NCBI RefSeq assembly: GCF_900115975.1
Contig: NZ_FOYM01000013.1
Coordinates: 1-64,000, forward strand
Direction of reading: 5' to 3'
Length of the DNA stretch: 64,000 nt
DNA from: Desulfoscipio geothermicus DSM 3669
GTDB lineage: Bacteria; Bacillota; Desulfotomaculia; Desulfotomaculales; Desulfallaceae
The position numbers were made by a program, and so were the translations under genes. Position 1 is the first letter of the stretch, and each line of letters starts with the position of its first letter. Below, one piece after another: positions 1 to 64,000 of the stretch. Below the pieces are notes generated by a model. The model saw only the letters and a program-made list of their open reading frames with translations, searched no databases and was not told the origin of the DNA.

Positions 1-402
1 TATTGCCTTGGCTTTAAACTAAACACTGGTTCTTGGCAAGATATTAATGTGTGATATAACCTTACCAAGAATATTATTTGGTTGGGCTTGTTGGTTATTG
101 CCTAAATCCTGTTTTAAGTGGAGGTGTTAAAATGGCTTAATTTTACGCAATAAAATTAATGACATACAGCAAATATTTATTGATATGTTATGGCAGTTAA
201 TTCTATTATTTTGCTGCTATTATTGCTAATTATGACATTTTCACGGATTCAGGTTTAAGTAAAAGCATTCTCTGGAGCAAAAGGGACAAACAAGCCTCTA
301 CAGGGCAGCGCAATTTTCAGAAACAGAGATTTTCAGTTGTATCCAGCCGAAAGATTTGTGTTATAATAAGCAATAGTTAAAAATCTGAGGAATGGTGTAA
401 AT
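1..402. other. Left-edge intergenic region
   Basis: AT-rich with no credible long ORF. It holds a ribosome-binding-site-like GTGGAGGTG (about 118-126) followed by a three-codon frame ATG-GCT-TAA at 132-140, which may be the remnant of a lost gene. A weak inverted repeat, TTCTTGG (30-36) with CCAAGAA (65-71), is also present. The right end carries the likely miaB promoter, listed separately. Confidence 0.5.
337..367 (+). promoter_or_regulatory. Probable sigma-A promoter of miaB-ylbF
   Basis: An extended -10 element TGTTATAAT (359-367) lies about 35 bases before the miaB start. A weak -35 candidate, TTGTAT (337-342), sits 19 bp upstream of the -10 hexamer. The TG motif may compensate for the poor -35 element. 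Confidence 0.5.
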
Positions 403-1728
403 TTGCAAACTTACCACATAATAACTTTTGGCTGTCAAATGAATGAGCATGACTCCGAATTAATTGCCGGTATGCTGGAAAACAGCGGATATGTGCCGGC
501 GGAAGACCAGCATGAAGCTGATTTGATTGTTCTCAACACCTGCTGCGTGCGGGAGACGGCGGAAAACAAAGTATTTGGCCTGCTGGGTCGGCTGGGCAAA
601 TTGAAAAAGCAAAAAAAAGACATGGTTATTGCCATGGGCGGGTGCATGAGCCAGCAGGAGCACATCGGACAGCGGATCAAACAGCGGTTTCCTTATGTAG
701 ATATTGTTTTCGGCACCCATAATCTCCATACGCTGCCGGATTTAATCGCCCAGGTGTGCGAAAAAAAACAACAAATAATTGATGTCTGGCGGGATAGCAA
801 AGAAATCAGCGAAAACGTACCGGTTAAAAGATTTCACGGCGTCCGGGCATGGGTCAGCATAATGTACGGGTGCAATAATTTTTGCACCTATTGTATTGTG
901 CCGTATGTACGCGGCCGGGAAAGAAGCAGGCAACCCGAAGCGATAATAAAGGAAATCACCGAACTGGGGAAACAGGGCTACAAAGACGTAACCCTGTTGG
1001 GTCAAAATGTAAATTCATACGGCAAGGATTTAAGCCCGGGCATGGACTTTGCCGATTTACTGGTTAAAATTAATGATGTCCAGGGCATTGAAAGAATTCG
1101 CTATATGACTTCCCATCCCCGGGATTTTAGTGATAAACTGGTTGAAACAATTCAAAATTTGCCTAAAGCATGCGAGCATATTCACCTCCCGGTGCAGGCC
1201 GGCAGTAATAGCATATTACAAAAAATGAACCGGGGGTACACCCGGGAATATTACCTGAGCCTGGTGGAAAAAATCAGAACCGCCCTGCCGGGTGTTTCAC
1301 TGACCACCGATATCATGGTGGGGTTCCCCGGGGAAACAGATGCTGATTTTGCCGATACCGTGGACTTGGTCAGGCGGGTGGAATTTGACAGCGCCTTTAC
1401 CTTTATATATAACAAGAGAAGAGGTACGCCGGCCGCTAAAATGGAAGAACAGGTTCCCGAAGAGGTAAAAAGCGCCCGCATTCAGGAACTTATTGAACTG
1501 CAAAATGAAATTACATTGCGCAAAAACGAAATTGAAACGGGCAAGATACTGGAATGCCTGGTGGAAGGGCCGAGCAGAACCAATGCCAGCGTTATGAGCG
1601 CCCGGACCCGAACCAATAAAATTGTTGTTTTCCGGGGTGAACAAAACATGGTGGGTAAATTTTTGCCATTGTGCATTACCGGTTACAGCCTTACCCACCT
1701 GGAAGGTGAAGTTGTCCCGGCACAATAA
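403..1728 (+). CDS. miaB: tRNA-2-methylthio-N6-dimethylallyladenosine synthase MiaB
   Basis: Radical-SAM methylthiotransferase that adds a methylthio group to i6A37 of tRNAs reading UNN codons, acting after MiaA (encoded at 10.75 kb). The N-terminal UPF0004 domain has the three cluster cysteines C11, C47 and C81. The radical SAM motif CxxxCxxC is C157, C161 and C164, and the C-terminal about 65 residues fit a TRAM domain. The 441-residue length is typical. The start is TTG with GAGG 12 bases upstream; it keeps the canonical N-terminus ending in TFGCQMN. ylbF follows after 18 bases. The order miaB-ricA/ymcA-mutS-mutL matches Bacillus subtilis. Confidence 0.95.
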   Translation: MQTYHIITFGCQMNEHDSELIAGMLENSGYVPAEDQHEADLIVLNTCCVRETAENKVFGLLGRLGKLKKQKKDMVIAMGGCMSQQEHIGQRIKQRFPYVDIVFGTHNLHTLPDLIAQVCEKKQQIIDVWRDSKEISENVPVKRFHGVRAWVSIMYGCNNFCTYCIVPYVRGRERSRQPEAIIKEITELGKQGYKDVTLLGQNVNSYGKDLSPGMDFADLLVKINDVQGIERIRYMTSHPRDFSDKLVETIQNLPKACEHIHLPVQAGSNSILQKMNRGYTREYYLSLVEKIRTALPGVSLTTDIMVGFPGETDADFADTVDLVRRVEFDSAFTFIYNKRRGTPAAKMEEQVPEEVKSARIQELIELQNEITLRKNEIETGKILECLVEGPSRTNASVMSARTRTNKIVVFRGEQNMVGKFLPLCITGYSLTHLEGEVVPAQ

Positions 1729-1746
1729 ATAAAGTGGAGGTATTAG

Positions 1747-2127
1747 ATGTCAATTTTGGAAAAGGCTTATGAACTGGGCCAGGAAATCGCGGAATCCCAA
1801 GAACTGGCGGCTATGAAAGACGCCGAACTGAACATGATGCAGGACGCCGAGGCGCAGAAAATCATCCAGGAGTTTAACGAAAAACAAAAAACTTATATGA
1901 TGTTGCAGCAGCAAGGACAGCAACTAACGGAAAGCCAAAAGCAGGAAGTGGCAGATCTGGAAAAGCGTATGCTGGACAACCCTTTAATTTATAATTTTTT
2001 TCAGGCACAGCAGAATTTTGAAAAGGTACTGGAGGAAATTAACAAAATTATTTCCCAGGCCATTTCCGGTCAACACGCTTCCTGCAGTGACGATTGCTGC
2101 ACCACCTGCGGCGGCGGCTGCAGCTAA
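1747..2127 (+). CDS. YlbF/YmcA (RicA/RicF) family protein with C-terminal cysteine cluster
   Basis: A 126-residue helical protein of the YlbF/YmcA family. In Bacillus the family forms the Ric (Y-) complex, which carries Fe-S clusters and affects RNase Y specificity, sporulation, competence and biofilm formation. Residues 1-105 look like a helical, Gln/Glu-rich coiled region. The last about 18 residues hold six cysteines, including adjacent CC and CxxC-like spacing, a plausible Fe-S or metal site. It has a strong GGAGG ribosome site and lies directly behind miaB, the position of ymcA in B. subtilis. An intrinsic terminator follows, so it ends the miaB transcript. The role is inferred from family and synteny. 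Confidence 0.85.
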   Translation: MSILEKAYELGQEIAESQELAAMKDAELNMMQDAEAQKIIQEFNEKQKTYMMLQQQGQQLTESQKQEVADLEKRMLDNPLIYNFFQAQQNFEKVLEEINKIISQAISGQHASCSDDCCTTCGGGCS

Positions 2128-2138
2128 CAGGGATGCAC

Positions 2139-2175
2139 AAACCCCGGTTATCCAAAACCGGGGTTTATTTTTTTA
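2139..2175 (+). terminator. Intrinsic terminator after ylbF
   Basis: An 11-bp perfect stem (AAACCCCGGTT 2139-2149 with AACCGGGGTTT 2156-2166) and a 6-base loop, followed by A and a run of Ts. Confidence 0.9.
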
Positions 2176-2225
2176 TAATTTTAGGAAATTATACCCGGCC
2201 AGCCAGAGTTAAGGAATAAAGTACC

Positions 2226-2268
2226 GAAAGGCGCACATTAAAGGGAACTGATTTAGTGTGCGCCTTTC
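2226..2268. repeat. Hairpin repeat R1 upstream of mutS
   Basis: A 12-bp perfect inverted repeat (GAAAGGCGCACA 2226-2237 with TGTGCGCCTTTC 2257-2268). Its loop contains GGGAACTGATTTAG, which recurs exactly at 48929-48942 followed by a similar GCGCCTT-CTTGT tail. It may be a small dispersed element rather than a terminator, because no T run follows. Confidence 0.6.
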
Positions 2269-2296
2269 TTGTTGATTAATTGCTTTATGTTATAAT
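2269..2296 (+). promoter_or_regulatory. Possible promoter of mutS
   Basis: A perfect -10 hexamer TATAAT at 2291-2296 is 22 bases before the GTG start. The best -35 candidate is a weak TTGTTG at 2269-2274 with 16-bp spacing, directly abutting repeat R1. Confidence 0.4.
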
Positions 2297-2317
2297 ATTA
2301 CCGGGAGGGAAAATAAT

Positions 2318-4921
2318 GTGGCTTACACGCCAATGATGCAACAGTACCTGAAAATTAAACAACAGTATAAAGATTATATTCTTTTTTTTCGTATGGGCGA
2401 TTTTTACGAAATGTTTTTTGATGATGCGTTAACAGCCGCCAGAGACCTGGAAATAACGCTCACCGCCCGGGACGGAGGCGGTGGGGAAAAGGTGCCGATG
2501 TGCGGCGTGCCCCACCACGCGGCGGAATCTTACATTGCCCGGCTCATTGAAAAGGGCCGTCGGGTTGCTATTTGTGACCAGATGGAAGACCCTCGGCAAG
2601 CCAAGGGGCTTGTAAAAAGAGAAGTTACCAGGATTGTCACCCCGGGCACCGTGATGGAAAATCAATGTCTGGAGGAGAATAACAATAATTATCTGGGCTC
2701 CTTGCTGGTGGATCAAAACGGCTGCGGGCTGGCCTATACCGACATTTCCACGGGATTATTCTGTATTACTCAGTTTACAGGGAGCAATTCTTTCAATGAG
2801 TCAATCGACGAGTTGATGCGCTTGCAGCCGGCGGAATTGCTGGTATCCCGGCAAAAGCACAGGGCAGTGGCCGGTATTTTAACCGGGGCGGGGAATGTGT
2901 TGCTGAATGCGGTTGATGATGAAATATTTGATTATGACCGGGCCCGGGATATCATGCGCCGCCAGTTTGGTCGGGATTGGCCGGAAAATGGTGCGGACCG
3001 ACTGGAATTCGGCCTGCGCGCCGCCGGCGCCATTTTGTATTATTTACAGGAAACCCAAAAAAGAAGTCTAAAGCAAATTAATAAGCCCCAGGTGTATTTT
3101 ACCAATCAATTTATGAGAATTGACGCTGCGTCTCGGCGCAACCTGGAATTAACCCGTTCCATAAGGGACGGCTTACGCTGGGGCACCCTGCTTTGGGTGT
3201 TGGACTTAACGAGCACGGCCATGGGCGGTCGGCTGTTAAAGACCTGGATCGAGCAACCCCTGGTGGACCCGACCCTGATTAACAGGCGCCTGGATGCGGT
3301 GGAAGAGTTTGTGCAGAATATGTTTTTGCGGGAACAGATAAAAGAAATGCTGAAAAAGGTTTATGACCTGGAAAGGCTGGCGGGTCGCGTAGCCTACGGC
3401 AGTGCCAACGCCAGGGACCTGTTAGCGTTGAGCAAATCCTTTGACGTGCTGCCCGAACTCAAAAAAGTTCTGGGGCATTGTAAGACCCGGTTAATCACAC
3501 AAATTGCCACGTCCCTGGATGACATGTCGGACATCAACGAATTGCTGCGGGCGGCTATTATGGATGATCCCCCGGTGTCTATTCGGGACGGCGGCATTAT
3601 TAGGGACGGGTATCATCCCGAAGTTGATCGCTTACGGTCAGCCAGCCGGGACGGCAAAAATTGGCTGGCCGAATTGGAAGCGGAGGAGCGGCAAAAAACC
3701 GGCATCAAATCGCTTAAAGTCAGGTACAACAAAGTGTTCGGTTACTACTTGGAAGTAACCAAAGCCAACCTGAACCAGGTTCCGGACTATTACATTCGAC
3801 GCCAGACGCTGGTTAACGCCGAGCGCTTCATTACCCCCCGGTTGAAAGAATATGAAGATATGATCATGGGTGCGGAAGACCGCCTGATCCAATTGGAATT
3901 TCAATTGTTCTGCGAATTGAGGCAAAAACTAACCGAACAGGTGGACCGCATCCAGGATGCCGCCGGGCGCATCGCTGAGCTCGATGTGTTGGTATCTTTT
4001 GCTGAGGCTGCTGAGCGGGCCGGATACGTGCGGCCCCTGGTAAGCAACAGCAGAAAAATGGTTATTGAGGAAGGCCGGCATCCGGTAGTCGAACGGGTGC
4101 TGGAGGCGGGAAGTTTTGTGCCCAACGATACGCTGCTGGACGACGACAACCGGTTGGTCCTGATTACCGGCCCCAACATGGCCGGGAAAAGCACTTACAT
4201 GCGCCAGGTGGCCCTGATCGCGCTAATGGCGCAGGCGGGTAGTTTCGTACCGGCAGCCCGGGCCGAAATAGGCGTGGTGGACATGATTTTTACCCGCATC
4301 GGTGCGGCGGACGACCTGGCGGGCGGTCGCAGCACTTTCATGGTGGAGATGAGCGAATGTCGGGATATTGTAAACAATGCCACCGACGCCAGTTTAATTA
4401 TCATGGATGAGGTGGGCCGGGGCACCAGTACCTACGACGGAATCAGCATAGCCAGGGCCCTGGTAGAATACATCAACGCCTCTATCGGCGCCAGGACGCT
4501 TTTTTCCACTCATTACCATGAATTAACCGATCTGGATATCCTGCCCGGCGTAGTTAACTACACTATCAATATTCGGGAAATAAATGATGAAATAATTTTT
4601 TTGCGCAAAGTTTTACCCGGTAAGGTGGATAGAAGTTACGGCATCCAGGTGGCGCGGCTGGCGGGTTTGCCGGAACGGATATTGCGACGGGCGAAAGAAA
4701 TTTTGCTGGACATGGAAAGCCGCGGTGGTCAAGGCAGAAGCACCGCTGACTGTCAGATAGATCCTGCCGGCGTCAAGCAAAGGGAAGCAAAAAGGGACGG
4801 GCATTGCAGGCAGTGTTTGATTAAACGCCTGACCGATGAGTTGGCGGATTTGGATACGTCGCGCATGACTCCTCTGGAGGCGCTGAATTTGCTGGCGCAC
4901 TGGCAAGAAAAATTAAAATGA
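2318..4921 (+). CDS. mutS: DNA mismatch repair protein MutS
   Basis: Recognises mismatches and small loops and recruits MutL. The 867-residue length and all MutS regions are present: the N-terminal mismatch-reading motif DFYEMF (about residues 28-33), connector and lever domains, Walker A GPNMAGKST (near residue 618) and the Walker B/signature DEVGRGTSTYDG (near residue 700). A short C-terminal tail follows the ATPase. The start is GTG 2318 with GGGAGG ten bases upstream; an overlapping ATG at 2316 is out of frame. mutL lies about 3.1 kb downstream, separated by two genes not involved in mismatch repair. Confidence 0.97.
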   Translation: MAYTPMMQQYLKIKQQYKDYILFFRMGDFYEMFFDDALTAARDLEITLTARDGGGGEKVPMCGVPHHAAESYIARLIEKGRRVAICDQMEDPRQAKGLVKREVTRIVTPGTVMENQCLEENNNNYLGSLLVDQNGCGLAYTDISTGLFCITQFTGSNSFNESIDELMRLQPAELLVSRQKHRAVAGILTGAGNVLLNAVDDEIFDYDRARDIMRRQFGRDWPENGADRLEFGLRAAGAILYYLQETQKRSLKQINKPQVYFTNQFMRIDAASRRNLELTRSIRDGLRWGTLLWVLDLTSTAMGGRLLKTWIEQPLVDPTLINRRLDAVEEFVQNMFLREQIKEMLKKVYDLERLAGRVAYGSANARDLLALSKSFDVLPELKKVLGHCKTRLITQIATSLDDMSDINELLRAAIMDDPPVSIRDGGIIRDGYHPEVDRLRSASRDGKNWLAELEAEERQKTGIKSLKVRYNKVFGYYLEVTKANLNQVPDYYIRRQTLVNAERFITPRLKEYEDMIMGAEDRLIQLEFQLFCELRQKLTEQVDRIQDAAGRIAELDVLVSFAEAAERAGYVRPLVSNSRKMVIEEGRHPVVERVLEAGSFVPNDTLLDDDNRLVLITGPNMAGKSTYMRQVALIALMAQAGSFVPAARAEIGVVDMIFTRIGAADDLAGGRSTFMVEMSECRDIVNNATDASLIIMDEVGRGTSTYDGISIARALVEYINASIGARTLFSTHYHELTDLDILPGVVNYTINIREINDEIIFLRKVLPGKVDRSYGIQVARLAGLPERILRRAKEILLDMESRGGQGRSTADCQIDPAGVKQREAKRDGHCRQCLIKRLTDELADLDTSRMTPLEALNLLAHWQEKLK

Positions 4922-5007
4922 AATGAACAATGGGAAATTTATTGCAGGAATTAATTTTTACTCAGAGAATTGATTATTTTAAAGCAAGGGTTTAGTCGGG
5001 TCTGGGG

Positions 5008-6702
5008 GTGAAAAATATGTACATCGGTATAGATGTAGGCGGTACCTGTACCGATGCGGTGCTGTTGGATAACGGTTTGGTGCGGGCCACTGCCATTGTC
5101 CCCAGCAGTGACGATATTATCTCGTCCCTGCTGCAGGCACTCGATCAAATTATGAAGGGTGTGCCCGCGGAACTTATTGAACGGGTAGTTTTCAGCACTA
5201 CATTGATAACAAATCTGATTGCGGAAAAAAAATATGATCCCGTGGGACTGATTTTAATTCCCGGACCCGGGTTGAGCCATGATCATTATAAATATAACAC
5301 GGCAACATATATTATTCCCGGTGCCATCGACTACAGGGGACGGGAAATTATGCCCCTGCGCTATGAAGATATTGAAAAAGCGGTGGAAGATTTAAATAAC
5401 AAGGGTTATAAAAAAGTGGCGGCGGTCGGCAAGTTTTCCGTACGCAACAACAAGCATGAAAAGGAAGTGGCTTCCCGGGTGAAATGGCTGCACCCGGAAT
5501 GGCACGTGGAAATGGGGCACCAGGTGGCCGGCCAGTTGAATTTTCCCCGGCGGGCAGTTACAACCATGCTGACCTGTGCTACCAGGGAAAAATATTCTTT
5601 TTTTGTGGATTCGGTGCGGGAAGCCTTAACCAGGCGGGGAATCGAGGGAGAGGTATTTATATTGAAGGCCGACGGCGGGACGATGCCCTTGAACAAGGTA
5701 ACCGGCGTACCCATTGAAACTATTTTCAGCGGTCCCGCAGCCAGTACGCTGGGGGTGCAGGCACTGCTTCCGCCGGGGGAAACGGCGGTTGTGGTGGATA
5801 TCGGGGGCACTACCACGGACCTGGCTTTGATACTGGGTGGCCAGCCGTTGCTCGCGTCCAGAGGGGCGCCCGTGTATGAGCAACTTACCCAAGTGCGGGC
5901 ACTGGCGGTTAAATCCGTGCCCGTGGGCGGAGACAGCCTTGTGGAGCGGGTGGGCAGGGAAATTCTGGTTTATTCAGAGCGGCTGGGACCTCCGTATTGC
6001 CTGGGCGGGCCCATGCCCACCCCCTCGGACGCGTTGCGGGTGCTGGGCCTGACCAGGTTGGGCAGCGATAAAAAGGCCCATGAAGCAATGGAGATGCTGG
6101 GCCGGCCGCTGGGTATGAGTTGCAGTGAAGTGGCCCAGCGGGTAGTAAAAATGGTTATCGATATTATCACCCAGGAAATTGAGGAAATGTTTATACAATG
6201 GGAGCAAGAACCGGCTTACCGCGTCTGGGAGGTTTTGCAGAAACGCAAGGAGCGGCCGGGCATGGTTGTTGGCGTCGGCGGTGGCGCATCCGGTTTCATT
6301 ACCCAGATAGCGGCCCGGATCGGTTGCAACCCGGTAATTCCCCCTTACGCCCCGGTGGCCAATGCCATTGGCGCGGCGGTGGCGATGCCCACATTACAGG
6401 TTAGCCTGAGGGCCGATACCGAACAGGGGTTTTATACCATTGAGCAGGAGGGCTTCCAGGGTAAAATTGAAAAAGACCCGTTTGGGGAGGAGGATGCCCT
6501 GCAGTTGGCCAACGAATGGCTGAGAAAGCGGGCTGAAAAATACGGGCTGGGTAATATGATTGAAAAGACGGAATGCACCCGGCGGGATGTATTTACCATG
6601 GTGCGCAACTGGATTACCACCGGAAGGATTTATGATATTTGCGTGCAGACGCCCCGGGGAATTGTTGCGCATATAGGAACGGGAACAAGGGGTGAGATTT
6701 AA
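5008..6702 (+). CDS. Hydantoinase/oxoprolinase (HyuA-like) family protein
   Basis: ASKHA-fold ATPase of the hydantoinase A/5-oxoprolinase family, which uses ATP to open cyclic imides or lactams or to activate carbonyl substrates for a partner. The N-terminal phosphate loop GIDVGGTCTDAVLL and the second loop DIGGTTTDLALI (about residues 268-279), with SGPAAST just before it, are intact. No HyuB partner is encoded here. The likely start is ATG 5017, six bases after GGGGGTG; the GTG at 5008 is part of that ribosome site. The stop overlaps the start of the next gene by one base (TAATG), indicating coupled translation with the HDAC-like deacetylase. The substrate is unknown. Confidence 0.8.
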   Translation: MKNMYIGIDVGGTCTDAVLLDNGLVRATAIVPSSDDIISSLLQALDQIMKGVPAELIERVVFSTTLITNLIAEKKYDPVGLILIPGPGLSHDHYKYNTATYIIPGAIDYRGREIMPLRYEDIEKAVEDLNNKGYKKVAAVGKFSVRNNKHEKEVASRVKWLHPEWHVEMGHQVAGQLNFPRRAVTTMLTCATREKYSFFVDSVREALTRRGIEGEVFILKADGGTMPLNKVTGVPIETIFSGPAASTLGVQALLPPGETAVVVDIGGTTTDLALILGGQPLLASRGAPVYEQLTQVRALAVKSVPVGGDSLVERVGREILVYSERLGPPYCLGGPMPTPSDALRVLGLTRLGSDKKAHEAMEMLGRPLGMSCSEVAQRVVKMVIDIITQEIEEMFIQWEQEPAYRVWEVLQKRKERPGMVVGVGGGASGFITQIAARIGCNPVIPPYAPVANAIGAAVAMPTLQVSLRADTEQGFYTIEQEGFQGKIEKDPFGEEDALQLANEWLRKRAEKYGLGNMIEKTECTRRDVFTMVRNWITTGRIYDICVQTPRGIVAHIGTGTRGEI

Positions 6703-8060
6703 TGTCTGCGAAAAAAACAGGGCTCATATTTTTCCCGGCGTTCGACTGGGCCATATCCCCCACTCACCCCGAAAGGGAAGAACGGCTCTTGTACACCCGG
6801 GACCAGATTTTTGAGGAAGGCGTAATGGACCTACCCCAGATTCATGAATATGCTCCCCGGCTGGCCTCTATGCACGACATTTCCAGAACGCATTTTTGTG
6901 TGCCGCGGGTGCAAAGCCAGGTAACCGAGGCGCACCTGATTGCTGCCGGGTCCACTCTGCAACTGGGAGACAGTGTTATCAACGGGGAAATTAAAAACGG
7001 GTTTGCCATGGTGCGTCCGCCGGGACACCATGCCATGCGCGTGGTGCACGGCAACCGGGGTTTTTGTAGTATTAACAACGAAGCTATCCTTGTTGAATAT
7101 CTGCGCCGCCGCCACGGCATCAGGAAAGTGGCCATCGTGGATTCGGACGCGCACCATGGGGACGGGACCCAGGACATTTTTTACCATGATCCGGACGTTT
7201 TATTCATTTCGTTTCACCAGGACGGGCGCACAATTTTTCCGGGCACCGGATTTACCAATGAGCTGGGCGGGCCCGGCGCTTACGCCAGAACTTTAAATGT
7301 CCCGCTGCCCCCCGGCACCGCGGATGAAACTTTTATGTACGTGGTGGATAACCTGGTATTACCGGTGGTCAGGGATTTCCAGCCGGAAATCATTATCAAC
7401 TCGGCCGGGCAGGATAATCATTATACGGACCCGCTGGGCAGCATGCGGTTCACCGCCAGGGCCTACGCCGATTTTACCAGGAAACTAAAACCGGACCTGG
7501 TAGTGCTGGAAGGCGGTTATGCCATAGAAACGGCCCTGCCGTATATCAATCTGGCCATTATCCTGGCCCTGGCGGGTGCCGATTATTCTTACGTGATGGA
7601 ACCTGATTACTGGCCGGGCCGGTTCAAGGAAAGCCCGGAAAGAATGTCCAAGGTGCATAAAATGGTGGATCAGTTGTTGGAAACCTGGGCAAAACGAGAT
7701 CAGGTTGACCTGCAAAAAATATTCGGCACCGGCAAGTATTACCAGCGCAAAAAGTTTATTTATTACGATACCGATTACATTGAGGAAGAGCAACTGGAAA
7801 AGGTGTGCATTTGTCCAGATTGCCCCGGGTATATACTGATTGAATCGCGGGGGGAAAGGAACTATCGGGAACCGATCAGGATTTACGCCATCTCCGTACC
7901 CTTTCAGGCCTGTAATGCCTGCCAGAACGAGGCTTATGAAATATATGAACAGTATAAGGCCCGGGCGAAGTATGACTATGTTTACATGCAAGATAAGACA
8001 ACGGATACATGTATGGCGTTTGATAAGAAAAAAGGACAGGAATGGATGACGGAAGGGTAG
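6702..8060 (+). CDS. Histone-deacetylase/acetoin-utilisation family deacetylase with C-terminal Cys-rich tail
   Basis: Zinc-dependent amidohydrolase of the HDAC/AcuC/acetylpolyamine family, 452 residues. Visible active-site elements are RPPGHHA (His pair), DSDAHHGDGTQ (zinc ligands D and H), SAGQDNHYTDPLG (zinc ligand D) and the catalytic tyrosine in EGGY. After the deacetylase domain (about residues 1-340) comes a tail of about 80 residues with CxCxxC and CxxC (residues about 367-408), a probable zinc ribbon not typical of the family. It is translationally coupled to the HyuA-like gene and followed nine bases later by the likely mutL start. Substrates could be an acetylated small molecule or protein; nothing here decides. 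Confidence 0.82.
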   Translation: MSAKKTGLIFFPAFDWAISPTHPEREERLLYTRDQIFEEGVMDLPQIHEYAPRLASMHDISRTHFCVPRVQSQVTEAHLIAAGSTLQLGDSVINGEIKNGFAMVRPPGHHAMRVVHGNRGFCSINNEAILVEYLRRRHGIRKVAIVDSDAHHGDGTQDIFYHDPDVLFISFHQDGRTIFPGTGFTNELGGPGAYARTLNVPLPPGTADETFMYVVDNLVLPVVRDFQPEIIINSAGQDNHYTDPLGSMRFTARAYADFTRKLKPDLVVLEGGYAIETALPYINLAIILALAGADYSYVMEPDYWPGRFKESPERMSKVHKMVDQLLETWAKRDQVDLQKIFGTGKYYQRKKFIYYDTDYIEEEQLEKVCICPDCPGYILIESRGERNYREPIRIYAISVPFQACNACQNEAYEIYEQYKARAKYDYVYMQDKTTDTCMAFDKKKGQEWMTEG

Positions 8061-8068
8061 AGCGAACC

Positions 8069-9922
8069 ATGCCCAAAATTATGGTGTTGAATGAACAGAC
8101 GGCTTGCCGCATTGCCGCCGGCGAAGTGGTGGAACGTCCTGTTTCCGTGGTCAAGGAATTGGTGGAGAATTCTCTGGATGCCGGGGCGGATTTGGTCAAC
8201 ATATCCATAACCGGCGGTGGTATTGAATCAATTACGGTGGTGGATAACGGTTGTGGGATTAGCCAGGAGGATACCCCCCTGGCTTTTCAGCGCCATGCCA
8301 CCAGCAAGATAAAGAATGCTGCCGATCTGGACCGCATTACCACCCTGGGGTTCAGGGGGGAAGCGTTGCCCAGCATTGCCGCGGTGGCGGACTTAACTAT
8401 CAAAACCAGGACACCGGAAAGTAGCGAAGGGTACTACATGCATATCCGGGGCGGTAATATGCTGGACAGCGGGCCGGCCGGATGTCCGGTGGGGACAAGT
8501 ATCAAGGTCAAGGATTTATTTTACAATACCCCGGCTCGCCGGAAATACTTAAAGTCCAAATCCACCGAGGGCGGACTGATTAACGACCTGGTTTATAAAA
8601 TGGCACTTGTCCGGCCTCGGGTGAGGTTTGTTTTTATACACAACGGCAGGGAAGTATTACGTTCGCCGGGGTCGGGAAATATACCGGATGTACTGGCTGC
8701 AGTTTACGGCTTGCGGGCGGCGAAATTAATGCTGCCGGTAAACGTCGTGGAGGCCGGAATAGAAATTGACGGTTATGTTGGCAAACCGGAATTGAGCCGC
8801 AGTACGAGGCAGCAAATAACCGTGGCGGTAAACGGTAGAACGGTGCGCAGCACAACGGTCAACCTGGCCCTGGAAGACGCTTACCGGGGTCTACTCACCG
8901 TGGGGCGCCATCCGGTGGCTGTACTGTCGATCCGGTTGTCACCGGAAAAATTGGACGTAAATATTCACCCGGCCAAGATGGAAATAAAAATGGACCGTGA
9001 GGAAGAATTAAGGTCACTGGTAGCCCGGGCGGTGCGCAGCGTATTGCGGGACACAAATTTGACGCCGGTAATAAGCGGTGTGGCCCCCAGGACCCCCAAA
9101 ATGGCGCCTACCGCCGAACCGTTTAAATTGGATTTGCCGGTGCCGCAACTTGTAGAAACGCTTCCGCGTGCGGAACCGGCGGCGGCAGCATCGGGGACGT
9201 CGGAAGAGGGGCGGACCAATATGGATGAGCATTCCTCTGGTCTCCAACCGGTGTCCGGGGCTGATGAAACTTCTAATGAGAGGTCAGCGGTTGCCGGAGA
9301 AGTCGGGCAGGTGGCTGAAGTGCCGGCCGGATACCGGCGGACACATTTTCCGGATTTACGGGTTGCCGGGCAACTAATGAACGCTTATATCGCCGCCGAG
9401 GGCGAGGGTGGAGTATACATTATTGACCAGCACGCCGCCCATGAACGTATTTTATTCGAAAAGTATATCGGTATGCCGGGAAAAGCGGCGCCCGAAGTGC
9501 AATATTTACTTGCGCCGGTTAATATCAATTTGAATAATAGTGAAAAGGAATTACTCAGGGAATATAAAACCAGTTTAAAAGATCTGGGGTTTATTTTTGA
9601 AGACTTTGGTCGGAATAACTATTTATTACGTGGCATTCCGGCTCATTTTTCGCCAGGCGAAAGTGAACGGCTGGTCATGGATATGGTTGAAGAGATACTG
9701 GAACAGGGCAGGGTTAGCAAAGTAGCAGTGGAATATGCCATGGCAGCGCTGCTGGCGTGCAAGGCGGCGGTAAAAGCGGGGGAAAGTCTGACCATGGAGG
9801 CCATGCAGTCCCTGGTGGATCGGTTGGCCCTGGCTGATGAGCCGTACACCTGTCCCCACGGCCGCCCGACAATAGTATCCTTTACCCGTCGGGAGTTGGA
9901 TGCCATGTTTAAACGCACTTGA
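8069..9922 (+). CDS. mutL: DNA mismatch repair endonuclease MutL
   Basis: GHKL-ATPase partner of MutS. The N-terminal ATPase motifs are GEVVERP / ENSLDAGA, DNGCGI and GFRGEALPSIA. The C-terminal domain keeps the metal-binding endonuclease motif DQHAAHERILFE (near residue 463), plus ACKAAVKAG and CPHGRPT, so this is a nicking MutL as in organisms without MutH. A variable linker of about 100 residues separates the domains. The reading frame is open from 8042, but ATG 8069 gives the canonical N-terminus (MPKIMVLNEQ), has GGAAGGG upstream and avoids overlap with the deacetylase gene, so I chose it (617 residues). Confidence 0.96.
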   Translation: MPKIMVLNEQTACRIAAGEVVERPVSVVKELVENSLDAGADLVNISITGGGIESITVVDNGCGISQEDTPLAFQRHATSKIKNAADLDRITTLGFRGEALPSIAAVADLTIKTRTPESSEGYYMHIRGGNMLDSGPAGCPVGTSIKVKDLFYNTPARRKYLKSKSTEGGLINDLVYKMALVRPRVRFVFIHNGREVLRSPGSGNIPDVLAAVYGLRAAKLMLPVNVVEAGIEIDGYVGKPELSRSTRQQITVAVNGRTVRSTTVNLALEDAYRGLLTVGRHPVAVLSIRLSPEKLDVNIHPAKMEIKMDREEELRSLVARAVRSVLRDTNLTPVISGVAPRTPKMAPTAEPFKLDLPVPQLVETLPRAEPAAAASGTSEEGRTNMDEHSSGLQPVSGADETSNERSAVAGEVGQVAEVPAGYRRTHFPDLRVAGQLMNAYIAAEGEGGVYIIDQHAAHERILFEKYIGMPGKAAPEVQYLLAPVNINLNNSEKELLREYKTSLKDLGFIFEDFGRNNYLLRGIPAHFSPGESERLVMDMVEEILEQGRVSKVAVEYAMAALLACKAAVKAGESLTMEAMQSLVDRLALADEPYTCPHGRPTIVSFTRRELDAMFKRT

Positions 9923-9936
9923 CCGGGGGGATTTTT

Positions 9937-10741
9937 TTGGCCGGATGGGATAAGCTGCCTGGTATAGTGACAACCTCACTCAAGGCCCGGGGGGAACAAT
10001 TGGCGCTGGCCGCCCGCATCAGTGCCCAGACCGGACTGCCCCTGGTGCCCAGGGGTAAAAAAGCTGTCGAAGAGCTGGCCGGTGAGTGGAACGCGGTCCA
10101 TGTGATAGTGGTCAAGGCCGGAAAGGTGGCCTGCATTACCGGCCAGTATGAGTTTTTTTTTCACCCCGGCATGTCCGCCTTGCGTATAAAGGAGATAAAA
10201 TCAGGGAAAAATGATACGATGATTAATGCTATGAATTTGCAGCCGGGGCAGCGATTGCTGGATTGTACCCTGGGTTTGGGCAGTGATGCCATAGTGGCCA
10301 GTTATGTGCTGGGAAAAGAAGGCGTGGTGGTGGGGTTGGAGTCGTCTCCCATTGTAGCGGCCATAGTGCGTCACGGTATGCAGACCTACCGGAAGGCGGC
10401 TCGGGAGGTATTGGATGCCATGCAACGGGTGGTGGTGCAAAACGAAGACCATCGTAGGTTACTGGAGGTTTTACCCGATAATAGATATGATGTGGTTTAT
10501 TTTGATCCCATGTTTCGGTTGCCGCAGATGAAATCAAGCGGTATCAACGCCTTTCGGCCGCTGGCCGATCATCGCCCCCTGACGCCGGAAATTATCACTC
10601 AGGCGATGCGGGTAGCCGCGCGGCGGGTGGTGGTCAAGGACAGCAAGCGGGGCAGCGTGTTGCATAAACTTGGTTTTAATCGTTTTGAGGGGGGGGGGAA
10701 ACGCGCCGGTGATATATGGCATTATGACCAAGGGCGATTGA
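9937..10741 (+). CDS. Class I SAM-dependent methyltransferase, frameshifted near its C-terminus
   Basis: A Rossmann methyltransferase of unknown target of the kind often found just before miaA. The SAM site is LLDCTLGLGSDAI (near residue 107) and the post-motif is DVVYFDPMF. The likely start is TTG 9937, six bases after GGGGGG; the frame is open from 9919, overlapping the mutL stop. As sequenced, the frame runs on through miaA to give one 596-residue product. Removing one G from the ten-G run (10689-10698) instead gives a C-terminus with PVIYGIMTKGD and a TGA stop at 10739-10741, just before the miaA start. I therefore treat the fusion as a one-base indel, either a sequencing error or a real frameshift. 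Confidence 0.75.
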
Positions 10742-10752
10742 CGGGGGATATT

Positions 10753-11709
10753 ATGAACACCAGAGAAAAAATACCGCTATTGATCATCGCCGGCCCCACT
10801 GCCACGGGAAAAACCGCGGTTGCGGTCAGGGTGGCGCAACACCTGGCGGGCGAGGTGGTATCGGCGGATTCAATGCAGATTTACCGCTACATGAATATTG
10901 GAACAGCTAAGCCTACTGTCGCGGAAATGGGGGGTGTGCCGCATCATTTAATAGATGTGGTCGATCCCGATGCTGATTTTACGGTGGCCAATTTTCAGGC
11001 GCTGGCCAGGCAGGCTATTCAAGATATTCATCAACGCGGCAAATTGCCGCTGTTGGTGGGCGGTACAGGGTTTTATATCGACGCCGTGATTTACAACTAT
11101 GATTTTAGTGCCGCGGCGGCGAATGAGGAGTTAAGAGCGCATTATAAGCATTTGGCCGAGCAAAAAGGAAATGATGCTGTACATGATGAACTACGGCAGG
11201 TGGATCCGGAAACAGCCGCCCGTATTCACGTCAATGATTTAAAAAGAACCATCCGCGCGTTGGAAATATATTATCAAACCGGCGTTAAGGGAGCCATGTT
11301 TCGCGAAAAAAATAAAGTGGCGTACCCGGGTTATGACATATTATTTGGGGGACTTTATTACGAACGGGACAAATTGTACAAGAGAATTGAGGCCCGGGTG
11401 GACCGGATGGTCGCCGAAGGGCTGGTGCGGGAGGTCAGGGGATTATTGGATGCCGGTTATCACCGGGGATTGGTTTCCATGCAGGGGTTGGGATATAAAG
11501 AAATCATCGGTTTTTTAAATAATGAATATTCCCTGGCGGAAGCAGTGCATATGCTAAAAAGAAATACCAGACGTTTTGCCAAGCGGCAGTTGACTTGGTT
11601 CAAACGTTATAGTAACATCAAATGGATAGATATGGAGAAATATGATACAATAGACAGTGTTGCAGGGGTAATTGAGGAATACGTGGCGGCGCAATTTCCA
11701 AATCGGTAG
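10753..11709 (+). CDS. miaA: tRNA dimethylallyltransferase MiaA
   Basis: Transfers a dimethylallyl group to N6 of A37 in UNN-reading tRNAs, making the substrate of MiaB. The P-loop is AGPTATGKT, followed by the family signature SADSMQIYRYMNIGTAKPT and the GGTGFYID loop; the roughly 318-residue length is normal. ATG 10753 gives the expected N-terminus, and a GGGGG stretch at 10742-10746 serves as ribosome site. It is in frame with the upstream methyltransferase only because of the G-run. hfq follows after 33 bases, a very common bacterial pairing. Confidence 0.95.
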   Translation: MNTREKIPLLIIAGPTATGKTAVAVRVAQHLAGEVVSADSMQIYRYMNIGTAKPTVAEMGGVPHHLIDVVDPDADFTVANFQALARQAIQDIHQRGKLPLLVGGTGFYIDAVIYNYDFSAAAANEELRAHYKHLAEQKGNDAVHDELRQVDPETAARIHVNDLKRTIRALEIYYQTGVKGAMFREKNKVAYPGYDILFGGLYYERDKLYKRIEARVDRMVAEGLVREVRGLLDAGYHRGLVSMQGLGYKEIIGFLNNEYSLAEAVHMLKRNTRRFAKRQLTWFKRYSNIKWIDMEKYDTIDSVAGVIEEYVAAQFPNR

Positions 11710-11742
11710 AAAGAAAAAATATACATATATGGAGGGAATTTT

Positions 11743-11982
11743 ATGACCAAGCCCCAAATAAATCTACAGGATGCATTTTTAAACCAGGTTAGGAAGGACA
11801 ATATTCCGGTTACCATCTTTCTGGTAAATGGCTTTCAGTTGAAGGGTATGGTAAAGGGTTTTGATAATTTCACTGTGATCATGGAAAGTGACGGCAAGCA
11901 AATGATGGTCTACAAACATGCCATCTCCACTGTAAGTCCCATGAAACCGGTGAATACGTCCTTTTCGGAAACAAAAGCTTAA
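11743..11982 (+). CDS. hfq: RNA chaperone Hfq
   Basis: A 79-residue Sm-like hexameric RNA chaperone. Sm1 is in residues about 8-45 ([14 protein letters not shown] ... VNGFQLKG) and Sm2 ends in YKHAIST, the hallmark of bacterial Hfq. There is no long C-terminal tail, as usual in Firmicutes. It has a strong GGAGG site. It follows miaA and is closed by an intrinsic terminator, the standard arrangement. Confidence 0.97.
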
Positions 11983-11991
11983 TCACGATCC

Positions 11992-12020
11992 AGTCTCTCT
12001 TTGTGAGAGACTTTAATTTT
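11992..12020 (+). terminator. Intrinsic terminator after hfq
   Basis: An 8-bp stem (AGTCTCTC 11992-11999 with GAGAGACT 12005-12012) and a 5-base loop, followed by TTAATTTTT. Confidence 0.85.
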
Positions 12021-12075
12021 TGGGCAGTTTCACCGCACGGGGCGCATAAACATTTATAAAAAGGCGCCCGTTGAG

Positions 12076-13047
12076 GTGAAGGAATTGGTAAAAATAAAAA
12101 TGTGGCATGCTTCCGGTGATAAGAATACCGCCATAGCTGAGCAAAACGATCAGGCAGTCAGCGGCAGCGACAGGCTGAAATTAATTCCGGAAAGGCACGG
12201 GGCAAAGGTTAATGATGCCGGCGAAAAAATAAAGGAGATAATGCAGGAACTGGAATCGCTGGTGGGATTGGATAATGTAAAAAAGCACATAAATGAAATA
12301 TATGCCTTCGTAGAAATTCAAAAACGTCGCTCCCGCGAAAAATTACACACCGAAGCCCAGGTGCTGCACATGGTTTTCAAGGGCAACCCGGGCACAGGAA
12401 AAACCACGGTGGCCAGAATACTGGGCAAGTTGTTCCGGCAGGCGGGCATTTTACCCAAAGGCCATTTACTGGAAGTTGAACGGGCCGACCTGGTGGGGGA
12501 GTACATCGGTCATACCGCCCAGAAAACCAGGGAACAAATTAAAAAATCCCAGGGGGGCATCTTGTTTATTGACGAGGCCTATTCCCTGGCCCGGGGCGGG
12601 GAAAAAGATTTCGGCAAGGAAGCCATTGATACGCTGGTCAAGGGCATGGAAGACTATAAGGATAACCTGGTTATAATTTTGGCCGGTTACAAGGAAGAAA
12701 TGAACCGGTTTATGCAAACCAATCCCGGCCTGCGCTCACGGTTCCCCATCCATATTAATTTTCCTGATTATTCAACGGAGGAGTTGCTGGCCATTGCCGA
12801 CATGATGTTGAAACAGCGGCAGTACAGATTATCGGGCGGTGGCCGGGAAGAGTTGCGTCTGATCATAGAATCCATGTCCCGGTTACATGAGCATAACGGC
12901 AACGCCAGGCTGGTGCGCAACCTTATCGAAAGGGCCATGCGCGTGCAAGCGGTGCGCTTGATTGGCATGCCGGAACTGACCAGAGAGGATTTGATGGTCA
13001 TCAATCGGGAAGACATGGTCGGCGCGCGGGACAGTATACAGAATTAA
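12076..13047 (+). CDS. spoVK: SpoVK-type AAA ATPase (stage V sporulation protein K)
   Basis: A CbbX/SpoVK-type AAA+ ATPase. In Bacillus, SpoVK is made in the mother cell and is needed for spore maturation. The N-terminal about 50 residues are variable. The AAA core has Walker A GNPGTGKTT (near residue 104), Walker B GILFIDEAYSL, and the arginine region GLRSRFP. The frame opens at GTG 12076, but TTG 12085 has better spacing from GAGGTG, so the true start may lie nine bases later. The order hfq-spoVK-ynbB matches Bacillus subtilis. Confidence 0.88.
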   Translation: MKELVKIKMWHASGDKNTAIAEQNDQAVSGSDRLKLIPERHGAKVNDAGEKIKEIMQELESLVGLDNVKKHINEIYAFVEIQKRRSREKLHTEAQVLHMVFKGNPGTGKTTVARILGKLFRQAGILPKGHLLEVERADLVGEYIGHTAQKTREQIKKSQGGILFIDEAYSLARGGEKDFGKEAIDTLVKGMEDYKDNLVIILAGYKEEMNRFMQTNPGLRSRFPIHINFPDYSTEELLAIADMMLKQRQYRLSGGGREELRLIIESMSRLHEHNGNARLVRNLIERAMRVQAVRLIGMPELTREDLMVINREDMVGARDSIQN

Positions 13048-13081
13048 TGTGCAAAGAATGCTAAGGGGTGAACAGAGTTAA

Positions 13082-14320
13082 TTGAAGGATTTGCAGTCTA
13101 TTGCCGCTGAAATTGACGAAAAAGCAGGGGAAATATATCGTGAGCTGGCCCCGGTGGAATTAGCCAACCACCGTAAAGTGCTGAATGCTTTCCGGGAAGC
13201 CAGGGTAAGTTCCTTTCATCTCCGGGGTTCCACCGGTTACGGATACGATGATGACGGCCGGGAAGCATTGGAAAAAGTATTCGCCCGGGTATTCGGGGCC
13301 GAAGATGCGCTGGTGCGCGGGCAAATTGTCAGCGGCACCCACGCTATTGCCCTGTGCTTGTATGGGACATTGAGACCCGGTGACCAGTTGCTGGCGGTAC
13401 AGGGAAAACCGTATGATACGCTGGAAAAAATAATCGGCGCCCGGGTAGAGTCTGAGGGTTCGTTAACCGGTATGGGTGTTTATTACCGGCAAGTTGATTT
13501 ATTGCCCAACGGTGAACTGGACTGGACAAGCATTGATGCAGCGCTGCGGCAGCCGGTAAAAATGGTGCTGGTGCAGCGGTCCTGTGGTTATAGTACCAGA
13601 CCGTCCCTAAAGATGGACGAACTGGACAAGCTTTGCCTGTTTATAAAGCAAAGGCAGCCGGAGGCAATTATTTTTGTGGATAACTGTTACGGTGAATTTG
13701 TGGAGGCATCTGAGCCGCCTGAACACGGCGCCGATATTATGGCCGGCTCGCTGATCAAAAACCCGGGTGGCGGTCTGGCACCCACCGGTGGTTACGTGGT
13801 GGGTAGGAAAAAATTGGTCGAGATGGCAGCCCACCGGCTGACCGCGCCGGGCATCGGTGCCGAAGTCGGGCCGACGCTGGGCTGGCAGCAGCAGTTCTTT
13901 CAGGGGTTTTATCTTGCCCCGCACGTGGTTATGGAGGCTTTGCGCGGCGCAATTTGGGGGGCGCTGTTTTTTCAAAAACTGGGCTTTGAAGTATATCCGG
14001 CCCCGTTGGACCGCCGGACTGACATCATTCAGGCGGTGGTACTGGGCTCGGCGGAGCGGCTGCAGGCATTTTGTCGGGGCGTGCAGGGCGCGTCGCCGGT
14101 GGACAGCCACGTTTCGCCGGTTCCTTCACCCATTCCCGGCTACAATCACCCGGTAATTATGGCTGCCGGTACCTTTGTGCAGGGAGCTTCGCTGGAATTT
14201 ACCGCCGATGCCCCGGTCAAGGAGCCTTACGTGGTTTATTTCCAGGGCGGGCTTTCCATGATGTATACCAGGCTGGGCCTGTTGGCTGCGGCCCGGGAAA
14301 TCTTGCAGGGTGAGGAATAA
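13082..14320 (+). CDS. YnbB-like PLP enzyme (methionine gamma-lyase family / aluminium-resistance type)
   Basis: A fold-type I PLP-dependent enzyme of 412 residues, similar to B. subtilis YnbB, whose substrate is uncertain. The PLP lysine is expected in MAGSLIKNPGGG (near residue 225); a cofactor aspartate fits FVDNCYGEF. The start is TTG 13082 after AAGGGGTG. It shares the hfq-spoVK-ynbB order of Bacillus. The last base of its stop codon is the first base of the next gene's ATG, so the LysR regulator is translationally coupled. Confidence 0.82.
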   Translation: MKDLQSIAAEIDEKAGEIYRELAPVELANHRKVLNAFREARVSSFHLRGSTGYGYDDDGREALEKVFARVFGAEDALVRGQIVSGTHAIALCLYGTLRPGDQLLAVQGKPYDTLEKIIGARVESEGSLTGMGVYYRQVDLLPNGELDWTSIDAALRQPVKMVLVQRSCGYSTRPSLKMDELDKLCLFIKQRQPEAIIFVDNCYGEFVEASEPPEHGADIMAGSLIKNPGGGLAPTGGYVVGRKKLVEMAAHRLTAPGIGAEVGPTLGWQQQFFQGFYLAPHVVMEALRGAIWGALFFQKLGFEVYPAPLDRRTDIIQAVVLGSAERLQAFCRGVQGASPVDSHVSPVPSPIPGYNHPVIMAAGTFVQGASLEFTADAPVKEPYVVYFQGGLSMMYTRLGLLAAAREILQGEE

Positions 14321-15228
14321 TGAATTTCAAGCAACTGGAAGCTTTTGTTCGGGTGGCGGAATTACAAAGTTTCACCCGGGCGGCCAGACAACTTTACATG
14401 AGCCAGCCGGCCATAAGTTTTCAGATCAAAGCACTGGAGGAGGACCTGCAGGTTACGCTTTTTCAACGTAATGAAAAAAAGGTAACCCTCACAGAGGCGG
14501 GCCGGTTGCTTTATCCCGAGGCTAAACAAATGCTGGGCCATTTTGAGAGAATCAGGACGGGGTTGGAGGCGCTGCGCGGCCTGAAAGTGGGACGCCTGGT
14601 GATCGGGGCCAGCACCATCCCGGGGGAATACCTGCTGCCCGCATGCGTGGGCTTGTATCGCCAAAAATATCCCGGGATAAGGGTAAGTTTACGTATTGCG
14701 GGCAGTGGAGACGTGTTGCGCTGGGTGCAGGAAAGGGAAATCGACCTGGGGGTGGTGGGTACGGCTTCCGGGGCGGATAACCTGGAATTTATCAGGTGGC
14801 TAAGTGATGAACTCGTTTTGATCGTGCCGCCGGGGCATGTCTGGTCAGGGAAAAGCATTAATATTGACCAGTTGTTGGGTGAAAAATTAATCGTGCGGGA
14901 AGAGGGGTCGGGTACCCGCAGAACAGTGGAGCAAATTTTGTCCCGAAACGGGTTGGCTGTGGAAAAACTGGCTGTAGAAATGGAACTGGGCAGTACCAGG
15001 GCGGTAATCAGCGCCGTGGAAGCGGGTTTGGGCGTGGGGTTTGTTTCCCGGTTGGCCGCCGCTAACGCGCTGGCTGCCGGCAAGCTGGGCGAGGCCGGGC
15101 TGAAAGGTATTGATTTGACCCGGAATTTTTTCCTGACCCGTTATTCCCCGGGCTTGGTTAATTATGCCGCCGATGCATTCATAGATTTTCTCGGTCGATT
15201 TTCCGCCATCGGGGATATTAAGGAATAA
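14320..15228 (+). CDS. LysR-family transcriptional regulator
   Basis: A 302-residue LysR regulator. The N-terminal winged HTH is canonical (residues about 3-60, LEAFVRVAELQSFTRAA ... SQPAISFQIKALE), followed by the periplasmic-binding-like effector domain. It overlaps the ynbB-like stop by one base. Unusually for LysR proteins it is not divergent from its neighbour, so its target is not obvious from position. An 11-bp hairpin that includes its stop codon closes the transcript. The effector is unknown. Confidence 0.9.
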   Translation: MNFKQLEAFVRVAELQSFTRAARQLYMSQPAISFQIKALEEDLQVTLFQRNEKKVTLTEAGRLLYPEAKQMLGHFERIRTGLEALRGLKVGRLVIGASTIPGEYLLPACVGLYRQKYPGIRVSLRIAGSGDVLRWVQEREIDLGVVGTASGADNLEFIRWLSDELVLIVPPGHVWSGKSINIDQLLGEKLIVREEGSGTRRTVEQILSRNGLAVEKLAVEMELGSTRAVISAVEAGLGVGFVSRLAAANALAAGKLGEAGLKGIDLTRNFFLTRYSPGLVNYAADAFIDFLGRFSAIGDIKE

Positions 15229-15251
15229 GCCTTGCTTGACGCAAGGCTTAT
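15225..15251 (+). terminator. Probable terminator overlapping the LysR stop codon
   Basis: An 11-bp perfect stem (ATAAGCCTTGC 15225-15235 with GCAAGGCTTAT 15241-15251) and a 5-base loop. The downstream tract AATTATTATAA is U-poor, so termination may be weak. Confidence 0.6.
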
Positions 15252-15305
15252 AATTATTATAAAGGAGCATAAAAATATTTTTAATTATCTATCTCTTTGG
15301 TTTGA

Positions 15306-16949
15306 GTGGTGCAAATGGAGATAAATTGGTTGTCTAATTTTAAACCCCTAACGTTACGTGCCAAAATGGCGGCATTTTCATTTCTGCTGGTGCTGGTGGC
15401 CATTTTAGTCGGGGGATTCTTGGTAATACAGAAAATTACCTATATGTTTGAAGAAGAAATGGGCTTGCGGGCGCTGGCCATTGCCCGCACCCTGGCCCAG
15501 ATGGATGAAATTCGCAATAATGTGGGCGCCCCTGGGGGTTGGGAAGTCATTCAGCCAATAGCGGAAAAAACCCGCCTGGCCACCGGGGTGGCGTATATTG
15601 TGGTGCTGGATATGCAAAAAATCAGGTACTCACACCCGGTGAAAGAACGTATTGGCAAAATGTTCACCGATAAGGATATCGGCGCGGCCCTGGCGAACCA
15701 TGAATACATATCCAGGGCGGAAGGGGTACTGGGCCCTTCGATTCGGGCCTTCGTACCGGTTAAAATCGAGGAAGGAAACCGCCAGGTGGGAGTGGTCGTA
15801 GTGGGTGTGCTTACCCCCACAGCGGTTCACATTATACGCAACGTACATGTGCAGATTTATTCCTTTCTGGCAGTGGGACTGTTGATTGGTTTGGCGGGCT
15901 CTTTATTCTTGGCCCGGAACATTAAGCGGGCCATGTTTAGCATGGAGCCGGCGGAAATTGCCAGGCTGTTGCAGGAAAGGACGGCCATTTTTCAAGCTAT
16001 GGGGGAGGGAGTGGTAGCCATAGACACTGACTGCCGGATAACTGTTCTGAACAATGAGGCGGCAAGGCTGCTGGGGGTAAAGGACAATGCCGTGGGTCGT
16101 CATATACACGAGTTGATACCCAATACCGGTTTGCCCGGGGTAATTGCCTCCGGAGCACCGGAGCATAATCAGGAAACGGTATTGCATAACACGGTGGTGA
16201 TCAGCAATCGACTGCCTGTCAGGGTTGCGGATGAAATCGTGGGGGCGGTGGCTACCTTCAGGGACAAAACGGAAGTCAACAACCTGGCGGAAGAACTAAC
16301 CGGCGTTAAAGCCTTTGTGGAAGCTCTGCGGGTGCAAAACCATGAGTATATGAATAAGTTACATACCATTGCCGGGTTGATTCAATTAAAGCATTACGAA
16401 CAGGCCCTTGATTACATTTTTGACATAACTGAGGAACAGCACAAGATCACGCAACTGGTCAGTAAAAAGATCAATGACTTTCGTCTGGCCGGTATGCTGC
16501 TTGGAAAATACGCCAGGGCCAAGGAATTAAAGATTGTTTTTGTCATTGATCGTCATAGCTGTTTGAACAAGCTGCCGGAAAGCATTAGCAGCAGCGTTTT
16601 GGTTATCATTGTGGGTAATTTGCTGGAAAACGCCTTTGATGCCGTGCGGGCTCAGGATGAAAAAAGGCGCAGAGTTTATTTCCGGATAAATGAAACGCCA
16701 GAAACATTAAATATCGTGGTAAGGGACTGGGGGGCGGGAATTGATCCCGGGATGGAAGAAAAAATATTTGACCATGGCTATTCAACCAAGGGAACGGGTA
16801 GGGGGATAGGCTTATACCTGGTCAGGAGAAACGTGTTGAATTTGGCCGGAGATATAAAAATTACGCGCCCGAAAGACGGCGGCGTAAAAATGGTGGTAAC
16901 TTTACCGGTAAAGAAAGATGCGGGGGTAAAAGACGATGACATCCATTGA
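15306..16949 (+). CDS. DcuS/CitA-type sensor histidine kinase
   Basis: A membrane sensor of the C4-dicarboxylate/citrate class, 547 residues. TM1 is about residues 20-40, an extracytoplasmic PDC/Cache-type domain about 42-175, TM2 about 178-198, and a cytoplasmic PAS about 215-325. The dimerisation helix has phospho-acceptor His in QNHEYMNKLHTI (near residue 345). The HATPase_c domain has the N box ENAFDAV and G boxes DWGAGID and GTGRGIGLYL. The start is GTG 15306 or ATG 15315; neither has a strong ribosome site. It overlaps the response regulator by 14 bases and precedes TRAP dicarboxylate-type transporter genes, its likely targets. Confidence 0.9.
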   Translation: MVQMEINWLSNFKPLTLRAKMAAFSFLLVLVAILVGGFLVIQKITYMFEEEMGLRALAIARTLAQMDEIRNNVGAPGGWEVIQPIAEKTRLATGVAYIVVLDMQKIRYSHPVKERIGKMFTDKDIGAALANHEYISRAEGVLGPSIRAFVPVKIEEGNRQVGVVVVGVLTPTAVHIIRNVHVQIYSFLAVGLLIGLAGSLFLARNIKRAMFSMEPAEIARLLQERTAIFQAMGEGVVAIDTDCRITVLNNEAARLLGVKDNAVGRHIHELIPNTGLPGVIASGAPEHNQETVLHNTVVISNRLPVRVADEIVGAVATFRDKTEVNNLAEELTGVKAFVEALRVQNHEYMNKLHTIAGLIQLKHYEQALDYIFDITEEQHKITQLVSKKINDFRLAGMLLGKYARAKELKIVFVIDRHSCLNKLPESISSSVLVIIVGNLLENAFDAVRAQDEKRRRVYFRINETPETLNIVVRDWGAGIDPGMEEKIFDHGYSTKGTGRGIGLYLVRRNVLNLAGDIKITRPKDGGVKMVVTLPVKKDAGVKDDDIH

Positions 16950-17640
16950 TGTTTTAATTGTAGAAGACGATCCCATGGTGGTGGAGGTCAACAGGGAATT
17001 TGTAAATGAAGTGCCGGGTTTTAAGGTGACCGGGATAGCCAAAACAGGGGTGGAAGCGCTGGAAATTATGCAAGTGCAGAATTTTAATCTGGCTTTACTG
17101 GATATTTACCTGCCCGATATGGACGGTTTTACTTTATTGCGGGAGTTCAGAAGAAACGGCCTGGCCATTGATGTAATCATGGTTACTGCCGTACAGGACG
17201 CTGAGGTGATACAAAACGTGTTCAGGTACGGCGCTGTGGATTATATTATCAAACCCTTCAAATTCAGCAGGCTGTGTAGCGCGCTGAAAGCTTATGCGGC
17301 CATGTATAACAGTTTTAATAATAAAACGGTGCTGGACCAAGCGGAACTGGACAGATTGGCATTTAAACGCAATACAGTACAGGATGCGGGGGAAATTTTG
17401 CCCAAGGGACTTAACGAGGTCACGTTGAAGCAAGTGTTGATGTGTCTGGTTAAAGAAACAAAACCCCTCTCGGCAGAGGAAGTGGCCGGGGAGTTGGGAT
17501 TGGCCCGCGTTACGGCCCGGCGATATCTGGAATACCTGGAGAGTGCGGGAAAGGTCAACGTGCAATTTAAGTATGGCTCTGTTGGTCGGCCGGTCAAGAA
17601 ATTTTCCCTTGCACATCATGTACATAAAGAACAAAATTAA
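16936..17640 (+). CDS. DcuR/CitB-type response regulator
   Basis: A two-component regulator of 234 residues. The N-terminal receiver domain has the acidic pair VEDDP, phospho-acceptor Asp in ALLDIYLPDMDG (near residue 55) and Lys in IIKPF. The C-terminal region has an HTH of the CitB/DcuR type (residues about 160-225). It overlaps the kinase gene, so the pair is co-translated. By family it would activate dicarboxylate or citrate uptake genes, and the TRAP genes lie directly downstream. Confidence 0.92.
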   Translation: MTSIDVLIVEDDPMVVEVNREFVNEVPGFKVTGIAKTGVEALEIMQVQNFNLALLDIYLPDMDGFTLLREFRRNGLAIDVIMVTAVQDAEVIQNVFRYGAVDYIIKPFKFSRLCSALKAYAAMYNSFNNKTVLDQAELDRLAFKRNTVQDAGEILPKGLNEVTLKQVLMCLVKETKPLSAEEVAGELGLARVTARRYLEYLESAGKVNVQFKYGSVGRPVKKFSLAHHVHKEQN

Positions 17641-17774
17641 CAATATGAACAAATTATTGTTGTCCTGGGCAATAAAAGATAAAATTAGTTTAGTAAATTA
17701 ACAGAAAAATTTAATAACTTATAAAATATTGAATTGTCTCTGCACAGGGGGGTGTAATGTTTGTTTAAAAATAC

Positions 17775-18836
17775 ATGGTTAATCCCGGTGGTTTTTTTTT
17801 GATCCTGGTAATGTCGGGTTGTGCAAAAAGGGTAGTGGATAATGAGCAAATTAGCCCGGAACAAAAACTGGTAATAAAATTTTCTCACGTGGTGGCTGAA
17901 AATACGCCCAAGGGCATGGCGGCGCAGCGTTTTGCCAGATTGGTGCAGGAACGAACGGGTGGCCGCGTGGAGGTGCAGGTTTTTCCCAATTCCACACTTT
18001 ATGCTGATGGGGAGGAAATGCAGGCCTTGCGGGATGGGGCGGTGCAGATAATAGCCCCGGCAACATCCAAGTTGGCGGGGTTGTTTCCTAGTTGGCAATT
18101 GCTGGATCTTCCCTATGCTTTTGTAGATACTGAGGCGGTACACAAGACCATGGCGGGCCCTGTTGGTCAAAAACTGATTCGCAGCTTGGAAGAGCAGGAT
18201 TTGCTGGCGCTGGCTTTTTGGGACAATGGTTTCAAGGTCCTCACTAATAATGTCCGGCCCATTATCAACCCGGCAGACGTCCGGGGATTAAAATTCCGGG
18301 TGATGATCAACAGTTCCGTATTAAAAGAACAATTTAAAATGCTGGGTGCCCAACCCGTTCCAACGTCATTTAACAATGTTTACCGGTTACTGGAGGAAAA
18401 CAAAGTTCAGGGGCAAGAAAATACCCTGTCCAACATTTATTCTAAAAAATTTTACCGGGTTCAACCGTACATGACGGTAACTAATCACGGTTACATGGGT
18501 TATGTGGTGCTGGTCAATAAAAAATACTGGTACAGTATACCTGCTGATATAAGGGATATTTTACATGAAACCATGGCGGAGGTTACTGAATGGGAACGGG
18601 CCAGAGCAGCTGAGTTAAACGAGTTATATTATAAACGGTTAAGAAACAATGATGCAATAAAGATAACCACCCTTTCCCCTCGGGAAAGGGTGGCTTGGGA
18701 AAAGGCTTTTTACCCGGTATATGATTACCTGGCCAGGGAAATAGGCGCAGAATTGATTGATGAGTTGCTCAGGGAGAAGAATGCCTGTAAAAATTTGCCG
18801 TCGGGGGGGGGAAGCACCAACAAAGCAAATAACTGA
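17775..18836 (+). CDS. TRAP transporter substrate-binding protein (DctP family), frameshifted signal peptide
   Basis: An extracytoplasmic receptor of a TRAP carrier, closely related to the next gene; both share IKFSHVVAENTPKG and QENTLSNIYSKKF. As sequenced, the open frame starts at ATG 17775 without a ribosome site and lacks a proper signal peptide. TTG 17761, preceded by GGGGGGTG, begins a normal lipoprotein leader, but that frame stops at a TGA directly after a nine-T run (17792-17800). One extra T would join them and give a complete lipoprotein with lipobox MSGC. So this is either a one-base sequence error or a natural loss of export. A nine-G run near the C-terminus (18803-18811) is another weak spot. 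Confidence 0.8.
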   Translation: MVNPGGFFLILVMSGCAKRVVDNEQISPEQKLVIKFSHVVAENTPKGMAAQRFARLVQERTGGRVEVQVFPNSTLYADGEEMQALRDGAVQIIAPATSKLAGLFPSWQLLDLPYAFVDTEAVHKTMAGPVGQKLIRSLEEQDLLALAFWDNGFKVLTNNVRPIINPADVRGLKFRVMINSSVLKEQFKMLGAQPVPTSFNNVYRLLEENKVQGQENTLSNIYSKKFYRVQPYMTVTNHGYMGYVVLVNKKYWYSIPADIRDILHETMAEVTEWERARAAELNELYYKRLRNNDAIKITTLSPRERVAWEKAFYPVYDYLAREIGAELIDELLREKNACKNLPSGGGSTNKANN

Positions 18837-18882
18837 CGGATTTGATGAATGATCAAAATATTAACAACGAGGAGGTCTTATC

Positions 18883-19920
18883 ATGAAAAAATGGTTTGCC
18901 CTGTTACTGGCCGTGTTTATGGTCTCAGGTTTGATGGCGGGCTGTGGAGCACGTTCCGAACAAGGTTCTGAAAACGGCACCAAAGCCGGAAATGAAAAAA
19001 TTGTTATCAAATTTTCCCATGTGGTGGCGGAAAATACGCCCAAGGGGCAAGCAGCCATCATGTTTGAGGAACTGGCAGAAAAATATACCGAAGGCCGCGT
19101 AGACGTACAGGTGTTTCCTAATAGTCAGCTTTACAACGATGATGAAGTGCTGGCCGCCGTGCAGCAAAATAATGTGCAGATGGCCGCCCCGGCAACGTCC
19201 AAGGTTTCCAAGTTGTTCCCGCAGTGGACGATATTTGACTTCCCCTTTGCTTTTCCCGATACTGACGCGGTGCAGACGGCCATGGAAAGCGAAGAAATTG
19301 GCGGCAAACTGTTCAGCATGTTAAAGGAACAGCAGTTATTGGGACTGGCCATGTGGGATAACGGGTTTAAACAAATGACCCTGGATGAACATCCACTTTA
19401 TATGCCTGAAGATTTTAAGGGCCAAAAGTTTAGGGTTATGTCCAGCAGAGTCCTGGAGGCTCAGTTTAAAGCACTGGGGGCCAACCCGGTACCAATGCCT
19501 TTTAGCGAGGTGTACAGCGCTTTGGAACAGGGGGTTATCGACGGTCAGGAAAACACGCTGTCAAATATTTATTCTAAAAAGTTTCACGAAGTACAGAAAT
19601 ATATGACAATCAGCAACCACGGTTATCTTGGATATGCCGTCATTACCAACTCAGCATTTTGGGAAGGGCTGCCCACGGATGTGCGCGAGGGATTGGAGAA
19701 GGCCCTGGACGAAACCACCAGATGGGTACGGGAAAACGCACAGCGTTTAAACCAGGAGAACCTGGAAAAGATTAAGGCGGATGGTACGCTGGTAGAAATT
19801 CATGAATTGACGCAGGAAGAAAAAGAGGCCTGGATGAAAGCTACGGATGTTGTGTATGAACAGTTCAAAGAGGAAGTCGGGGAAGATTTAATCAATGCTG
19901 TTATGGCATTGCGCAAGTAG
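18883..19920 (+). CDS. dctP: TRAP transporter substrate-binding lipoprotein DctP
   Basis: A solute receptor of 345 residues that delivers a carboxylate, probably a C4-dicarboxylate, to the DctQM permease. The N-terminus is a clean lipoprotein signal with lipobox LMAGC. The DctP fold signatures include GQENTLSNIYSKKF and a conserved arginine in KFRVMSSRV, which typically salt-bridges the substrate carboxylate. It has a strong AGGAGG site. It is a tandem paralogue of the preceding gene and is followed by a short hairpin and dctQM, with the two-component system upstream as likely regulator. The substrate is inferred from family and context. Confidence 0.92.
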   Translation: MKKWFALLLAVFMVSGLMAGCGARSEQGSENGTKAGNEKIVIKFSHVVAENTPKGQAAIMFEELAEKYTEGRVDVQVFPNSQLYNDDEVLAAVQQNNVQMAAPATSKVSKLFPQWTIFDFPFAFPDTDAVQTAMESEEIGGKLFSMLKEQQLLGLAMWDNGFKQMTLDEHPLYMPEDFKGQKFRVMSSRVLEAQFKALGANPVPMPFSEVYSALEQGVIDGQENTLSNIYSKKFHEVQKYMTISNHGYLGYAVITNSAFWEGLPTDVREGLEKALDETTRWVRENAQRLNQENLEKIKADGTLVEIHELTQEEKEAWMKATDVVYEQFKEEVGEDLINAVMALRK

Positions 19921-19929
19921 GTCTAACCG

Positions 19930-19950
19930 GGGGGCTTTGAGCCCCCTTTA
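19930..19950 (+). terminator. Short GC hairpin between dctP and dctQ
   Basis: A 7-bp stem (GGGGGCT 19930-19936 with AGCCCCC 19940-19946) and a 3-base loop, then TTTA. It probably lowers read-through, so the receptor exceeds the permease, as is common in TRAP operons. Confidence 0.6.
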
Positions 19951-20008
19951 GGTTACTTGATATGCAAGCGGTGATCAATAAGGTAGATACCGACAAAGGA
20001 GTTGCGCT

Positions 20009-20518
20009 ATGACTGTCATAAATACTTTCTTGAACAGGTTGGAAGAAATACTGGTATCTGCAGCCTTAACCCTGGGTTCCATTTTAACTTTTGTGGAAGT
20101 TATTTTGCGTTACGGATTCGGCGCCAGCTTGGGAATTACCCAGGAACTGGTAATTTATTTACTGATTTTCACCGGGCTTATCGGGGCGTCTATCGGTGTC
20201 AGGGAAAAAACTCATATTGGTGTAGACATTATTGTACAATACTTTCCCTGTGCCCTGCAAAAAATAATAGTGGTGACCGGTTTGTTAACCAGTGCCCTGT
20301 TTTGTCTTATATTTGCCGTTCTGGGCTTTCAGCATGCCCAGATAATGGTGCAATTGGGTCAGGTAACGCCTGAAATGGAGATACCGTTTTACATTCCCAA
20401 GTCCATTGTACCCGTGGCCTTTGGTTTAATGACCTTGCGGTTTTTGCAAGAGACGATAAAAAATATAAAGGTGCCGGCGGAAGAGATTTTTTCCCGGGAA
20501 GAAGGTGTGCAGCAATGA
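20009..20518 (+). CDS. dctQ: TRAP transporter small permease DctQ
   Basis: A four-helix membrane subunit of 169 residues. Hydrophobic segments are near residues 12-35, 48-66, 87-110 and 128-148. The family pattern GASIGVREKTHIGVD lies after the second segment. AGGAG is six bases before ATG. Its end overlaps dctM by four bases (ATGA), so the permease subunits are co-translated. Confidence 0.92.
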   Translation: MTVINTFLNRLEEILVSAALTLGSILTFVEVILRYGFGASLGITQELVIYLLIFTGLIGASIGVREKTHIGVDIIVQYFPCALQKIIVVTGLLTSALFCLIFAVLGFQHAQIMVQLGQVTPEMEIPFYIPKSIVPVAFGLMTLRFLQETIKNIKVPAEEIFSREEGVQQ

Positions 20519-21936
20519 ATGCAGTATTGGATACCCAATTGGATAAGGGTCAGAAAAAAACACCCGGTCATGGATCGTTAAAGGGCAGAATTATTTCGGT
20601 TACGCTGGTTTTGTTCAGCATTGCGGGCGTGGCGGTGGCTATCCAGTCGAACAATATGGCCCTGGCCGTTTTTGCCCTGTTATTCACTTGTTTGTTTTTG
20701 GGCCTGCCCATAGCCATATCTCTGGGTATGGCATCGTTGTTTGCCATATATTTTTTCACCACGGACCCCCTGCCGGACCTGGCGGCTAAAATATTTTCCG
20801 GGCTGGACAGATTTCCTTTAATGGCTATTCCTTTTTTTGTCCTAGCCGGCAATATTTTTACCACCGGCGGCGTAGCCAAGCGCCTTATTAACTTTACCAA
20901 TGCCTGGGTAGGCCATATCCCCGGGGGATTATCCATAGCGGGTATTTTTGCCTGCGCCCTTTTTGCAGCTATTTCCGGGTCCTCCCCGGCGACAGTTGTG
21001 GCCATCGGGGGGATTATGATACCTGCCATGATTAAACATGGTTATGCCCGGGAGTATTCGGTAGGCTCAATTTGCACCGCCGGGTCCCTGGGGATATTAA
21101 TTCCGCCCAGTATTCCCATGATTGTATACGCGGTCACGGTTGACCAATCGGTGGGCAAGTTATTTCTGGCCGGCATAGTGCCGGGAATTTTGCTGGCTGT
21201 ATTGCTTTCATCCGTAAGTTTTTTTGTTGCCAGGAAAAACAATTATCAGAAAGCTCAAAAAGCCAAATTGGCTGATCGGGTTAAGGCCACAAGGGAGGCA
21301 TTTTGGAGTCTGGCCTTACCGATAATCGTCGTGGGCGGTATTTATACCGGAGCTTTTACGCCCACCGAATCGGCGGCGGTGGCGGTGATGATCGGCGCAG
21401 TGGTAGGATTGTTTATTCATAAAGATTTAAAGATAAAGCATTTTCCCAGGATACTTGTGGACTCCAGCAAGACAACGGCCATGTTGTTTTTTATAATTAC
21501 CATGGCCATGCTGTTTGCGCATATTCTGACCTTGGAGCGCATACCCCATGCCGTTGCGCAATGGATTATCAACTGGCATGTAGGGCCGGTTTTATTTCTG
21601 CTAATTGTTAATATGTTATTATTTGTTGCCGGCCAGTTTATGGAACCAACGGCTATTATTACCATTCTGGCGCCAATATTGTTTCCTGTAGCCATGGCCC
21701 TTGGCGTCGACCCCATCCACTTTGGGATTGTCATGACGGTCAATATGGAAATCGGTATGATCACTCCGCCTGTTGGGCTGAACCTGTATGTAGCCAGCGG
21801 TTTGACCGGCATGCCCTTGGTTGACGTAACTCGTTCGGCGTTACCCTGGCTTTTGGCGGTTTTGGTCGGTTTGGCACTGGTTACGTATGTACCGTTCATC
21901 AGTTTGTGGTTGCCCGAACTGCTTTACAATTTGTAA
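20515..21936 (+). CDS. dctM: TRAP transporter large permease DctM
   Basis: A roughly 12-helix transport subunit of 473 residues, driven by a cation gradient. It has an N-terminal cytoplasmic stretch of about 25 residues, then helices throughout, with family motifs AISGSSPATVVAIGGIMIP and PPSIPMIVYAV and the final PPVGLNLYV. It overlaps dctQ. It is the last gene of the TRAP block; a MITE-like element begins 22 bases after its stop. Confidence 0.93.
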   Translation: MNAVLDTQLDKGQKKTPGHGSLKGRIISVTLVLFSIAGVAVAIQSNNMALAVFALLFTCLFLGLPIAISLGMASLFAIYFFTTDPLPDLAAKIFSGLDRFPLMAIPFFVLAGNIFTTGGVAKRLINFTNAWVGHIPGGLSIAGIFACALFAAISGSSPATVVAIGGIMIPAMIKHGYAREYSVGSICTAGSLGILIPPSIPMIVYAVTVDQSVGKLFLAGIVPGILLAVLLSSVSFFVARKNNYQKAQKAKLADRVKATREAFWSLALPIIVVGGIYTGAFTPTESAAVAVMIGAVVGLFIHKDLKIKHFPRILVDSSKTTAMLFFIITMAMLFAHILTLERIPHAVAQWIINWHVGPVLFLLIVNMLLFVAGQFMEPTAIITILAPILFPVAMALGVDPIHFGIVMTVNMEIGMITPPVGLNLYVASGLTGMPLVDVTRSALPWLLAVLVGLALVTYVPFISLWLPELLYNL

Positions 21937-21958
21937 TTAGATGCTTTGCGGTGGGCAT

Positions 21959-22373
21959 AAAAAAACAAAAAGGGGACTGGCTCCGGTAAAAAGGGGACAG
22001 GCACCGATTCACAAAACGAATCGGAGCCAGTCCCCTTTTACGGTGCCTATCTTGAAAATACTTTGTTGTCTTTGTGCGGTTACACCTGTCCCAACTCGCT
22101 CATAGGCTCTCGCGCCGACGGCACCAGCGGCTTGCTTTGGGCTCAACCGGACCGCCATAAACTCACCATCCATGGTTCGGGTTATGGCTCTCGCGGCCAT
22201 CCTGCTTGTGCCCGGAACGGGTAGCCGCTCGTCCGGTTTCGCACCTCGCTGCGCCGGGTGCCGTTACCGGCGCTCCCGCAAATCGCTCGACCGGGACAGG
22301 TGTAACCAGAGGTTTTTCATCCTCTGCTGGTGCCGTGCAGCGGTATGGGTGTCTGTCACCTTTTTGTTTTTTT
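21959..22373. mobile_element. 415-bp MITE/REP-like element with imperfect terminal inverted repeats
   Basis: The ends are inverted: AAAAAAACAAAAAGG at 21959-21973 is exactly complementary to 22359-22373, with weaker similarity about 11 bases further in. Inside the left end is a REP-like palindrome: AAAAGGGGACTGGCTCCG (about 21968-21985) pairs with CGGAGCCAGTCCCCTTTT (22022-22039), with a second GGGGACAGGCACC unit between. Such GGGGACA..TGTCCCC units are often linked to REP-associated (RAYT) transposases; none is encoded here. The rest is the foldable core listed next. No protein-coding gene is credible in this stretch. Confidence 0.65.
22078..22340. repeat. Foldable repeat core, copy A (possible structured RNA)
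   Basis: Related to copy B at 49821-50080 in the same strand orientation, with shared blocks such as TCGCGCCGAC, GGCTCTCGCGG (22186-22196) and CCGTTACCGG-like sequence. Nested pairing: P1 22078-22092 with 22293-22307 (15 bp, perfect); P2 ACGGCACC 22118-22125 with 22257-22264; P3 AACCGGAC 22145-22152 with 22231-22238; apical ATGGC/GCCAT around TCTCGCG. The paired sequences differ from copy B but remain complementary. A further hairpin, CAGAGG/CCTCTG, follows at about 22306-22326. Whether it is RNA, a DNA cruciform or a transposable end is not known. Confidence 0.6.
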
Positions 22374-22375
22374 GT

Positions 22376-22984
22376 TTAAAATTTCCTGATCAGCCCCACT
22401 ACTTTACCTAAGATTTCAACATCTTTTACGATAATCGGTGAAAGCCTGTAATTCTCCGGCTGCAGCCGAATATGGTCTTTTTCATGATAAAATCTTTTGA
22501 TGGTGGCTTCGTCTTCAATAAGGGCTACGGCAATGTCACCGTTTTCCACACTGGGCTGGCGCCTGACCAGCACCAGATCACCTTCCAGGATACCCGCCTC
22601 GACCATACTATCCCCTTTGACCTGCAACATAAAAAATTCTCCATGGCCGGCGAAATTAGCCGGTAGGGGAAACAGGTCTTCCCGGTTTTCCACCGCCAGC
22701 AACGGAACGCCCGCTGCGACCCGGCCCAGTACCGGCACCATGATCATTTCCTTGAAAGACTCAGCTTCCCCGTCCAGTATCTCCATGGCCCTGGGTTTGG
22801 TGGGATCCCTTCTGATTAATTCCTTTTCTTCCATTTTGCGCAGGTAGCTATGTACGGTGGAACTGGACTTTAACCCTACGGCTTGGCCGATCTCCCTTAC
22901 TGAAGGAGGATAGCCTTTTGATTTAATGTTATGTTTAATAAATCTTAAAATCTCTTGTTCGCGTTGGCTAATATTTTTTTTCAT
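22376..22984 (-). CDS. lexA: SOS repressor LexA
   Basis: A repressor of the SOS regulon that self-cleaves on RecA filaments. The N-terminal winged HTH (residues 1-65) has [23 protein letters not shown]. The cleavage bond is A91-G92 in RVAAGVP, and the Ser/Lys dyad is S126 (GDSM) and K163 (ATIKRF). The length of 202 residues is normal. AAAGG lies before ATG 22984, and an SOS box in the upstream region suggests autoregulation. It is convergent with dctM; the MITE-like element fills the gap. Confidence 0.97.
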
Positions 22985-23040
22985 TTTAGCACAACCTTTC
23001 CCAGTATTAATTCTAAATTATATCATAAATATTTACACAG

Positions 23041-23054
23041 TAAACATTTGTTCG
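23041..23054. promoter_or_regulatory. Probable LexA (SOS) box upstream of lexA
   Basis: TAAACATTTGTTCG is close to the Firmicute SOS operator CGAACATATGTTCG (11 of 14 positions). It lies 57 bases before the lexA start, in the divergent lexA / sigma-54 activator region. Confidence 0.65.
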
Positions 23055-23153
23055 TGAAAAGTTTATTTTATTTTTTAGAAGGATATGTTTATAAGTCGTC
23101 GAATTAATCAGAAAGTAAAAAATATTCCTCATTTGTTGAGAAGGTGATTTATT

Positions 23154-24848
23154 ATGCAGAGGATAGCCATTATTGGCACAAGCGGAGACGGCCTTGCGGT
23201 GTATAGATTGTTAAAAGATATCAAAGGAATTGAAATTGCGTGTTTTATTAAAACAGACAAAAAAAACAGTCCGGATGAATGGTCGGGTAAAAGCAATATA
23301 AAAATTATTAATTTAGATAAAATTTCCGAAATAGAACCCCTTGATGTAATAATTAATACCTTGAGGGATCCGGATGTGGAGGCCAGGGTAAAAAATATCA
23401 AGGGTAACATTTCGGTTGTTGACGTTAACGCGGTTAATTTGATGGTACATCTTTTTAAAGAAAAGCAAGAGTTGCTGCACATAAAAAGAATTCAGGGAGA
23501 ATTATCCACGGTGCTGAATTCTGTACAGGAAGCGGTTGAAGTGGCTGACAAACTCGGGGTTATCAAGTACGTCAACCCGGCTTTCACCCGCATCACGGGC
23601 ATTCCCGCTGAAGAGCGTATAGGAAAAAATGTTCTGGAAATATCGCCGGACGGCGCGCTGGCCATGGCTTTGCGTACCGGTAAAATGGTTTCCGGCCACC
23701 GCACCCGGGTTGGAGGAAGCAACGCCGAAGTAATCAGCAATGCTTCGCCCATCGTGGTTGACGGTAGCCTGGAAGGCGCGGTCGTGGTATTTCAACACTT
23801 TACCGATGTGATGAAGTTGATGGATGAACTGCGCAAGCGTACCACCATGATCGAAAGTCTCAATGATAAATTCGGTCAAGTAACAACTTGTAAATATACT
23901 TTTGCCGATATTCTGGGCAACAACCCCGAATTGAAAAAATGTATCCAGGTGGCTGAAAGAGCGGCCCAGAGCAATACCACGGTATTGTTGCTTGGAGAGA
24001 GCGGAACCGGGAAGGAATTATTCGCCCACGCCATACACTATGCCAGTTCGCGCCGCGAAAAGCCATTCATTAAAGTGAATTGCGCCGCAATACCGGAGAA
24101 TTTGCTGGAAAGCGAATTTTTTGGATATGCCAAGGGGGCTTTTACCGGGGCGGTCAAATCAAAAATCGGTAAATTTGAATTGGCTAACGGGGGAACGATT
24201 TTCTTAGATGAAATTGGTGATATGAATTTAAGCTTACAGGGTAAGTTATTACGTGTATTACAGGAAATGGAGTTTGAACGGGTGGGCGGCAATCAAACCA
24301 TCCATGTGGATGTGCGGGTAATAGCGGCCACCAACAGGAATCTGCGGGATCTTATAAGGACGGGGAAATTCAGAGAGGATCTTTATTACCGGCTAAATGT
24401 TGTGGAAGTCACTATCCCCCCGCTGCGCGTGCGTAAAGAAGACCTACCTGCTTTGGTTAACCATTTGATTGTTAAATTAAATCGCAAATTGGGTAAAAAA
24501 GTTCAGAGACTGTCCCGGGATGCTGAAGAAGTGTTATACAGCTACGATTGGCCGGGTAATGTCCGTGAATTGGAGAATGTGGTGGAAAGGGTAATGGTTA
24601 CCGTTGATGAAGAAATTCTAACTAAAAAAAATTTTATTCAGCACGTAAGCCAATTCAAGCCTGTACCGGAGACGGATGTAGAGTTAATACCCATTGATCG
24701 AATGGAGCAAATTTTAATTCAAAAAGCCCTCATGAAATTCGGTAATTCGGTGGAAGGAAAAAGACGGGCTGCTCAGGCACTCAATATATCCCTGGCTACT
24801 TTATACAATAAAATCAAACGGGCTAAGTTTGAAAATTCAAATACCTAG
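23154..24848 (+). CDS. Sigma-54-dependent transcriptional activator with PAS domain (MmcA-like)
   Basis: An enhancer-binding protein of 564 residues, probably activating the downstream methylmalonyl-CoA pathway genes. Residues 1-110 resemble a Rossmann-type fold (IAIIGTSGDG). A PAS domain covers about 118-225, and the AAA+ core has Walker A GESGTGKE, the sigma-54 contact loop GAFTGA, Walker B GGTIFLDEIGD and the arginine finger region FREDLYYRL. The C-terminal Fis-type HTH is KRRAAQALNISLATLYNKI. A -24/-12 promoter lies 200 bases after its stop. A regulator in this position is known in the Pelotomaculum mmc cluster; the signal sensed is unknown. Confidence 0.9.
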   Translation: MQRIAIIGTSGDGLAVYRLLKDIKGIEIACFIKTDKKNSPDEWSGKSNIKIINLDKISEIEPLDVIINTLRDPDVEARVKNIKGNISVVDVNAVNLMVHLFKEKQELLHIKRIQGELSTVLNSVQEAVEVADKLGVIKYVNPAFTRITGIPAEERIGKNVLEISPDGALAMALRTGKMVSGHRTRVGGSNAEVISNASPIVVDGSLEGAVVVFQHFTDVMKLMDELRKRTTMIESLNDKFGQVTTCKYTFADILGNNPELKKCIQVAERAAQSNTTVLLLGESGTGKELFAHAIHYASSRREKPFIKVNCAAIPENLLESEFFGYAKGAFTGAVKSKIGKFELANGGTIFLDEIGDMNLSLQGKLLRVLQEMEFERVGGNQTIHVDVRVIAATNRNLRDLIRTGKFREDLYYRLNVVEVTIPPLRVRKEDLPALVNHLIVKLNRKLGKKVQRLSRDAEEVLYSYDWPGNVRELENVVERVMVTVDEEILTKKNFIQHVSQFKPVPETDVELIPIDRMEQILIQKALMKFGNSVEGKRRAAQALNISLATLYNKIKRAKFENSNT

Positions 24849-24876
24849 AAAAAAGTTAAAAAATTTAGATAACGCA

Positions 24877-24915
24877 AATGGTATAGCATAAATAAGTCAT
24901 TAAGCGATACCCATT
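24877..24915. promoter_or_regulatory. Candidate upstream activator sites of the mmc operon
   Basis: AATGGTAT (24877-24884) and ATACCCATT (24907-24915) form an imperfect inverted repeat 130-170 bases before the -24/-12 promoter. The exact complement AATGGGTAT recurs at 25066-25074, just after the promoter. The position suits an enhancer for the sigma-54 activator encoded upstream. This is pattern-based only. Confidence 0.35.
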
Positions 24916-25043
24916 CTAAAAAGTAAAAATTTAGCGTGTGTATTAAAGGTTATTGTATTTTTTAAAAACAAAATATGTTAAAATTTTGCTTAGATCAATA
25001 GTATTTTTGGCCTTTTTCAGACTTCGATGTATTAGATTTTTAA

Positions 25044-25059
25044 TGGCATATTTATTGCA
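25044..25059 (+). promoter_or_regulatory. Sigma-54 (-24/-12) promoter of the mmc operon
   Basis: TGGCATATTTATTGCA: the -24 GG and -12 GC are intact, with the spacing of the consensus TGGCACG-N4-TTGC. It lies about 42 bases before the fumarase alpha start and directly after a sigma-54 activator gene. Confidence 0.88.
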
Positions 25060-25100
25060 AAATTGAATGGGTATATACATCGTTAAGGGGGGGAGCAGCT

Positions 25101-25943
25101 ATTAAGACAATCGATGTGGGACGCATTACGCAAGCGGTGGCTAAACTCTGCAAGGACGCCAATTATTATCTGGGCGAAGATGTGATTGAAGCATTTAATA
25201 ATGCCTATGAACAGGAACTTTCCCTTACAGGCAAAGAAATTATTGAGCAACTAATTAAAAACGCTGATATAGCGCGGGCGGAGGATGTACCCATGTGTCA
25301 GGATACAGGCTTCGCCGTGGTATTTGTAGAATTGGGGCAGGATGTGCATATTGTCGGTGGATCTTTGGAGGACGCGATAAATGAGGGCGTACGCCAGGGT
25401 TATACCGAGGGCTATTTGCGTAAGTCCATTGTGGGGCACCCGTTGGAACGGGTCAATACCGGGGATAATACGCCGGCGGTCATCCATCTTAAACTGGTGC
25501 CGGGCGATCAGTTAAAAATTACCGTGGCGCCCAAGGGCGGCGGCAGTGAGAATATGAGCGCCATTAAAATGCTTAAGCCCGCTGAAGGGGTGGACGGCGT
25601 CAAAAAATTCGTGTTGGATACTGTAAAAGAGGCGGGGCCCAATCCATGTCCGCCCATTATTGTTGGAGTAGGTATCGGCGGTACCTTTGAAAAAGCGGCG
25701 CTGTTGGCCAAGGAAGCACTGCTAAGGCCTGTGGGCGTGCCCAGCCACAAGCCGGAAATCGCCGAGTTGGAAAAGGAATTGTTGAAAAAAGTCAATAACC
25801 TGGGCATTGGCCCGCAGGGTCTGGGCGGACGTATCACCGCCCTGGCGGTGCATGTAAACATATATCCGGCTCATATAGCCAGCCTGCCGGTGGCGGTAAA
25901 CATAAATTGTCATGCCAGCCGGCATAAAGAAGTGATTTTATAA
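25101..25943 (+). CDS. Class I fumarase alpha (N-terminal) subunit
   Basis: The Fe-S subunit of a two-subunit class I fumarate hydratase (fumarate to malate). Cluster cysteines are expected in PMCQDTGFAV, NPCPPIIVGVGIGGT and NINCHASRH. The first conventional start is GTG 25116, but the in-frame ATT at 25101 gives the family N-terminus (KTIDVGRITQAV) and lies six bases after GGGGGGGAG, so I take ATT as the start (280 residues). It is the first gene behind the sigma-54 promoter and is followed nine bases later by the beta subunit. In propionate oxidation it works between succinate/fumarate and malate. Confidence 0.9.
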   Translation: MKTIDVGRITQAVAKLCKDANYYLGEDVIEAFNNAYEQELSLTGKEIIEQLIKNADIARAEDVPMCQDTGFAVVFVELGQDVHIVGGSLEDAINEGVRQGYTEGYLRKSIVGHPLERVNTGDNTPAVIHLKLVPGDQLKITVAPKGGGSENMSAIKMLKPAEGVDGVKKFVLDTVKEAGPNPCPPIIVGVGIGGTFEKAALLAKEALLRPVGVPSHKPEIAELEKELLKKVNNLGIGPQGLGGRITALAVHVNIYPAHIASLPVAVNINCHASRHKEVIL

Positions 25944-25961
25944 GGCTGCGGGGTGATAGTT

Positions 25962-26522
25962 GTGACCATTACGAAAATAAAGTTGACCACGCCTATTTCA
26001 GATGAGGACGTCCGGAAACTGCGTATCGGCCAGAAAGTGTTGTTGAATGGTGTTATTTACACCGGCAGGGATGCTGCACATAAAAAGCTGGTGGAATTGT
26101 TGAATAACGGCCAGGAATTGCCCCTGGACCTACACGGTCAAATCATTTATTACGTGGGACCGTCTCCGGCCAAACCCGAACAGGTTATCGGCTCTGCCGG
26201 GCCAACCACCAGCGGGCGCATGGACTTATACGCCCCCAGGCTCATTGCGTTGGGTCTGAAGGGCATGGTGGGTAAAGGCAAGCGTTCGCCGGAAGTTATT
26301 AAAGCCATGAAACAGCATAAAGCAGTTTACTTTGCCGCCGTGGGAGGAGCGGCAGCCCTGATCAGCAAGTGTATCAAACAATGCGAAGTGGTGGCTTATC
26401 CGGAACTGGGGCCCGAAGCTATACACCGTCTGGAAGTGGAAAATATGCCGGTCATCGTGGTTAATGATACCCTGGGTGGGGATCTTTACGCCGAAGGGAC
26501 TAAAATTTACGCGACCAGTTAA
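25962..26522 (+). CDS. Class I fumarase beta (C-terminal) subunit
   Basis: The C-terminal partner of the class I fumarase, about 186 residues, with the swivel-domain hallmarks GSAGPTTSGRMD and KHKAVYFAAVGGAAAL. The frame opens at GTG 25953, but that GTG lies inside the GGGGTGAT ribosome site, so GTG 25962 is the likelier start. It is co-transcribed with alpha. The 177-base gap before sucC has a stray GGGAGGTG (26531-26538) but no ORF. Confidence 0.92.
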   Translation: MTITKIKLTTPISDEDVRKLRIGQKVLLNGVIYTGRDAAHKKLVELLNNGQELPLDLHGQIIYYVGPSPAKPEQVIGSAGPTTSGRMDLYAPRLIALGLKGMVGKGKRSPEVIKAMKQHKAVYFAAVGGAAALISKCIKQCEVVAYPELGPEAIHRLEVENMPVIVVNDTLGGDLYAEGTKIYATS

Positions 26523-26699
26523 AAGACAAGGGAGGTGCATTTAAAAAATAAATTTCTGCCATATTTATTTGCCATGATTACTTACAAGGAATGGACGCCA
26601 TCTTGGTGATACATTTTGTATTTAGCAGGCTTTGCTGTAATAAAAATTTGTTCGGAAATTAGAAAATTCTATCAGCATTAAGTAAGAGGAGGATATATA

Positions 26700-27812
26700 G
26701 TGAAACTTTTTGAGTACATGGGCAAGGAAATTTTTTCATCTTACGGGATCACCGTACCTCGGGGCCGGATGGCAGATAATTCTCAAGATGCCGCTAATAT
26801 TGCCCGGGAAATTGGCGGTACGGTAGTGGTCAAATCCCAGATTCTGGCCGGTAAAAGGGGCAAGGGCGGCGGCATCAAATTTGCCTCCAGCCCGGAAGAA
26901 GCCGGGGAAGCGGCAGCGCAGGTGCTGGCCATGACCTTAAACGGCCATAAAGTGGAAAAGGTGCTGGTGGAAGAAAAAATCCAAATTGACAAGGAGCTTT
27001 ACCTGGCCATCACAGTGGACGGGTCAGCCAAAAAACCGGTAATCATCGCGTCCGCTCAGGGTGGTATGGACATTGAGGAAGTACCTGATGAGCATATAGT
27101 TAAACAGTACGTTGACGTCTCTATCGGGGTCTACCCGTACCTGGGCCGGGAAATCTCCAGGCAACTCGGGCTGACCGGATCGATCGGCAAGGAATTTAAC
27201 CGTCTGCTGCCGATATTGTACAAGATATTCCGGGAAAAGGATGCTGAACTGGTGGAAATCAACCCGTTGGTGATCAGTGGCGATAAATTAATCGCGGCAG
27301 ACTCCAAAATGACGGTGGATGATGATGCTCTGTTTCGGCAAAAAGCTGTTCCTTATGTGGAGGACCGCACTTCCATTGAAAAACAGGCGCACGATTTGGG
27401 CCTGGCTTTTGTGGAACTGGGCGGCGATATTGCCGTGATGGCCAATGGTGCGGGTATGTCCATGGGCAGTCTGGACACGCTGGCCTATTACGGCGGCAAG
27501 CCCGCGAACTTCCTGGATGCCGGCGGTGGAACCGGCGTGGAAGGAACGACGAAGGCCATCGAGTTGTTGCTGCAAACTAATCCCAAGGTGATTTTTATCA
27601 ATATCTTCGGGGGCATCACCCGTTGTGATGATGTGGCTAACGCTCTGGTGCAGGTTAAGAATGCTAGGGAAATACCAGTCCCCGTGGTCATCAGGTTGGT
27701 AGGCACCAATGAGGAAGCAGGGGTCAGGATCCTCAAGGAAAACGGTTTTGAGGCTTATAAGGTTATGCATGAGGCGGCAGCCAAGGCTGTGGAAATAGCC
27801 AACGCTAGTTAA
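26700..27812 (+). CDS. sucC: Succinyl-CoA synthetase beta subunit (ADP-forming type)
   Basis: The ATP-grasp subunit of succinyl-CoA synthetase, 370 residues. It couples succinyl-CoA cleavage to nucleotide phosphorylation and is the substrate-level ATP step of propionate oxidation. The N-terminal grasp has KSQILAGKRGKGGGIK and the metal region VEINPLV. The CoA-ligase half has GGGTGVEGTTKA and NIFGGITRCD. The start is GTG 26700 after GAGGAGG. It is paired with sucD 43 bases downstream. Confidence 0.94.
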   Translation: MKLFEYMGKEIFSSYGITVPRGRMADNSQDAANIAREIGGTVVVKSQILAGKRGKGGGIKFASSPEEAGEAAAQVLAMTLNGHKVEKVLVEEKIQIDKELYLAITVDGSAKKPVIIASAQGGMDIEEVPDEHIVKQYVDVSIGVYPYLGREISRQLGLTGSIGKEFNRLLPILYKIFREKDAELVEINPLVISGDKLIAADSKMTVDDDALFRQKAVPYVEDRTSIEKQAHDLGLAFVELGGDIAVMANGAGMSMGSLDTLAYYGGKPANFLDAGGGTGVEGTTKAIELLLQTNPKVIFINIFGGITRCDDVANALVQVKNAREIPVPVVIRLVGTNEEAGVRILKENGFEAYKVMHEAAAKAVEIANAS

Positions 27813-27855
27813 TTCTAATTGTATTTAAAGGACAGCATAAAGGAGTGTATATTAA

Positions 27856-28722
27856 GTGGCCATTATTATAAATGAAAAAACCAATGTTATTGTCCAGGGC
27901 ATCACAGGGAACCAGGGTCGGTTTCACACTTGCCAGATGCTGGCCTACGGCACCAAAATCGTGGGCGGCGTTTCTCCCGGTAAGGGCGGGCAGGAAGTGG
28001 AAGGGATTCCGGTTTATGATACGGTTTACGAAGCCGTGGATAATCAGCAGGTGGATGCTTCCGTTTTGTTCATTCCGGCGCCCTTTGCCAAAGACGCCGC
28101 CTTTGAAGCCATTACGGCCGGAGTCAAGGTGCTGGTTATCGTTACCGAGCATATCCCCGTGCACGATGAGATGGATATTGTAGAACTGGCATGCCGGAAG
28201 GGAACTACTGTTGTAGGACCCAATACCTTTGGTATAGTATCTTCCGGAAAATGTAAAATAGGTATTCCGCCAAACCAGTTTTTTGTGGAAGGACCGATAG
28301 GCGTCGTGGCCCGTAGTGGGACCCTGACCTATGAGATTGTCGGCAACCTCACCGCCAACGGTCTCGGCCAGTCCACCGTGGTCGGTCTGGGCGGCGACCG
28401 GGTGGTTGGACTGTCTTTTGTGGACGTATTGGAGAAATTTGAAAAGGACCCGCAAACCAGGGCGGTGGTGCTGGTGGGCGAAATCGGCGGTAATGCCGAG
28501 GAAGAGGCCTCCCTGTATATTAAAAAAATGACCAAGCCCGTGGTGGCGTACATTGCCGGCAAGAGCGCGCCCCCCGGAAAACGCATGGGCCATGCCGGGG
28601 CCATCATTGAAAGGGGCAAGGGGACCTTTAACGGTAAGGTGGAAGCTCTGCAGGCCGCCGGGGCCAAAGTGGCCACCCTGCCGTTTGAAGTGCCCGAATT
28701 AATACGCCAGATTCTCAAGTAA
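27856..28722 (+). CDS. sucD: Succinyl-CoA synthetase alpha subunit
   Basis: The CoA-binding and phosphohistidine subunit, 288 residues. The N-terminal Rossmann domain has [11 protein letters not shown]. The phosphorylated His is in [18 protein letters not shown] (near residue 248). A GEIGG loop is also present. The start is GTG 27856 after AGGAG. It completes the SucCD pair within the methylmalonyl-CoA cluster. Confidence 0.95.
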
Positions 28723-28756
28723 ATCCCCGGGTTCGCCTGGGAAAGGAGGAGATAGT

Positions 28757-30427
28757 TTGTTTGACAAGGACTCTCTGGAGAAAATAAAGGAGCAAAAACA
28801 AAAATACCAGCAAAAGCTGGAAACCCTTACGGCCAAGCGCCCTGAACGGCAGGAAAAATTCGTTACCGATTCCGAAATTGATATAAATACCCTGTATACG
28901 CCCGAGGACATTGACCACCTGGATTACGAAAAAGACCTGGGATTTCCAGGTGATTACCCCTATACCCGGGGCGTGCAGCCCAACATGTACCGGGGTCGGC
29001 TGTGGACAATGCGGCAGTACGCCGGATTCGGCACGGCCGAGGAGACCAACAAGCGTTTCCGTTACCTGCTGGAGCAAGGGCAGACGGGGCTCAGTGTAGC
29101 TTTTGACTTACCTACACAGATTGGTTACGATTCCGACCACCAGCTGGCTATGGGGGAAGTGGGTAAAGTAGGTGTCGCCATCGATTCCCTGCTGGATATG
29201 GAAACCCTGTTTGACCAGATTCCCCTGGACAAAGTAAGCACTTCCATGACCATTAATTCCCCGGCGGCGATCTTGCTGGCTATGTACATTGCTGTGGCCG
29301 AAAAGCAGGGGGTCAAGCAGGAACAACTGAAAGGGACCATCCAAAACGATATTCTTAAAGAATACGTGGCCCGGGGGACATACATTTTCCCACCGGAGCA
29401 CTCCATGCGCCTGATCACGGATATTTTCGCTTATTGCGCCAAAAATGTGCCCAGTTGGAACACCATCAGCATTAGCGGCTACCACATCCGGGAAGCGGGT
29501 TCCACGGCGGCACAGGAAGTTGCTTTTACCCTGGCTGACGGGATAGCTTACGTGGAGGCCGCCATTGACGCGGGGCTGGATGTTGATGAATTTGCTCCGC
29601 GGTTAAGCTTCTTTTTTAACGCGCACCTTAATTTCTTTGAAGAAGTGGCCAAGTTCAGGGCAGCGCGCCGCCTCTGGGCCAGGATCATGAAAGAGCGTTT
29701 CGGCGCCAAGAAGCCCAAGTCAATGATGCTGCGCTTCCATACGCAAACTGCCGGCTGCACATTGACGGCCCAACAGCCGGATGTCAACATCATGCGGGTT
29801 GCCTTCCAGGCCCTGAGCGCCGTTCTGGGCGGCACTCAGTCCCTGCATACCAACTCCCGGGACGAGGCCTTGGCTTTGCCCAGCGACAGTTCGGTATTGA
29901 TCGCTTTGAGAACCCAGCAAGTCATTGGTTACGAGATTGGCGCGGCCGACACGGTGGACCCGCTGGGCGGCTCATATTTTGTGGAAAGCCTGACTGACGC
30001 GGTGGAGCAAAAGGCCCTGGAATACATCAAAAAGATAGATGATCTCGGTGGAGCGCCCAAGGCCATTGAATTCATGCAAAAGGAAATTCATACCAGCGCC
30101 TATAAATATCAACAGGAAATTGAGTCCGGTAAGAAAATTGTTATCGGTGTGAACAAGTTCCAGATGCAGGAAGAACGGCCGAAAGATTTGCTGAAAGTAG
30201 ATCCGGAAGTGGGTAAGCGCCAGGAAGCTAAACTGGCCAGGCTGCGCGCTGAGCGGGATAACGAAAAGGTGCAAAAGATGCTGCAGGAAATTGAACGGGC
30301 AGCCGGCACAAACGAGAATTTGCTGCCTTACTTCGTTGAGGCGGTGAAGAATTACGCCACACTGGGCGAAATTTGCGGTGTGCTGAGAAATGTTTTTGGG
30401 GAGTATCAGCAACAAATTGTTTTTTAG
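28757..30427 (+). CDS. Methylmalonyl-CoA mutase, large (catalytic barrel) subunit
   Basis: The TIM-barrel subunit of B12-dependent methylmalonyl-CoA mutase (succinyl-CoA to (R)-methylmalonyl-CoA), 556 residues and lacking the cobalamin domain, which is supplied by the next gene. Hallmarks are [39 protein letters not shown] and [12 protein letters not shown]. The start is TTG 28757, six bases after AGGAGGAG. A split mutase like this is usual in Firmicutes and archaea. Confidence 0.96.
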
Positions 30428-30445
30428 TATAGGAGGAGTGCGTGG

Positions 30446-30847
30446 ATGAGCGAAAAACCAATCAGGGTGTTGGTAGCCAAGCCGGGGCTGGACGGCCATG
30501 ATCGCGGTGCGAAGGTTATCGCCCAGGCTCTCCGGGATGCCGGCATGGAAGTAATTTATACGGGATTGCGGCAAACCCCGGACCAGATAGTGGGGGCGGC
30601 GTTGCAGGAAGATGTGGATGTGGTGGCGCTAAGTTGCCTGTCCGGGGCCCACTTGCACCTGTTCCCCGCTGTAGTGGAAGGTTTGCAAAAGCAAAACGCC
30701 GGGGACATTTTGGTACTGGGCGGCGGCATTATCCCGGATGAGGATATACCCGAACTAAAGGAGAAAGGTATAGTGGAAATTTTTACCCCGGGAACAAATA
30801 CAAAAGCGGTGATTAATTACATCAAAGAAAAAGTGGGGAAGGCTTAA
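30446..30847 (+). CDS. Methylmalonyl-CoA mutase, small cobalamin-binding subunit
   Basis: A 133-residue B12-binding domain with the base-off motif: His in [12 protein letters not shown] (DxHxxG), then SCLSGAH and GGGIIPDED. It follows the barrel subunit by 18 bases with a strong AGGAGGAG site and supplies its cofactor. Confidence 0.96.
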
Positions 30848-30934
30848 AAATTATTTAAGCTGTAAAAAATTATATTAAAATAAATAATTTTTAATAGCCT
30901 CTAAAGACCGGGACTTTAAGCAGGAGGGTAGGAC

Positions 30935-31336
30935 ATGATTAAAAAGATAGATCATATTGGCATAGCCGTCAAGGATATGGCGGCGGCCAAGGCATTTTAT
31001 GAAAATGTTCTGGGTCTGAAAGTGACTGAGGAAGAAGTTGTGGAAGAGCAAAAAGTCAAGGTGGCTTTCATTCCCACCGGTGACAGTGAGGTTGAGCTGC
31101 TGGAAAGCACGACACCGGACGGGCCGATTGCCCGTTATATAGAAAAGAATGGTGAAGGAATACAGCACATTGCTTTCAGGGTGGATAACCTGGAAGAGAG
31201 ACTGGCCCAACTGAAGGCGGCAGGCGTCAGGCTGATAGATGAAAAACCCAGGCGGGGTGCCGGCGGCGCAAAAATTGCGTTCCTACACCCCAAAGCCACT
31301 TTTGGCACCTTGGTGGAATTGTGTGAACGCGATTAG
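30935..31336 (+). CDS. mce: Methylmalonyl-CoA epimerase
   Basis: A VOC-fold metalloenzyme of 133 residues that interconverts (R)- and (S)-methylmalonyl-CoA. Metal ligands are expected at His in KIDHIGIAV, His in GIQHIAFRV and the Glu of TLVELCE at the C-terminus. CAGGAGGG precedes ATG. It links the mutase to the biotin carboxyltransferase gene 18 bases downstream. Confidence 0.95.
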
Positions 31337-31354
31337 AGGAGGTTTAACGGGTAA

Positions 31355-32878
31355 ATGAGTATGCAGGAAAAGCTGGAACAGTTGCAAGTTTTAAGGTCCA
31401 AGGTACAGGCTGGCGGCGGCGATAAAAGAATCGACAAACAACATGCCGCGGGTAAAAAGACGGCCCGGGAAAGGATAGACTACCTGTTTGACCCGGGTAC
31501 GTTTCGGGAGATAGATGTCTTTGCCGGCGATCCGAACAAAAATCCCGGCGAAGGTGTGGTAACCGGTTATGGTCTGGTTGACGGCAGGAAGGTGTATATA
31601 TACGCCCAGGACTTTACCGTAACCGGCGGCTCGTTGGGTAAAATCCACGCCCAGAAAATTTGCAAGGTGCTGGATTTAGCCATGCGCACGGGCGCCCCGG
31701 TAATTGGCCTGAACGATTCCGGCGGGGCCAGGATTCAGGAAGGCGTAGATGCATTAAACGGCTACGGGGAAATATTCTTCCGCAATACCATTGCCTCGGG
31801 CGTGATTCCCCAGTTGTCCGTAATCATGGGGCCCTGCGCCGGGGGAGCCGTTTATTCGCCGGCCTTGATGGACTTCATTTTCATGGTGAACGGGACCAGC
31901 CAGATGTTTATCACCGGGCCCCAGGTAATTAAAGCGGTGACGGGCGAAGAAGTGTCCATGGAACAGTTGGGCGGCGCCATGACCCATAACCAGACCAGCG
32001 GTGTGGCCCACTTTATGGGGGAAGACGAGGAACACTGCCTGGATATGGTAAAGCAATTATTAAGCTACCTGCCATTAAACAATAATGAACAGCCACCCGC
32101 TTATGAGGCACAAGAACCGGCTGTAGACAAAGAAGTATTACTTGATATTGTGCCCACTCAGCCCAATATGCCCTATGACGTCAAAAAGGTAATATCAGCT
32201 GTTGTTGATGGCGGCGAATTCTTAGAAGTTTTGCCATTATACGCTAAAAATGCTGTGATTGGTTTTGCCAGAATGAACGGCCAGTCGGTGGGCATTGTGG
32301 CCAACCAGCCGGATTTTTTGGCAGGCTGCCTGGATATCAATGCCTCCGATAAAATAAGCCGTTTTGTCAGGTTCTGTGACGCGTTCAATATTCCCCTGGT
32401 AACATTTATGGATGTGCCCGGCTTTTTGCCCGGCACCGCCCAGGAGTTCGGCGGCATCATCAGGCATGGGGCCAAGATGCTGTACGCTTATTCGGAAGCC
32501 ACAGTGCCAAAGATTACCATCATTTTGCGCAAGGCATACGGTGGCGCCTACCTGGCCATGTGCAGCAGTTCCCTGCGGGCTGACATGGTCTATGCCTGGC
32601 CAACCGCTGAGATTGCCGTGATGGGGCCGGAGGGCGCGGTAAACATTATTCACCGCAACGAAATCGCCAATGCGGAGAATCCCATGCAAGAAAGGGAACG
32701 TCTGGTCAAGGAGTACCGGGATAACTTTGCCAATCCTTACGTGGCCAGTTCCCGTGGGTTTGTGGATGACGTAATTGACCCCAGGGATACCAGGGCCAGA
32801 ATAATTGACGCTCTGCAAGTTCTGTCAAGCAAGCGGGAAAGCCGCCCCGGTAAAAAACACGGTAATTTACCGGTTTAA
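31355..32878 (+). CDS. Methylmalonyl-CoA carboxyltransferase 12S / decarboxylase alpha subunit
   Basis: Carboxyltransferase subunit of the PccB/MmdA type, 507 residues, which moves the carboxyl group of methylmalonyl-CoA to biotin. Both crotonase-like halves are present, with acyl-CoA motifs [23 protein letters not shown] and [12 protein letters not shown] in the first and [13 protein letters not shown] and [11 protein letters not shown] in the second. It has no biotinyl domain. The 5S subunit lies at 34.0 kb beyond mdh. A long hairpin follows it. It could act as a transcarboxylase with 5S or as a sodium-pumping decarboxylase; the former fits the context better. Confidence 0.92.
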
Positions 32879-32895
32879 TCAAGGGGATTAACATA

Positions 32896-32940
32896 TGTTT
32901 ACTGCTGAATTAGTAATTTATGCTTGTTCAGCAGTAAACA
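32896..32940. promoter_or_regulatory. 14-bp inverted repeat between carboxyltransferase and mdh
   Basis: TGTTTACTGCTGAA (32896-32909) and TTCAGCAGTAAACA (32927-32940) are perfectly complementary around a 17-base AT-rich spacer. No T run follows, so it may be an RNA processing or stabilising hairpin, or an operator, rather than an intrinsic terminator. A -10-like TATAAT at 33010-33015 suggests a promoter for mdh just after it. Confidence 0.5.
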
Positions 32941-32959
32941 CCCCATCCTTAACACCTGA

Positions 32960-33985
<1,026 letters not shown>

Positions 33986-34039
33986 GATTTTGCCTGCATC
34001 ACTTATGTTGTGAAAAAAACGGGAGGGGTATAATAAATT

Positions 34040-35386
34040 ATGAGTGAAACTAGAAAAGTTGTAATTATGGATACTACGATGCGTGATGGTCACCAATCGC
34101 TGTTGGCTACGCGTATGCGTACGGAACACATGCTGCCCATCGCTGAGAAGGTGGAGCAGGTTGGTTTTCACGCTATAGAAATATGGGGTGGCGCTACCTT
34201 TGATTCATGTATGCGGTTTTTGAATGAAGATCCCTGGGAAAGATTGCGTACTGTTCGTAAAGCTTTCAAGAACAGCAAATTGCAGATGCTGCTGCGCGGC
34301 CAGAACGTGGTAGGTTACAAGCACTACGCGGATGATGTTCTGGAGTTGTTTGTGAAGAGAACTGTGGCCAACGGCTTGGACATCTTCAGAATTTTTGATG
34401 CTTTAAACGACATTCGCAACATGGAAAAGGCTATTGAGTATGTGAAGCGCGAAGGGGCCCATGCCCAGGGCACGGTTGTGTATACCATCAGCCCGGTGCA
34501 CGACTATGATTTTTACATGCGCATGGGTGCTGAACTAAAAGAATTGGGTGTTGATTCTATTTGCCTGAAGGATATGGCCGGCATCCTGGCCCCGCAGCCT
34601 GCCTATGATATTATCAAGGGCTGGAAAGAAAAGCTAGATATACCGGTGCAGCTGCACTGCCATTACACCAGCGGCATGGCATCCATGACTTACCTGAAAG
34701 CCGTGGAGGCCGGTGTGGATGTGCTTGATTGTGCTGCATCTTCAATGGCAATGCAGAGCTCACAGCCAGCTACTGAAAGCATTGTGGCCGCCCTGCAAGA
34801 TACCCCTTATGATACCGGCTTGGATTTGAACCTGCTTTCTGAAATATCCCAGTACTTTAAAGAAGTACGCAAGGAATATGCTGATTTTGATAACGCCAGC
34901 TGCAGCCCGGACACAAATGTGTTAACTTACCAAATTCCTGGTGGTATGATTTCTAACTTTATAAGCCAGCTTAAGGAAATGAATGCCCTGGATAAATTAC
35001 CCGAAGTGCTGGCAGAAGTGCCTAGAGTAAGGGAAGATTTCGGTTATCCGCCGCTGGTAACCCCGTCCAGCCAAATTGTGGGCGCTCAAGCGGCACTGAA
35101 TGTTTTAATGGGCGAACGCTATAAGGTGGCCACTAATGAAGTTATAAACTACATGCGCGGTTTCTATGGTCGGCCGCCTGCGCCGGTCAATGAAGAAGTA
35201 AGGAATAAAATTATTGGTAACCAAGAGCCTATTGAGTGCCGTCCGGCTGACCTTATTGAACCGGAATTGCCGAAAGTGCGGGAAGAATTTGCTGACTTGA
35301 TCGAGAGCGAGGACGATGTTGTATCGCTGGCCCTGTTCCCGCAAGTGGCTCCCAACTTTTTAAAAGAACGCAAAGCAAATCAATAA
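34040..35386 (+). CDS. Carboxyltransferase 5S subunit (oxaloacetate decarboxylase alpha / pyruvate carboxylase CT-like)
   Basis: The HMGL-like TIM-barrel carboxyltransferase that moves CO2 between oxaloacetate/pyruvate and biotin, 448 residues. The metal and substrate motifs DTTMRDGHQS and LHCHYTSGMA are present, and the carbamylated Lys is in SICLKDMAG. A conserved CT region follows, but no biotinyl domain ends the protein. With the 12S subunit it would form a methylmalonyl-CoA:pyruvate transcarboxylase; the biotin carrier must be encoded elsewhere. A strong terminator closes the cluster. Confidence 0.93.
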   Translation: MSETRKVVIMDTTMRDGHQSLLATRMRTEHMLPIAEKVEQVGFHAIEIWGGATFDSCMRFLNEDPWERLRTVRKAFKNSKLQMLLRGQNVVGYKHYADDVLELFVKRTVANGLDIFRIFDALNDIRNMEKAIEYVKREGAHAQGTVVYTISPVHDYDFYMRMGAELKELGVDSICLKDMAGILAPQPAYDIIKGWKEKLDIPVQLHCHYTSGMASMTYLKAVEAGVDVLDCAASSMAMQSSQPATESIVAALQDTPYDTGLDLNLLSEISQYFKEVRKEYADFDNASCSPDTNVLTYQIPGGMISNFISQLKEMNALDKLPEVLAEVPRVREDFGYPPLVTPSSQIVGAQAALNVLMGERYKVATNEVINYMRGFYGRPPAPVNEEVRNKIIGNQEPIECRPADLIEPELPKVREEFADLIESEDDVVSLALFPQVAPNFLKERKANQ

Positions 35387-35399
35387 AGATAAATAAGGT

Positions 35400-35432
35400 A
35401 AAAATCAGGCCTGTTGAGGGCCTGATTTTTTT
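35400..35432 (+). terminator. Intrinsic terminator of the mmc cluster
   Basis: The stem AATCAGGCC (35403-35411) pairs with GGCCTGATT (35419-35427) around a 7-base loop, flanked by As before and a seven-T run after. Confidence 0.93.
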
Positions 35433-35639
35433 AACTAATGGCCCGGAGTCCTGTATGTAATTCACCTGACAAAAGAGTAAAGCTGGGAACCTTGAAAAGT
35501 ATGGTTAAAGGTGAAAGTGCCCCGGCCAATTTGAATGGCTATTACTGACAAATGTAGCGTTATATATTTCGGTGATTAGTACCACAAGCCCCACAATTAC
35601 TTCCGATAATAGATATTATGTAAACTAAAAAAAGAGGAT

Positions 35640-35658
35640 GGGAAATATTTACTTTCCC
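35640..35658 (-). terminator. Probable terminator overlapping the end of the UPF0316 gene
   Basis: GGGAAA (35640-35645) pairs with TTTCCC (35653-35658). On the minus strand the hairpin is followed by ATCC and then TCTTTTTTT. It overlaps the last codons of the minus-strand gene. Confidence 0.5.
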
Positions 35659-36188
35659 TTTTTTACCGGAAATACGCCGCCGTGAATGCGCTTGGCGTCG
35701 GAAATATTGAAAAATGCTTCGGGGCAAATTTGATCGATTAATTGCAGGGCCTTGTTCAGGTCTTTTCGTTTAATTAATACAAATAAGATTGTTCTTTCAC
35801 CGTCACGGCCACAGCCGATGACGCTGGTCACTCCGAATCCTTCTTTACGTAATATGCTGGCAAATTGATTTGCCAGTCCCGAGGGCGGGAATATTTGAAT
35901 GGATATAAAACCCATGGCCAGCTTTTCTTCTATTAGGCTGCCTATATAATTGCCCGTAGCAAAACCACCGGCATAAGCTATTATTTTTCCCGGATCGTGC
36001 AGTCCTCCCTTTAAAACTTCATTTAAAGCCAGTACAAAAACTGTTACTTCAACAAAACCGATTATGGCAGCTTGCATGCGCCGGTCTCGCATCAGCATTA
36101 ATATGCGCAGTACGTCCAGGGACATGTCAATCACACGGGCACCGAAGATAAAAAGATAACCCAGTATTAAAGGGAGCCAGTTTTCCAA
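35649..36188 (-). CDS. UPF0316/DUF2179 membrane protein
   Basis: A 179-residue protein with three hydrophobic segments (about residues 5-25, 38-60 and 65-88) followed by a soluble DUF2179-like domain (about 95-170), the UPF0316 (YebE) architecture. The function of the family is unknown. The last residues are very basic (PVKKGK). It is monocistronic, with hairpins on both sides. Confidence 0.8.
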   Translation of the reverse strand: MENWLPLILGYLFIFGARVIDMSLDVLRILMLMRDRRMQAAIIGFVEVTVFVLALNEVLKGGLHDPGKIIAYAGGFATGNYIGSLIEEKLAMGFISIQIFPPSGLANQFASILRKEGFGVTSVIGCGRDGERTILFVLIKRKDLNKALQLIDQICPEAFFNISDAKRIHGGVFPVKKGK

Positions 36189-36234
36189 TTTTTACCCTCC
36201 AAAATATAACCCCGATTTAATAAATAACAGCTAA

Positions 36235-36262
36235 AATGGGAACACCGTATCGCGTTCCCATT
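36235..36262 (-). terminator. Terminator between glycosyltransferase and UPF0316 genes
   Basis: AATGGGAAC (36235-36243) pairs with GTTCCCATT (36254-36262). On the minus strand TTTAGC follows. It ends the glycosyltransferase transcript. Confidence 0.6.
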
Positions 36263-36311
36263 ATTATTAAATATTCAATTGCCTGTATTTTATATCCTGC
36301 CCCACTTTGAT

Positions 36312-37487
36312 TCAAGTCCTAAATTGATAACTGTAATTTTTCTTGTTTTTTTCTATTACTTCTTTGTAGCACCGTACCAGCCGGTTGGCGCAATTTTGGG
36401 AAGAAATTTTTTCAGCGTTGGTGGCCGCATTCCTACCCAATAATTTTAGTTTATTTTCGTTCCGCAGCAGCAGGCTAATCTTATCTACAAAGTGCTCTGT
36501 ATTTAAATCTGTTAGGAATCCGTCTATACCATCTTCCACCATTTCAGAAGTGCCAAAGGCTTTAACTGCCACTACGGGTAAGCCTGCTGCTTTTGCTTCT
36601 CCGATTACCAGGCCCTGTGTTTCGGTGACTGATGCAAAAACAAAGATATCGGCGCTGTTATAAGCCTTGGCTATTTCTTCCTTAGCCAGGGTACCGGTAA
36701 AAATAACTTTGTCGTTTATCCCGAGCTCCCCGGCCAAGCTGACCAGGTTTTCCTTTTCCGGACCATTGCCCACCAGCACTAACCTGGTTTCCGGAAAAGA
36801 TACTGACACTTGTTTAAAGCTTTGCAGAACAAAGGTGAAATTTTTTTCTTTTCCCAACCTGCCAACAGAGATCAGTATTTTACATGAAGCATCAATGTCA
36901 AACCGCTTGTGCAACCAATCCCTTTGTCTGGTTCTGAAGTCATCAATTTTTATCCCTGTCGGGATGGCGGCTATTTCAGTTTTTACTCCCCAATTGTGTA
37001 AATGCTTGCCGATGACCTGGGTTGGTACAATTACCAAATCGCAATTATTGCAAAAATCTGCACAAAATTTTTTAGTAATCTCTTTTGTAATATTCTGTCC
37101 GAAGGGCACATAATGAACATATTGGTCATACAGGGTATGAAAGGTGAAAACCAGCGGAATGTTCATTTTTCTGGCACATCGGGCACCCAGTCTCCCCAAT
37201 AAAAATGGTGAATGAACGTGAATGATATCCAGGTTAAGTTTTTTTAATGTAGGACGCAACCGAATGGAAAATGGTACAGCCAAGGTATATTCATGATTTG
37301 TTGGTGCTGGGATTGATGAAAAACGATATACTTTATCTTCCTTAGGACAATTGTGGTAATCCGGAGCAAAAACATATATTTCGTGACCCTGAGCCTGCAG
37401 TTCAGCGGAAAAGGTTTCAATGGAACGAACCACCCCGCTGGTATAAGGACGGTAGCTATCGGTAAAAATACCAATTTTCAGGCCCAA
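36312..37487 (-). CDS. Glycosyltransferase family 4 (GT-B), glycolipid type
   Basis: A GT-B fold glycosyltransferase of 391 residues. The N-terminal domain starts IGIFTDSYRPYTSGVVRSIE, typical of diacylglycerol and phosphatidylinositol glucosyl- or mannosyltransferases. The C-terminal nucleotide-sugar domain has VGRLGKEKN and the EX7E motif TETQGLVIGEA. The start is TTG 37487 seven bases after GGGAGGTG; the ATG overlapping it is out of frame. It probably glycosylates membrane lipid, but the acceptor cannot be told from sequence. Confidence 0.85.
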   Translation of the reverse strand: MGLKIGIFTDSYRPYTSGVVRSIETFSAELQAQGHEIYVFAPDYHNCPKEDKVYRFSSIPAPTNHEYTLAVPFSIRLRPTLKKLNLDIIHVHSPFLLGRLGARCARKMNIPLVFTFHTLYDQYVHYVPFGQNITKEITKKFCADFCNNCDLVIVPTQVIGKHLHNWGVKTEIAAIPTGIKIDDFRTRQRDWLHKRFDIDASCKILISVGRLGKEKNFTFVLQSFKQVSVSFPETRLVLVGNGPEKENLVSLAGELGINDKVIFTGTLAKEEIAKAYNSADIFVFASVTETQGLVIGEAKAAGLPVVAVKAFGTSEMVEDGIDGFLTDLNTEHFVDKISLLLRNENKLKLLGRNAATNAEKISSQNCANRLVRCYKEVIEKNKKNYSYQFRT

Positions 37488-37517
37488 GCATAGTCACCTC
37501 CCGGCATGTAAAAAGCT

Positions 37518-37991
37518 TTAATTATTATTAAAGCCATTGTCATATGGTGTTTGTGGAAAATCCACATTGATAATGCGCCAACCATCGGTTGTTTTATGTA
37601 AAGTAAAAATAGCCTGTAACAATTGTAGGTCATAATTAGTTATGTCAACTTCTTTAAGCAATACGACTGCAATAGCTAAATTTCCATCGTTATAAACAAT
37701 ATGACAATTTTGCAAAAAAGTCAAGCTATACCAATCTGTGCTGGTTTTTCGAAAATCCTTCACGGCGTTTAAAATATTCTCCAACGCTTGTCCGGTATAG
37801 TATTTAATTAAATCCTGCTCATAATTTTCCCCATTCACCCAGTCATTATATTCTACAGCTTGCTTGACAATTTGCCGAACCAGCTGATTTTCTTTTGTCT
37901 TGTCGGGTTCGCAGACACTACTTACTACAGCTAATGAATTGAAATATATAACGACACCTATCAATACGGTTAAACAGGGCTTAACAAACAA
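37518..37991 (-). CDS. Hypothetical exported protein
   Basis: A 157-residue protein that I do not recognise. It starts at TTG 37991 after AGGGAGAGG. The N-terminus has a hydrophobic stretch (about residues 7-25) followed by SVC, a possible signal peptide or lipoprotein-like site. The rest is a small alpha/beta domain ending in a WRIINVDFPQ strand, reminiscent of NTF2-like or IseA-type folds, but this is not firm. It lies directly upstream of the glycosyltransferase on the same strand, 30 bases away. Confidence 0.65.
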   Translation of the reverse strand: MFVKPCLTVLIGVVIYFNSLAVVSSVCEPDKTKENQLVRQIVKQAVEYNDWVNGENYEQDLIKYYTGQALENILNAVKDFRKTSTDWYSLTFLQNCHIVYNDGNLAIAVVLLKEVDITNYDLQLLQAIFTLHKTTDGWRIINVDFPQTPYDNGFNNN

Positions 37992-38088
37992 AATGCAACC
38001 TCTCCCTTGCCATATATTTATTCCTGGTATAGTTATATATTACCATAAAATGGGAGAGCTTGCTTTAAATTAAATATTTATTTTTATT

Positions 38089-38964
38089 TTACAAGCCTCT
38101 TATGTGATCGGGGCGCAATGGAATGGCTGCAGGACTGGTGATAGCTTTTTCCAGTATAGCTATTAAACTTTCCCTGTCTTTATTTAAAGTGCCTCTGAGG
38201 GGCAGGTAATTTGAAGCATGGTTGGTTCTGAATATACAGTTGGATATATTTATGTTTTCCAATAGTAATTTCATTTCCCGTAAAATTTCCGTGGAGTTTG
38301 GTACTTGAAATTTCCCCTGCTGTACCTGATGGTGCAGGGGTGTATTGGGAACGACCATTAATGTTAGCGCGCCAAGGTAAGTGGGGTCAATCTTACTTAG
38401 AACTTTGCCGGTTTCTATGGCATGTTCGCGCCACATGGCTGTGCCACCAAGGCCATTGATGATAGTGACCGAAAGTTTGAAGCCCGCCTGCAGCGCTTTT
38501 TGACCCGCCTTAATCATTTCATCTGCGGTAACTCCCTTGCCTACCGCCTGTAAAATTTTATCGCTGCCGCTTTCCACGCCCATGTATAACAATTCAATTC
38601 CATTGGCGCGGATTTCATGTAATTCATCTGTTGACTTTTGCAAAATATCTTTGGGGCCGGCATACATGCTTACCCGCTTTAAGCTGGTAAATTTTTTATA
38701 CAGGTAGTGTGCGGTCTTGAGAATTAAAGGGGTTGCAGCCGTCAGGGCGTCACCGTCCGCCAAAAACACCCTGCGTACACTACCCATCTGGGCGGCGCAT
38801 TCATCAATATCTTTTTTTATCTCCTCCCAAGTCTTGCTGCGAAATTTTTTCCCCTTGTACATGCCGCAAAAACTGCAGGCATTGTGTTTACAGCCAATGG
38901 TGAGCTGTAATATTAAACTGAAAGCCTCGCTTGGTGGCCTGAAAACCGGTTGTTCCAGACGCAT
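38089..38964 (-). CDS. Radical SAM protein
   Basis: A radical SAM enzyme of 291 residues. The cluster motif is C25-x4-C30-x2-C33 in GCKHNACSFCGMYK, a CX4CX2C variant seen in a set of uncharacterised anaerobic radical SAM proteins. The TIM-barrel pattern continues with LADGDAL, YMGVESGSD and NGLGG. GGGAGGTGG precedes ATG. comFB lies 18 bases upstream on the same strand. The substrate is unknown. Confidence 0.85.
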   Translation of the reverse strand: MRLEQPVFRPPSEAFSLILQLTIGCKHNACSFCGMYKGKKFRSKTWEEIKKDIDECAAQMGSVRRVFLADGDALTAATPLILKTAHYLYKKFTSLKRVSMYAGPKDILQKSTDELHEIRANGIELLYMGVESGSDKILQAVGKGVTADEMIKAGQKALQAGFKLSVTIINGLGGTAMWREHAIETGKVLSKIDPTYLGALTLMVVPNTPLHHQVQQGKFQVPNSTEILREMKLLLENINISNCIFRTNHASNYLPLRGTLNKDRESLIAILEKAITSPAAIPLRPDHIRGL

Positions 38965-38982
38965 AAAGCCACCTCCCGTATT

Positions 38983-39264
38983 TTAATGCCTGGGGTTTTT
39001 TTGCACTTTCTGGATGGCTGCGGTCAGCGCGGCGACTACCTGCGCTTTGCCGCCAACCTGGTCATAAATTGTTTTGGTCAAAATGTTACCGTGGTCAGTT
39101 ACCACATATTTAGGGGGTAAATTGTTTAACGACAGGGCCATAATATCATTTTTGCAGCGTTCACAATTACAGGTGTGCGGGTTATTTTGCGCATATTCTT
39201 TCAGCACTTCATCAATAAGCTCTTGCACAGCTAATTCAGGATAATTTAGTATCATGGCAATCAC
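38983..39264 (-). CDS. comFB: ComFB family protein (late competence development)
   Basis: A 93-residue protein matching ComFB: an N-terminal helix ELAVQELIDEVL, a zinc-binding CNCERCKNDI motif (CxCxxC) and the LPPKYV segment. ATG 39255 is likelier than GTG 39264 because the latter sits on the AAGGAT site. ComFB-type proteins occur in competence operons and as cyclic-nucleotide-responsive regulators in some phyla; no other com gene is here. Confidence 0.85.
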   Translation of the reverse strand: MIAMILNYPELAVQELIDEVLKEYAQNNPHTCNCERCKNDIMALSLNNLPPKYVVTDHGNILTKTIYDQVGGKAQVVAALTAAIQKVQKNPRH

Positions 39265-39293
39265 TATCCTTCATAAATATTGGCTTGTTTTGT

Positions 39294-40391
39294 TTAATCA
39301 CCAAGGCAAATACCCAGTTGCCTGGCCACTTTTATAAGTTCTCCATTTACCGGTACCGTATGCAACTCTCCCACCGCTTGTTCCAGGGGTACTGATTCAA
39401 TGTTTTGTCCTTTTAAGCAGACCATACGTCCAAATTTTCCCTCGGCCGCCAGGTTAACGGCACCCGTGCCGTAACGGGTGGCAAGTATGCGGTCGTAAGC
39501 CGTTGGGGACCCACCCCGCTGCAGGTGGCCCAGCACAGTGACCCTGGTTTCCTTGTCGGTCGCCGATTCAATTGCCTGGGCCACTACATTGCCGACCCCC
39601 CCCAACCGAACAGGATCAAAGCTATCCTCCACGTGTTTGCTGACCACCATTTCTCCGCCCAGTGGTTTGGCGCCTTCTGCCACCACTACGATACTGAATT
39701 TTTTTCTTTCCTGACTACGGGCATTTATTTTTTCCACCACTACATCGATATTATAGGGAATCTCCGGTATAAGGATAACATCTGCACCACCTGCAAGGCC
39801 TGCGGCCAGGGCAATCCAGCCGGCATAGCGCCCCATGAGTTCCAGTACCATAACCCTGTGGTGCGATTCGGCTGTGGTATGAAGTTTGTCAATGGCTTCT
39901 GTGGCAGTGGCCAGGGCGGTATCAAAACCGAAGGTCTGGTCGGTTGCTGAAAGGTCGTTATCTATAGTTTTGGGTACGCCCACAACTTTTAATCCCTGGT
40001 CATTCAGTTCCTTGCCAATAGCCAAACTACCGTCCCCACCAATAACGACTAAAGCCTCTATACCATGGATACTTATATTTTCAAAGACCCGGTCCGAAAC
40101 ATCGGCAAAAATTTTTTTGTCCCCTTTTATTACCGGGTAATGAAAGGGATTGTCACGGTTGGTGGTACCGAGTATGGTCCCGCCCCGCGGCAAAATGCCG
40201 ATTACATCAAATTCTGTAAGTTCCCTGGCCTGGTTTTTGATTAAACCGCCAAAACCGTTTTCAAAACCAACCACGTTCATACCGTATTCCCGAATGGCTG
40301 TCTTTACCACTGCACGGATTACTGCGTTCAGCCCCGGGGCATCGCCACCTCCGGTTAATACCCCGATACGTTTAACAACCGATTTGCCCAA
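39294..40391 (-). CDS. pfkA: 6-phosphofructokinase (PfkA family, Gly/Lys type)
   Basis: Phosphorylates fructose 6-phosphate, 365 residues. Residues that set the phosphoryl donor are mixed. The GGDGS loop (G121, matching E. coli G104) favours ATP, whereas K141 in PKTIDND replaces the glycine of classic ATP enzymes and is the residue seen in PPi-dependent ones. Catalytic Asp is in TIDND. This Gly/Lys pair marks the group III (mixed-substrate) clade, some members of which use ATP. The start is TTG 40391 after GGGGGAT. An alpha/beta hydrolase gene lies 25 bases upstream. Confidence 0.92.
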   Translation of the reverse strand: MGKSVVKRIGVLTGGGDAPGLNAVIRAVVKTAIREYGMNVVGFENGFGGLIKNQARELTEFDVIGILPRGGTILGTTNRDNPFHYPVIKGDKKIFADVSDRVFENISIHGIEALVVIGGDGSLAIGKELNDQGLKVVGVPKTIDNDLSATDQTFGFDTALATATEAIDKLHTTAESHHRVMVLELMGRYAGWIALAAGLAGGADVILIPEIPYNIDVVVEKINARSQERKKFSIVVVAEGAKPLGGEMVVSKHVEDSFDPVRLGGVGNVVAQAIESATDKETRVTVLGHLQRGGSPTAYDRILATRYGTGAVNLAAEGKFGRMVCLKGQNIESVPLEQAVGELHTVPVNGELIKVARQLGICLGD

Positions 40392-40416
40392 AACATGATC
40401 CCCCTTTATAAATAAA

Positions 40417-41175
40417 TTACTCTTCTATAAATTCTTCAATAAGCTGATTGGTTTCAGTTGGATTTTCCAGCATCATCATATGTCCGGCCCGGGCTATGAT
40501 GTGCAATCGAGCGTTGCTGATATTGTCCGCCAAAAAGGTGCTGTATTTGGGCGGGGTCAAGCGGTCTTCCGCCGCCCCAACTACCAATGCGGGGGCCTTA
40601 ATTGCCTGTAATCGGTCCATAATATCAAATCTGTCGCAGGCCAAAAAATCGTTGTAATATATTTCGGGGTCGGTATTAGCCATTTCTTGTCTGGCCTGGT
40701 TGAGCAGTTCTGCTTCGGCATTGCTGCAGTAAGCCAAATGCACAAATTCTGTAAATGTTTGGCCGGCTGCAAAAGCGTTCAGAATGGCGGGTGCCACACG
40801 CAACCGGGCACCTGTGCCGATTAGTATCAGTCCCTTTAACATTTCGGGAAAACGAGTGGCGAAATGCATGGCAATGGCCCCGCCCATGGAATGGCCGGCC
40901 AGGTAAAACGGGGTACCCAATACCCGCTCGACAAAATCATAAATAAAACTGCTGTAGTCGTCTATTTCATTGCAGGCATTGCCTTCAGATTCGCCATGGC
41001 CTGGCAAATCGACCGCCAGCGTCAAATACTTTTGTCCCAGTCCCGCGACCTGGTAAATCCAGTGTCTGTGGCTACCGCCTGCCCCGTGCACAAATAGGAT
41101 AGCCTGATTAAAGTCGATTTGCGGTACCCCGGCGCTGTAATGATATTTTTTATTATCGATAACCACGCTTGGCAC
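40417..41175 (-). CDS. Alpha/beta hydrolase
   Basis: A 252-residue alpha/beta-hydrolase fold enzyme. Nucleophile Ser96 is in AGHSMGGA, the acid is in GAAEDRLTP (Asp), and His is in ARAGHMMMLENP; the oxyanion HGAGGS is also present. The size and cap suggest a small esterase/lipase or lactonase, substrate unknown. It is likely co-transcribed with pfkA (25 bases). A strong minus-strand terminator lies just upstream, so it has its own promoter. Confidence 0.88.
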   Translation of the reverse strand: MPSVVIDNKKYHYSAGVPQIDFNQAILFVHGAGGSHRHWIYQVAGLGQKYLTLAVDLPGHGESEGNACNEIDDYSSFIYDFVERVLGTPFYLAGHSMGGAIAMHFATRFPEMLKGLILIGTGARLRVAPAILNAFAAGQTFTEFVHLAYCSNAEAELLNQARQEMANTDPEIYYNDFLACDRFDIMDRLQAIKAPALVVGAAEDRLTPPKYSTFLADNISNARLHIIARAGHMMMLENPTETNQLIEEFIEE

Positions 41176-41189
41176 GTTAATCCCCCCAC

Positions 41190-41225
41190 TGAAAAAAAAC
41201 TACCGGCACCAGTAACCGGTAGTTT
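41190..41225 (-). terminator. Strong terminator below the 50-residue gene
   Basis: A 10-bp stem (AAACTACCGG 41197-41206 with CCGGTAGTTT 41216-41225) followed on the minus strand by an eight-T run. It ends the UPF0182 / small-protein transcript. Confidence 0.9.
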
Positions 41226-41300
41226 CCTTGGTGATTGATAATGAGAAACCGGTCGCTAGTGCCTGATATTATTCTTGGGGACACTAGCTAAATCATTATT

Positions 41301-41453
41301 TTAGTGGTGAGCGTTACAGGATTTCTGGTTGGCTTTTTTATCTGTCCCTTCGTATTTTTTCCACGACATGGCGAAGGCATAGCAAACCGCCAGCATACCG
41401 ATTGTGGTTACCAGCCCAAATAATATTCCCTGCCACCAGGTTTGGAAGAACAT
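41301..41453 (-). CDS. Small single-span membrane protein (50 residues)
   Basis: A short gene with a good ribosome site (AAAGGAG) and ATG 41453, ending at TAA. The product begins MFFQTWWQGILFG, has one hydrophobic helix (about residues 8-30) and then a charged tail ending CNAHH, which could bind metal. It lies 44 bases after the UPF0182 gene and before a strong terminator, so it is probably co-transcribed with that membrane protein. I do not recognise the family. Confidence 0.7.
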   Translation of the reverse strand: MFFQTWWQGILFGLVTTIGMLAVCYAFAMSWKKYEGTDKKANQKSCNAHH

Positions 41454-41497
41454 CTGGTTTCAACTCCTTTCCTGTGCAAAATGTAAAATAAATAATA

Positions 41498-44254
41498 TTA
41501 CGGTTCTTGTTTCGCTTGTTCGGACATGGTGTTCAAGGTATCTTTCAGCCTGGCAATTGCTTCCCCGTATCCTGCCCAGTCGCCGTCTTTCAGCCTGGCC
41601 TGAGCCTCGTTATACAGTTGGTTGGCCTGGTTGATCAAGTCTTTAAGTGTCGCCGGCGGGTTGTCGCCTGGTACTGGAGGCCGTTCTTTTATAGTCCGAT
41701 CCATGTCAATTTCATCGCCGAAAATCTTGTGTAGAGCTATATCCAGGGTGGGTTCCATAACCACCTGGTCACCATGTGCCACAATAACCCGTCGCAGTTC
41801 GGGCATTTTGCTCTGCTCAGCTTGCAGATACAGCGGTTCAACGTAAAGCAGTGCGTCCTTGACCGGTATAACCAACAGGTTGCCCCTGATCACCGATGAT
41901 CCACGCTGGTTCCATAGCGTCAGTTGTTGTGATATGGTAGTATCCTGGTCAATACGGGCTTCAATTTGCATAGGACCGTAAATAAGTTCCTGTTTTGGAA
42001 ACTCGTACACAATTAATTTACCGTAATTCGGTTCATCCGAACGGGCAGCCATCCAGCCGATCATATTGGTTTTGTTTTTGGGAGTGAACGGCAAAATTAA
42101 TACATATTCCGGTTTTGCTTCACCTGGCAATCTTATAATGGTATAATATGGCTCCATGTCCACTTCTTCGTTGAAAAACTTTTCTGTGGGTAAGCTCCAC
42201 TTATCTTCTTGATAATATAATACCTCAGTGTCTGTCATGTGGTAAACAGTATATTTCTCAGCTTGAATGGAAAACAAATCCGCAGGGTAGCGGATATGCC
42301 TTTGTAAGTCCTCCGGCATCTCGGCCAACGGCTTGAAAACCCCGGGGAATATTTTAGCATAAGTTTGTATTAACGGGTCTTTGTTATCCGCTATATAGAA
42401 ATCTACCTGACCCGTGTAAGCATTGACTACGATCTTGACAGAATTGCGTATATAGTTGTTTCTGCCGCTAAACGGCTGGGAATAAGGATACATGTCCGAT
42501 ACCGTATAGGCATCCCACATCCAGTATAAAGCGCCGGTATCGCCAAGCACGATGTACGGGTCGCTGTCATACCTTAAAAATGGGGCCAGTCTGGGTACCC
42601 GGTCATGGATGTTGCGATAAAAAAGTATTTGACTGGAGTTTTTCACATCGGTGGCCAGCAGCATTTTATAATCGCCGAAGGCCAGGGCAAAAATCGCTCG
42701 GCGGAACAGGCCGCCCATTTGCACTCCGTTGCGGCCCTGATATGTTGTATAAGCATTTTCGTTGCCGCCCACCGGGTAATCAAATTCTTTGGCTTTTGTA
42801 ATAACAATAATATAATTGTCAGTTAATTCCCCAAAATAGATTTCCGGCTGCGTTACTTCTTTTTCAATAACCTCGACCGGGGGGATGTTTTTTATGAAAA
42901 ATTCGGGCAAGCCTTCAGTGGTCATTTCGTTAACCGGGCTCATGGCGATACCGTAACCATGGGTGTACTTTAGTCGCTGGTTAATCCAGGTCTGAGCGGT
43001 TCTTGGCAATTGTTCCTGGTCCAGTTCACGGGCGGCCAGCATTACCTGCCGGTAGGTGTCATTTATCATATACCGGTCAATGTCTATATTTTGCAGTTCG
43101 TAATACGGCCTGATTTCCTGCAATTGCGCATAGGTTTGTTGAAGCGGTCGCCAGTCCCAAAGCCTGATGTTTTTAATGGTATCCCGGTTGTTTTCAATAT
43201 CAGCCGCGGTAAGTTTTTTACCGGCGGGGAATTTTTTGATTTCTACGTTATCCAGGTTGTAAGCTAACCGGGTATATTTTATGGAATTTGCAATGTATGG
43301 CTGTTCTTTGTTTAACTCATTTGGTTTGACCACCAGGTTCTGAATGATCGAAGGGTATATGCCGCCCAGGATTACCGAGGCCAGGAATAAAGCGCCTATA
43401 CTGTACAGAATTAACTTGAATCTGCGCAGGAACAAGTTGATGATTATGACAAGGGCGATCAGGATGGCAATAATAAAAAGCGCTTTATAGGCTAAAAGAC
43501 GCGCATGAATGTCGGTATAGCCGGGCCCGAAGACTACGCCCTGATCGGAGTATAATAACATGTATTGTTCCAGCCGGAAGCCCCAGGCACGGGCCAGGAA
43601 AAACAGTGCCGCCAGGAAAGAAAGGTGTAACCGGGCGGAGATGGAAGAAAATAACTTACCAAAGCCTTCTTGGCCCGTTTCAGTCAGGAAATAAACCAGG
43701 GCTACAGTAAAGGCGGCCAAAATGATAAACCAGTTGACTAGCTGGTAGATAAACTGGTAAAAGGGTAAACTGAAGACGTATTTGCCTATGTTATTATGGA
43801 AAATCGGATCAGTATACCCAAAAGCGGTACTATGCAGGAATTTTTGCAAGATAACCCAATCGCCGGTTACCGCCGTGCTTACAAAAAACGCCAGGGTACT
43901 GCTGATTGCCAGATAAGTAACGGTTAAAAAACGCGGTGTCAAATACTTGTTTAATTGTGACTTGTGAATGGTGATTACGTCGCCGTTTTCAAAATACTGC
44001 CGGGTATTAACGCGCTGTAGTACTGTCTTGCGGGTCAACATCAAGTTAACGAAGATAAAAATAAAAGTTAATACCCCAACAAGGAATCTCAGACCAAGTT
44101 CAGACAGTAGGATGGTTTTAAATACATTGCTGTAACCCAGGGATTGGAACCAGAGCCATTCTACATAAAGATTAGCGCCCCACCTGGCCACAAGCAAAAA
44201 CAATATAATAATAATGGCGGCTACTGAAGTAAGCCATTTTAACCCTTTATGCAA
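41498..44254 (-). CDS. UPF0182 family large membrane protein
   Basis: A member of the UPF0182 (COG1615) family, about 918 residues, function unknown. Roughly seven membrane segments fall in the first 330 residues. A large soluble part of about 590 residues follows, with the family patterns YTRLAYNLDN, HGYGIAMSPVNE and DPYIVLGD. The C-terminal 40 residues are acidic and helical. The frame opens at 44275, but the AAGGAGG site lies inside that stretch; TTG 44254, eight bases after it, is the likelier start. Confidence 0.88.
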   Translation of the reverse strand: MHKGLKWLTSVAAIIIILFLLVARWGANLYVEWLWFQSLGYSNVFKTILLSELGLRFLVGVLTFIFIFVNLMLTRKTVLQRVNTRQYFENGDVITIHKSQLNKYLTPRFLTVTYLAISSTLAFFVSTAVTGDWVILQKFLHSTAFGYTDPIFHNNIGKYVFSLPFYQFIYQLVNWFIILAAFTVALVYFLTETGQEGFGKLFSSISARLHLSFLAALFFLARAWGFRLEQYMLLYSDQGVVFGPGYTDIHARLLAYKALFIIAILIALVIIINLFLRRFKLILYSIGALFLASVILGGIYPSIIQNLVVKPNELNKEQPYIANSIKYTRLAYNLDNVEIKKFPAGKKLTAADIENNRDTIKNIRLWDWRPLQQTYAQLQEIRPYYELQNIDIDRYMINDTYRQVMLAARELDQEQLPRTAQTWINQRLKYTHGYGIAMSPVNEMTTEGLPEFFIKNIPPVEVIEKEVTQPEIYFGELTDNYIIVITKAKEFDYPVGGNENAYTTYQGRNGVQMGGLFRRAIFALAFGDYKMLLATDVKNSSQILFYRNIHDRVPRLAPFLRYDSDPYIVLGDTGALYWMWDAYTVSDMYPYSQPFSGRNNYIRNSVKIVVNAYTGQVDFYIADNKDPLIQTYAKIFPGVFKPLAEMPEDLQRHIRYPADLFSIQAEKYTVYHMTDTEVLYYQEDKWSLPTEKFFNEEVDMEPYYTIIRLPGEAKPEYVLILPFTPKNKTNMIGWMAARSDEPNYGKLIVYEFPKQELIYGPMQIEARIDQDTTISQQLTLWNQRGSSVIRGNLLVIPVKDALLYVEPLYLQAEQSKMPELRRVIVAHGDQVVMEPTLDIALHKIFGDEIDMDRTIKERPPVPGDNPPATLKDLINQANQLYNEAQARLKDGDWAGYGEAIARLKDTLNTMSEQAKQEP

Positions 44255-44308
44255 ATACATTCCTCCTTGCAGCAAGAAACCGGACCGGGTGCAGGCAATG
44301 ATCAGATA

Positions 44309-44500
44309 TTACATCGGTTTCGGGCTTTTTTGGGACTTATCCGCCTCATTTCTTATTCTTGCCTCACAAAGCTGGCAAAATGACGGTTCTTTTTTGGGCA
44401 TGTCTTCATCGTCGTCATCAAGATACGGGTTTTTATTGGCATTGGCAACCTCTTCGGGATCAAACATTTTACCGCACATAATGCATTTTTTCTCGGCCAT
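44309..44500 (-). CDS. Small zinc-ribbon-like protein
   Basis: A 63-residue protein with two CxxC pairs (CIMCGKMF near residues 6-9 and FCQLCEARI near 42-45) separated by an acidic stretch with DDDDED. It looks like a treble-clef or zinc-ribbon peptide found in Firmicutes with no known role. A GGAGGAGG site lies before ATG. It is 54 bases upstream of the UPF0182 gene. Confidence 0.75.
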   Translation of the reverse strand: MAEKKCIMCGKMFDPEEVANANKNPYLDDDDEDMPKKEPSFCQLCEARIRNEADKSQKSPKPM

Positions 44501-44595
44501 CAGGGGTCCTCCTCCGTACTTGGTATAAAAAATATATTCTTCACGGGAGGTGCGATTCCTGCTTGGGGGAAAAACATGTATTTGGCAGGTGCTGC

Positions 44596-45621
44596 TTAAA
44601 ATAAGGCTCTCAATTCACCGGCGATTGTTTCCGGCAGAATAACAGTCCAGGGATCGTCATGCAAAATCTGCATGTGCGTAATATCACTTCCTACCAGCGG
44701 GAATATGGTAAACCTCCCCACAATTCTGGCGTGCACCGTAAAACCGGTATCCTCCCGGCGGGCAAAGTAGAGGGCGGCATTAAAGGATACAATGTTGCAC
44801 CGGCTATAATAATCTATTATTTTTTTAAAGCCGCCTGCCAGGTCGGTCAAATCGCTATCGTTAAGGTCGTCAACAGTTTGTTTGCCCGGTATAATGCCGG
44901 TGATGTCGCCGACATGGCGTGGCGCAAATGTACTTAACCAGTGCACCCGGCCGGTTTTTCCCAGGTATCTTTCGCCATGCTTGATTTCCGCGTCAATCAG
45001 GTCAGTCCAGTAATTGCTGTTGTATGATTTGAAGTATTCAACCGATGCGTTTATCAAATGCCTGTCATAGGTACATGGCCGGGCGCCGGCCAGCACCTGC
45101 AAGTGCGGGTGGATTAACGATCCCCCGGCATAGGGCATGTAATTCCAGTTAACGGAAGCGTAGCGAGCCCCGTCCGGGTCAGCGCCGGTGGACCTCTGCA
45201 GGTATTCCAAACCGGCTCGGAAACTGTCCACCATTAACCGGACATCCACTTCCTCCATGGGAATATAATGGCGGGAGGACATAATAACTACCGCGGCATG
45301 TTTTTCGTAGGGGTTTAAATTGGGAATGGCCAGGGCGTCTCCGACTCTGATGCGTCCTTCGGGGGCAATATCCGCCGGGAATTTGGGGGTGACCTTCTCC
45401 ACCACCGCGGGACAAAAGGGGCAAAATTTTTGTTTTGACTCTTCGACGAAAGGTGTCCAGTCATGCCGGTGCAAAATCAGCTTGCGAAACGGAAAAATGC
45501 GTGATATTTGTCCCGTTAACGGGTCGTAACGCACTTCGGTGTTTACCGTTTTTGGCGCGAAATTGTTGGCCGGATCCAGAAAGGTAGATTTATTGACGGT
45601 TTTAATAAATTTAACCGGCAT
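44596..45621 (-). CDS. Galactose-1-phosphate uridylyltransferase-like (HIT superfamily) protein
   Basis: A GalT/HIT-superfamily nucleotidyltransferase of about 341 residues. The active-site HxHxQ is in GGSLIHPHLQVLAG, and a zinc-type CPFCPAVVE motif lies in the N-terminal part. It is shorter than E. coli GalT domains and no other Leloir genes lie near, so it may act on another sugar phosphate or ADP/UDP compound. ATG 45621 after GGAGGG is preferred over the upstream in-frame 45681. Confidence 0.8.
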   Translation of the reverse strand: MPVKFIKTVNKSTFLDPANNFAPKTVNTEVRYDPLTGQISRIFPFRKLILHRHDWTPFVEESKQKFCPFCPAVVEKVTPKFPADIAPEGRIRVGDALAIPNLNPYEKHAAVVIMSSRHYIPMEEVDVRLMVDSFRAGLEYLQRSTGADPDGARYASVNWNYMPYAGGSLIHPHLQVLAGARPCTYDRHLINASVEYFKSYNSNYWTDLIDAEIKHGERYLGKTGRVHWLSTFAPRHVGDITGIIPGKQTVDDLNDSDLTDLAGGFKKIIDYYSRCNIVSFNAALYFARREDTGFTVHARIVGRFTIFPLVGSDITHMQILHDDPWTVILPETIAGELRALF

Positions 45622-45744
45622 TAGTAAACCCTCCTTTATTAAATAGCCTGTCCATTGGAATATGAGTTTCAGGCTGTTCATGATTTAGTTGACTATCTAA
45701 CCTGGACGATAACAGTCCTTAACACCTGAAAAATAACCAACCTG

Positions 45745-45793
45745 CGGGAGGTGACACTCCACCAAGCAGTTGGCGGGGTATCACCTCCCCTGC
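45745..45793. repeat. Inverted repeat downstream of ddl
   Basis: GGGAGGTGA and TCACCTCCC form an inverted repeat around a 30-base spacer, between the ddl and galT-like genes. It could be a weak terminator; no T run follows on the minus strand. Confidence 0.4.
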
Positions 45794-45839
45794 AAGGAGT
45801 TGATTCAATCCCCTGCCGGTGCTGTACACAGTGTAAAGA

Positions 45840-46775
45840 TTATTTTTCTAATGCGAGTTCTATTAATTTTTCTACCAGCCCTTCAAAGGAAATACCCGCT
45901 GCCCGGGCTGCGTCGGGGAACAGACTGGTTTCCGTCATGCCGGGCATGGTATTGGCCTCCAGAATATAAGGATTACCAGCATGGTCAATTATAAAATCCA
46001 CCCGGGCCAATCCCCTGCAACCGATGGCCAGGTAGGCTTTTTTCGCCAGTGATTTAACTTTATCCTGCATATCTTCCGGAATGCGGGGCGGAATGATATG
46101 CTCGCTCAAGCCCACGGTATATTTGGCTTTATAATCATAAACCCCGGTGGCCGAGACGATTTCAATCAGGGGCAGCGCCTCAGGATCTTCGTTACCCAGC
46201 ACGGAAGCGGTAACTTCTACTCCCTTGATCATTTTTTCCGCCATCACTTCAGTATCATACTTAAAGGAGTCTTTCAGTGCCGGTTGGATATCTTCCTGGT
46301 TGTGGACAAATGATATCCCGATAGTGGACCCCTGGGTAGCCGCCTTGACCATCACCGGCAACCCCAGGGCCATAATTCTTTCCGTAATACTGTTTAACGA
46401 CCCGCCCTTGTATTCCCGGTACGTAACAGTAACAAATTCAGGGGTAGGCAGTCCGGCTTGCAGCAATATTTTCTTGGTCGTGATTTTATTCATGGCGATA
46501 GCGCTGGCTAAAACACCGGAGCCGGTATAGGGTATATCCAGCATTTCCAGTAAACCCTGGATGGTGCCGTCCTCGCCATATTTACCGTGCAAAGCTATAA
46601 AGGCCAGTTCGATACCGTTGTTTTTTAGGTTTTCCACTATATTTTTGTCCACATCAATTTTCACTGCGTCATAGCCTTTTTTAAGCAAGGTCTGGTAAAT
46701 TGCTTCGCCAGTGCGCAAGGATACTTCCCTTTCGGCTGAGCGACCGCCCAGTAATACACCTATTTTGGGGCCCAT
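45840..46775 (-). CDS. ddl: D-alanine--D-alanine ligase
   Basis: An ATP-grasp ligase making D-Ala-D-Ala for peptidoglycan, 311 residues. The N-terminal motif is GVLLGGRSAEREVSLRTG, followed by HGKYGEDGTIQG, the ATP-binding VKAATQGSTIGI, and DFIIDHAGNPYILEANTMPGMT at the end. A GGAGGTGG site precedes ATG 46775. It is the first gene of its transcript, divergent from tRNA-Trp. Confidence 0.95.
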   Translation of the reverse strand: MGPKIGVLLGGRSAEREVSLRTGEAIYQTLLKKGYDAVKIDVDKNIVENLKNNGIELAFIALHGKYGEDGTIQGLLEMLDIPYTGSGVLASAIAMNKITTKKILLQAGLPTPEFVTVTYREYKGGSLNSITERIMALGLPVMVKAATQGSTIGISFVHNQEDIQPALKDSFKYDTEVMAEKMIKGVEVTASVLGNEDPEALPLIEIVSATGVYDYKAKYTVGLSEHIIPPRIPEDMQDKVKSLAKKAYLAIGCRGLARVDFIIDHAGNPYILEANTMPGMTETSLFPDAARAAGISFEGLVEKLIELALEK

Positions 46776-46856
46776 TAAGCCACCTCCGAGATTATAGATT
46801 ATTCAATATATATTCTGTTGGTGTCCTAAAAATCCTTTGTGTACCACATATTCCCC

Positions 46857-46885
46857 TTGACTAAAATTATTTATTATTTTATAAT
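46857..46885 (+). promoter_or_regulatory. Sigma-A promoter of tRNA-Trp
   Basis: TTGACT (46857-46862) and TATAAT (46880-46885) with the ideal 17-bp spacing, 29 bases before the tRNA. Confidence 0.92.
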
Positions 46886-46914
46886 TACACTTGTCGCGAA
46901 AAATATATGCTTAT

Positions 46915-46990
<76 letters not shown>

Positions 46991-47030
46991 GATAAAAAAA
47001 ACCCTTGTTTATAAAGGGTTTTTTTTTATC
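46991..47030. terminator. Bidirectional terminator between tRNA-Trp and YgbA-like gene
   Basis: The stem GATAAAAAAAACCCTT (46991-47006) pairs with AAGGGTTTTTTTTTATC (47014-47030), giving T runs on both strands. It serves the tRNA and the convergent minus-strand gene. Confidence 0.9.
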
Positions 47031-47048
47031 TGCAAAAATAAGTTTATT

Positions 47049-47363
47049 TTAGCTGCGTATATTTTTAAGCATATGCCTGGCCGCCTTCAGGGGATGTACA
47101 AAAATCATACGTAGTCCGGAAAAACGCATTACTTTTTTTACCTTGTCCCGCATATCTGGCCGGTAGCAATGTATTGTGCATTTTTCGCATGTGGGTTTTG
47201 CATTACCAAATTTGCATGCCTCCAATCTCTCTGTTGCGTATTCTAATAAAGCCTGGCAATCCTGGCACAGTTGTTTTTTAAAACCGTGCTTACTTTTGCA
47301 ATAAAGGTGGATCATTTTTTTAACTGTATCCTTCTCTATCTCAATGGAGTTTTTTAACTGCAC
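47049..47363 (-). CDS. Nitrous oxide-stimulated promoter (YgbA_NO) family protein
   Basis: A cysteine-rich protein of about 104 residues with the YgbA_NO pattern: LCQDCQALLEYATERLEACKFG, then TCEKCTIHCYRPDMR and VMRFSGLRM. In enterobacteria ygbA is induced by nitric oxide and helps recovery from nitrosative stress. The frame opens at GTG 47372, but that GTG lies in the GGGGGTG site, so GTG 47363 is likelier. A CRP/FNR-type palindrome lies 78 bases upstream of this start, facing a divergent HPP gene. Confidence 0.85.
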   Translation of the reverse strand: MQLKNSIEIEKDTVKKMIHLYCKSKHGFKKQLCQDCQALLEYATERLEACKFGNAKPTCEKCTIHCYRPDMRDKVKKVMRFSGLRMIFVHPLKAARHMLKNIRS

Positions 47364-47440
47364 AAAAAACACCCCCGACTCATTTCCAATAATCTTAGTA
47401 AAAATTTCTTAAAAAGTCTGTGATCAAGCAATTAGTCATT

Positions 47441-47456
47441 TGTGATATTAATCACA
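47441..47456. promoter_or_regulatory. CRP/FNR-family palindrome 1 (HcpR/DNR-like site)
   Basis: TGTGATATTAATCACA, a perfect palindrome of the TGTGA-N6-TCACA class, lies upstream of the YgbA_NO gene. Confidence 0.75.
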
Positions 47457-47644
47457 CCAGTTTATCTAATTCCGTCATTTTTTTAAACTTGTTTTTGCGT
47501 TACATTTTTACTTGCTTAATCTGGCTGAGCATGAAAAAGATGATTTGCAAGTTACAATTATAACCGGTTACTCTGGTAAAGTGACCACATTCCGGTTAAT
47601 AAAGCTGGTTTTGGTATTTTTGCCAGGCAATTATGCCAGCCATC

Positions 47645-47666
47645 CGGTGTGATATTTATCACACCG
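47645..47666. promoter_or_regulatory. CRP/FNR-family palindrome 2 (HcpR/DNR-like site)
   Basis: The core TGTGATATTTATCACA (47648-47663) lies within 9-bp arms CGGTGTGAT / ATCACACCG. It is centred about 94 bases upstream of the HPP start and shares its core with palindrome 1. Confidence 0.75.
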
Positions 47667-47749
47667 ATTTTGTGCGGTGTATGACTGCAATTGCCCCCCA
47701 ATTTGATTATTATCAGTTTAATATAGTACTTTCGGGGGTGGTAAAATTT

Positions 47750-48319
47750 ATGCGGGATACCATTAAGCAGGTTGGCCGGGTTGCTCAACCCTATATTGGG
47801 GAAAAATTATTAAGCTATCTGTGTAAAATGAAAGGCGGCAAGTGTGCAAGCCTGCCCAAAATGTCCTTGTCCGGTTTGCTATGTACAGGGCTGGGCAGTT
47901 TTGCTGGGATAGGGTTGGTGGCCATATTATCGGATATTTATAAACTACCGCTTCTGCTGCCTTCTTTTGGGGCTTCAGCCGTACTACTATACGCTGCCTG
48001 CCACGTCCCCATGGCCCAACCCAAAAATGTTATCGGCGGTCACCTAATATCAGCATTTATGGGTGTGCTGGTCTATCAGATGTTTGGCGACGCTTGGTGG
48101 ACCATTGCTCTGGGGGTAACGCTGGCCATTGTAGCCATGACGGTAACATATACACTGCACCCGCCCGGAGGCGCTACCGCTTTCGTGGCCGTGTATACCG
48201 GGCAAAACTTTGGATTTATCATATCCCCCGTCGGGGTTGGCGCCCTTTGTTTAATTATCATCGCCCTGCTGGTAAATAACCTGTCCAGTGAACGTAAATA
48301 TCCGGATTACTGGTACTAA
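47750..48319 (+). CDS. HPP family membrane protein
   Basis: An integral membrane protein of 189 residues with four hydrophobic segments and the signature LHPPGGATA plus LLPSFGASAVLLY. Some cyanobacterial and chloroplast HPP proteins transport nitrite; the bacterial role is not settled. ATG 47750, nine bases after GGGGGTGG, replaces the longer frame from 47633, which would run through the palindromic operator. It is divergent from the YgbA_NO gene, and both have the same palindrome type upstream, pointing to shared NO/nitrite or redox control. Confidence 0.85.
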   Translation: MRDTIKQVGRVAQPYIGEKLLSYLCKMKGGKCASLPKMSLSGLLCTGLGSFAGIGLVAILSDIYKLPLLLPSFGASAVLLYAACHVPMAQPKNVIGGHLISAFMGVLVYQMFGDAWWTIALGVTLAIVAMTVTYTLHPPGGATAFVAVYTGQNFGFIISPVGVGALCLIIIALLVNNLSSERKYPDYWY

Positions 48320-48403
48320 TAAAACATAGAATGTATTAAATAACAAAGCTACATTACATACTATCTTACTGGATGGAAATCTATAATGAAGGGGTTTTGC
48401 TGT

Positions 48404-48721
48404 ATGGAAATAATTAAAATGAGTGAGTTGCCGACTTTCAAAAGCCCAAAGGGTATAACCGCCAGGAAACTGCTGGATAAAGACGGACTGGTTTTAATGA
48501 ATTTACTTTTTAAACCCGGTGAAGTATTAGAAATGCATACCACCCCCCAAAATGTAGTCTTTTACGTGGTAAACGGTGAGGGGACAATTACGATTGGGGA
48601 TGAAGAATCCAAGGTGAAAAAAGATGAGCTTGTTTATAGTCCCAAGGGAATTCCGCATGGGCTAAAAGCTGCAGGAGGTCAAGAATTTCATGTGTTGGTC
48701 TGGAAACTACCCACTGTTTAA
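48404..48721 (+). CDS. Cupin domain protein
   Basis: A single-domain cupin of about 105 residues. The barrel motifs are PGEVLEMHTTPQNVVFYVVNGEG (a divergent metal motif with one His) and SPKGIPHGLKAAG (His in motif 2). ATG 48404 follows AAGGGG by ten bases; the frame opens at 48386. The function is unknown. A long hairpin ends the transcript. Confidence 0.85.
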   Translation: MEIIKMSELPTFKSPKGITARKLLDKDGLVLMNLLFKPGEVLEMHTTPQNVVFYVVNGEGTITIGDEESKVKKDELVYSPKGIPHGLKAAGGQEFHVLVWKLPTV

Positions 48722-48744
48722 AGCTTATCATCCGCAGTATCAAA

Positions 48745-48800
48745 AAAAGCCGCGCTAACCTGGTTGTCATTGGCAATCAAGGTTATGCGCGGCTTTATTA
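48745..48800 (+). terminator. Long hairpin after cupin gene
   Basis: AAAGCCGCG pairs with CGCGGCTTT, with an inner TAACCT-GGTTG / CAATC-AGGTTA stem, then TATTAG. It is a probable terminator, partly T-rich. Confidence 0.65.
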
Positions 48801-48878
48801 GTTTGGGTGACGCAACGCATTATACTTTTCCAGGTGGGAAATCCAAGAAAATTCTAATATGTAAAAAATGCTGGTAAT

Positions 48879-48907
48879 GGGGACACATCTCTTCAAGGAA
48901 TGTCCCC
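48879..48907. repeat. REP-like palindrome
   Basis: GGGGACA (48879-48885) and TGTCCCC (48901-48907) around 15 bases. It is the same GGGGACA-type unit as in the element at 21.97-22.04 kb. Confidence 0.55.
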
Positions 48908-48928
48908 GATTTATGGTCAGAGCTAAGA

Positions 48929-48955
48929 GGGAACTGATTTAGCGCGCCTTCTTGT
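48929..48955. repeat. Repeat R2, truncated copy of R1
   Basis: GGGAACTGATTTAG (48929-48942) is identical to 2243-2256 and is followed by GCGCGCCTTCTTGT, similar to the R1 right arm. The left hairpin arm is missing. Confidence 0.55.
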
Positions 48956-48981
48956 CGTTACCCGAACGATTATTACACGCT

Positions 48982-49778
48982 TCAGGCGCCGCCGGGGCAA
49001 AGCTTTATTTCCCGGGTGATGGCGCGGGAGCTGTTGGTGCCGGTCCAGCCCGGAAAAAATGCCGAAAACCGCCCCGCTTCTCCCCCGGCCACTATAAGCA
49101 GGATGTCTTCCGGAGCAGAAACGGCTTTAACTAAACCTTCCTGGTCAACTTTATCATTGCGCAGGCTCAGGCCGCATTTTTGTAAATCGCTGGCTGCTCG
49201 CCGGGCGTTTTCGTATAGGAATTGGCGTACACTTTTTTGTCCCATCCCTGGGCAGCCAGGTTTTTATAATGTTCTTTACAGATAACTATAGCGCACTGGC
49301 AGGTGCCCTTCATGTTAAAGGTGCCCAGGGCGGTCATGCGGTCGGCTATGGTGAATAAAATCTCTTCGCCCTTTAGAACTGAGTGGTTCTGCACCTGGTT
49401 GGTTGGGTGCCTCGGCGGCAAAGACCGTAATTATGCTCTGTTCCCGAGAGAAGCCCCGCAGCACATGCAGGGGTTCCCACTGGGTGGTTTCATCTTCAGC
49501 AATGCAGTAGGTGTATTTCCCTGGGTGGCCCGGTCAAATTCATAACCGCCCAGGTTCATCATGGCCAGGCGTACGGCCCGCCCGATGGTGGCGTTGGCCC
49601 GGTTGCCCGGCCCGAAAAGGTTTTGCCCGGAATTCATGCCCAATAGCCCGGCCACCGGCCCGTTAACCACCCAACAGGATGGCTATGCCCGCCGTGGAGG
49701 TGGTTGGGCCGTGAGACCGAAGGCGGGGTCGCAAATGGCCTGCATGGCGGTCACCCACCTGGAAACCAGTTCTTCCAT
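48982..49778 (-). pseudogene. Decayed gene with several frameshifts
   Basis: Read on the minus strand from ATG 49778 (ribosome site AGGGG), successive pieces lie in different frames. They run MEELVSRWVTAMQAICDPAF, then LLGMNSGQNLFGPGNRANA, then GKYTYCIAEDETTQWEPLHV, then GEEILFTIADRMTALGTFNM, then SVRQFLYENARRAASDLQKC to the end at 48982. At least four or five indels are needed to join them, beyond what sequencing noise would explain, since neighbouring genes are intact. The GMNSG..GPGNRANATIGRA block looks strongly conserved, but I cannot name the family with confidence. It would have been the last gene of the TRAP/pan operon. Confidence 0.75.
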
Positions 49779-49820
49779 AATAATCAACCCCTTTTTAATA
49801 TCCTGAACAATTGTGGTTAA

Positions 49821-50080
49821 GGGCCGGTGTGCTCCCCGCTGCGTTCAAAACTTTCGCGCCGACAGCACCAACGGCTCGTCCCGGTCAAAACCGGATCGCC
49901 CTCAATTCGCCGTTCTAGCTCAGTTCGGGCTCTCGCGGGCATCACGCCCGCTCGTTCGGTTTTGCCCAGGGCTTCGCCGGCTGCTGTTACCGGTGCTTTC
50001 GTACATCACTTGCGGGGAGCCACCGGCCCACTAGCATACTTTTTCATTATCTGCTGGCGGCGCGTTAGCGGCATGGGGGT
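49821..50080. repeat. Foldable repeat core, copy B
   Basis: Diverged copy of the core at 22078-22340. P1: GGGCCGGTG/CACCGGCCC plus CTCCCCGC/GCGGGGAG (49821-49839 with 50012-50029). P2: ACAGCA 49862-49867 with TGCTGT 49982-49987. P3: AAAACCGGAT 49887-49896 with GTTCGGTTTT 49954-49963 (with G-U pairs). Apex: GGCTCTCGCGG at 49928-49938, identical to copy A. It lies between a dctM stop and the pseudogene. The flanks do not show the AT-rich terminal repeats of copy A. Confidence 0.6.
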
Positions 50081-50091
50081 TTACCCTATTT

Positions 50092-51381
50092 TCATATGCT
50101 TTTGGCAAATAATTCTAGTATGCCCAGGCTTAATGAGGGCACGTAGGTTAACAAAAGAATTAAGATAAAAGCGGCCAGCAAATAAGGTAGTACCGCTTTG
50201 AACAGCTTTTCCAGGCTGACGCCTGATACACCCGAGGACACGAACAAGCAAACGCCAAAGGGTGGCGTCATTTGCCCTACGGCCAGGTTAAACACCGCAA
50301 TTACTCCGAAGTGTACGGGGTCCACCCCTAGCTGCAAAGCGATGGGAAAAAAAATCGGGATAAGCAGTAATATGATAGCCACAGTGTCCAGAAACATCCC
50401 TGCTATTAAGAAAACCATATTCACCAGCAGTAGAAAAACTAATTTACTTTCGGTCATGGATAGGATTGCTCCCGTAATCGCCTGAGGAATGTTTTCGATA
50501 GTCATTATCCAGGTGAACAAGGAGGCGGTGGCAATTAGCAGCATAATCATGGCGCTGGTGAGCCCGGACTTGACCAACATACTGTAAAAATTTTTCCAGT
50601 TGAGCTCTTTGTATATAAAGAACCCTACCAAAAGGGCGTACACAACGGCTACCACTGCGGCTTCTGTGGGGGTAAATACCCCTCCGTAGATGCCACCTAA
50701 AATAATGACGGGCATTAAGAGCCCCCAGCTGGCTTCCCGGAAAGAGTGCCAGGTTTTTTTCAGGCTGCTGCGCTGCATGGTTTTATAACCGAGTTTCCCG
50801 GCCATTTTCCAGGCTACGGCCATGTATACCGCGGCGCCCAGGAGGCCGGGGATGATTCCGGCCAGGAACAAGTCGCCAATTGAGGCGCCGGTGATCACGC
50901 CATAGATAATCAATGGAATACTGGGGGGGATGACCACACCCAGCGTGCCGCCCACCGCCTGGACAACAGCGGTGAAGTCCGGTTTATACCCCCTTTGGCG
51001 CATTTCCGGGTACATTACGCCACCGATGGCTGCGGTAGTGGCAGCCGAGGAACCGGAAATGGCGGCGAAAAAAGCTGCTGAAGCAATGCTAACCAGGGCC
51101 AGGCCCCCGCTTATCCAGCCCAGCAGGTCACTGGCGAAGTTAACCAGCCGCCGGGATATGCCGCCATGTTGCATCAGTTCACCGGCCAGCACAAAAAAGG
51201 GCACGGCTAGCAATATAAATGAATCTGTGGCTGTGAATAAACGTTGGGGAACTACCGTAAGCGGTATGGTCCCCTTGGAAAGCAGTGCCGCCACTGCAGC
51301 CATTGCTAGGGAAAAAGCTATGGGAAAGCCGACCAGCAGCAGTAATAGCAACACAAGTAATAGAATTAAGGCTACAGTCAT
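50092..51381 (-). CDS. dctM: TRAP transporter large permease DctM
   Basis: A second DctM, 429 residues, about 12 helices, without the N-terminal extension of the first. The motifs ISGSSAATTAAIGGVMYPEM and PPSIPLIIYGVITG are present, with FGVCLFVSSGVSG at the last re-entrant. It overlaps dctQ by four bases. It is divergent in sequence from the 20.5-kb copy, so it probably serves another substrate, perhaps linked to the pantoate or ketoacid genes upstream. Confidence 0.93.
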   Translation of the reverse strand: MTVALILLLVLLLLLLVGFPIAFSLAMAAVAALLSKGTIPLTVVPQRLFTATDSFILLAVPFFVLAGELMQHGGISRRLVNFASDLLGWISGGLALVSIASAAFFAAISGSSAATTAAIGGVMYPEMRQRGYKPDFTAVVQAVGGTLGVVIPPSIPLIIYGVITGASIGDLFLAGIIPGLLGAAVYMAVAWKMAGKLGYKTMQRSSLKKTWHSFREASWGLLMPVIILGGIYGGVFTPTEAAVVAVVYALLVGFFIYKELNWKNFYSMLVKSGLTSAMIMLLIATASLFTWIMTIENIPQAITGAILSMTESKLVFLLLVNMVFLIAGMFLDTVAIILLLIPIFFPIALQLGVDPVHFGVIAVFNLAVGQMTPPFGVCLFVSSGVSGVSLEKLFKAVLPYLLAAFILILLLTYVPSLSLGILELFAKSI

Positions 51382-51860
51382 CGGGTTTCCCCCCCTTTTC
51401 TTTCGGGGTGGAAGATTAATTCCAGGGAAAAAATTAAAATTAATAGGCCGCCTACGGGTAATGCGGCGTACGACAGGCCTATGGGTATGTGCATGGCCGG
51501 TGAAAGCTGCTGCATATTTAAAACGGATACAGTAATACCATATTTGATTAATAATATGGCCAAAACGGCCAGCAACACGTAGTTAAAACGAGATACAGCT
51601 ATTTTTAGGCTCCTAGGAAAGAGTAAGGTTACGGCCTCCACAGCCACATGGATTTTTTTGCGCACACCCAGCGCGCCGCCAACAAAGGTTAGCCATACCA
51701 GGCAGTAACGGGATAGCTCTTCCGACCAGCTCAGTGAAAAAAATACAAAGCGGAAGATAACCTGGGCAAAGGTGGTTATTACCATAACAATAAAGAGGGT
51801 AAAAATGATAGTTTTACAGGCTTTTTCCAAACAATTAGCCAGGTGGGAAAGGGCATACAT
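51378..51860 (-). CDS. dctQ: TRAP transporter small permease DctQ
   Basis: A four-helix small permease of 160 residues. The conserved WSEELSRYCLVWLTFVGGALG region is followed by RKKIHVAVEAVTLL. GGAGG lies before ATG 51860. It overlaps dctM. The 102-base gap to dctP contains GGGTAA / TTACCC inverted sequence that may reduce read-through. Confidence 0.92.
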   Translation of the reverse strand: MYALSHLANCLEKACKTIIFTLFIVMVITTFAQVIFRFVFFSLSWSEELSRYCLVWLTFVGGALGVRKKIHVAVEAVTLLFPRSLKIAVSRFNYVLLAVLAILLIKYGITVSVLNMQQLSPAMHIPIGLSYAALPVGGLLILIFSLELIFHPERKGGETR

Positions 51861-51962
51861 TTTTTTGTCAGCCTCCTGTTAAGTTCCCCTAAATAGTTTG
51901 CATCAAATCAAAGAGGGTAAGTCCCTAATAGGAACAAACCCCCTTGTTGTTACCCCTTTGCC

Positions 51963-52994
51963 TTATTTCTTGTTGGGGTCGGCATTCAGGATTTTTTGAA
52001 TTGTGTCCTTGCCAAAACGGCCTTCATATTTTTCGTAAACAGCCATGGTGGCTTCCCGTAAAGCGTTTTTATCCGGCCTGGTAATAACCATGCCCTTTTC
52101 TTCCAGCTTGGCAAGCTGCTCATCTTCCTGCACTTTAATTTGCTCCCGCTCGTATGTGGCAGCTTCTACCGCTGCTTTTTTGATAATATTTTGCTGCTCG
52201 GGACTAAGTTTATCTAGGCTTTTTTGTCCGATTAAAAGCAGGGCCGGTGAATAGAAGTGACCGGTTAGCGCTAGGTATTTCTGGACTTCATATATTTTCA
52301 TGTTATAAATAATAGGTATAGGGTTTTCCTGCCCGTCTATGGTTTTTTGTTGCAGGGCGGTATAAACTTCGCCCCAGGCCATCGGGGTGGGGTCGGCGCC
52401 CAATTCTTTGAATGCCGCCTGGTGCACTTCGTTTTCCATAGTGCGGATTTTAAGCCCCTGGATATCTTCCACGCTGTTAATGGGTCGCTCGGAGTTGGTC
52501 AGGTTACGAAAACCGTTTTCCCAGAAGGCCAGTCCAACGATGCCTATATCACCGAATTGTTCCAGCAAATCCTGGCCAATTTCTCCGTCCAGCACTTGGT
52601 AAGCGTGTTCACGGCTGCTAAATAAAAATGGTAAGTCAACGACGCCCATTTCCGGTACGAAGTTAATGACCGGTCCCGTGGATGTCAGCACCAGGTCGAT
52701 GGTGCCCAGTTGCAGCCCTTCAATCATGTCGCGTTCCGAGCCGATGGTACCGTTGGCATAGATGTCGATTTGTACTTGTCCACCGGTTTTTTCTTCTACT
52801 ATCTGTTTAAACTTTTCCAATCCCAGGTGATACGGGTGGGATTCCGCCACAGCGTGTCCGGCTTTTAAAATAATTTTACCCTCGGCCTCCCCGCCTGCCT
52901 GGTCCTTATTTTTGTCTTCTGCGGCACAACCCAGGACAACCAGGGACAGCACCAGTAATATGGCAACCAGCCAGGCCGCTTTGCGTAATGACAT
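51963..52994 (-). CDS. dctP: TRAP transporter substrate-binding lipoprotein DctP
   Basis: A solute receptor of about 343 residues, with lipoprotein signal and lipobox VLGC near residue 23. The DctP pattern is GHAVAESHPYHLGLEKF, then WENGFRNLTNSERPI, KIRTMENEVH (carboxylate-binding Arg) and GQENPIPIIYNMK. ATG 52994 follows GGAGGTG; the frame opens nine bases earlier inside the ribosome site. It is the only receptor for the DctQM encoded next. Confidence 0.93.
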   Translation of the reverse strand: MSLRKAAWLVAILLVLSLVVLGCAAEDKNKDQAGGEAEGKIILKAGHAVAESHPYHLGLEKFKQIVEEKTGGQVQIDIYANGTIGSERDMIEGLQLGTIDLVLTSTGPVINFVPEMGVVDLPFLFSSREHAYQVLDGEIGQDLLEQFGDIGIVGLAFWENGFRNLTNSERPINSVEDIQGLKIRTMENEVHQAAFKELGADPTPMAWGEVYTALQQKTIDGQENPIPIIYNMKIYEVQKYLALTGHFYSPALLLIGQKSLDKLSPEQQNIIKKAAVEAATYEREQIKVQEDEQLAKLEEKGMVITRPDKNALREATMAVYEKYEGRFGKDTIQKILNADPNKK

Positions 52995-53024
52995 TGTCAG
53001 CACACCTCCGTAAAAATATTTTAG

Positions 53025-53963
53025 TTATTGTTTATTATTAACATTAAACTCTCTGATAGCTTCCACCGCTTTAATTAATTGGGTCACCATCTCGTTATAC
53101 GGGGTTGAGATGCCCAGTTTGGCGCCTTCCCGTACAACTGCTCCGTTAATAAAGTCAATTTCAGTTCTACCTCCCTTATCGAGGTCCTGCAGCATGGAAG
53201 AACGGTTTGTACCTGTGGCTACGGCCACTTGCTTTACTTTCTCCAGGACATCGGCATAAGGTATGTTTATACCCCCGGCCCGGGCCACCGCTTCCCCCTC
53301 GGAGACCAGCATTTGCATCAAAGCGCAGGTGGCATCGTATTCTACCAGCCGTCCGTTGGTAACGTTTAAAAGGGCTGTCAGGGGATTGATGCCAATATTA
53401 ATCAACAATTTGCCCCATAGCTGGCTGGCAATATCATCGACTACCCTGGTCTTGATACCGCAATTGGTAAAAGTGTCGGCGATGTCATGGACGCGGCGGT
53501 CACCGGCGCCTTTATAAATGCCGATAATGGTCTCACCTACTCCGGCATGGCGAATGTATCCGGGGCCCAGGACGGTGGCGCCGTGGGCGGTGGTTCCGGC
53601 AAGCACGGTGGCATTTCGCACGGTGTCGGCAATAATCTCGGCGTTACCCAGCCCGTTTTGCAGGGTGAGTATGACGGTACTTTCTGTAAACAGGTTACGG
53701 GCAGTATTTACAGCATCAGCGGTATTATAGGATTTGACGAAAATAATAACCAGATCTTGTGCCCCGAGGTTGCGCGTATCTTTCTCCGCGGTCAAAGAAA
53801 CGATCTTTTCCCCGCTTTTTTCTTCTATTCTTAAACCTTGTTTGTTGATCATTTCCACATGTTCCCGCCAAACATCCACCAGGGCGACCTGGTGACCTCC
53901 CCCGGCCAGGTAAGCGCCGAACAGGGAACCCATGGCGCCCGCTCCGATTACAGCAATTTTCAC
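53025..53963 (-). CDS. panE: 2-dehydropantoate 2-reductase family protein (PanE/ApbA)
   Basis: An NADP-dependent ketopantoate reductase of 312 residues. The N-terminal Rossmann loop is IGAGAMGSLFGAYLAGGG, the catalytic Lys lies in QLWGKLLINIGINPLTAL, and the C-terminal motif is SSMLQDLDKGGRTEIDFINGAV. The start is GTG 53963, directly after the panB stop, with GAGGAGGG inside the panB end. It reduces ketopantoate made by PanB; the family also includes other 2-ketoacid reductases. Confidence 0.88.
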   Translation of the reverse strand: MKIAVIGAGAMGSLFGAYLAGGGHQVALVDVWREHVEMINKQGLRIEEKSGEKIVSLTAEKDTRNLGAQDLVIIFVKSYNTADAVNTARNLFTESTVILTLQNGLGNAEIIADTVRNATVLAGTTAHGATVLGPGYIRHAGVGETIIGIYKGAGDRRVHDIADTFTNCGIKTRVVDDIASQLWGKLLINIGINPLTALLNVTNGRLVEYDATCALMQMLVSEGEAVARAGGINIPYADVLEKVKQVAVATGTNRSSMLQDLDKGGRTEIDFINGAVVREGAKLGISTPYNEMVTQLIKAVEAIREFNVNNKQ

Positions 53964-54827
53964 TTACAAAATACCCTCCTCTGTTAATTCAGCGATCAGC
54001 CTTTCCTCGTTTTCCTCCAACATGGTAAAAGTGTGCTCACGGGCGGGAAACTCGCCCCTGCGCACTTCCCCGGCAAAAGTGTTTAAAGCCTTTTGCATTT
54101 CTTCGCCCAGTGCGGCATATCGTTTGACAAATTTGGGTGTGAACCTGTCGAACAAACCAAGCAGGTCATGAATCACCAGAACTTGCCCGTCACAATAAGG
54201 TCCGGCCCCGATGCCGATGGTCGGTACCTGCACTTTGGCCGTAATGATTTTGGCCACGGCGGAGGGAATGGCTTCCAGTACAATGGCAAACACCCCGGCG
54301 TTTTCCAAGGCGATAGCATCCTTTACTATTTGTTTGGCACCATCGATATTCTTACCCTGCACGCTAAACCCGCCCAACTGGGCGGCGCTTTGCGGCGTCA
54401 AGCCAATATGGCCCATCACCGGAATGCCGGCTCTTACTATGGCCGCCACCGTATTCGCCATTCGTTCCCCGCCTTCCAGCTTGACAGCGTCCATAAATCC
54501 TTCTTTCATTATCCGACCGGCATTTTCCACGGCCTTTTCAATGCTAACTTCATAGGACATAAAGGGCATGTCGCCCACCAGGAAGGTATGCTTGCCTCCT
54601 CTGGAAACAGCCTGGTTGAAAATAAGCATGGTGTCCATGTCGACAGGTACGGTACCTTCGTAACCCAGCATGGTCATGGCCGCAGAATCGCCCACCAGTA
54701 CCAGATCAATGTCGGCCTTATCCACCTGGGTCATCATCGCGTAATCGTAGGCCGTAACCATGGTGATTTTCCGGCCTTGCTGCTTCATCTCCCGCAGCCT
54801 TAATATATTAACCTTTTTTTTGTCCAT
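53964..54827 (-). CDS. panB: 3-methyl-2-oxobutanoate hydroxymethyltransferase PanB
   Basis: Transfers a hydroxymethyl group from 5,10-methylene-THF to ketoisovalerate, the first pantothenate step, about 287 residues. Visible motifs are TAYDYAMMTQVDKADIDLVLVGDS (metal Asp), VKLEGGERM, MGHIGLTPQS and IGIGAGPYCDGQVLV. ATG 54827 follows GGGGAGG by eight bases; the in-frame 54872 lacks one. It heads a minus-strand operon panB-panE-dctPQM. panC and panD are not in the window. Confidence 0.95.
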   Translation of the reverse strand: MDKKKVNILRLREMKQQGRKITMVTAYDYAMMTQVDKADIDLVLVGDSAAMTMLGYEGTVPVDMDTMLIFNQAVSRGGKHTFLVGDMPFMSYEVSIEKAVENAGRIMKEGFMDAVKLEGGERMANTVAAIVRAGIPVMGHIGLTPQSAAQLGGFSVQGKNIDGAKQIVKDAIALENAGVFAIVLEAIPSAVAKIITAKVQVPTIGIGAGPYCDGQVLVIHDLLGLFDRFTPKFVKRYAALGEEMQKALNTFAGEVRRGEFPAREHTFTMLEENEERLIAELTEEGIL

Positions 54828-55001
54828 AACGTACTCCTCCCCACTATATTTATTTAAGTTTACTTCAGACAAACTTGCTAAGGCATCGGCCTAATTTTTA
54901 ATGTTCAGGTAATAATATGTGTAAATTATTTAATTCTTTTTATAGTTGTCGAAATTCCTGCTTGAAATAATTGATTTTTTAGAAAAATAGGCGAAGTATT
55001 A

Positions 55002-55029
55002 AAGGGACCGGGTACAACCCCGGTCCCTT
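55002..55029 (-). terminator. Terminator of the EF-G paralogue gene
   Basis: An 11-bp perfect stem (AAGGGACCGGG 55002-55012 with CCCGGTCCCTT 55019-55029), 6-base loop; TTTAATAC follows on the minus strand. Confidence 0.8.
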
Positions 55030-55047
55030 CCAGAATACGGTATCTTT

Positions 55048-57069
55048 TTATTTTTCGGTTTCGGCTTCCGCTTTGGCCTTTTCAATAATTTTGTCGGCCA
55101 GGTTGGCGGGAACCTCTTCGTAACTGTAAAACTCCATTTTGAACTGGCCGCGACCCTGGGTCATTGATTTCAGGTCATTGGCGTATTTGAACATTTCCGC
55201 CAGGGGCACATGGGCCTTGATAACAGTGCCGTCATCGGTTTGATCGGTGCCCAGCACGCGACCGCGCTTGGTATTGAAGTCACCGATAATGTCACCCATG
55301 AACTCATCCGGCACGCTAACTTCCACGTACATGACGGGCTCCAGCAGTGCGGGTTTGGCCTGGGGAACCGCCTTTTTAAAGGCCAGGGAAGCGGCAATTT
55401 TAAATGCCATTTCAGAGGAGTCTACGCTGTGATAGGAACCGTCATATAATGTGGCTTTAAGACCCACGGTGGGAAAACCGGCCAGGGCGCCCTCCGCCAT
55501 GGCTTCGCGCAAGCCTTTTTCCACTGCCGGGAAGTAGTTTCTCGGCACGGCGCCGCCGAATACTTCTTCATTGAATTCGAAGTCGCCCTCGGGCAGCGGT
55601 TCGAAACGGATCCAGACGTGACCGTACTGGCCGCGACCGCCGGATTGTTTCTTATGCTTGCCTTCCACTTCAACTTTGGCGCGAATGGTTTCCCGGTAAG
55701 GCACTTTCGGTTCTTCCACTTCCACGTCTACACCGTAACGGCGCTTCAAGTTATTGATGGTGATATTTACGTGGGCTTCGCCCATGCCGGTCAGCAAAGT
55801 CTGCTTGGTTTCAGTGTTTTTCTCCACCTTGAGTGAAGGATCTTCATCCAGCAGTTTGTTCACCGCGTCGCCCAGTTTGTCCTCGTCGTTTTTACTCTTG
55901 GGCACAATGGCCACGGTATAGTTGGGAACCGGGAAGTCAATGCCTTCCAACTGTTCTTTCTTGTCTTTGTCGCACAGCGTATCACCGGAGCCGGTATCGG
56001 TGAGTTTGACGACAACTGCCATATCGCCGCAACTTGCCTGGGAAGTTTGCTCGGTGTGCTTGCCGCGAACAAATAACACCTGGCCGATCTTTTCGTTCTT
56101 TTCCTTGGTGGCGTTATAAACCTGAGCGTCGGCTTTGAAAGTGCCGCGGAATACGCGAATAAAGTTCATGCGACCGACATAGGGGTCCGCCAGGGTTTTA
56201 AATACCAGAGCGGCCATGGGGCCGTCTTCGCACTGCGGTGCGGGCAAGTACCCGGCCAGGAATTCGGACAAGTTGGTTATAGCCATGTTTTTGGTGGCGG
56301 AACCGCACAGAACCGGCACTGCCTTGGCAATAGCGATACTCTTCTGTAACCCTGTAAGGATTTCCCCGGGGGTTAATTCCTCGCCCTCAAGGTACTTCAT
56401 GGTCAGGTCGTCATCGCCCTCGGCAGCGGCCTCTACCAGCTTTTCGCGGTATTCTTCCAATTGGTCCTGCAGGTCGCCCGGGATATCAACTTCCCGGGGC
56501 TTGCCGTCGCCACCGAACTCATAGGCTTTTTGATTTAGTACATCCACAATGCCTTTGAAGTCAAGACCTTCACCTATGGGAAAGTTGATGGGTACAAAGT
56601 TGGCTTTAAATTTGCCGTTCAATTCGTCAAGCAGCTTGCTGAAGCTGGCGTTCTCCCGGTCCATTTTATTGATAAATGCGACTTTGGGCAGGTTGATTTT
56701 TTGGGTGAACTTCCAGATAATTTCATGCTGTACCTGTACTCCGTCCACTGCGGAAAGGACAAACAAGGCGGTATCGGCAACCCGCAGGGCTCCCCTGACT
56801 TCGCCGATAAAATCAGAAAAGCCGGGCGTATCCAAAATATTTAACTTTATGTTGTTTATTTCAACAGGAACCAGACTTGTATGCACTGTCGATTGACGCT
56901 GGATTTCTTCCGGGTGATAATCCGCTACGGTGGTTCCGTCCTCTACACGGCCCAGTCGGTTTATAACCCCGGTGTTGAAAAGCATGGCTTCCACCAGGGA
57001 TGTTTTGCCCGCACCACCATGCCCCACAAATGCGATGTTGCGGAGTTGTTCAGTGTCATAATTCTTCAA
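55048..57069 (-). CDS. EF-G paralogue (EF-G-like translational GTPase)
   Basis: A 673-residue translation-factor GTPase with all EF-G domains but an altered G domain. G1 is GHGGAGKTS where main EF-Gs have GHIDAGKTT. G3 is DTPGF where they have DTPGH, so the catalytic His is replaced by Phe. G4 NKMD is intact. Domain IV has GGRGQYGHVWIRFEP. This matches the secondary EF-G subfamily (as in Thermus EF-G-2), not the str-operon fusA, and no ribosomal genes are near. Its role, whether a specialised elongation or stress function, is unknown. AGGAGG precedes ATG. Confidence 0.88.
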   Translation of the reverse strand: MKNYDTEQLRNIAFVGHGGAGKTSLVEAMLFNTGVINRLGRVEDGTTVADYHPEEIQRQSTVHTSLVPVEINNIKLNILDTPGFSDFIGEVRGALRVADTALFVLSAVDGVQVQHEIIWKFTQKINLPKVAFINKMDRENASFSKLLDELNGKFKANFVPINFPIGEGLDFKGIVDVLNQKAYEFGGDGKPREVDIPGDLQDQLEEYREKLVEAAAEGDDDLTMKYLEGEELTPGEILTGLQKSIAIAKAVPVLCGSATKNMAITNLSEFLAGYLPAPQCEDGPMAALVFKTLADPYVGRMNFIRVFRGTFKADAQVYNATKEKNEKIGQVLFVRGKHTEQTSQASCGDMAVVVKLTDTGSGDTLCDKDKKEQLEGIDFPVPNYTVAIVPKSKNDEDKLGDAVNKLLDEDPSLKVEKNTETKQTLLTGMGEAHVNITINNLKRRYGVDVEVEEPKVPYRETIRAKVEVEGKHKKQSGGRGQYGHVWIRFEPLPEGDFEFNEEVFGGAVPRNYFPAVEKGLREAMAEGALAGFPTVGLKATLYDGSYHSVDSSEMAFKIAASLAFKKAVPQAKPALLEPVMYVEVSVPDEFMGDIIGDFNTKRGRVLGTDQTDDGTVIKAHVPLAEMFKYANDLKSMTQGRGQFKMEFYSYEEVPANLADKIIEKAKAEAETEK

Positions 57070-57300
57070 AATTACTTGCCTCCTTTTTTGTAAATAATGG
57101 TTTCCCCTCGACCCTTTTTCTATACTAATTATAAGCCAAAATTGGCCAAAAATGGGATTTAGACATAAAAATAGCCCGAAGGGCGCATTTAGACATTATA
57201 GAAACGGGTTCCGAGTCGGCTAGAATTTTACTTCTACAAAATAATGATAAATTCCTTGTTTCACGGTTTATTTAGCAAAAAAATTTTAAAACCAAGTGTT

Positions 57301-58089
57301 TTATAATTCAAAAATATTAAATTCTTGGCCGTCAATCATATCTTGCAGGTAGTGGATTGCCTGAAAGTCCGTCAAATCAAAGTGCAGCGGGGTAACTGAT
57401 ACATACTTGTTTTTTATGGCTTCCACATCAACATCCGCTTCCACTGCAGGGTTTTCCGGCACGGAATCCTCTGGTTCGCCGGCCATCCAGTAATAGGTTC
57501 TTCCCCGCGGATCAACCCGCTTGTGAAAAATGTTTACATAACGCCGGTTACCCAGCCTGGTTACCTTGATACCCCTCGGTTTACCGGGCGGAACATTGAT
57601 ATTCACCAGGTTGCATTCCCGGGTATTATTCCCTTTCATCAAACCGGGAATAATCAAACCGGCAAAAGCGGCTGCATATTTAAAATCGCCGCTTTCATAA
57701 GAGGCCAGCGATATGGCTACCGCGGGAAAGCCGTTGATTATGCCTTCGATGGCCGCAGATACGGTACCGGAATAAAGTACGTCAGTACCCAAATTGGGGC
57801 CGTGATTTATTCCGGATACTACGATATCAGGCGCCTGGGGTAGTAAAGCCTCAATGGCCAGTTTTACACAGTCCGCCGGGGTGCCGTCCACTGCCCAGCC
57901 GAAAGTCCCATCCGTAAATTTTACCTGTTTGGGGCGCAGCGGCTTATGAACGGTGATGCCATGACCTGTGCCGCTCCGTTCTCGGTCCGGCGCCACAACA
58001 TGCACTTCCCCGAGCGGCGCCAACGCCCATCTCAATGCTGCCAGTCCCGGGGCGTGAATACCGTCGTCATTGCTCAGCAGTATACGCAT
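57301..58089 (-). CDS. surE: 5'/3'-nucleotidase SurE
   Basis: A metal-dependent nucleoside monophosphate phosphatase of 262 residues. The metal site is LLSNDDGIHAPG (D8, D9) plus SGINHGPNLGTDVLYSGTVSAA. The C-terminal extension holds FHKRVDPRGRTYYWMAG. It lies upstream of the EF-G paralogue and downstream of a YpmA-like gene. The 231-base gap to the EF-G gene shows nothing beyond a small AGCCC/GGGC hairpin. Confidence 0.95.
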   Translation of the reverse strand: MRILLSNDDGIHAPGLAALRWALAPLGEVHVVAPDRERSGTGHGITVHKPLRPKQVKFTDGTFGWAVDGTPADCVKLAIEALLPQAPDIVVSGINHGPNLGTDVLYSGTVSAAIEGIINGFPAVAISLASYESGDFKYAAAFAGLIIPGLMKGNNTRECNLVNINVPPGKPRGIKVTRLGNRRYVNIFHKRVDPRGRTYYWMAGEPEDSVPENPAVEADVDVEAIKNKYVSVTPLHFDLTDFQAIHYLQDMIDGQEFNIFEL

Positions 58090-58110
58090 CCTCTATCCCC
58101 CAATAAGAGA

Positions 58111-58296
58111 TTAAAACTCATAAATGGAAATGGTTAGAGTGTTTTCATCGTTGTTTTTGGAAAGTCCGAACATAATTTTTTTGTCTTTTAAATTTTTATT
58201 TAAAAAATCTACTACTTTATACATATCTTCATACATGGTAAAATTCTTATGGGCGATTAATTCCAGTTTACCCTGTTCGGGTTCCGGGCGTTCCAA
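58111..58296 (-). CDS. YpmA/DUF4264 family small protein
   Basis: A 61-residue protein resembling B. subtilis YpmA (DUF4264): MYKVVDFLNKNLKDKKIMFGL followed by a short strand ending LTISIYEF. The function is unknown. GGAGGAG lies before ATG. It sits between folE and surE on the same strand with gaps of 15 and 21 bases, so it is likely co-transcribed. Confidence 0.8.
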   Translation of the reverse strand: MERPEPEQGKLELIAHKNFTMYEDMYKVVDFLNKNLKDKKIMFGLSKNNDENTLTISIYEF

Positions 58297-58311
58297 ATAA
58301 ATCTCCTCCTG

Positions 58312-58872
58312 TTATCTTCTTATAAGTGAAAATGCTTCCGCCCTGGTGGCCTCATTGCGTTGGAATTGCCCGCGCACCGCTGAAGTGACGGTTTTGGAAC
58401 CGGGCTTGCGCACTCCGCGCAAAGTCATGCACATATGTTCCGCTTCGATTACCACCAGTACTCCATGGGGGTTTAATCTTTTCATGATGGTATCAGCTAT
58501 TTGTGTAGTCAACCTTTCCTGTAACTGGGGCCTCTTGGAAAAACCTTCGACTACCCGCGCCAGCTTGGAAAGCCCCGTTACGTTTCCCCGCCGCGGGATG
58601 TAAGCTACGTGCGCTTTGCCGTAAAAGGGCAGCAAATGGTGCTCACACATAGAATAAATAGGTATATCCTTGACCAAAACCATTTCTTCATGTTCTTCCG
58701 CAAACATCTTTTGTAAATGCCTGTCCGGGTCGTCCCAAAGGCCACAGAAAATTTCGTTGTACATGCGGGCCACCCGGGCCGGGGTTTCCTTCAAGCCTTC
58801 TCTTTCCGGGTCTTCGCCTATGGCTTCCAGAATCATGCGCACGGCAGTTTCTATTTTATTCTGATCTATCAT
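58312..58872 (-). CDS. folE: GTP cyclohydrolase I FolE
   Basis: Converts GTP to dihydroneopterin triphosphate, the entry to folate, about 186 residues. Zinc and active-site motifs are [31 protein letters not shown] and [11 protein letters not shown]. The frame opens at 58995, but ATG 58872 after GAAGGAG gives the normal FolE length. It is the first gene of the folE-ypmA-surE run. Confidence 0.96.
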
Positions 58873-59011
58873 GGTTATTTTCTCCTTCCTAAGACCCTCC
58901 TGCCGGTTATTATAACTCTTTGACCGATATTTAAGTATTTCGCCATTTTTCATTGTACGTCCTGCAATTATATATAAAAAAAGACCCTGACCCATATATT
59001 GGTGCCAGGAT

Positions 59012-60103
59012 TTACCCCGTCAGACCCAGGGCTTTGCGATAACTTTCCGCGGCTTCCCGGGTCCTGCCCAGTTCGTTCAACAATTCAGCCCGCAATCCCC
59101 AAATTTCGTATTCTTGGTCGCTGCACGGTAGCTTTTCACAGATTGCCAATGCTTCACTGAATTGTTTTTGTTTAATCAAACAGTTTATTTTATTGATTAA
59201 TATTTGCTTGCGGGTTTGTGTATCCTTGGCCAGGGACAGGGCTCGTTCATAATGTTCGATGGCTTTTGGCGTGTTGCCCGTAGCTTCCAGGCACATGGCC
59301 AGATTATTCTCCAGGGTGGCGTCCCCGGGATTATTTTGTGCCGCTCCCAGGAAAGAATCCAGCGCCTTTTCCTTCTGGTTCGTTTTTAGATAGCACGCCG
59401 CCAGGTTGTTTAAAATCGTATAATCATTTGGCGCCAACCCCCGGGCCAGTTCATAACAGCTTTGGGCTTCATCAAACCTATGAAGGTTAAATAAACTGTA
59501 GCCTTTGTTATTTAATAACTCTAAGCTGTTCAACCCCATCTTCTGGGCCTTTTCATAATTTGCCAGGGCTTCCTCGTGCCGGTTTAGTTTACTTAACGCC
59601 AGGCCGATATTAAAGTGTAAAAACGGGTCCGTCTTGCCCACCCGTAAGTTCTGCAGGAAGAATTGTAATGCTTCTTCAATATATCCTTTTTCCAACAGTT
59701 CCAACCCTGCGTCACCTGAAACCGCTTGCCCGGCCAGCCATTTTTTTTCCAAATCGTTTTTCCCCGGGGTGGACGGGCTTTGGGCCGTAGGTTTGATTGG
59801 CTCGTTGTCGGGCGGATAGCGTTTTTTGTACCTTTCCAACCAGTAAATAAAACTGCCGATGTTCTCCGGCCCGGCGGCCTTTTTCCAGTACATAACCGCT
59901 TTGTCCACCTGTCCGTTCTTCAAATATAACCGACTGGCATGCAAGTATAGTTCCCGGTTGTGCGGGAAAATGTGCATGGCTTTTTTTAATATGAGCAATG
60001 CATTGTTCTTGGAACCGATTGTTTCCAGCAATAAGGCAGAACTAAACAACAACAAAAGGCTAAATTTAAATTCTTTTAGGTTTCTAACCATACCAATCAC
60101 CAA
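59012..60103 (-). CDS. Tetratricopeptide-repeat protein
   Basis: A 363-residue TPR protein. A short hydrophobic segment (about residues 10-28) suggests membrane anchoring. A TPR-like unit lies near residues 35-75, then a Pro/Ser-rich linker (about 95-115), then about seven TPR units from about residue 128 to the end ([21 protein letters not shown] and similar). It is a scaffold of unknown partners. An ATG start is present, and the gene is monocistronic. Confidence 0.82.
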
Positions 60104-60241
60104 ACCACACCCCTTATTTTGTTTGGTAGTAAAATATTCGATTAATGGGTGTTAAAACCTTCCAGCCATGCCATAAATAATAAAACATATAACGGGGTAA
60201 ATAGACAAAATATAAAATAAACAATTAGGGGTTGTATAATA

Positions 60242-60379
60242 ATGAAAAAGAAAAAACGCAAGCCAAACGCAGAATATGAGCGTGGCAGGGCTTTTGTAAA
60301 AGAACCTACGGGTTCGGCCCCGCTGATCAACCTGGATGGAGAGTGGCAGCATGATTTTGCAGATCACAAAGAAGAGTAG
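60242..60379 (+). CDS. Small basic protein (45 residues)
   Basis: A short gene ending just before a strong terminator. The product begins MKKKKRKPNAEYERGRAF and ends in an acidic stretch (DHKEE). A TATAAT hexamer (60235-60240) abuts the ATG and AGGGG lies at about 60226-60230. It could therefore be leaderless or use AGGGG as ribosome site. I do not recognise the family. The terminator after the stop is the best argument that it is real. Confidence 0.6.
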   Translation: MKKKKRKPNAEYERGRAFVKEPTGSAPLINLDGEWQHDFADHKEE

Positions 60380-60380
60380 C

Positions 60381-60407
60381 GCCGGTTAAAAAACCGGCTT
60401 TTTTTTT
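60381..60407 (+). terminator. Strong terminator after the 45-residue gene
   Basis: A 7-bp stem (GCCGGTT 60381-60387 with AACCGGC 60392-60398) and a 4-base loop, then nine Ts. Confidence 0.93.
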
Positions 60408-60470
60408 ATCTGCCAAGCATATTCGTTTTACTGGGACATAGAATTTATGGTAAAACGGGGAGGTGTTGAT

Positions 60471-60872
60471 GTGGTTCCGTTGAAAAAGGAAACAACAAGT
60501 TACCCGCCGCTGAATTTAAATGCAGTGTTCAAGGGTTTACTGGCGGCAATCATAACTACCATTCTGGGCAGCGCTGTGTCGGGTGTTGTCTACCACGTGA
60601 CTACTCTTTCTGAGCAGACGTTACCCCTGGCATCCTCGGGCCTGTTTTATTTCAGCATTTTTACCGGCAGTGTTTTTGCTGCGCGGGAAGCTGGTTGTAA
60701 GGGGTTGGTGCATGGTATCGGGGTAGCCCTGCTGTTTGTTCTTTTTGGTTGGCTATTGGCCAACTTGTTTTTAAATGCCAAGGCCGCTTTTCTGGTGGTA
60801 TTGCAAAAGACGATTATTTCCCTGGTCACGGGAGCCCTGGGTGGTGTGCTGGGGGTGGGGTTGTCCAGGTAA
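60471..60872 (+). CDS. TIGR04086-type four-helix membrane protein
   Basis: A membrane protein of 133 residues with four hydrophobic segments, a pattern like the TIGR04086 family of sporulating Firmicutes, function unknown. GTG 60471 lies six bases after GGGAGGTG; the longer frame from ATG 60447 would put that site inside the gene. It is convergent with a 29-residue membrane peptide gene. Confidence 0.72.
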   Translation: MVPLKKETTSYPPLNLNAVFKGLLAAIITTILGSAVSGVVYHVTTLSEQTLPLASSGLFYFSIFTGSVFAAREAGCKGLVHGIGVALLFVLFGWLLANLFLNAKAAFLVVLQKTIISLVTGALGGVLGVGLSR

Positions 60873-60915
60873 ACAATATATATTAAAAGGTATAAAACAC
60901 TGCCCGACTGGTTAT

Positions 60916-61005
60916 TCATTTGAGTAGAGAAAAACCAAGTAAAACTGCACCGACAGCCAGTAAAACCAAACCGATTAACAAGCGAAAATTGGTTTTTCGG
61001 GACAT
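60916..61005 (-). CDS. 29-residue membrane peptide
   Basis: A small gene with an excellent GGAGGTGG site seven bases before ATG 61005. It encodes a basic head (MSRKTNFR), then one hydrophobic helix of about 20 residues. The size and make-up recall small single-pass membrane peptides. A terminator hairpin lies upstream at 61044-61071, so it is separately transcribed. No family is recognised. Confidence 0.6.
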   Translation of the reverse strand: MSRKTNFRLLIGLVLLAVGAVLLGFSLLK

Positions 61006-61043
61006 GTTCTTCCACCTCCGTAATATATAATATGCACGAAAAA

Positions 61044-61071
61044 AAACACCGGACCTGGAAACCCGGTGTTT
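61044..61071. terminator. Bidirectional hairpin terminator
   Basis: AAACACCGG (61044-61052) pairs with CCGGTGTTT (61063-61071), flanked by A and T runs on both sides. It separates the spoVM and 29-residue genes. Confidence 0.8.
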
Positions 61072-61107
61072 TTACTCATTTTAAAGGAAAACATAAAAAG
61101 CATTAAA

Positions 61108-61127
61108 GAGCAGGCCTGCACCTGCTC
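61108..61127 (-). terminator. Hairpin after spoVM
   Basis: GAGCAGG (61108-61114) pairs with CCTGCTC (61121-61127). On the minus strand TTTAATGCTTTTT follows. Confidence 0.75.
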
Positions 61128-61134
61128 CCAATTA

Positions 61135-61203
61135 TTATTGTTTCCATATTTTCATCAACAGGTTGCGCAGAAAAGATGGCAATCTTACATAATAAACCCG
61201 CAA
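61135..61203 (-). CDS. spoVM: Stage V sporulation protein M (22 residues)
   Basis: An amphipathic peptide, sequence pattern MRVYYVRLPSFLRNLL plus MKIWKQ, matching Bacillus SpoVM (MKFYTIKLPKFLGG...) at Met1, Tyr4, Leu8, the key Pro9, Phe11 and Leu12. SpoVM marks the convex forespore membrane and anchors SpoIVA to start coat assembly. The start is TTG 61203 with AAGGAG (complement of 61214-61219) ten bases upstream. A hairpin terminator follows. The gene is too short for routine callers. It has four residues fewer than Bacillus SpoVM at the C-terminus. Confidence 0.85.
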   Translation of the reverse strand: MRVYYVRLPSFLRNLLMKIWKQ

Positions 61204-61231
61204 AACTTTCACTCTCCTTCGCCGGTTATTG

Positions 61232-64000
61232 TTATCTATATATAATATTATTGAGTGGAGGGTGTGAATGTGCATGTAATATCCAGTAAGACAATTTTTT
61301 CCTGATCAATGCAACATCTCCGCGCAGGTGAGACTTAACCGGCAAAGAATTTAAGAATATTTTACCATACCTTTTTTCCAGAATTCTCTTATCCAGGATA
61401 ACTACTACGCCCCGGTCCCGTTCGCTTCTGATCAACCGTCCGAAACCCTGTTTAAACCGGATTACTGCGCTCGGTAAACTTAAGGTGTAAAAACCGTTAT
61501 AGCCCAGGGCGGCGATTTTTTCGTTACGCGCTTCCAGTACCGGGTCATCCGGCGGTGCAAAGGGCAATTTGACGATAATCACATTAACCAGGGCCTCGCC
61601 GGGAATGTCCACCCCTTCCCAGAAACTGAACGCGCCAAACAATACGCTGCGCCGGTTCATGGTAAACTGTTCGATTAATTTGGTGCGGCTGCCGTCTATA
61701 TTGTGTCCCAGCAGGCAGATGTCCACTTCGTCAAATGCAGGCTTGGTTTTTAAATAAGCCTCTTTTAATAATTTATGTGAAGTGAAAAGTACCAGGGTTC
61801 TACCCTCGGTTTCCAGCGCCAGGGAGAAGATAGTATCCGCCAGCGTGTCCAAATAAACCTGACTGTCGGTTTCATTAAAATTCGGTACGTTATCGGCAAT
61901 ACAGAGCAGGCATTGCTGGTCGTAATTAAAAGGTGATTGGATTATCCCGGCGTTCACCATTTCTTTAGGCATCCGGTCCAGGCCGCATTGTTTTATAAAG
62001 TGGTCAAAACGGTTGTTGACGGTCATGGTGGCCGATGTGAGGATAATGGCTCTGGACGTATCAAATAGTCGTTCATGTAGTATTTCACTGATATCTATTG
62101 GCGTGGCATGCAAGTCACAGTTATATTTTTTATCGTAACCGGGTAAAGCGGATACTTCAACCCAGCAAACATAATTATCCTCGGGTGCTTTAATAATAAA
62201 ATCAATATCTTTTAGATAGCCGGTACCGGTGGTAATGTTGTTGTTAATATCCTGCAGTATGTCCGTCAAGGAGTCGTTGGAGACCGTCCAGATTTCCAGC
62301 CACTGGGTGATGGAATGCAAATTGGTTATAAAATGACGCATGTGAAAAAGCAAGTTCTGATAATCAGCTTCAATGTTTTCCAGTGTATTGGGCTCCCGGT
62401 GCAGGCGTACCCTGGTCTGACTGTAACTTCCCCGGTTGTTTGTTTTCAAGTGTTGGACCAGGCTTTTAAAAAAAACATTCACTTTTTCCATAAGTTTATT
62501 TTTGGCTTCCTCGGCTTTATTTACCGCTGCCAGCCAGCGTTGCCCGTCCTGGGGCGGGGCCAGTTCCGTTAATTTTTTTAAATTTTTTCCGGCCAGGGAT
62601 AACCATTGAATAATTTCTGTACGGGTAATTTTTTTGCCCAGGTGTTTATATGCCGTTTCATCTATATTGTGGGCTTCGTCAATGATTAACGCTCCATGGG
62701 GAGGTAATATTTTTATATCGGAAACAATATCCGAAAAAAGCAGGGAGTGATTAATGATTACCAGGTGGGCATCTTCCGCTCTGCGCCTGGCCCGGTTGAC
62801 AAAACAGTAGCCACTTGACCAGCGGCAACCGTTGCCCAGGCAAGATTCGCTTTCCGAACAAAGTTGCAGCCAGGATTCATTATCCGGACCGAATAAATTT
62901 AATTCCGTTTTATCTCCGCTATCCGTGTTTTGCAACCAGACCAACACTCGCGCTGTGAGCAGCGCTTCGCCCCGGGTCAGGCCGGCCGAGTTATTAAGCA
63001 GGCTGATAAAGCGGTGCAGGCAAAGATAATTGGACCGTCCTTTCAGGAGCGCTCCCTTAAACGGCAAGTTCAGTAAACGCTGTAATAAAGGAATATCCTT
63101 ATGCCAGATCTGCTCCTGCAAGTTGATGGTGTTGGTGGCAATTACAGCCCGCTGCTCGTTTTGTAAAGTCCAAAGTAGAGCGGGCAACAGGTAAGCTATG
63201 GACTTGCCGGTTCCGGTACCTGCTTCTACCAGTAGTATTTTTTGCCCTTCCAGTGTGTCTTTGACAGTTTGCGCCATCCGGACCTGTTCAGGACGATAGG
63301 AATAGTTGGGCATCAGGCCGGCAAGCGGGCTGTCCACACCCAGCAGATAATCCAATTGAAATCCGGGTTCGTTTATGTGCTTTGGCATTTCCAGGCTTTC
63401 CGGTTCAGGCTCACTGACCGGCTCTTTGACCGGGATGCGCCGGCTTATTTTTTCCCAGGAAAAATTTTGTATTTTGTTTTTTGAAACATTTTCCACCACT
63501 TCCGTCAGTGGGGACCGGCCCTGCCGGAGTAACGATACCAGACGATGCAGAACGCCAATTTCGAAAGAGGAAACCTTTTGCAACAGCGCAAATAATAATT
63601 CGGTGGTGGACAGCGCGTCGTTAAGAGCCCTGTGCTGCGGGCGTTGCGGCAATTGCAGGTACTGCACCAGGCTGGCCAGACTATGCCCCGGTATGTCAGG
63701 CAAGGTGATCCGGGCCAGTTCCAGGGTGTCCAGATAAAAGGTAAAGGGCAGGTAATCAATGTTTGCCGACAAAAATGAACGGTCGAAGGCAATATTATGT
63801 CCCACCAGGGGAACATTTTGCAAAAAACGCTGAATTTGAGGTAAAACTTGGTCCAAGGTGGGGCTTGAGGCCAATTGTTCACCTGTAATGCCGGTTAACC
63901 TTTTTATTTTCAGCGGTATTTGAGTATGCGGATTAATTAAAGTATCAAAAGTCTCAATTATTTCTCCGTCAATCACTTTAACCAGGGCAATTTCAATGAT
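61232..64000 (-). CDS. dinG: DinG-type helicase with N-terminal exonuclease domain (5' end outside window)
   Basis: A DinG/XPD-family DNA helicase fused to an N-terminal DEDD 3'-5' exonuclease, as in Firmicute DinG. The frame is open through the right edge, and the last visible codons there (IIEIALVKVIDGEII) are the middle of exonuclease motif I, so the true start lies beyond position 64000. Exonuclease motifs VGHNIAFDRSFL and RALNDALSTTELL are followed by Walker A EAGTGTGKSIAYLLP, the DEAH box LIIDEAHNIDE and helicase motif VI QGFGRLIRSERDRG. Cysteines around CSESESCLGNGCRWSSGYC could hold an Fe-S cluster, not usual in Firmicute DinG. Confidence 0.92.
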   Translation of the reverse strand: MIEIALVKVIDGEIIETFDTLINPHTQIPLKIKRLTGITGEQLASSPTLDQVLPQIQRFLQNVPLVGHNIAFDRSFLSANIDYLPFTFYLDTLELARITLPDIPGHSLASLVQYLQLPQRPQHRALNDALSTTELLFALLQKVSSFEIGVLHRLVSLLRQGRSPLTEVVENVSKNKIQNFSWEKISRRIPVKEPVSEPEPESLEMPKHINEPGFQLDYLLGVDSPLAGLMPNYSYRPEQVRMAQTVKDTLEGQKILLVEAGTGTGKSIAYLLPALLWTLQNEQRAVIATNTINLQEQIWHKDIPLLQRLLNLPFKGALLKGRSNYLCLHRFISLLNNSAGLTRGEALLTARVLVWLQNTDSGDKTELNLFGPDNESWLQLCSESESCLGNGCRWSSGYCFVNRARRRAEDAHLVIINHSLLFSDIVSDIKILPPHGALIIDEAHNIDETAYKHLGKKITRTEIIQWLSLAGKNLKKLTELAPPQDGQRWLAAVNKAEEAKNKLMEKVNVFFKSLVQHLKTNNRGSYSQTRVRLHREPNTLENIEADYQNLLFHMRHFITNLHSITQWLEIWTVSNDSLTDILQDINNNITTGTGYLKDIDFIIKAPEDNYVCWVEVSALPGYDKKYNCDLHATPIDISEILHERLFDTSRAIILTSATMTVNNRFDHFIKQCGLDRMPKEMVNAGIIQSPFNYDQQCLLCIADNVPNFNETDSQVYLDTLADTIFSLALETEGRTLVLFTSHKLLKEAYLKTKPAFDEVDICLLGHNIDGSRTKLIEQFTMNRRSVLFGAFSFWEGVDIPGEALVNVIIVKLPFAPPDDPVLEARNEKIAALGYNGFYTLSLPSAVIRFKQGFGRLIRSERDRGVVVILDKRILEKRYGKIFLNSLPVKSHLRGDVALIRKKLSYWILHAHSHPPLNNIIYR

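Follow-up and report, generated by a model that had tools for sequence, protein, structure and literature searches.

The window, that is, the complete 64 kb stretch of DNA analysed here, carries two diverged nested palindromes (copies A and B), and the locus raises the question of what kind of element they represent. The original prediction described them as a repeat pair forming a new structured RNA or DNA element. Their sequence, coordinates and nested pairings were found as described there, with P2 reading ACGGCACC/GGTGCCGT in copy A and ACAGCA/TGCTGT in copy B, and with P3 and GGCTCTCGCGG found in both copies. The repeats are thus real: the two nested palindromes have diverged while changes in one arm are compensated in the other, and both fold far better than any shuffled sequence (z-scores of −4.4 and −6.5 for the two strands of copy A, −5.9 and −5.2 for those of copy B), on either strand, which palindromes are expected to do. 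The unit limits first assigned (22078–22340 and 49821–50080) were too narrow, as the full units extend from approximately 22048 to 22353 and from 49799 to 50081. The features are listed below, with bit scores for Rfam family RF01731 (TwoAYGGAY) and for covariance model R1, both of which are treated in the following paragraph.

21967–22047, no strand assigned: REP-like palindromes AAAAAGGGGAC(A/T)GGC..., directly left of copy A
22048–22353, minus strand: whole unit of copy A, TATCTTGAAAA... to ...GGGTGTC, within a terminator/REP-like hairpin, GGTGCC^TGTCACCTTTTT
22078–22092, no strand assigned: left arm of outer stem P1 of copy A, GGTTACACCTGTCCC
22112–22125, no strand assigned: left arm of core ring P2 of copy A, GCGCCGACGGCACC, covarying across families
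22142–22241, minus strand: apical TwoAYGGAY domain of copy A (R1 52.6 bits, E 6e-9; RF01731 28.8 bits)
22168–22173, minus strand: hairpin 2 loop of copy A, AUGGAU, kept
22199–22203, minus strand: hairpin 1 loop motif of copy A, AGGAU, kept in a loop that is ∼20 nt larger
22257–22273, no strand assigned: right arm of core ring P2 of copy A, GGTGCCGTTACCGGCGC, covarying across families
22293–22307, no strand assigned: right arm of P1 of copy A, a perfect 15 bp complement of the left arm
49799–50081, minus strand: whole unit of copy B, TATCCTGAACA... to ...GGGGGTT
49821–49839, no strand assigned: left arm of outer stem P1 of copy B
49886–49964, minus strand: apical domain of copy B, a TwoAYGGAY homologue (R1 57.7 bits, E 5e-10; RF01731 20.7 bits)
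50012–50029, no strand assigned: right arm of outer stem P1 of copy B

At the Rfam gathering score, the window gave no match besides one tRNA, and eight copies from the window's own genome gave none. In a permissive Rfam scan the best match of copy A was RF01731 (28.8 bits, 22149–22234, minus strand), which was also the sole match at copy B (20.7 bits, E 0.83, minus strand); neither copy reaches the RF01731 gathering threshold of 43 bits, which is a score line drawn by curators and not a biological feature. Relatives that align with the window copies (alignment A1) do pass this threshold, with 56.6, 46.2 and 43.8 bits. Model R1, for which twelve apical domains from genomes other than the window's were used, detected eight places in the window's genome and exactly two in the 64 kb window, namely copy B (E 5e-10) and copy A (E 6e-9), both matched over the full length of the model (1–79). 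As the only two R1 matches in 64 kb are copies A and B, chance is excluded, and together with the above-threshold relatives these matches indicate that both copies descend from TwoAYGGAY. Other sub-threshold matches (miRNA, guanidine-III and similar) were at chance level, and HEARO, group I/II introns and IStron had no Rfam support at gathering score.

R1 and alignment A1 show the apical domains of copies A and B to be homologous to TwoAYGGAY throughout and equal in structure, with two hairpins on a closing stem, an outer extended stem, and agreement in strand and register. They depart from the TwoAYGGAY norm in scoring below the gathering threshold and in their loops: copy A retains both A(N)GGA(Y) loops, the first one enlarged, whereas copy B has lost both (now GUGAU and UAGAAC) and is unique in this respect among the 45 aligned copies. 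Copy A is therefore a diverged member of TwoAYGGAY and copy B a decayed relative, probably inert after the loss of both GGA loops. TwoAYGGAY was listed as a probable RNA by Weinberg in 2010 (PMC2864571), the searched part of which does not mention mobility.

Instead of a repeat pair, BLAST searches revealed a dispersed family. Copy A matched 14 places in its own 3.65 Mb genome, and a B-type copy matched 45, many of which were single arms; matches of this type were present in 15 of 60 related genomes, some of them from other families of the order. Of 120 related genomes, 28 carry RF01731 itself; four of these have 21 copies or more, and within a single genus its copy number ranged from 1–3 up to at least 21. 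The copies have in common a conserved ring, on the minus strand GCGCCGGTAACRGSAC... and ...GTSCYGTCGGCGC, around which the outer stem and the centre are variable, and the base pairs of this ring change jointly, for example ACAGCACC/GGTGCTGT, ACGGCACC/GGTGCCGT and ACGGGACT/AGTCCCGT. Five copies (L033, L035, L039, L032 and L013) have a near-identical core and wholly different, yet perfectly complementary, outer stems; such differences could have arisen by insertion at the apex of a hairpin or by copying from arm to arm.

Mobility of the family was evident in relatives. Core elements of genome G055, which belongs to another genus than genome G026 (below), share the core ring under an apex other than TwoAYGGAY and have the shell ends GTAAATATTCAGT; they correspond to precise empty orthologous sites in congeners and show 8 bp target duplications such as AACTGTTT and TACGCGCG, with G037 as the empty-site reference for the former and G023 for the latter. 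Small elements of ∼75–360 bp with the same ends were also noted in G055 (L151–L170), having 8 bp duplications where checked and differing palindromic interiors. In genome G026, whose TwoAYGGAY units have the ends CAGASTGTNGACAAA, most units stand between two direct copies of an entire hairpin, as a rule with a T run after it (e.g. CAATCCCTTGATTTTTATCAAGGGATTA twice); the flanking repeat scores reach 28, and 13 of the 18 copies exceed the control maximum of 12. At the L214 site, the congener G072 carries a single hairpin and lacks the element, a difference of 289 bp, while at the L208 site in G087 the left flank ends at a single hairpin and the flank spacing is too small for the element; some further empty-site alignments were unreadable because of sequence divergence. 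The relatives in G055 and G026 thus display precise insertion, target duplication and empty sites, by which MITEs are recognized.

The element ends vary by lineage, which blurred an automatic flanking-repeat search at one copy per genome, and the relatives searched included no second genome of the window's genus. The units of the window's own genome lie inside REP-like hairpins at GCC^TGTC(C/A)CC, and such REP hairpins are also present elsewhere in this genome intact and without the unit (L036). Clear inverted repeats or a target duplication were not evident for the own-genome shell (TATCCTGAAAA...GTC). Several copies hint at an IS110-like CT core at both unit ends, but it is not claimed here, as copy B departs from the pattern. 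REP-like hairpins of the form AAAAGGGGACAGGC...GCCTGTCCCCTTTT (21967–22047; L027, L029, L034, L036) occur in large numbers, nested within the elements and in their surroundings, and several near-identical larger units with a different apex were all found inserted at GCC^TGTCCCC.

A candidate mobilizer was found for the G026 units, as their ends CAGASTGTNGACAAA also bound a 1607 bp insertion sequence in the congener G087, which is present in five copies, each between two copies of a hairpin. Its protein is a transposase of the IS1182 family (Pfam; NF033551, 447.6 bits at a cut-off of 270). In one of these elements (L251) the transposase frame has no stop inside the element and continues into the flanking hairpin, and the open-frame lengths vary by copy between 515 and 722 aa. 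Ends in common with a transposase-bearing element were found for G026, but not for the window's genome or the G055 shell. In the window's own genome no IS1182 gene scored above cut-off, and no transposase-bearing copy with the ends GTAAATATTCAGT was found in G055 or G037. What had appeared to be a 2 kb autonomous element in G055 (L161) turned out to be a permease-like gene with a small element on either side, and an IS1182 element of the same genome was rejected as mobilizer of its shell on account of its different ends. IS1272, a member of the IS1182 family, has been shown to target stem-loops (PMC5678879), and the model given there includes a mode in which the stem-loop is duplicated at both ends, in keeping with the arrangement in G026 and G087. 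In contrast, IS1272 itself reportedly replaces the hairpin without duplication (PMC5678879), and in the present case, seen in G026, the ends also serve a short element without coding capacity.

Taken together, these data make it probable that copies A and B are decayed, non-autonomous, MITE-like representatives of a mobile family of nested palindromes that carry TwoAYGGAY, would bind CsrA when well kept and, in one genus, would be mobilized by an IS1182-family element; that the two copies are decayed transposable elements is the most likely reading. The innermost domain corresponds to the TwoAYGGAY RNA with its two GGA-loop hairpins on one strand, and a well-kept domain, once transcribed, would most likely bind a CsrA dimer. 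The palindromic DNA is part of a mobile element which in the one genus, judging by ends and targets, would be moved in trans by the IS1182-family transposase, and this transposase would attack hairpins, mostly transcription terminators, the whole hairpin being duplicated in the process. The claim of a new element without a named family is superseded: the copies belong to the TwoAYGGAY lineage, an Rfam family match, which the original prediction had named as contrary evidence, was found, and the family consists of transposable elements.

Another account, which we regard as possible but doubtful, is that of a purely DNA-borne transposable palindrome, in which the transposase needs the hairpin or cruciform, the matched changes arise by arm-to-arm copying, and the RNA has no role. 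It agrees with the mobility seen in relatives, with outer stems that are wholly unlike between copies and still complementary, and with the G055 and L027-type units, which keep the core ring under other apices. Mismatches in the outer arms are likewise symmetric (62 G-U versus 70 A-C), so that the ‘compensatory’ arm changes may stem from a palindrome at the DNA level or from copying between the arms; selection on secondary structure, as put forward in the original prediction, is supported for the covarying apical domain, and the outer arms alone show no signature of strand-specific RNA folding. The apical domain speaks against this account. Among 43 distinct sequences, 245 cells with changes on both sides of a pair were counted versus 62 in shuffles, a signal that was lost when the partners were slid. 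Apical pairs showed 35 G-U to 11 A-C, with the G-U excess on the strand of the GGA loops, and GGA was present in both loops, on that one strand only, in 35 of 45 copies despite the changes in the stems. All of these apical counts were taken from related sequences aligned by fitting to the model, and they tally sequences, not independent events. Moreover, the loops read ACAGGAYGU, which corresponds to the CsrA-type motif reported by Gardner and Eldai (PMC4333381), who predicted CsrA binding of TwoAYGGAY from its loops.

The same authors proposed a CsrA-sequestering sRNA role for TwoAYGGAY (PMC4333381), and a host regulatory sRNA of the CsrB/RsmZ type that is incidentally multi-copy would suit this earlier prediction, the two covarying GGA hairpins and the co-occurrence with csrA, which 23 of the 28 family-bearing genomes possess, versus 45 of the 92 in which the family was not found (Fisher p 0.002, without phylogenetic correction). 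In G002, a 95% complete genome, csrA was not found despite six family matches at E ≤ 0.001. Such a host role is nevertheless unlikely given the copy number, which in a single genus spans 1–3 to 21 or more, the empty sites and hairpin duplications, the varied neighbours, and decayed copies such as B; CsrB/RsmZ-type RNAs do share the hairpin-loop GGA and the paired sites, whereas TwoAYGGAY elements have two sites only, are mobile and multi-copy, and their CsrA binding is here a prediction. A bidirectional terminator or cis-regulatory element of dctM genes must be considered very unlikely. Copies A and B do lie 3' of dctM (PF06808) at 142 and 12 bases, as noted originally, and a third copy (L004) is likewise 3' of a dctM gene, but other copies adjoin genes for NAD synthase, TatD, a CtpA-like protein, ABC-F and a sigma factor, and the G026 copies insert into pre-existing terminators. 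The orientation opposite to dctM that had been claimed for both copies applies to copy A alone: the RNA-like strand, minus at either copy, runs antisense to dctM at A but in the sense direction at B. An unrelated new structured RNA family, as first proposed, would accord with the lack of a gathering-score match other than the tRNA in the window, yet it is refuted by the RF01731 matches below threshold, correctly placed and on the correct strand in either copy, by the above-threshold homologues and by model R1, and its probability is close to nil.

Three of the eight TwoAYGGAY-bearing copies of the window's genome lie within ∼450 bp 3' of dctM (21936 and 50092 in the window; C32:7114), this genome having only 16 dctM matches; two of the three were noticed beforehand in the original prediction, so that any statistics on this association would be post hoc.

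Returning to decayed mobile palindromes as the preferred reading, the loop motif and the csrA co-occurrence suggest that well-kept TwoAYGGAY copies probably bind CsrA. The two window copies themselves are ordinary, and it is the family-level link that is noteworthy: the literature searched contained no link between TwoAYGGAY, terminator hairpins and IS1182 transposition, and the tie of an RNA family predicted to bind CsrA to transposition that targets hairpins, with spread as a transposable element and partly into terminators, appears to be undescribed. A named but unexplained RNA family is thereby classed among transposable elements and provided with a candidate mobilizer and a candidate target rule (terminator hairpins), and two proposals become testable, namely CsrA binding by TwoAYGGAY and the recognition of hairpins by enzymes of the IS1182 family. 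More speculatively, TwoAYGGAY might be a self-spreading CsrA-binding site, IS1182-type insertion into terminators duplicating the terminator and adding, with every jump, a CsrA-binding 3' tail or a decoy to a host transcript, which would rewire or titrate the CsrA regulon. The results also advise caution, as covariation in palindromic bacterial repeats does not necessarily denote a host regulatory RNA, and the ratio of G-U to A-C mismatches, even in the arms but skewed in the apex, points to a simple test for distinguishing a DNA palindrome from an RNA.

Like REP/BIME and other bacterial MITEs, the elements are dispersed, palindromic, intergenic and non-coding; they differ in being longer, in their nested rings and in the conserved apical RNA domain, REP-like hairpins serving here as the insertion site. 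Bacillaceae-1 (RF01690), of whose strand its discoverers were unsure and whose reverse complement carries CsrA-type loops (PMC4333381), may be another mobile palindrome.
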